A stretch of 21,945 nucleotides of DNA from the IMG/VR virus record IMGVR_UViG_3300020451_000053, positions 1 through 21,945 of that record; one strand, written 5' to 3'. A program made the position numbers and the translations under genes. Origin of the DNA: a virus. A model generated the notes under the pieces. The model made no database searches and had not been told where the DNA came from. It saw nothing but the letters and a program-made list of their open reading frames with translations. Below are positions 1-21,945 of this stretch, piece after piece (positions within the stretch are counted from its first letter, which is position 1; every line of letters starts with the position of its first letter).

Positions 1-546
1 TAAGGACACACTGTCAGATGCTTGAGTAGCAATCGAACCCAGACCAAGGCTGGTACGAGCAGTTGCGCCAGACTCAACAGTGAAGGCACTGCCATTGCCA
101 ACAATGAAGTTGCCATCAGAGTTGGACAATCCTGCCAAAGTGGCGGTTTGCGCGTTATAGCTTTGGACGTCGGTGTTAATAACCAAGCCCAGGGTGCTAC
201 GTACTGCAGAGGCATCAGCATCATCAAGAATGCTTCGGCCAAAGGCAGTTAGGTCGGCAACGGCATAGGTGTCGCTACCTGTTGTGTAGATCAGCTTGTT
301 AGCAGCAGTTGTCAGACCTGCGATGCTGGCCAAACCAGCGTCATAGGCTTGAATCTCAGTACCCGGACGCAGACTAAGCGTTGCTTGCACAGCAGACGCG
401 TTAGCGTCATCCAGAAGTGTGCGAGCAAAGGCTGTTAGATCAAACGTTGCATAGGTGTCTGATCCAGTCGCGTAGATGCCTTTGTTGGCAGATGTTGTCA
501 GACCTGCAATAGATGCGAGCCCTGCGTCGTAAGCCTGAATGTCAAC
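1..546 (-). repeat. 186-base tandem modules in tail fibre 3
   Basis: The phrase D/E-I/V-Q-A/S-Y-D/N-A occurs with starts at 546, 360 and 174, exactly 186 bases (62 residues) apart each time. Units 1 and 2 share AYDAGLASIAGLTT, then TGSDTYA and LTAF-R-LLDDA/ILDDA. Unit 3 keeps the spacing but has diverged (VQSYNAQTATLAGLSN) and runs off the edge. Confidence 0.85.
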
Positions 547-1773
547 ACTCGGCTCAAGATCCAGTGCCTGCTGCGCCGCAGAAACAGACGTTGCACCAGT
601 GCCACCATCACTGACGGCCAAAGTGCCGGTAATGCTGGAAGCGGCCAGATCAACAGCGATTTCGCTGCTTTCAATGACCAGACCACCATTGGCCTTCAGG
701 TCAGCACTGATTTCAACGCCACTCTTCGTAAGACCATCACCAGCAGTAATCGCACCAGCGCCAGAGAACTGAGTAAAGCTCAGTGCAGTTGTGCCAACAG
801 TGATGCTGCCATCAGTTGTCAATACAAAACCAGCATCAGCATTAACAGTGCCCTGCTCAACAAATGTGAACGCGCCAGAAGTTACTTCTGCATTAGTGTC
901 AAAGTCACTAGACCGTGCCCAAGCACCTGCTTTGCAGTCATAAATGCCGTTCTGAGAGCCTGTGCTTTGGTTCTTGACCAGCACACGCTCATCAGCAGAA
1001 ACTGCAACACCATCAATCGTCTGAGTGCCAGATAAAGTGATGTTGGCAGTCGTCGCAACTTTGCAGCTTTCCTTGACATCAAGGCCGCTAGTTAGCGCAT
1101 CAGCGTATGACTTTGTAACTGCATCTTGCGCAGACGTGGGATCAGCCAGGTTGGTAATTTTCTGGCTATTAAGATCAACCGAACCCGTAGGATTTGCCAG
1201 CGAATCAAGAGTGTTGGCCTGTACTCCAGCATCAAAATCAGAGATCTTGGTGTGAGCAAGAGACGGGATGTCTGATGCCTGCAGTGCTGCGATAGCAGTG
1301 ACAAGACCTTTGCCGTTGACTGTTACGCCAGAGGTGGTTCCCGGTGAAGAGTTGACAGTGGCAAGGGTTCCAGTGATCGACGTAGTGCCAGAACCACTAA
1401 TGTCACCAGAAACCGTGATGGTCTGGTTTGCTGTTAAAAATCCTTCTGCCTGCACATACGCGGTAGTCGCAACGCTTGTGCTGTCATTGCCACTGCTTGG
1501 TGTGGTTGCAGTGGCTGACCCGCCAAGAGCAACAGTGCCGCTAAAAGTCTTTGCGCCAGAAATGGTCTGCGTGCCGCTCAGCGTCGCGTAGGCGCCATCA
1601 CCACCAATAGCAACGATTGAACTAGCAGAGCCGCCAGAACCACCAGTGCCAATGCCGATATATAGGATGCCATTACCAGCATCACTTTCGTTGTAGGCAA
1701 GTTCCGCCTGCTCGAGACTTGCGGGGCTGCCTGCTGAGGATCCAGCACTACGTCGACGAATGCGAATAGTCAT
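1..1773 (-). CDS. Tail fibre 3, N-terminal 591 residues (runs off the left edge)
   Basis: From the ATG at 1771-1773 one frame stays open to base 1 (591 codons, last codon TTA). The start MTIRIRRRSAGSSAGSPASL, then EQAELAYNESDAGNGILYIG, is a classic phage fibre N-terminus that docks on the tail. It continues with Ser/Thr/Gly-rich shaft units and phrases such as TTAYVQAEGFLTANQTI and YDCKAGAWARSSDFDTNAEV. Near the edge a 62-residue unit repeats: IQAYDAGLASIAGLTT, a GSDTYA stretch and LLDDANASAVQATL. The same unit in altered form occurs in fibre 1. The C-terminus, with the likely receptor-binding part, is outside the window. No Shine-Dalgarno is evident before the start. Confidence 0.87.
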   Translation of the reverse strand, partial: MTIRIRRRSAGSSAGSPASLEQAELAYNESDAGNGILYIGIGTGGSGGSASSIVAIGGDGAYATLSGTQTISGAKTFSGTVALGGSATATTPSSGNDSTSVATTAYVQAEGFLTANQTITVSGDISGSGTTSITGTLATVNSSPGTTSGVTVNGKGLVTAIAALQASDIPSLAHTKISDFDAGVQANTLDSLANPTGSVDLNSQKITNLADPTSAQDAVTKSYADALTSGLDVKESCKVATTANITLSGTQTIDGVAVSADERVLVKNQSTGSQNGIYDCKAGAWARSSDFDTNAEVTSGAFTFVEQGTVNADAGFVLTTDGSITVGTTALSFTQFSGAGAITAGDGLTKSGVEISADLKANGGLVIESSEIAVDLAASSITGTLAVSDGGTGATSVSAAQQALDLEPSVDIQAYDAGLASIAGLTTSANKGIYATGSDTYATFDLTAFARTLLDDANASAVQATLSLRPGTEIQAYDAGLASIAGLTTAANKLIYTTGSDTYAVADLTAFGRSILDDADASAVRSTLGLVINTDVQSYNAQTATLAGLSNSDGNFIVGNGSAFTVESGATARTSLGLGSIATQASDSVSL

Positions 1774-1804
1774 GGCTTAAAAAGCGGGGGTGATGTTTGC
1801 GGGG

Positions 1805-2038
1805 TTAAAAATTTCCCCCGTCAGTCAGAGTTGATGTCGTGTTGACGGTGTCAGCCTTAAAACTACCTGCTGACGCAGAATAGTAAATTAGGCTCCCGTC
1901 CACTTTAGCTGTTTGATCAAGGGTGAAATCACCAGGAGGGCCTTGCGGTCCAGCTGTCGTTGCAGTGACAGTTGTCAGCTGCCCGCTGGTGCTGACAGTG
2001 ACCGTATTTTTTTGCGTGGTTACGTTTACTGAAGTCAT
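1805..2038 (-). CDS. Mini-fibre protein with collagen-like GPQGPPG box (77 residues)
   Basis: The 77-residue protein has a Thr/Val-rich start, MTSVNVTTQKNTVTVSTSGQ (1-20), then LTTVTATTAGPQGPPGDFTL, with a short collagen-like GPQGPPG run (30-36). It ends DQTAKVDGSLIYYSASAGSF and KADTVNTTSTLTDGGNF. The 'TVTVTT.GPQGPPG' phrase is common at the start of phage tail fibres, and 'YY.A.AG.FKAD.....TLTDGGNF' at the end of short fibre adaptor units. It is much shorter than a full fibre, so it may be an adaptor that caps or joins a fibre. It overlaps the preceding gene by 4 bases; 31 bases separate it from the third fibre, without an evident Shine-Dalgarno. Confidence 0.7.
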   Translation of the reverse strand: MTSVNVTTQKNTVTVSTSGQLTTVTATTAGPQGPPGDFTLDQTAKVDGSLIYYSASAGSFKADTVNTTSTLTDGGNF

Positions 2039-2373
2039 CTTGTGTACGACTGGTCAACAGAAATAATGCCTTCTAGGTAATACTCTTTGTCGCCATCTGC
2101 GTTTGTAACCAACACGTCGTAATATAAGCTGTCAGGAAAATCAGTTGTCTGCGTATCTGTCAGACTTATTGTCACCTGACCATTGCTGCGGTTGGTGTAA
2201 ACAACGCCAAAGTCAGCGTGTTTTGTTGTGCGCTCTTTGTTCCACGCCTGTGCCGCTACCGTTGAACCACTTAAATTAATCGCAGCATCGTTGCTGTCTT
2301 TAAACTGCAAAAGGACAGACCAGTCAGCTGCCCTCTGCAGTTGAAAGTTGTACGTTCCAGGGTTGACGGCCAT
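2035..2373 (-). CDS. Beta-rich structural protein before the third fibre (112 residues)
   Basis: The 112-residue protein has an immunoglobulin-like strand pattern: MAVNPGTYNFQLQRAADWSV (1-20), LLQFKDSNDAAINLSGSTVA, then AQAWNKERTT and NGQVTISLTDTQTTDFPDSL, ending YYDVLVTNADGDKEYYLEGI with a short tail. 'Y...L.R.ADW...L.FKD..G..INL.G' followed by 'YYD........G....L.G' is a pattern I recall from phage tail or baseplate-associated proteins (BppU N-terminal-like). It has the best Shine-Dalgarno in the window. The next gene overlaps it by 4 bases (ATGA). A fibre-adaptor role is inferred from its place before two fibre-type genes. Confidence 0.72.
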   Translation of the reverse strand: MAVNPGTYNFQLQRAADWSVLLQFKDSNDAAINLSGSTVAAQAWNKERTTKHADFGVVYTNRSNGQVTISLTDTQTTDFPDSLYYDVLVTNADGDKEYYLEGIISVDQSYTR

Positions 2374-2379
2374 GGCTTA

Positions 2380-2385
2380 CCTCCT
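2380..2385 (-). promoter_or_regulatory. Strong ribosome binding site (AGGAGG)
   Basis: The coding strand reads GAGGAGGTAAGCC before ATG, with AGGAGG six bases upstream of the start at 2371-2373. It is the strongest Shine-Dalgarno in the window; most other genes here depend on overlaps or weak sites. It suggests high or independent translation of the 112-residue protein. Confidence 0.75.
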
Positions 2386-2415
2386 CAACCCACTATAACG
2401 ACACCAGCTTACCGC

Positions 2416-2541
2416 CTATCTCTTGCCTTGGCCTTTGTATTTTTTGCGGCCGTGCGAAGCTTTCGAGTGCTGGCCATTGCCTTGACGAGTTTTTTTGGGC
2501 TTGCTTACGACAAAAATGTCACCGTTGAGCGACTTGGCCAT
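2416..2541 (-). CDS. Small basic protein with KPKKTRQG box (41 residues)
   Basis: This short gene encodes MAKSLNGDIFVVSKPKKTRQ (1-20), then GNGQHSKASHGRKKYKGQGK and a final Arg. The protein is strongly basic with almost no hydrophobic core beyond residues 9-12, so it is likely to bind nucleic acid or an acidic partner, or to be disordered. Similar proteins with SLNGD...KPKKTRQG and a GQGK end occur, as I recall, in several marine cyanophages, where they remain uncharacterised. The ATG at 2539-2541 overlaps the previous TGA by one base, and the stop is TAG at 2416-2418, leaving 42 bases to the next gene. I consider it real despite its size because both motif and coupling agree. Confidence 0.75.
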   Translation of the reverse strand: MAKSLNGDIFVVSKPKKTRQGNGQHSKASHGRKKYKGQGKR

Positions 2542-2732
2542 CAGTAGCCGTCAGTGGACTGCAGGTTTTGGTACTTACGTGCCAAGTCTGTAAACAGACC
2601 ATGCTGTGGATGACTGATCTGATCACGGCCATCCAGAAGAAACAACTCTTCCAGCCAAGCTTGGCGGTTAGACATCGCTTGGATGTCCTCCGCGCCAGGC
2701 TTAGAAGAAATCATCGGATCAGGACGTTGCAT
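2541..2732 (-). CDS. Conserved small protein with a WLEELFLLDGRD motif (63 residues)
   Basis: The 63-residue protein opens with a polar stretch, MQRPDPMISSKPGAEDIQAM, then has SNRQAWLEELFLLDGRDQIS (21-40) and HPQHGLFTDLARKYQNLQ, ending STDGY. The 'R..WL..L..LDGR...HP.HG.YT.L' pattern recurs in my memory of cyanophage small proteins. It overlaps both neighbours by one base (TGATG at each end), strong evidence that it is translated. An internal Met20 could be an alternative start. Function is not recognised. Confidence 0.68.
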   Translation of the reverse strand: MQRPDPMISSKPGAEDIQAMSNRQAWLEELFLLDGRDQISHPQHGLFTDLARKYQNLQSTDGY

Positions 2733-3040
2733 CAGCTCCAGGGTTTGCCTTGGCCTTTGGTTGGAGTGCGCTGCTCATCCAGTTGTGCTTGGAGCGCAGC
2801 TTGGATCTCAGTAACCTTTGCGTCACCGCCAAGAGCGGTTTTGACCCATTCGATGACTTGTAATTCGGTTAGGTCGGCATACGGAATGAGAGTCTCTGGA
2901 CGCTCTAGACCGACAGACCCGTACGCTCCGGCAGAGTAGGAATCGTCTTTTGCGTTCACAATGTAGTGAGCGGTGGAGACGTAACCATCGGAAAGCTCCC
3001 GATCAAGCGTGTTAACGGCCCAGGTGAAGGTGGTGGCCAT
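2732..3040 (-). CDS. Conserved small protein, unknown (102 residues, ATG start)
   Basis: The protein begins MATTFTWAVNTLDRELSDGY and continues VSTAHYIVNAKDDSYSAGAY and GSVGLERPETLIPYADLTEL, then a helix QVIEWVKTALGG; it ends in a Gln-rich tail with TPTKGQGKPWS. 'TFTW.V..L.RE..DGYV.TAHY.V.A' is a pattern I recall from a family widespread in marine phages (a DUF, number not certain). The upstream TTG at 3044-3046 would add two residues (M-I) and overlap the previous stop, but the ATG at 3038-3040 is preferred because it needs no rare start. The stop overlaps the next ATG by one base. Function unknown; a structural or assembly role is possible. Confidence 0.72.
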   Translation of the reverse strand: MATTFTWAVNTLDRELSDGYVSTAHYIVNAKDDSYSAGAYGSVGLERPETLIPYADLTELQVIEWVKTALGGDAKVTEIQAALQAQLDEQRTPTKGQGKPWS

Positions 3041-3042
3041 GA

Positions 3043-3270
3043 TCAAGCTTTACCTGCTGTGATGGCAGCGTTGAGAGGAGCAAGGTCTTCAGTCGTCCAA
3101 TAGGTTTTAGCAACCATTAGCTCAAGGTGCTCAACATTACGGGCAACAGAAGCAGTCTGTTCATCATCACGGCTGCCAAGAGCCATAAGGTCATTGATCA
3201 GCGTAACGGAATCCAAAGATGCAGAATAGTGCTGTGCAATTTCTGCGGCTGTCGGTGTTTCTTCGATCAT
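3043..3270 (-). CDS. Conserved small protein, unknown (75 residues)
   Basis: The 75-residue protein is predicted mostly helical: MIEETPTAAEIAQHYSASLD (1-20), VTLINDLMALGSRDDEQTAS, then VARNVEHLELMVAKTYWTTE (42-61) and an Ala/Asn-rich end. The RNVEHLEL..AKTYWTTEDL phrase is one I recall from cyanophage tail-fibre clusters, with unknown function. It is the first gene after the hairpin. The next likely start (ATG at 3038-3040) lies two bases past its stop. A virion or fibre-assembly role is suggested only by location. No membrane segment or signal peptide is seen. Confidence 0.7.
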   Translation of the reverse strand: MIEETPTAAEIAQHYSASLDSVTLINDLMALGSRDDEQTASVARNVEHLELMVAKTYWTTEDLAPLNAAITAGKA

Positions 3271-3308
3271 TACCGAGTAGTGGCGGACAACAAAAGTGTA
3301 CTAGAAAT

Positions 3309-3328
3309 GCCCTGTGTTGCCACAGGGC
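3309..3328 (-). terminator. Perfect hairpin after tail fibre 2, possible terminator
   Basis: On the transcribed strand the 20 bases read GCCCTGTG GCAA CACAGGGC: a perfect 8-bp stem closed by a GNRA-type GCAA tetraloop. It lies in the 71-base gap after the stop of the 1239-residue fibre gene and before the 75-residue gene. The bases after it are ATTTCTAG, a weak U tract, so it may be a leaky terminator or an mRNA stabiliser that lets downstream genes be expressed at a lower level. No clear promoter was seen in the gap. Confidence 0.5.
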
Positions 3329-3341
3329 GGTTTGCCGATAA

Positions 3342-6300
3342 TTAACCGGCCTCTAAGGCTACGATTCGCGCTTCAAGAGCTGTGTTTTTAGCAGAAAGCT
3401 CTTTGACTGCATTGACTAAATGCCAGACAATTTCGTCTGAACCTGTTACAGCCAAGATTCCGCTGTCACGAGTTGTTACCCAGCTTGAACGAACGTCCTT
3501 AAGCTCTTGGGCTATGACACCAAGCTGTGTACCTGTTTTAGACACTGCATCCGTAGATTGAACTTCACCATCAGTTTCAATTTCTTCTGCAGTCTTATAC
3601 TCAAAGTTCTTGACGGCAATTTGATTGATTATCGAAAGACCTTCGTTATTGTCAACAATGTTTTTCTTGATCCGACGGTCTGATGTGGTAGACCAAGCAG
3701 TAGTGTTTGCACTGTTGTAAGCGCCATTACTACCACCTGCAAAAAATGTGTGGGCACCCTTGCCAGTTATGTTATAGCCAAATACATATTCTCCACCGAC
3801 ACCAGCTGACGATGCTTGAGCATAAGCTCCAACATATACATTACTGCTGCCTGTAGTTAAAATCGTGCCACTTTGGAAGCCAAGACCTGTGTTTGTTATA
3901 CCTGAGGTGACATTTTTTAAAGACTCAGATCCGCTGGCTACGTTATAGTATCCAGTAGTACAGTTAGTAAGTGATATGTATCCAACGGCTGCATTGCTAC
4001 CTACAGTAGTGATGTTCGTGAGAGCTTGATAACCGACAGCTGTGTTATTAGCAGCAGTTGTTCCGTCAAGAAGAGCTTGATAACCGACAGCTACGTTGTA
4101 GGAGCCAGTTGTGTTAGAATAAAGACTACCAGTACCAAAAGCTGAATTATAAATACCAGTAGTAGTTGTCTCCATGGAACTAGAACCACAAGCCGTGTTG
4201 TTATGGCCAGTGATGTTGAAGCGGAGAGTATTCATGCCACAAGCTGTATTATAACTTCCACTAGTAGTAGCACGAAGAGAATTTACACCAAACGCAGCGT
4301 TTTGAGTGCCAGTAGTTGAAGACTTTAGTGAATCACCACCCATCGCAGTATTGAAAGAGCCAGTAGTAAGGCTTTCAGCGCAATGTGCGCCCACTCCGGT
4401 ATTAAAGGCGCCTGTTGTTAAATTGACTAGATTTCTATATCCAACAGCTGTATTTTCACTAGCTGTAGTATTATGATGAAGAGCAAAAGTTCCGACAGCA
4501 GTGTTTTCAGATCCAGTGCTACTGTTAAACAGACTTTGATAGCCTGTAGCTACGTTGTAGTTCCCAGTAGTGTTGGTCCTAAGAGAATTATATCCGGTGG
4601 CTGTGTTATTACTACCAGTAGTGTTGGCAAGTAGAGAACCTCCACCAATACTTACATTGTACTGACCAGTTGTGCTAACCCGGAGAGAATAGGCTCCTAC
4701 AGCAGTGTTTTCAGCACCAGTAGTGTTAGCATTGAGCGCTTGAAATCCGCAAGCTGTGTTGTTAACAGCAGTTGTGTTGCTATATAGTGCTGCATCACCA
4801 ACAGCAACGTTATTACTTGCAGTAGTGTTTAGGTAAAGGGCAGTTTTACCCACGGCTACGTTAGTAGATCCGGTAGAATTTGTGTTAAGTGCTAGCGATC
4901 CAATGGCTACATTGGAGTTGCCTGTAGTGTTGCTACGGAGAGTTTGATTGCCAATAGCAATGCCGTGACTTCCAGTGGTATTGTTAAATGCAGCCTCATA
5001 ACCTACTGCAGTATTATTACTACCTGTAGTGCTATAGAGAAGAGCGCGTGAACCTAAGGCTGTGCTCGCAGAAGCAGTCGTGTTTTCTTGCAGGGCTTGT
5101 GTGCCACAAGCTGTATTATGAGTACCAGTAGTGTTTGATTGCAGGGCGCTGCTGCCTAATGCTGTATTAGTAGAAACTGAACCAGCGCCACGGCCAACAG
5201 TGACGCTGTTAATTGTTGCGTCTGCAGTAAACGTAGCGCCACCCGAACTACTAATACGCATCCGCTGGCTGCCATTGACGTAAAACGACATTGGCGTAGA
5301 CGCGCCAACAGCAGATAACTGAAGATCAGCATTCGCTGCAGAAATTTGCCCTGTTAGTGTTCCGTTATAGTACCAGTTTGCATTTGCATTACTTGTAGTT
5401 CCGGTATCAAGTTTTAAGACAGGGTTTACATTTTTGACAATATGCAAGCCCGCGCTAGGGCTAGTGGTGCCGATCCCAACATTTCCGTCCCTGGTCATAC
5501 TCATGACATCGGACTTAGTTCCAAAATTGTTGCGCTGAAAAGTAAGTGAATCGTTATTTCCGCCTACATAAATAGCGTAACCTCTCCTTTCGCCACCGCG
5601 TTCTAGGTAAATACCTGTTGCAGCGGTTGTGCTGGTCTGTTTAAGGTTAATTGCTGCTGCATCTGTTGCACCAGAAGCTAAATCAGCACCAACGTGAATA
5701 AGTCCGCGAGGATTTGAATTATTGATACCAACATTTCCAGCGCTGTCGATTGCCATCCGCTGGGAACCATTGTTTTCAAAAGCAATGTTGCCCGCTTCAG
5801 AGTTTGAAATATACAAAGTGTTGCCACCTTGTTGAATTACTGCACCATTAGCGCCTGTTCCTGTGGTCGTATTGGTAAGCCTAAGTTCGGCTGTTGTGTT
5901 ACTACCGTGAATATGCAGATTTGTGCCAGCGTTGCTGTGAGGACTTGCGGTTCCAATCCCTACATTGCCATTACTTAAAAATGCAGCTGCAGTGCTTCCA
6001 TTAGGCTGAAGGTAAATATTAGCGTCAGCATAAATATTACTGCTGCCGCTAGAACCTGTTATACGAATTTGAGCCGAACCAGATGTGTCAGAAACGTGTA
6101 ATTTCTTTGCTGGACTTGATGTGCCCACCCCGACATTGCCAGCGCTGCTGATTACCATCCGCTCCGTTGGTGCAGTGTCGGCATTAGTATCACGTGTGCC
6201 AAAAATTAAATCTCCTTTTCCAAAGTTTGAGGCGTCTGTATATTCAAAAGCTATTGTGGCAACAGCGTTTGTCGCGCTTTGATTTACAGCAAAGTTTAGA

Positions 6301-7061
6301 TTTGTTTTTTGATTGGACGCGGGGCCTGCACCTCCCGCAATATTTACTGCCGCAGCGCCTGCATTCCCAAAACTTGTTGTAGCTGCAGAGCTAACCCACA
6401 GGTAGCCCGTAGTTGCTGTCAAGCCTCCTAGCGCTACTTTGCCAGCATTGTCGATAAGAATTTTTTGACTTCCGCCAAGTGAAGCCGCAAGCTTGTCTGC
6501 TCCGGGTGAAAATATTCCTGTATTAGAGTCACCATCAAAGCTAAGATCTGGAGCGCTTGCACTCGCTGCATTATCAAGCAGCAATGCACCAGTCATGGTG
6601 TCGCCAGTGACGTTCACGAACTCACCAGCTTGACTGCGCCATGCGGAGCCGTCGTAAATCTTCAGGTCATATCCACTGGTGGTATCAAGCCACTGTTCGC
6701 CTTTTTCATTGCCCTGCTGACCAGAAACAGTACCTGTGCCAGTGCCTGCACCACTGGCGGTAAAGACAACACCAACAGTGTTCGCACTTGCGCCAACTGC
6801 TGTGAAGTCAGTATTGCCAAGCGTCAAGATCTGATAAACCGTACCGCTTACCAGCGCGTCTGCAGCAGTCGTAGCCGGTGACGAGTTCGGCGCTGCAGTC
6901 CCAATATGCACTGGTCCGACTTTGACCAAGTCACCGTTGCTGTCCTTAAAGAACAGGCCCGGCGATGCTTGATTGGTGTTGACGGCAATCTGACCTGCGC
7001 TAAGCACGTTAGGGATTGGCCGCTTATGCGCTGAGCTGCTGCGAAGATTTTGGATTGCCAT
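3342..7061 (-). CDS. Tail fibre 2 with 17-residue repeats and S74 intramolecular chaperone
   Basis: This 1239-residue protein opens with an Mtd-like N-terminal box, KRPIPNVLSAGQIAVNTNQA (14-33), then SPGLFFKDSNGDLVKVGPVH. A fibre shaft follows with GNVGIGTSSP-type turns (about 300-550). Residues 632-1090 hold twenty-seven 17-residue repeats of the form N-T-A-V-G-Y-x-A-L-x-x-N-T-T-G-x-x. The C-terminal 115 residues are an S74 peptidase/endosialidase-type chaperone: TTSDRRIKKNI (from 1125) with the expected cleavage Ser1127, GVIAQELKDV, and a final coiled coil, LSAKNTALEARIVALEA. This domain assembles the trimer and then cuts itself off. The ATG is preceded by AAGG. Receptor binding is likely in the repeat region or at the junction; enzyme activity is not visible. 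Confidence 0.92.
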   Translation of the reverse strand: MAIQNLRSSSAHKRPIPNVLSAGQIAVNTNQASPGLFFKDSNGDLVKVGPVHIGTAAPNSSPATTAADALVSGTVYQILTLGNTDFTAVGASANTVGVVFTASGAGTGTGTVSGQQGNEKGEQWLDTTSGYDLKIYDGSAWRSQAGEFVNVTGDTMTGALLLDNAASASAPDLSFDGDSNTGIFSPGADKLAASLGGSQKILIDNAGKVALGGLTATTGYLWVSSAATTSFGNAGAAAVNIAGGAGPASNQKTNLNFAVNQSATNAVATIAFEYTDASNFGKGDLIFGTRDTNADTAPTERMVISSAGNVGVGTSSPAKKLHVSDTSGSAQIRITGSSGSSNIYADANIYLQPNGSTAAAFLSNGNVGIGTASPHSNAGTNLHIHGSNTTAELRLTNTTTGTGANGAVIQQGGNTLYISNSEAGNIAFENNGSQRMAIDSAGNVGINNSNPRGLIHVGADLASGATDAAAINLKQTSTTAATGIYLERGGERRGYAIYVGGNNDSLTFQRNNFGTKSDVMSMTRDGNVGIGTTSPSAGLHIVKNVNPVLKLDTGTTSNANANWYYNGTLTGQISAANADLQLSAVGASTPMSFYVNGSQRMRISSSGGATFTADATINSVTVGRGAGSVSTNTALGSSALQSNTTGTHNTACGTQALQENTTASASTALGSRALLYSTTGSNNTAVGYEAAFNNTTGSHGIAIGNQTLRSNTTGNSNVAIGSLALNTNSTGSTNVAVGKTALYLNTTASNNVAVGDAALYSNTTAVNNTACGFQALNANTTGAENTAVGAYSLRVSTTGQYNVSIGGGSLLANTTGSNNTATGYNSLRTNTTGNYNVATGYQSLFNSSTGSENTAVGTFALHHNTTASENTAVGYRNLVNLTTGAFNTGVGAHCAESLTTGSFNTAMGGDSLKSSTTGTQNAAFGVNSLRATTSGSYNTACGMNTLRFNITGHNNTACGSSSMETTTTGIYNSAFGTGSLYSNTTGSYNVAVGYQALLDGTTAANNTAVGYQALTNITTVGSNAAVGYISLTNCTTGYYNVASGSESLKNVTSGITNTGLGFQSGTILTTGSSNVYVGAYAQASSAGVGGEYVFGYNITGKGAHTFFAGGSNGAYNSANTTAWSTTSDRRIKKNIVDNNEGLSIINQIAVKNFEYKTAEEIETDGEVQSTDAVSKTGTQLGVIAQELKDVRSSWVTTRDSGILAVTGSDEIVWHLVNAVKELSAKNTALEARIVALEAG
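3345..3689 (-). other. S74 intramolecular chaperone domain of tail fibre 2
   Basis: This stretch encodes the C-terminal domain (residues 1125-1239) of the fibre. The motif TTSDRRIKKNI marks the autoprocessing site; Ser1127 is encoded at 3681-3683 and Asp1128 follows. The family uses a Ser-Lys pair to cut itself off after folding the trimer. The closing helix (heptad pattern L-x-x-K-N-x-x-L) resembles the coiled coil seen at the C-terminus of known members. Confidence 0.88.
3792..5168 (-). repeat. Twenty-seven tandem 51-base (17-residue) repeats inside tail fibre 2
   Basis: The coding sequence repeats with a strict 51-base period, and every unit I counted is 17 residues. The consensus is N-T/V-A-V/C-G at positions 1-5, variable 6-12 with Leu at 9, T-T-G at 13-15 and two variable residues. 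The last unit or two (residues about 1057-1090) are degenerate. Each unit probably forms one coil of a left-handed beta roll, similar in principle to the shorter NxxxxG coils of YadA-type heads. The DNA copies have diverged at synonymous and variable sites, so the array is old rather than a recent expansion. Confidence 0.9.
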
Positions 7062-7109
7062 CCTTAGCGCCCTTTAACAGGCCGGAATTACTCCGCCATC
7101 TTACGAAAC

Positions 7110-10067
7110 TCAGAAGCTGCCGTCATCTAGCTGCGAAGTCAAAGCGAGAGTGCCAGTAGCGTTAGGCAACGTCAAAACTTGGTCTTGCGTAGGGTCTGCA
7201 ATCGCCAAGGTGGTTTCAAAGGCGTCGTCAGTCGGACCTTCAAACACCAATGAACCTGTGTTGCCAACAAGCACCTGACCAGTAAAGACGCCACCGGCCT
7301 TCGGAATTGCCAATGCCGCCAAGTCGTAAGCGGTCTTGACGCCATTCGGTGTTGCAGCAGTTGTGGTGCTTGAGGATGCGACACCATCAGTCAGCTGCAG
7401 AACGCCGACAGCACTCGTTGTGCCAGTGCTAACTGTCAGTGCAGGTGTCGTCGTGCCATTCGTGACACCAAGCGGTGCAGTGACCGAGACGCTAGTGACA
7501 GTACCGACTTGATTTGTAATCCACTCAAGGCCGGTTGTTGTGCTGCTGTTGGCACTGAGAATGAAACCGTTTGTGCCAACTCCAAGCTTATCGAGCGTTG
7601 TCGCAGCGCTAGCAGCGATCAAATCACCTTTGGTATAAGCAGCAATGTTCGTGCCGCCGTGATCAACATCAAGAATGCCACTGGTAATGTTCTCAGCGTT
7701 GCGAGATTCGTTGCTGACTTCTTCAAGAGCAGTCTGCACATTTGTCGCGCCAATCTCCCCCGCGGGGGCAAAAGCAACATTATTCGCCGTCTGCGCTGTA
7801 TAAGTACTGCTGACATCAATTTCAAGCCATGCAGCTCCAGTTGACAGCAACAAGTCAGGCGGCGCCAGCGTCACTGTGGGAGCTGGTGATGTGCCTGTTC
7901 CTCCGATAGAAACGATTACGTAATAGTTAGAGTTGTCTGAAGATGGAGATGGCAAAGCATTGCCAACTGCCAAACCAATCGCGGTGCCTTCATTTGTAAC
8001 AGATGCAATTTGATTGGTAGTTGCGTTATATGTACCACCGAGAATAATGGCACCAGCCGAAATGCCAATTGACTGCCAAACATTTCCATCCCAGAGGAAG
8101 AAGTTCTTATCTAGGGGGTTGAAATGCAGCTGTCCTGTAAACGATGCAACAGGTAATGTCTCGCCAATAGACGCCGTTGACTTGTTGGCAAGTTTTGTTG
8201 CCGTGATTGCGGCAGCGCCAATACGATCTGACGCAAACGAACCAGTCGTGACCTTTGAGGCATCAAGAACTGGAATATCGCTAGCAATCAGATCAACAGC
8301 AGCACTGATGTGACCCTGTGCGTCAAATGTGATCCCGCTCTTGGTTGCAGCAGTCACGGTGTTGCTGTGATTCAGCGTGCCGCTTGATACAGCTAAGCCA
8401 GTGCCTGGCTGAATAATGCCTTTTGCGCTGCTTGTTGCATCAGGCAAATCAGCAGGAACAAGTGCGCGGAATGTAGGAGCAGCATCTGAGCCAGATGCTG
8501 GGCCAACAAAAACCGAGTTAGCAGCTTGCGTCTCAAGCGTCAGCGTGATGTTTGCCGTGAAAGCATCAGGATTGTTGACGACGATTGACAGAGGCGTTGA
8601 CTCTGTAACTGTTACTGACTGAATGCCAGACTCTTGAACCCAGGTGTTCCCGGTGTATCTGTAGGCGATGCTGGTCGCCGTGTTAAACCAACCTTGGCCA
8701 GTAAACGCCCCAGCGCCGCTAGGCGTAGAAGAACTAACAATACAAGTGGACTGATCACCTAGCTTGTCCTCATCGATCGCAGAAGCGTTTATTTTTGACG
8801 TTGTTACTGCGTTTGTTTGGATGTTGGCCGCACCAACGATGTTGCTTGCCAATGCAGTGGCAAACGATCCAGTGCCAGAACCTGTGACAGCACCGGTCAA
8901 TGTAATTGTTTGATCACCAGTGTTAGTGCCTGAGCTAGTGCCAGCAAAAGATGACCCATTAGTCCAAGTGCCAGTCGCAACAGCAAGATCTCCAAGACCA
9001 AGTGTTGTGCGCTGTGCTGCAGCGTTTGCGTCATCTAAAAGTGCTCGGCCAGCACTGGTACAAGCTATTTGCTCGACGGTGCCAGCACCTGAAGTGCTGC
9101 GGCCAAGAATTACATCTGTGGTTGTAGTGTCTTGCAGTTTGTCATACGTGACTGCATCGCTGGCGATGTTGCTAGTACCAACAATTCCTGCAGCAAGTGT
9201 TGTGGCGAAGCTCCCAGTGCCAGTGCCGGTGACAGCACCAGTTAGCGTGATTGTCTGATCACCAGTATTAGTGCCGCTAGACGTACCAGAGTGCGTACCG
9301 CTAAACGTGCCGCTTTGCGTCGCAAGCGTTCCTAAGCCAAGTGTCGTGCGCTGCGCTGCTGCATCTGCATCGTCTAGAAGTGCTCGTCCTGCCGCTGTCA
9401 AAGAATATGCAGCGTAAGTATCTGAACCAGTCAGATAAATACTTTGATTAGCAGCAGTTGTGAGGCTAGAAATACTTTGCAAGCCTGCATCAAAACTTTG
9501 TACGTCTACTCCCAGCTCTACACCTAAGTTGACCCTGGCCCCAGCTGCCGTACTGCTGCCAGTTCCGCCATCGGCGACTGTTAGATCAGTGATGCCAGTA
9601 ATCGTGCCGCCAGTAATCGTTGCACTTGTACTGCTGAGATTGGCTGTGACTGTTCCAAACGTGACCGCATCATTGGTGTCAATACCAAGCGTCGTTCGCT
9701 GAGCCGCTGCATTCGCATCGTCAAGCAAAGCGCGTCCAGCAGCAGTACAAACGATCTCTTCAATAATTCCTGCGTTTGCACTGCTACGACCTAGCAGTCG
9801 ATCAGTTGCCGTTACGTTCTGAATCTTGGCGTATGTGACACCATCATCAGCAAGAGCAGCGGTGCCGATTTTTGTCGCGCTGGCCTGATCCAGCTTTCCA
9901 AGGTCAATAGAGCTGGCATCGACTAGATCAAGACCTGCATCGACTAGGTTTTTTGCAGTGACCTTTTTAGTTTCCGAGCCGCTGACATCAGCGATGGCAA
10001 GGACATCGTTCTGTGCGACGCCTGCTTTGGACAACTCGACGAGTTGCGTAATCCTTTGGTCAGCCAA
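7110..10067 (-). CDS. Tail fibre 1 (985 residues)
   Basis: The protein begins MADQRITQLVELSKAGVAQN, a fibre N-terminus common in cyanophages, followed by DVLAIADVSGSETKKVTAKN (21-40), likely the attachment domain. The shaft is built from repeats: AGRALLDDANAAAQRTTLG occurs at residues 110, 226 and 339, and SGTNTGDQTITLTGAVTG at about 264 and 379. The end reads VLTLPNATGTLALTSQLDDG, with no chaperone domain. The start is TTG (10065-10067): the codon two before it is an in-frame TGA, and a GGAG lies seven bases upstream, so TTG is the only sensible start. Low-complexity Ser/Thr/Ala/Gly composition and near absence of Cys fit a trimeric beta fibre. Receptor unknown. Confidence 0.88.
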   Translation of the reverse strand: MADQRITQLVELSKAGVAQNDVLAIADVSGSETKKVTAKNLVDAGLDLVDASSIDLGKLDQASATKIGTAALADDGVTYAKIQNVTATDRLLGRSSANAGIIEEIVCTAAGRALLDDANAAAQRTTLGIDTNDAVTFGTVTANLSSTSATITGGTITGITDLTVADGGTGSSTAAGARVNLGVELGVDVQSFDAGLQSISSLTTAANQSIYLTGSDTYAAYSLTAAGRALLDDADAAAQRTTLGLGTLATQSGTFSGTHSGTSSGTNTGDQTITLTGAVTGTGTGSFATTLAAGIVGTSNIASDAVTYDKLQDTTTTDVILGRSTSGAGTVEQIACTSAGRALLDDANAAAQRTTLGLGDLAVATGTWTNGSSFAGTSSGTNTGDQTITLTGAVTGSGTGSFATALASNIVGAANIQTNAVTTSKINASAIDEDKLGDQSTCIVSSSTPSGAGAFTGQGWFNTATSIAYRYTGNTWVQESGIQSVTVTESTPLSIVVNNPDAFTANITLTLETQAANSVFVGPASGSDAAPTFRALVPADLPDATSSAKGIIQPGTGLAVSSGTLNHSNTVTAATKSGITFDAQGHISAAVDLIASDIPVLDASKVTTGSFASDRIGAAAITATKLANKSTASIGETLPVASFTGQLHFNPLDKNFFLWDGNVWQSIGISAGAIILGGTYNATTNQIASVTNEGTAIGLAVGNALPSPSSDNSNYYVIVSIGGTGTSPAPTVTLAPPDLLLSTGAAWLEIDVSSTYTAQTANNVAFAPAGEIGATNVQTALEEVSNESRNAENITSGILDVDHGGTNIAAYTKGDLIAASAATTLDKLGVGTNGFILSANSSTTTGLEWITNQVGTVTSVSVTAPLGVTNGTTTPALTVSTGTTSAVGVLQLTDGVASSSTTTAATPNGVKTAYDLAALAIPKAGGVFTGQVLVGNTGSLVFEGPTDDAFETTLAIADPTQDQVLTLPNATGTLALTSQLDDGSF
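8856..9278 (-). repeat. Direct repeat in tail fibre 1 (SGTNTGDQTITLTGAVTG module)
   Basis: Two near-identical protein segments of about 26 residues (residues 264-289 at 9201-9278 and 379-404 at 8856-8933) read SGTNTGDQTITLTGAVTG, followed by a G-T/S-G-T-G-S-F-A-T run. They lie about 115 residues apart and are flanked by the AGRALLDDANAAAQRTTLG units, so the whole module of about 345 bases repeats roughly twice. Confidence 0.8.
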
Positions 10068-10103
10068 GGCTCAACTCCATCGACGGGGACACATGGGCTC
10101 AGT

Positions 10104-10979
10104 TTAGTCCGTTACTTCCTGCAGGAGGAAGTCAAGACCTTGCTCAACCCTGATGCGATCGTCATCTTCCTTCAGAATGTAGTCCGAAGGCTTGCCGATC
10201 ACAAGCTTGATTTCATCGGTCGTGACAAAATCAATCGTGCAGGTCACTACGCCGCCAGTTTCTACGGTTACTCCGACAGATGTTGTGACTGCAGTTGCTT
10301 GATAAAAAATGTTTTCAACAGTTGGTATTACTGCTTTGTCTGTTAGATACAGCGCAATGTCAAACGCAGAACCTAAGTCAAGACGCTGGATTGTTTGCAG
10401 CATAAAGATTGGTGCTTCTTCAGTGCCAGATGTCGTGTAATCAAAAAAGCATTCAATGCGACCGCTGCCACTTATCAAACCTGCGCTGTGCTGTTGTTTA
10501 TATTTGTCAGAAAGTGTTGTAAGATCCACGCTTTCGCGTGATGTGTTGAACTCGTATCTTGTGACATTGCCAAGAATGTTGAATCTAATATCGCGAACGC
10601 TCAAAGTTACTTCTATGGGATTGCCAGTAAACGCCTGCAGATCAATTTCATTAGATCTGGTGTTGTTTACTGCATCTTCAAATGAAGGATAAAGCCTTAA
10701 GCCGCCTGCAGCATTTACGTTGACAAACGTGCTGAAAGTTTTTTCGATCGCTGCCGAACTCCAATTCGAGGCAGGTATAAAAGCCAGTCCACGACTGTCC
10801 GTCGTCTCAATGTCGATGCGATCACCAGTAAATAAGTTATCAGTTGCACCATCAACGCCTACTCGCTCAAGCGTTGTATTGATGTCGTCAGGATCTATAG
10901 AAGCCTCAATACTCCCGATAAATACATCAGTGCCACGACGCAGCCTAATGTTGCCGTGATTGCCAAGGTAAAAGGCCAT
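10104..10979 (-). CDS. Enlarged tail tube-fold paralogue with an inserted domain
   Basis: The 291-residue protein starts MAFYLGNHGNIRLRRG, nearly the same opening strand as the tube subunit. The rest of the tube fold resumes at about residue 139: VTRYEFNTSRESVDLTTLSD (139-158), then GLISGSGRIECFFDY (167-181), then TSVGVTVETGGVVTCTIDF (233-251). Residues 17-138 are extra and hold strands such as GLAFIPASNW and an EIDLQAFTGNPIEVTLSVRD stretch. The extension at the C-terminus (about 265-291) is acidic. A tube-fold ring with an outward insertion would suit a fibre-docking collar just before the fibre genes that follow. That role is my inference; the shared core is visible directly. Confidence 0.66.
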   Translation of the reverse strand: MAFYLGNHGNIRLRRGTDVFIGSIEASIDPDDINTTLERVGVDGATDNLFTGDRIDIETTDSRGLAFIPASNWSSAAIEKTFSTFVNVNAAGGLRLYPSFEDAVNNTRSNEIDLQAFTGNPIEVTLSVRDIRFNILGNVTRYEFNTSRESVDLTTLSDKYKQQHSAGLISGSGRIECFFDYTTSGTEEAPIFMLQTIQRLDLGSAFDIALYLTDKAVIPTVENIFYQATAVTTSVGVTVETGGVVTCTIDFVTTDEIKLVIGKPSDYILKEDDDRIRVEQGLDFLLQEVTD

Positions 10980-11410
10980 CAGCTAATGACTTCAGTGAAG
11001 TCTCCGTCAACAGTGAAGTTGATGGGCACGACACTAAGCTCACCAGTGCTTACGGACACGCTGGCTGAGGTGATGTACGCATTGAATTTAATGTCGTCTG
11101 CATTAGCACCGCCAACATTTAACTCAAGCAATACTCTCTGAGTTGTTTCAATCGCACCCGTTTTCATAATTTTTGACAGCAATTCAGTGAACTGCGTCAG
11201 CGTTGCGCTTTCGCCAGTCTCAAGTTTGTAATACATCAGAGTTGCGCTACCTGTTGCACCTTTTACACCAGGCACAAACGTATTTACAGAACTGTCGATC
11301 GTATTAGTGCTGAGCAATTCGACTGTCGTTTCCAGCGACCAGTCACGGATTTTTGCTACAGGCTTGCTGTTGAAGACCAAAGAGCCGGTACGGCCAGTGA
11401 AAAAGCCCAT
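10979..11410 (-). CDS. Tail tube-fold paralogue after gpJ (small)
   Basis: The 143-residue protein looks like a second copy of the tube subunit. It shares the opening strand (MGFFTGRTGSLVF against MAFYRGEQGNVLF), the segment IRDWSLETTVELL (against VRTWSLTIDKESL), a central GVKGATGSATLMYYKLETG (48-66) against GGLIGGSGTIEVFYEKTAAG, and the closing KFNAYITSASVSVSTGELSV with an N-F strand. Length matches the tube subunit. Such a copy is not normally found downstream of gpJ. It may form a ring at the tail tip that carries the fibres, or a minor tube component. It overlaps the next gene, another copy, by one base, so the two are likely co-translated. Function beyond the fold is inferred. Confidence 0.66.
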   Translation of the reverse strand: MGFFTGRTGSLVFNSKPVAKIRDWSLETTVELLSTNTIDSSVNTFVPGVKGATGSATLMYYKLETGESATLTQFTELLSKIMKTGAIETTQRVLLELNVGGANADDIKFNAYITSASVSVSTGELSVVPINFTVDGDFTEVIS

Positions 11411-11437
11411 TGACTTGGCCAGAACATTGCTTTCATA

Positions 11438-14400
11438 TTAGCTTACCTCGAATTGGTCGCTACGAAAATCAGCGATGCGTGCTCTCGGTTGGTCGTCGCT
11501 TTCTGTAAAGCAAGGATACTCAAGTGCTTTCACCGAGACTTCTCCTTCTTCTTCTATCGCCACCTCCGTAACTCGATACACTCTCTTGCTTGGTTTTTCA
11601 GTGCCCATCACAAACATGCGGCCAACGTGGCTTGTTGGCAATCCTGATACGACGTTGCCTGACACGGAGTAAGTGCCTGAATTGACGTTACCTTTTTCAG
11701 CGTCGTAAAAAAGGAAAGAATATGATCCATCTCGGATCTGGTCCTTAATAGGGCTGTTGAGTGCGCCGCCTTCCATCACGACACCTGTTGAGTAGCTGTC
11801 CCAATCTTTTAAGCCAATGTCCACATAGATAAACGAACCAGGCTCGATAGCAGCTTCTGACGGGAAGGTGCGGAACTCAATGCCTTTGCGTATCCAATGT
11901 CGCTGATTTACCAAGAGCTTGCCAAACATGATTGCTTGCTCTTTTTGTGTAACAAACTGACTTGCGTCAAATGTTTGGCGGACAGCTTCCCCGTCGTCCA
12001 CATTTGCTCTGCGGACTTCAACAACCTTGTTGACGCTAAAAACATCCTCAGAATTCGTTTCCCTATACACCACGCTCGCAATCAGCTCTTGCGTTCCAGC
12101 GCCATAGTTTAGGAACTCTTCCTTAAAGCTATCTTCGAAAATGTTGCCTGGCGTAAACAAAGCTGAAATGTCTAATGGCACTGGTTTGCCGTTGCCATCA
12201 GCTGCTTTACCAGAATTATTTACTGGGACAGCAGGCACCAAAGTATCTGCGCCATTCTTGCGAGCAAGCTCTAGCAAGCTAAATGGTGCGTTCTCGATCC
12301 AGAATGAACGCCACGAACCTGCATCAGCGATAACGCCATCCATGCAAAGACTGATTCGACTTCCTTCATTCACAGGTAAATTGTTATTCTTGCAAAAATC
12401 TTTTGCCAGTATCAAGCTGGACTGATCCAAGGCAGCCTTTCGTGCATACTTGGCAACACCATTTTCTTTGTCCAGCACAGTGTCCGCAAAGATGTCAGGC
12501 GCAAAACTTGTTGAGGTGCTTGTCGGCTGATCAAAGTTTTCCGCAGTAAAAGCATCTTTGCCCCTTGTGACAAATGCCGTGATGTTGCGTAAGTCTTGGA
12601 TGCCGCGCCCTGCTGTTACGTTCACAGACATCATTGACAGCTTGCTGTATTTACCGACTGTTGATTCCTGCTGCTGCTCGGTCACAGCAGTGATTACAAA
12701 TTCTGGCCCTGATTCATGACTAAACTGCACTTGGGTGTCAGTATTGACGCTGAACATGTCCCATTCGTTTGTGAAGCGAGGTCCACGCTCTTCTAGATTC
12801 GGGAAGCCCCAAGTGTTTGTTGATGTTATATTCCGGCCAGACCAAGAGAATGTAACGCCACCTGACGAGTAAGTCGCAACCTTTTCTGAGTTTTCAATAA
12901 AGCCAAAACGCTTTTGTCCGTTAGACAAGGTTTCAGCTTTAGCGTCATAAACAGGGTCAAACTTGAAAGAATAGCGATTACGATCGTTTGATGAAAAATT
13001 TAGTTGATTGTAAAAGTCGCTTTCTGTGCCGTGACGAACAACAAAGATGACCGGGAGAATAGTGTAGTCGCCATCAGTGTCTTTTTTATATGAAACACGG
13101 AAGAACGCCATACGCCCTTTCACTCCGTTGTCGCCATCCTTGTAACCATCAGGCGCATCTTTTTCAGCGTACTTCTTTTGCCTGCCGCTAATGCGCCTAA
13201 ACAGCTTAGACTTGATTGAAAAGCGAACAGCATCACATTCGTTAATTGTTTCGTATGAAGCCGACTCGCACTTGACTAGACATTTTACAAAAAAATTGTT
13301 ATCAAGGCTTTTTACATATTTGTCATCAAACACATCTAAAGTAGCGCGAACTTGCTTTAGAGCTTGACGCTTGTTATTGATAAACTCTCTGTATTTATCT
13401 TTTACTGCTTTGGTGCCTACCGTGTCAGTCACTTGACCTGTTTCTGGTAACTGCTTGATTCGGCGCTCCATAGCCCTGATTCCGCCGCTGCCGTAGTAGT
13501 TGCCGCTTAGCCCTGTAAACGGCGTCGAAGAACTTGACTGCAGCTGTTTTACATACACGTTGCGGGCTCTACCAATCAACTTATTTCTGCGCTTTTCACG
13601 CCTCTCACGCAATTCGTCTAATCTATCTTCAAAGTTTTGAACTTTCTTAAATCCTGAGCTTGTTGCTCTGCTCAAAACATTCCTTTGCTCACCAGTTCCG
13701 CCTGTGTCGTTCTTAAATGATGTCTGCCTTAATATGTTTTGAGGTGTTTTCTTGTCGAGATTAGGCTTTCGCTTCTCTTTTACCTTAAATATATTATTGT
13801 TAATGTTTTGAATTTTTCCTTCAGTTCTGTCCTTTTTAAGAGCTGCATCGATATCCTTACTCAACTGTGTTTCTTTGCCGTTAAACTCTTCGTCATATAC
13901 TCCGTTTAGGATGTCATCCACCTCTTGCTTTGCTAAATCCAAATCTTTGTTTATTTCGGCAAGTAGCGTGGCAGCGTCCAATGTTGGCTTTTCAGCTAGA
14001 AAGTCATTGAGCAACTGCTTGGTGTATTCGATTGATCCATTTATTGAAATGACCGTATCGTCTTTTTCCCCAAGCTCATTGGTCCATTCGACTGTTCTTG
14101 AGCCACCGAAATCGTAAGACAACGCTCCAAATTTTATTTTTACGCCTGTAGTAATCATTTCTCCGTCAACGTCTCCGTCATTGCTTAAAATACGCTCAGC
14201 CTCTTCCAGCTCCTCGCGTCCTGTCGCTTCTGTAATCGGTCGCTTTCTTGAATACGCAGCAGTCGGCCTGCGACCACGCTCAATGCACTCAAACCGCGCA
14301 GTAACATCACCGTCGTCCACGTCTTGGGTAGAATTTTCTGTAAAGTCTTTAAGCTTAAATTTTGCAGCGCCTAACATGTAAGTCGCACCAAACGTAAGAG

Positions 14401-15352
14401 ATTCTGCTGTTTGCCTTCTTATATCTCTGGCGATACCACGCGCATCATCATCTCCATCTTTATTGCTGCTACTTTCAAACTTTACCTTGATAGCATCACC
14501 TACGTCGTAAAATTCGTCCGAGCCTGCATTCCAGCTACTTGTAGTCAGCTTAATGTTAATTGGGGCGTCTTTTGTCTTGCCTTTTTTATTACGCGTTAAA
14601 ACATCAACATTGACTGGGATCGGATCAAAGACGCCAAGAGCAACGGATGACGAAGGGCTATAAGCCTGGCTATAGCCTTGCTCTGTGTTGCCTTTTACCA
14701 AGCACACTCTGGCTGTATCTGGCTTTACTAATGCTTTGGGGAATAATTCTTTGTTCCCAAAAACCAAATCGCCAAACTTGACATTCTTATCTCCGCCACT
14801 ATTATTTTTGTAAAAAATCCAAATCAGACCAGGATTCAATGAGTTCAACGCGAGCTGCCCGAACGCAGTCTTCTCAGGGTCTATACTCCTGATTTTTGAC
14901 GCACCAAGCACCATCAGCAACTGCATAAATTGCGATGATCCGAAGTTTTCAATAGCGGACCACACCAATGAACCAGACACACGAACGCCGCCGTTAGGGT
15001 TTTGATCAGTATTGGTGTAGACCAAATTGACTGGGTTGCCGTATGCAGCTAGCTCTTGCGCACTGTTAAATCCGAACGTAGGTGCAAAACGCTGCTGACG
15101 TTGTCTGCGACGATCACGCGCACCAGGAATTTCAGGCTTTGGCGCAAGCAGTGCCGCACCAACTTGAAACAAAATGCCTACAACTGTCAGCACTAAAGCT
15201 TGTGTAAAAGGGTCCGCTGCTCGAACGTCTAGCGCGGTGCCAATCTTCGGATCCTTGTACTCCTGCTGGATCGCGACAAACTCTAGATACTGTTCTTTCG
15301 TAATTGCCAGCGACTCAATCAACTGGTGCTCGTAGGGGAGAAGCTTACGCAT
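11438..15352 (-). CDS. Tail tip central hub protein, lambda gpJ-like core
   Basis: The 1304-residue protein is the largest in the window and lies in the gpJ position. An N-terminal hydrophobic segment (about 47-71, LVLTVVGILFQVGAALLAPK) recalls the gpI/gpJ start. The region after it, with NPVNLVYTNTDQNPNGGVRV, fits the tip-attachment hub. A highly charged stretch (about 440-690) is rich in Lys, Glu and Arg and probably forms coiled coils. The C-terminal part carries the gpJ-type hub domain: GKLLVNQRHWIRKGIEFRTF, IEPGSFIYVDIG and RVYRVTEVAIEEEGEVSVKA, then ALEYP. Lambda gpJ continues with fibronectin-like domains and a receptor-binding end; here the protein stops about 25 residues later. Start ATG overlaps the previous TGA by one base. 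The gpJ-like identity is strong, the extent of each domain approximate. Confidence 0.85.
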   Translation of the reverse strand: MRKLLPYEHQLIESLAITKEQYLEFVAIQQEYKDPKIGTALDVRAADPFTQALVLTVVGILFQVGAALLAPKPEIPGARDRRRQRQQRFAPTFGFNSAQELAAYGNPVNLVYTNTDQNPNGGVRVSGSLVWSAIENFGSSQFMQLLMVLGASKIRSIDPEKTAFGQLALNSLNPGLIWIFYKNNSGGDKNVKFGDLVFGNKELFPKALVKPDTARVCLVKGNTEQGYSQAYSPSSSVALGVFDPIPVNVDVLTRNKKGKTKDAPINIKLTTSSWNAGSDEFYDVGDAIKVKFESSSNKDGDDDARGIARDIRRQTAESLTFGATYMLGAAKFKLKDFTENSTQDVDDGDVTARFECIERGRRPTAAYSRKRPITEATGREELEEAERILSNDGDVDGEMITTGVKIKFGALSYDFGGSRTVEWTNELGEKDDTVISINGSIEYTKQLLNDFLAEKPTLDAATLLAEINKDLDLAKQEVDDILNGVYDEEFNGKETQLSKDIDAALKKDRTEGKIQNINNNIFKVKEKRKPNLDKKTPQNILRQTSFKNDTGGTGEQRNVLSRATSSGFKKVQNFEDRLDELRERREKRRNKLIGRARNVYVKQLQSSSSTPFTGLSGNYYGSGGIRAMERRIKQLPETGQVTDTVGTKAVKDKYREFINNKRQALKQVRATLDVFDDKYVKSLDNNFFVKCLVKCESASYETINECDAVRFSIKSKLFRRISGRQKKYAEKDAPDGYKDGDNGVKGRMAFFRVSYKKDTDGDYTILPVIFVVRHGTESDFYNQLNFSSNDRNRYSFKFDPVYDAKAETLSNGQKRFGFIENSEKVATYSSGGVTFSWSGRNITSTNTWGFPNLEERGPRFTNEWDMFSVNTDTQVQFSHESGPEFVITAVTEQQQESTVGKYSKLSMMSVNVTAGRGIQDLRNITAFVTRGKDAFTAENFDQPTSTSTSFAPDIFADTVLDKENGVAKYARKAALDQSSLILAKDFCKNNNLPVNEGSRISLCMDGVIADAGSWRSFWIENAPFSLLELARKNGADTLVPAVPVNNSGKAADGNGKPVPLDISALFTPGNIFEDSFKEEFLNYGAGTQELIASVVYRETNSEDVFSVNKVVEVRRANVDDGEAVRQTFDASQFVTQKEQAIMFGKLLVNQRHWIRKGIEFRTFPSEAAIEPGSFIYVDIGLKDWDSYSTGVVMEGGALNSPIKDQIRDGSYSFLFYDAEKGNVNSGTYSVSGNVVSGLPTSHVGRMFVMGTEKPSKRVYRVTEVAIEEEGEVSVKALEYPCFTESDDQPRARIADFRSDQFEVS

Positions 15353-15726
15353 CAGTCAATCCAGAAGTAGTAAGCCAAAGCACGCGACACAGGAATGCGT
15401 ACAACGCGTTTGCCAGGAGAAATGAAAACGATGCTGCCATCAACAACGCTTCCCAGTGCTGGACTTGTCGGGTCAGCAAGCAACGCCACAGCTCCATGTT
15501 CTGGCAGTTTAAGACGCCTGCCCTCTTCTAGTAACCATCGAGCAAGACGAATCGGCGTTAATGTTTTTGGACTATACGATCGATAAGCCCAAGCAAACCT
15601 GTCAGAGTAATCACTTAGCCCTAAACGCTTGCGAATCTCGCATACGAGCTGGAAACAGTCAGTCTGATTGTTGCCATCACGTAAGCTTGCCCCCCAACAG
15701 TATTCAAGGCCGATTAAATCATTCAT
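15352..15726 (-). CDS. NlpC/P60-like tail tip protein, gpK-like, probably inactive
   Basis: The 124-residue protein shows the N-terminal NlpC/P60 peptidase pattern: GLEYCWGASLRDGNNQTDCF (6-25), followed by QLVCEIRKRLGL. This matches 'G.pY.WGG....G.DC..LV', with Cys24 as the nucleophile. The second half has the family's 'GDV.LF' strand as EHGAVALLAD (76-85). The next strand, normally HVGI-V-DG with the catalytic His, reads ALGSVVDG (90-97), so Ala90 replaces it. The His at 77 lies one strand early. In lambda, gpK has a JAMM domain plus NlpC/P60 and may cut the cell wall during entry; only the second part is present here. It overlaps both neighbours (4 bases and 1 base). Confidence 0.76.
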   Translation of the reverse strand: MNDLIGLEYCWGASLRDGNNQTDCFQLVCEIRKRLGLSDYSDRFAWAYRSYSPKTLTPIRLARWLLEEGRRLKLPEHGAVALLADPTSPALGSVVDGSIVFISPGKRVVRIPVSRALAYYFWID

Positions 15727-16193
15727 CGCAATGACAACGCTGACTCCAAAGGCAAAATCCCAACATTTTTACTTGTCAACGAATTTGCCGGAAAGTTAGA
15801 CGCAACCGCATCAAGAGCTGAGCTGAAACGTAACTCGATCGTGTCTGTACTAAACGACGCACCAAGGCCAACAAAGATTTCATGCGGACCATTATTGCTA
15901 ACACCGCCAGACTGATTTACAAAACGCGTATCAAGCGTCAGCAAACTTTTGCGATTGCCTTCGCCCTCTTCAACAAGCCTGACCGCATATTCAGTGGCAG
16001 GAAACAAAACTGTAAGCTGATCGTTATCACCGTTCAAACTTGAAACAGATCCATTTACTTGAAATGGTGCGAATGAAAAAGACGCCCCGCCAAACGTCTG
16101 CTTAGAACCAACAAAATAATTTTGAAAACAATGCCGTTTACCGTTGTCGGTCAATAGATCAAAAAATTGAACCAGACGGATTTCATTTGTCAT
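15723..16193 (-). CDS. Minor tail protein at the gpL position (DUF1833/gpL-like)
   Basis: The 156-residue protein sits between the M-like and K-like genes, where lambda has the tip protein gpL. Visible features are MTNEIRLVQFFDLLTDNGKR (1-20), FAPFQVNGSVSSLNGDNDQL (41-60) and FPATEYAVRLVEEGEG (64-79). The C-terminus reads NVGILPLESALSLR. The 'F.PF.V.GSV..L.GDN..L...FP.TE' pattern is one I associate with DUF1833-like or gpL-like tail tip proteins. Lambda gpL binds an iron-sulfur cluster through four C-terminal cysteines. Here the only cysteine is Cys22, so no such cluster can form. The assignment rests mainly on order; DUF1833 and gpL cannot be told apart by eye. Confidence 0.64.
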   Translation of the reverse strand: MTNEIRLVQFFDLLTDNGKRHCFQNYFVGSKQTFGGASFSFAPFQVNGSVSSLNGDNDQLTVLFPATEYAVRLVEEGEGNRKSLLTLDTRFVNQSGGVSNNGPHEIFVGLGASFSTDTIELRFSSALDAVASNFPANSLTSKNVGILPLESALSLR

Positions 16194-16597
16194 GCTTCAA
16201 TTTCTCCGATCAGCTTTACAACCACAGTGCTTATGCCTGACTTGACACTCTGCACTTTCGGCGGTTCCGCATAACGCCATTTTACGTCAGCTGGACTTCG
16301 CACCAAGTCTCTAACGCCGTTGTCCATGCCCTCAAACACACGCGCAGGTAACGTAAAGCTCTCAAATGTCCCATCTACATTGCCGTAATGATCCATAATT
16401 TCCTTTGCTGTGCCTGAATTAGTTCGCAGCTCAGAGGTGTCGCCTATGTTCTTAAAGGTTAGATCCATCGTGTAGCCGGTCTGTCTATTGCCGAATGCAC
16501 GCTTGAAAATTGCCCCAGACAATGACCTGTAGGTCTTGCTGGGATAATCGCCCAGAGAGAATGAACGGGTTGTCGGCTTTATGCTTGGGAATGCCAT
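16190..16597 (-). CDS. Minor tail protein, lambda gpM-like
   Basis: This 135-residue protein is first in the tip series after the tape measure, where lambda has gpM. The N-terminus, MAFPSIKPTTRSFSLGDYPS, is followed by an aromatic/basic stretch (FKRAFGNRQTGYTMDLTFKN, 31-50), a common pattern in gpM-like distal tail proteins, where it is the 'R.FG.......W...F.N' strand pair. Later come EIMDHYGNVDGTFESFTLPA and SPADVKWRYAEPPKV, again beta-rich. The family joins the tube to the tip complex. It overlaps the tape measure by 1 base and the next gene by 4. The role is well supported by order and moderately by motif. Confidence 0.72.
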   Translation of the reverse strand: MAFPSIKPTTRSFSLGDYPSKTYRSLSGAIFKRAFGNRQTGYTMDLTFKNIGDTSELRTNSGTAKEIMDHYGNVDGTFESFTLPARVFEGMDNGVRDLVRSPADVKWRYAEPPKVQSVKSGISTVVVKLIGEIEA

Positions 16598-18882
16598 CAG
16601 CTAATACCGACACGGGCGCGTGTGCGCGGGCTGTTCTGCATTCTATCTAGCGTCATATTCATGCCACGTTTAGCACCATCACTTGCCGCCTGACGACGTG
16701 TTGTCGCCATTGCTGATTCGAGCTGCTCACGGCTGACGTACTCCGTTCCGCCAATGCTAGTGGTCTCAAAGGTGAAGTTCATAGACATGCCTGCGTTGCC
16801 TGCAGGAGAGTTGCCCATCATCCTCCGCATATCTTCATTCCGCATAATGCCACCATCTTGCCCAGGAACAAACAGCTCAGGACCACGTTCGCCGACCATA
16901 TAAGGACGACCGCTATCAACAGGACCACCATTGGCTGCAAAACCAGGAATGCCCAAACTAGAACCTATGCCGCCAATACCAGCGTTCAACAAAATGCCGC
17001 CAATCTGTTTCAACACTCCAGACAACGACTCTCGCAAAGACTTGCTGCCATCAATGGCGCTGGTAATCGTATCAACGATGCCAGCCTGAATTGATGCGCC
17101 AATGCTCTCATAAACTTGTTTCAACTGTTGCGCTTGAGCTTCTAATCGTTCCTGCACTCTTTCCTCTTCCGTCTTACGCTCTTGTGCAGCTTTTTTGAGC
17201 TGTTCAGTCGCATCTATTTGGTCATGTAGCGCAACAGTCGCTTGCAGCTCTGCTTTGACCTGATCATCAGTCAAGCCTCTTTTGTTTCTCAAAATTTCAG
17301 CAATCTGTATCTGTCGTTCAAATTGCTGCCGCTCTTCATTTGTTAACGCAGACGCTAATAATGTTTGATTTTTAAGGCTTTGCACTCGATCTTCTGACGC
17401 AGCCGCTTGCCTCCTAGCTGCTTCTGCTAGACGCTCTGCGTCTGTAGTTGCTTGCGCGTCGCTTGCACCCCCGCCAGTCGGAACAATGTTGCTGGCTGGG
17501 GCATCAACAGTAGGTGCTGGTGTAGCCGTACTTCGAAGTTTTTCTGCCGCTTCAAACTTTTTCAAAGCCAGAGCTTCAACTTCAGCCTCATCAGCTTTTC
17601 TTGTACCACGACCCATGACACCGCCCAACTCTTTGCGGGCTTGCGTACGTGCAGCATTCATACGGAACATTCTCCCAAGCGCGTCTGTCGCACGTACCGC
17701 TGCAGTGATTACAGAATTAACAAGATCTAAAATGCCTTTAATTGCTGGGCCAAGAACTTGATCTAAACTACGCATCAACGTACCAATTTTGTTGACAATT
17801 TTAGTAATCTGCGACGAAACCGTCTGACCCATAATGTCAGCAGCGTCTTTAGCGGCTCCAGTTGCATCTTTTTGATTGCCAAGATTTTTATTAAACGTGA
17901 CAAGATCGTCGTTAATCAAAGGCATCAATGCCTTGAGAGCGTCAACCGATCCGAACAGTTTTGTAATCTCAACCTCACTACCACCAGTTGCTTTAATGAC
18001 ATCTTCCAAGAAACCGCCAAACCCTTTTGTTTTTATTGCCGCACTGCTGAAATCTAAACCTAACCTCTTGGCTGCCTTTGCCGCCTCAGCCGTTGGCTTG
18101 ACAACAGAGGCGATAACTTGGTTAATACCAGCAAACGTGCTTTCAACTGGCACACCTTGAGCAGTGACAGTAGAGATTGCTGCATTTAGCTCATCTAAAC
18201 CCACGCCAGCAGCGGCTGCGATAGGAGCGACACGACCAATTTGCGTAGCGTATTGTCCAACAACGATTTTACCGTCGTTTTGTGTCTGTATAAATCCATC
18301 AACGATCTTGGCCACACTGTCTGTAGTTAAGCCGTAAGAATTCATCACGCTTGTTGCAGCATCTGACACCGTTGCAATGTCAGTCATTCCACCTGCTGCA
18401 CCAAGAACTGATGCTTCTAAAATTTTTGTAATGTCAGCAGCATTACTAAAACCTGCAGAGGCAACGTCATACGACGCAGCTAACAACTGGTTTGACGATG
18501 CCAAACCATCTGTGCGAGCCACAACACCTACAAGTTGATTTTCTAACGCTTTCGCGTCAACTCCAAGCGTTCTTACCGCTGCTCTTGCTCTGTCAGCCTC
18601 AACAAAACCCTTAAATCCTCCTACAACTGCCGCGGCGGCACCTGCTACTAAAGACAGTGGCCCAAGTATGCCTTTGACCGCTACACCCAAAGCTTTTGTT
18701 GTTACACCAGCAGCGCCTGCACCTTTACCAAAGGCTTTAATTGCATTTTCTGCAACGCCAGTAGAACCACCAGACTTGCGGACTGCGACCTCTAACTTGT
18801 TGACTTGCCGTTCGAGCTGCGCAACCTTTCTGTTTGCGTCGCGTGTTTCGACCTTAAACCTAATGCTGGTTTCAGTAGCCAC
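16597..18882 (-). CDS. Tape measure protein
   Basis: The 761-residue protein sets tail length and is later ejected ahead of the DNA. It starts with a coiled-coil helix (about 8-36), then a hydrophobic segment, GILGPLSLVAGAAAAVVGGF (71-90). The TP901-type tape-measure core follows, with repeated Ala/Gly-rich helices and phrases such as ASYDVASAGFSNAADITKIL and VAPIAAAAGVGLDELNAAIS. A charged coiled coil occupies roughly 490-600. The C-terminus has GGPVDSGRPYMVGERGPELF (from 652), a hallmark of many siphophage tape measures. The start is GTG (18880-18882), preceded by AGGTG; the ATG five bases upstream is out of frame. At about 1.5 angstrom per residue the tail would be near 110 nm. The stop overlaps the next ATG by one base. 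Confidence 0.93.
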   Translation of the reverse strand: MATETSIRFKVETRDANRKVAQLERQVNKLEVAVRKSGGSTGVAENAIKAFGKGAGAAGVTTKALGVAVKGILGPLSLVAGAAAAVVGGFKGFVEADRARAAVRTLGVDAKALENQLVGVVARTDGLASSNQLLAASYDVASAGFSNAADITKILEASVLGAAGGMTDIATVSDAATSVMNSYGLTTDSVAKIVDGFIQTQNDGKIVVGQYATQIGRVAPIAAAAGVGLDELNAAISTVTAQGVPVESTFAGINQVIASVVKPTAEAAKAAKRLGLDFSSAAIKTKGFGGFLEDVIKATGGSEVEITKLFGSVDALKALMPLINDDLVTFNKNLGNQKDATGAAKDAADIMGQTVSSQITKIVNKIGTLMRSLDQVLGPAIKGILDLVNSVITAAVRATDALGRMFRMNAARTQARKELGGVMGRGTRKADEAEVEALALKKFEAAEKLRSTATPAPTVDAPASNIVPTGGGASDAQATTDAERLAEAARRQAAASEDRVQSLKNQTLLASALTNEERQQFERQIQIAEILRNKRGLTDDQVKAELQATVALHDQIDATEQLKKAAQERKTEEERVQERLEAQAQQLKQVYESIGASIQAGIVDTITSAIDGSKSLRESLSGVLKQIGGILLNAGIGGIGSSLGIPGFAANGGPVDSGRPYMVGERGPELFVPGQDGGIMRNEDMRRMMGNSPAGNAGMSMNFTFETTSIGGTEYVSREQLESAMATTRRQAASDGAKRGMNMTLDRMQNSPRTRARVGIS

Positions 18883-18906
18883 GGCATCGCACCTAGTACG
18901 TCAATC

Positions 18907-19089
18907 TTACCGCCGCTGCGTCCTTCCGCGATTCATTGCCTGCTCTTCTCTTTTGTTTTTTAGCTCGTAGTACGCAGCAAAATGCACAAGCTCTGCATCA
19001 GACAACTCTGTTCGCAGCTTGCTAACCGTCATACCTAGCTCGCAGGCCAAGAAAAACTCAAAATAGAGCCAGTTGTCCTGCTCTAAGCT
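18907..19089 (-). CDS. T extension of the tail assembly chaperone (made by -1 frameshift as G-T)
   Basis: After a one-base backward slip at the A7 run, translation continues from AGC (19087-19089) for 60 residues to a TAA at 18907-18909. The extension reads SLEQDNWLYFEFFLACELG (start) and then MTVSKLRTELSDAELVHFAA, ending KREEQAMNRGRTQRR. The 'MTV..L...LSDAEL..F.AYY' pattern is typical of the downstream half of siphophage tail chaperones, where it lies behind a Trp/aromatic-rich linker. Fused to residues 1-118 of G it would give about 178 residues. It has no good start site of its own near the beginning; an internal ATG at the MTV is possible but has no evident ribosome site. It ends 24 bases before the tape measure start. 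Confidence 0.8.
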   Translation of the reverse strand, partial: SLEQDNWLYFEFFLACELGMTVSKLRTELSDAELVHFAAYYELKNKREEQAMNRGRTQRR

Positions 19090-19442
19090 TTTTTTGCTGC
19101 ATCAAGGTCTTCGCCTTCACCAACGCCAAACAAGAACAGTTCGAGGTCGTTTAGCACAGACTCAGGCAACTCATGCTGAAGCTTGGCCGCGTCGGCACTG
19201 GCGAAAGCTTTTGATCCGTCATGCAACTCAGCAAGTTGACACAGCATTTGCGTGCTGATGTCCAATGCTTCTTCACTGTTCGCCAAACTTTGCGCACGCT
19301 TGCGATCAGCCCTTGTGATGGGACGAAAGTAGAGATCTAGGACAGGATCGCCTGCTTCAGTTTTGATAGTGAACTTGCGCCGCTGGCTAAGGTCAAAAGC
19401 CCCAACCAGTAGATCAACTGTCCTGACGTTTTTAGCGGGCAT
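19083..19442 (-). CDS. Tail assembly chaperone G (unshifted product)
   Basis: The 119-residue product is the short form of the tail assembly chaperone. It has an N-terminal beta part (FDLSQRRKFTIKTEAGDPVL, 16-35; LYFRPITRADRKRA, 37-50) and a helical part ending in the acidic VGEGEDLDAAKKA. The phrase 'F.PITRADR' resembles siphophage gpG-like chaperones. It sits between tube and tape measure genes and should bind the tape measure while the tube is assembled. The last sense codons are GCA AAA AAA GCT before TAG, which form a slippery A7 run (19089-19095). A fraction of ribosomes should shift back one base there and make the longer G-T product. Role is firm by position plus frameshift; sequence motifs alone would be weaker. 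Confidence 0.82.
   Translation of the reverse strand: MPAKNVRTVDLLVGAFDLSQRRKFTIKTEAGDPVLDLYFRPITRADRKRAQSLANSEEALDISTQMLCQLAELHDGSKAFASADAAKLQHELPESVLNDLELFLFGVGEGEDLDAAKKA
19089..19095 (-). promoter_or_regulatory. Programmed -1 ribosomal frameshift site (A AAA AAA)
   Basis: On the coding strand, seven consecutive A bases lie in the required phase: gcA AAA AAA gct, with both AAA codons able to re-pair after a one-base backward slip. The zero-frame stop TAG follows one codon later. A possible 6-bp stem, TAGAGC/GCTCTA with a 10-base loop (19064-19085), begins three bases after the run, closer than the 5 to 9 bases usual for stimulators. The minus-one frame opens at this point into a chaperone-like 60-residue extension, which is what makes the site convincing. 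Confidence 0.8.
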
Positions 19443-19445
19443 ACA

Positions 19446-19892
19446 TCACACTGATGCAATAGCGACTGCACCCTTAGTGTCAAACCCAAGAGTTACAACC
19501 TGTAGCTCACCAACCGTAGCACTAAATTCTGCGCTAGTAATCAATATATTGAAAGTAATTTTTTCGCTGCCAGAACCTTGGCTGCCAGCATCAAACGTGT
19601 AAAGCTCGGCACCTGCAACGGTTGATTCAGTGGCTGGAGTCGTAAGGATCTCACGAATCAAGTCACCTTTGCCATCTCCAGCAGCAGTTTTTTCATAAAA
19701 CACCTCGATGGTGCCACTACCGCCAATCAAGCCGCCAACTCGATCACGGAATGAATCGCCCATCTTCGTCACTTCCAATGATTCTTTATCAATAGTCAAA
19801 GACCACGTCCGAACAGCTGCAACAACTGTCAACGTGTCACCAGAATCATGCCGGAACAGAACGTTGCCTTGTTCGCCGCGATAGAAAGCCAT
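19446..19892 (-). CDS. Major tail tube protein
   Basis: The 148-residue protein lies between the tail terminator and the tail chaperone genes, the conserved place of the tube subunit. It starts MAFYRGEQGNVLFRH, then has VRTWSLTIDKESLEVTKMGD (27-46), a GLIGGSGTIEVFY segment (54-66), and ends with ITFNILITSAEFSATVGELQ (112-131) plus VVTLGFDTKG. This is the strand-helix-strand order of the TP901-1/gpV-like tube fold, where two beta sheets stack into hexamer rings. The proteins at 10979-11410 and 10104-10979 share its opening strand, the central GSG/GSA strand and the closing GEL-type strand, so they look like paralogues. This one is called the main tube subunit because of its position and standard length. 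Confidence 0.86.
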   Translation of the reverse strand: MAFYRGEQGNVLFRHDSGDTLTVVAAVRTWSLTIDKESLEVTKMGDSFRDRVGGLIGGSGTIEVFYEKTAAGDGKGDLIREILTTPATESTVAGAELYTFDAGSQGSGSEKITFNILITSAEFSATVGELQVVTLGFDTKGAVAIASV

Positions 19893-19894
19893 GG

Positions 19895-20320
19895 TCAGAG
19901 TTCCTCGATAAATTCAAAGGTCACACGGACCTGTGTTTGGAAAAAGCCCTCGGGTGTTGGCGATGCCAATACCTCTGGCCCTGTGGGAGCGTCGAAGTAG
20001 ACCCCCGACACGATGACTCTATTGTAAAGGTCTCGAATGCGTTTTCCAATAACGTAGTTGGCCCCTGGCCCGACGCCTTTTGTTGAAAATATATTAATAA
20101 CGACTATTCCAAAAATCCGATTGTCTGAATCGGTTGTGCCGCGAAAGCTCAAGTACTCGCCTCTCCCAAACGTCGTCAGGCATTGCACCCATGACGTATT
20201 CGGCGCTGGCTCATAGGCCATGTTGTGAAAGATAACCGGCAACAAAGGGCTATTCGCAAGCTCCGTTGCTAAACGCGCTTCGATCGTGGCTCGGATCGCG
20301 TTGAGATCTGCTGCAGCCAT
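19895..20320 (-). CDS. Tail terminator protein
   Basis: This 141-residue protein has the order typical of DUF4128-type siphophage tail terminators: an N-terminal helix, LNAIRATIEARLATEL (6-21), then PVIFHNMAYEPAPNTSWVQC (28-47), a strand, IFGIVVINIFSTKGVG (69-84), a helix, NYVIGKRIRDLYNRVIV (88-104), and a closing strand, QTQVRVTFEFIEEL. The 'target residue name, then P..P.W' pattern around 28-47 is a common hallmark of this family. Terminators form a hexameric ring that ends tube polymerisation and joins the neck. The major tail tube gene follows directly (3-base gap region), the standard arrangement. Confidence 0.82.
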   Translation of the reverse strand: MAAADLNAIRATIEARLATELANSPLLPVIFHNMAYEPAPNTSWVQCLTTFGRGEYLSFRGTTDSDNRIFGIVVINIFSTKGVGPGANYVIGKRIRDLYNRVIVSGVYFDAPTGPEVLASPTPEGFFQTQVRVTFEFIEEL

Positions 20321-20686
20321 TTATGTCCTCCGTACGATTTTTTGATACTCACCTTGTGCCCAAGAGACAAGCTCCTTAGCAATCAAATCTGGATAGCCAG
20401 GTTCAGTCCCCTGACGTGTTTTGTATTCGGGCCTGCCGTTCTCGTCTACCCAGGACGGCGGCAAGTTTGTTCCGTACGCAACTGGCTCTGCATACTCAAC
20501 TCGGTTTTCAACAACACCCTCAAATTCTTTGATCTCTGGCAACCAACCATTACGCAACGTGCCTGTATCAACAGGCGTCGCCAGCTTCAAACGCTTTGTT
20601 GCCTCCAGCGTTGTTGCTGCAACTAAGGTGCTGACCTCTTTGCGAAACTTGTCACCAATTTGATCAAGCCGAATCTTGCGTGCCAT
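20321..20686 (-). CDS. HK97 gp10-like neck / tail completion protein
   Basis: The 121-residue protein carries the signature of the HK97 gp10-like family: a helix rich in Ala and Lys (TTLEATKRLKLA, 25-36), then TPVDTGTLRNGW (37-48), then a strand reading NRVEYAEPVAYGT (61-73). The C-terminal part continues PEYKTRQGTEPGY and a final helix, DLIAKELVSWAQGEYQKIV. Family members are neck or tail-completion proteins placed between head closure and tail terminator, as here. The length is normal for the family. The stop abuts the next start, with the TAA and ATG adjacent. The motif makes the assignment firm; the exact contact within the neck is inferred. Confidence 0.85.
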   Translation of the reverse strand: MARKIRLDQIGDKFRKEVSTLVAATTLEATKRLKLATPVDTGTLRNGWLPEIKEFEGVVENRVEYAEPVAYGTNLPPSWVDENGRPEYKTRQGTEPGYPDLIAKELVSWAQGEYQKIVRRT

Positions 20687-20688
20687 CC

Positions 20689-21054
20689 TTAGACCCTCAA
20701 AATCAGTTCGTGAGTAATTGGCGTGTTGTCTTGCTCAGTCGTCTGCACGCGAATCACTTGATGCTCAATGCCACCAATAGTCACTCGGTCCTTTGTCTCT
20801 GGCACTGATGGCAGATCTTTTGCTGCCACAGTCAAACGCTTGTCACCAGCTTGAATAAGCTCGTTGACTTCACGCGTGTTGACATCTTCTAAAACTCCTT
20901 TGATTTCGTGCGTTTCGACCGTCGTTGAAAAGTCAGGAATCGTGCCAGTGGCCGTGTCGTAGTCACCCGCCGTAACGTAGCGAATCGTAACATCACCACC
21001 AAGCTTGGCAATGACCTTACCGGCTACGTTCTCCAGCGACTTAGCTAACGACAT
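20689..21054 (-). CDS. Head closure / head-tail adaptor protein (candidate)
   Basis: The 121-residue protein is mostly predicted beta strand: KLGGDVTIRYVTAGDYDTATG (first third), EIKGVLEDVNTREVNELI (middle), then GDKRLTVAAKDLP and DRVTIGGIEHQVIRVQT, ending HELILRV. This resembles the SPP1 gp16 / HK97 gp7-type head-completion fold, in which a small barrel protein docks below the connector ring and closes the capsid until the tail joins. Its place in the order (connector, closure, gp10-like neck, tail terminator) fits that role exactly. Start ATG at 21052-21054 overlaps the previous TGA by one base. Function is inferred from order and strand pattern; no diagnostic motif is present. Confidence 0.66.
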   Translation of the reverse strand: MSLAKSLENVAGKVIAKLGGDVTIRYVTAGDYDTATGTIPDFSTTVETHEIKGVLEDVNTREVNELIQAGDKRLTVAAKDLPSVPETKDRVTIGGIEHQVIRVQTTEQDNTPITHELILRV

Positions 21055-21308
21055 CAGGCGATGTAGGCAAGGACAGTGCCGGAAGTTAGCTTGACCTTGG
21101 TCATCACAAGACCCTCAATACAACATGCCTTGCCAAAGTTAATTGCAGTTGCATTGCCGGTAGCAAGATTCTCGTCGATGCTTTCTGCTGTCAACGTATG
21201 GATCACAGAATCCTCAAGCGCCATCAGCTTCACAAACTTAGCTGTGTGCTCAGCTTGGTCAGTGATAATCGTTGCCCTGGTCGGAGCGTATCCAGATCCG
21301 TAACCCAT
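21054..21308 (-). CDS. Conserved small structural protein, unknown function
   Basis: This 84-residue protein lies between the connector and the head-closure candidate, so a virion role is likely. It starts with a Gly/Tyr-rich segment, MGYGSGYAPT. A central part follows with FVKLMALEDSVIHTLTAESIDENLATGN (about residues 25-52, quoted in outline only), then KACCIEGLVMTKVKLTSGTV and an end in LAYIA. The closing strand pattern (hydrophobic-x-hydrophobic, LTSG, VLAYIA) resembles small beta-rich proteins I recall from cyanophage structural modules, possibly decoration or head-fibre type. It overlaps the next gene by one base (TGATG), so it is co-translated with it. I do not recognise a defined family. 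A Cys-Cys pair (residues 62-63) is the only unusual feature. Confidence 0.7.
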   Translation of the reverse strand: MGYGSGYAPTRATIITDQAEHTAKFVKLMALEDSVIHTLTAESIDENLATGNATAINFGKACCIEGLVMTKVKLTSGTVLAYIA

Positions 21309-21310
21309 GA

Positions 21311-21871
21311 TTAGCTCCTGCGGATAGCGATGTTGCCTGGTCCACTAATTCTAAGGCCAGTCAAGTACCTTTCAAACATTGGTGGCACACGATCCGCACC
21401 AACAGCACCGCTCTTGTCAGGCGTCACCTCAATGCTGCCAACCTTGACGCTCTTAAAGTCTTCAAGACCACCAAGGCTGATGCCATCGACGTTATTGTGC
21501 AGATACACAGCTAGCTCAACCTGTGCACGCTTGACCTGATCAGGGATCTCGGTATTCGTGTAGTAATCCTCGGTCAGCCTGAACGGAAAGCCGTGCGAAA
21601 ACGATTGGATATACGTGTCTGGCTTACGAACACCCTCACGCGGCCATTGCAATGCCTGCGTTGAATTGGTTCGCGCTCCTAAAAAACGTTCACGATCAAG
21701 GCGCTGTGTAGCTGCCGTCAGCGCACGATGTCTGTTGTCAGTTGTGCCCGTCGTCCATTTGGAGACATCGGCACTAGAAATCATTGCCTCAACCATCGTG
21801 TTTGCATCAGTCAGCGTCACGTAGCTGTTGGCGTTTGCGTCGCCCACTGTTGCGTTGATTGTTACTGCCAT
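21311..21871 (-). CDS. Head-tail connector protein, DnaT-like family
   Basis: This 186-residue protein has the layout of the phage family annotated 'putative DnaT-like ssDNA-binding protein'. Features are an N-terminal NANSYVTLTDAN stretch (residues 13-24), an Arg-rich helix, ALTAATQRLDRERFLG (50-65), and a QALQWPREGV box (72-81). A later helix, DQVKRAQVELAVYL (about 111-124), resembles HK97 gp6-type connectors. In phage genomes this family sits between capsid and tail-completion genes and is thought to form the adaptor ring under the portal; the DNA-binding name is probably historical. Start is ATG at 21869-21871. The next gene starts 3 bases after its stop region. Family assignment is from motif recall, not search; the exact adaptor role is inferred from position. 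Confidence 0.72.
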   Translation of the reverse strand: MAVTINATVGDANANSYVTLTDANTMVEAMISSADVSKWTTGTTDNRHRALTAATQRLDRERFLGARTNSTQALQWPREGVRKPDTYIQSFSHGFPFRLTEDYYTNTEIPDQVKRAQVELAVYLHNNVDGISLGGLEDFKSVKVGSIEVTPDKSGAVGADRVPPMFERYLTGLRISGPGNIAIRRS

Positions 21872-21945
21872 CGGCTTTAGCGGTGGAGGTCTTCTTAGTT
21901 GGCTTTACAGAAGCAGAGGCTGCCGCTTGCGCAGCAACCTCACGC
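21807..21945 (-). CDS. C-terminal end of an upstream gene (partial)
   Basis: Only one minus-strand frame stays open from the right edge. It gives about 45 residues, beginning REVAAQAAASASVKPTKK, and ends at a TGA at 21807-21809. The tail is rich in Ala, Lys, Thr and Arg, like a disordered basic C-terminus. The other two frames stop almost at once (TGA at 21940-21942, and a TAA about 36 bases further in). Since genes elsewhere in the window leave almost no gaps, this frame is probably coding. It would overlap the next gene by 65 bases, longer than the usual 1 to 4 bases here, which is the main reason for caution. Its position suggests a head or head-tail gene, but nothing visible identifies it. 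Confidence 0.42.
   Translation of the reverse strand, partial: REVAAQAAASASVKPTKKTSTAKADGSNNQRNSGRRKRQQLRDAD

Follow-up and report, generated by a model that had tools for sequence, protein, structure and literature searches.

Analysis of a 21,945-base virus record from IMG/VR, referred to here as the window, confirmed two tail-tube paralogues of the major tail protein (MTP), designated TB and TC: both are encoded after the hub gene while still being identifiable as tube relatives by sequence, which is their unusual point. TB and TC are inherited with the hub and with the fibre gene that follows them, and MTP is exchanged separately. We consider it fairly probable that they are old duplicates of a tube protein that became dedicated tail-tip rings, coupling the tube or the hub to the fibre.

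The head-tail and tail genes of the window form one minus-strand run in the order head-tail adaptor, head closure, tail terminator, MTP, chaperone-position protein, tape measure, three small tail proteins (T1-T3), the 1304-aa hub, TB, TC and three fibre-like genes (Table 1). The two open reading frames for TB and TC lie on the minus strand where the original prediction had placed them, and the TB stop and TC start share one base in TGATG.

Table 1. Tail genes and TC segments of the window discussed in the text.
Feature	Coordinates	Strand	Evidence
TB, tail-tube paralogue, 143 aa, single undecorated tube domain	10979..11410	-	blastp, hhalign, Foldseek, phrog_10528
TC, tail-tube paralogue, 291 aa	10104..10979	-	tblastn/blastp, hhalign, AF2, weak Foldseek matches
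TC tube domain proper, residues 131-262 (approximate)	10194..10589	-	hhalign, AF2
TC insert in tube fold, residues ~16-130 (approximate)	10590..10934	-	AF2 pLDDT
TC conserved C-terminal tail, residues 263-291	10107..10193	-	conservation vs low pLDDT
Hub / gpJ-like tail protein, 1304 aa	11438..15352	-	phrog_27845 tail protein, 2.2e-7
Tail fibre directly after TC	7110..10067	-	phrog_24210 and Phage_fiber_2
MTP, major tail (tube) protein, reference paralogue	19446..19892	-	phrog_10528, 1.5e-14
Chaperone-position protein (tail assembly)	19083..19442	-	phrog_20784
Tape measure protein	16597..18882	-	phrog_991, 1e-48; PhageMin_Tail
T1, small minor tail protein next after tape measure	16190-16597		
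Fibre- or spike-like protein, Peptidase_S74 intramolecular chaperone domain near C-terminus	3342-7061		
Third fibre-like gene	1-1773		
LtfC-like small protein among fibre genes (T5 L-shaped fibre assembly)	2035-2373		phrog_3304, 2e-8; Pfam LtfC below cut-off

Comparison of the window's 13 main proteins with each other by blastp aligned TB with MTP over the whole length of TB (31% identity over 146 residues, E 1.4e-14) and residues 133-185 of TC with MTP (E 1.8e-6; about 2e-6 to 4e-6 across tblastn and blastp), with every remaining pair of different proteins at E > 0.4. The first 15 residues of TC are 53% identical to the start of MTP. Profile-profile comparison with hhalign bore out both relationships, matching TB to MTP (P 98.4, E 7.6e-15) and TC residues 137-259 to MTP residues 25-145 (P 96.7, E 3.5e-10); the direct match between TB and TC is weak, and MTP links the two. 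T1, which served as the negative control, gave P 0.1 against TB and was also rejected as a further tube paralogue, having no Pfam or PDB match and a visual likeness to lambda gpM that was not confirmed. PHROGs provided independent support, assigning TB to phrog_10528 (1.8e-5) and TC residues 132-267 to phrog_1407 (6.7e-4), both as major tail proteins. Neither TB nor TC has a Pfam family, which says little because MTP also falls below the Pfam cut-off. The MTP profile matched the R4C major tail protein (8gtb, E 0.019); PDB sequence searches with TB, TC and the hub gave nothing useful, and those with the long MTPs of related phages gave nothing.

The original prediction had started from three shared motifs, and these were found in MTP (MAFYRGEQG, GSGTIEVFY and GELQVV), TB (MGFFTGRTG, GSATLMYY and GELSVV) and TC (MAFYLGNHG, GSGRIECFF and GGVVTC), except that the opening of TB has F where Y had been given. 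The tube paralogy that it drew from them holds for both proteins, with the qualification that the likeness of TC to MTP is not whole-length, TC carrying an insert at residues 16-129 and an extension at 263-291. Its accompanying premise that tube genes lie only before the tape measure was too strong, as distal tail proteins and hub domains encoded after the tape measure are also tube-folded (lambda gpM, PMC10721106; T5 p140, pb9 and pb3, PMC10038345).

Structure prediction of single chains, from which a shared fold had been expected, agreed well for TB and less well for TC. The AlphaFold2 (AF2) model of TB (pLDDT 70) retrieved with Foldseek, as its top matches, tube or terminator proteins of R4C, phage 812, lambda, monocin and a gene transfer agent (GTA), the tube matches ranging upward from E 4e-5 to 1e-3. 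The model of TC (mean pLDDT 68) arranged its strands and a helix as in a tube protein (138-262), followed by a floppy tail; its PDB matches reached E 0.04 at best and mixed unrelated proteins with several tube folds (80alpha, NF5, Hcp and lambda gpV), and searches of viral models returned mostly unnamed proteins in long, poor alignments. By hhalign, TB and TC contain one tube domain each, which in TC is laid out as a first strand (1-15), an insert of ~114 residues (16-129), the tube domain (130-262) and the tail (263-291). The insert (about 18-128) is the best predicted part of TC, with pLDDT 73-90 from residue 21 on. The tail (...EYILKEDDDRIR.EQSLDFLL.EVTD) is conserved despite its predicted disorder, with a mean top-residue frequency of 0.77, exceeding that of most of TC, and an AF2 pLDDT of 31-46.

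In many relatives (L125, L036, L091, L123 and others, and Synechococcus phage KBS-S-2A, L231:32907-33665) MTP is itself long, ~250 aa with an insert of ~110 residues after the first strand, and TB stays plain. These inserts occupy the same site in the tube fold as that of TC; however, long MTPs are main tube subunits and their inserts are not detectably homologous to the TC insert (hhalign P 2.8), so that homology is not claimed.

Relatives were collected from IMG/VR with TC (78 loci), TB (80 retained of 132) and MTP (80 retained of 116) as baits; a separate search baited with the hub yielded 10 loci. Among the TC, TB and MTP loci the order hub-TB-TC-fibre is essentially invariant: the hub lies directly before TB in all 145 testable loci, TC adjoins TB in 126 of 132 and the fibre follows TC in 121 of 122, counts that are not all independent because some contigs entered twice under different locus numbers. 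Five of the six loci where TC did not adjoin TB reflect the stop-to-stop rule used to extend open reading frames, TC being present there, and at the remaining one (L069) a contig end truncates TB. As TB and TC had themselves served as baits, the test was repeated with the search seeded by the N-terminal 100 residues of the fibre alone. TC was immediately upstream in 80/80 loci (best 80 of 164 matches, 55-93% identity), and TB was present in all 78 of these with enough upstream sequence, a result free of TB, TC and MTP bait bias, yet one that covers a single phage group. The original prediction had envisaged a collar for perhaps three different fibres; the linkage concerns one of the three fibre-like genes, the one adjacent to TC (7110-10067). 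Identity in this fibre, averaged per ten residues, was 0.68-0.89 over the first ~100 residues and 0.43-0.58 beyond, a drop that matches the expectation for an anchor, and the conserved N-terminal ~100 residues are likely to be one. No segment of TC stood out as a docking surface when its segments were correlated with the fibre N-terminus (tube 0.62, insert 0.55, tail 0.30). The fixed place of TB and TC between hub and fibre, together with the strict linkage to the fibre anchor, fits a tip ring or a fibre collar.

The proteins of the block also share their inheritance. Over 20 loci carrying the whole block, the identities of TC correlated with those of the hub (rho 0.92), the fibre (0.91) and TB (0.91), and TB and TC both followed hub and fibre more closely (rho 0.83-0.92) than they did MTP (0.68-0.69; TB-MTP 0.68), while MTP tracked the chaperone-position protein (rho 0.90). 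Recombinants displayed the same separation in both directions: relative to the window, L097 has an MTP of only 29% identity but a TB of 85% and a fibre of 75%, and L161 has an MTP of 86% but a TB of 40% and a hub of 28%. TB remained 70-85% identical across phages whose MTP falls to 25-35%, in a sample in which most loci came via TB, TC or MTP baits and high identity in those proteins was favoured; the fibre matched this high conservation, and MTP, T1 and the middle of the hub did not. TB and TC are thus inherited with hub and fibre, and MTP and the chaperone-position protein are exchanged separately.

A tree of tube domains separated four groups, namely TB (support 88, or 87 when its distant members are included), TC (100) and the MTPs of short (91) and long (100) type; its columns are too few to order the deeper branches. 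TB is one old clade and TC another, and a recent tandem duplication is ruled out, both being deep single clades. Two relatives, L194 and L204, combine TB and TC after the hub with a tandem pair of tube genes ahead of the tape measure, giving four tube paralogues.

We propose that TB and TC each form a tube-fold ring close to where the tube meets the hub. The TB ring would be plain, whereas that of TC would be decorated by the inserted domain, facing outward; the insert and the conserved C-terminal tail of TC may together make a collar, on which the fibre encoded next to TC could dock with its N-terminal ~100 residues. This model is drawn by analogy with phage T5, where p140, a duplicate of the tube gene, gives a plain ring below the tube that is encircled by the p132 collar bearing the side fibres (PMC10038345). 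TB and TC resemble p140 in being tube-gene duplicates within the tip gene module and, putatively, in an association with side-fibre attachment, a plain ring being proposed for TB, which at 143 aa has no decoration domain, as is also true of the window's MTP, whereas TC has its insert. The p140 ring is trimeric and pseudo-hexameric, like that of the two-domain tube protein pb6, to which p140 is 9% identical (PMC10038345); in contrast, TB and TC have one tube domain each instead of two fused ones, TB is 31% identical to its tube protein, and the window adds a second, decorated paralogue. No p132-like gene was recognised in the window and no sequence relation of TB or TC to p140 was found. The LtfC-like gene among the fibre genes is a further, faint T5-like note.

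The weak point of the ring model is that TB changes little where MTP changes much: TB could stack directly on the tube only through an interface that tolerates a great deal of change, and a place outside the tube would also suit the observation. TB and TC might then be tube-folded proteins outside the DNA channel, an outer adaptor ring or bracket merely holding the fibre to the hub. The strict linkage to the fibre N-terminus, the conservation that TB shares with the fibre and not with MTP, T1 or the hub middle, and the insert and tail of TC would all suit such a part. We nevertheless regard it as unlikely, if the most serious competitor, as TB retains a complete tube domain including the N-terminal strand, and the collars known to lie outside the channel, T5 p132 among them, are Ig-folded and not tube-folded (PMC10038345).

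Somewhat less likely still is a role of TB, TC or both as distal tail or tube-initiator rings that start tube polymerisation, as lambda gpM, Dit or T4 gp48/gp54 do, with fibre attachment secondary. The distal tail gene usually lies right after that of the tape measure, a place filled in the window by T1 (although searches matched T1 to no known fold) and not by TB and TC, which follow the hub and co-vary less tightly with MTP than with fibre and hub. A tube fold at the tip is nonetheless what TB and TC have in common with lambda gpM, a distal tail protein of tube topology (PMC10721106), and in T4 the hub is separated from the tube by additional tube-like rings of gp54 and gp48 (PMC10038345, PMC8718954); the T4 proteins differ, however, in belonging to a contractile tail with a sheath, in their gene context and in having no sequence match to TB or TC.

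It is very improbable that TB and TC have nothing to do with the tip and serve in the tail shaft or neck as minor or alternative subunits of the tube. Their tube paralogy is compatible with this, as is the tandem pair of tube genes that some relatives have ahead of the tape measure; however, their genes lie after the hub and are co-inherited with hub and fibre, MTP is exchanged independently, and the gene directly before the chaperone-position and tape measure genes, the place of a major tail protein, is MTP. Coincidental likeness of short beta-rich motifs, by themselves weak evidence, can be practically dismissed given the full-length profile and fold evidence with T1 as negative control, and is already refuted for TB.

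Use of a duplicated tube protein at the tip is already known, documented chiefly in T5, whose authors regarded p140/p132 as a landmark of the T5 family only (PMC10038345). The form taken by TB and TC, a pair of single-domain paralogues encoded downstream of the hub and strictly linked to a fibre anchor, was absent from the literature searched. Among 50,697 phage records, the window's TC had no match and a divergent TC (L077) only a weak one, to the S-H1 tube protein; TC was absent from cellular genomes. TB matched only the major tail proteins (phrog_10528) of Synechococcus phage S-H1 and of Prochlorococcus phages MED4-117 and MED4-184, its closest relatives among phage records, which differ in being encoded before the tape measure, and those records held no TB or TC profile match after the hub.

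The chaperone-position protein and its S-H1 counterpart share 78% identity, and one long-MTP group includes KBS-S-2A; psbA, a possible host hint, was found in none of 21 related contigs. The window derives from an uncultured virus akin to cyanobacterial phages, with a marine or freshwater picocyanobacterial host likely but unproven. More tentatively, we suggest that in uncultured phages related to cyanosiphophages a tip with two extra tube-derived rings and the fibre anchor may constitute an exchangeable cassette that moves independently of the tube. It would then be a second solution of the T5 p140/collar type, one that evolved separately and dispenses with an Ig-like collar protein. Such a cassette would characterise a widespread group with up to four tube paralogues per phage. 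If TB and TC act as p140 and p132 do, tube-gene duplication would be a more general route to a fibre collar, and the hub-TB-TC-fibre block would be a natural unit with which phages of aquatic microbes could swap host-recognition devices while leaving the tail tube unchanged. The strict linkage makes the first 100 residues of the fibre and TC a concrete candidate docking pair.

Two tandem MTP genes precede the tape measure in many relatives (L194, L204, L202 and about 40 more), as in S-H1. Tube and chaperone-position genes occur at both ends of the MED4-117 record (L229, 229-1030 and 38091-38805) in copies that are not identical, reflecting a genuine duplication or else an artefact of how the record was assembled. 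The place of T1 differs among phages: it follows the tape measure in some, and in others it comes between the hub and TB (compare the window with L161 and L153). Several T1-like proteins are present in Mic1 (L230) and S-LBS1 (L232).
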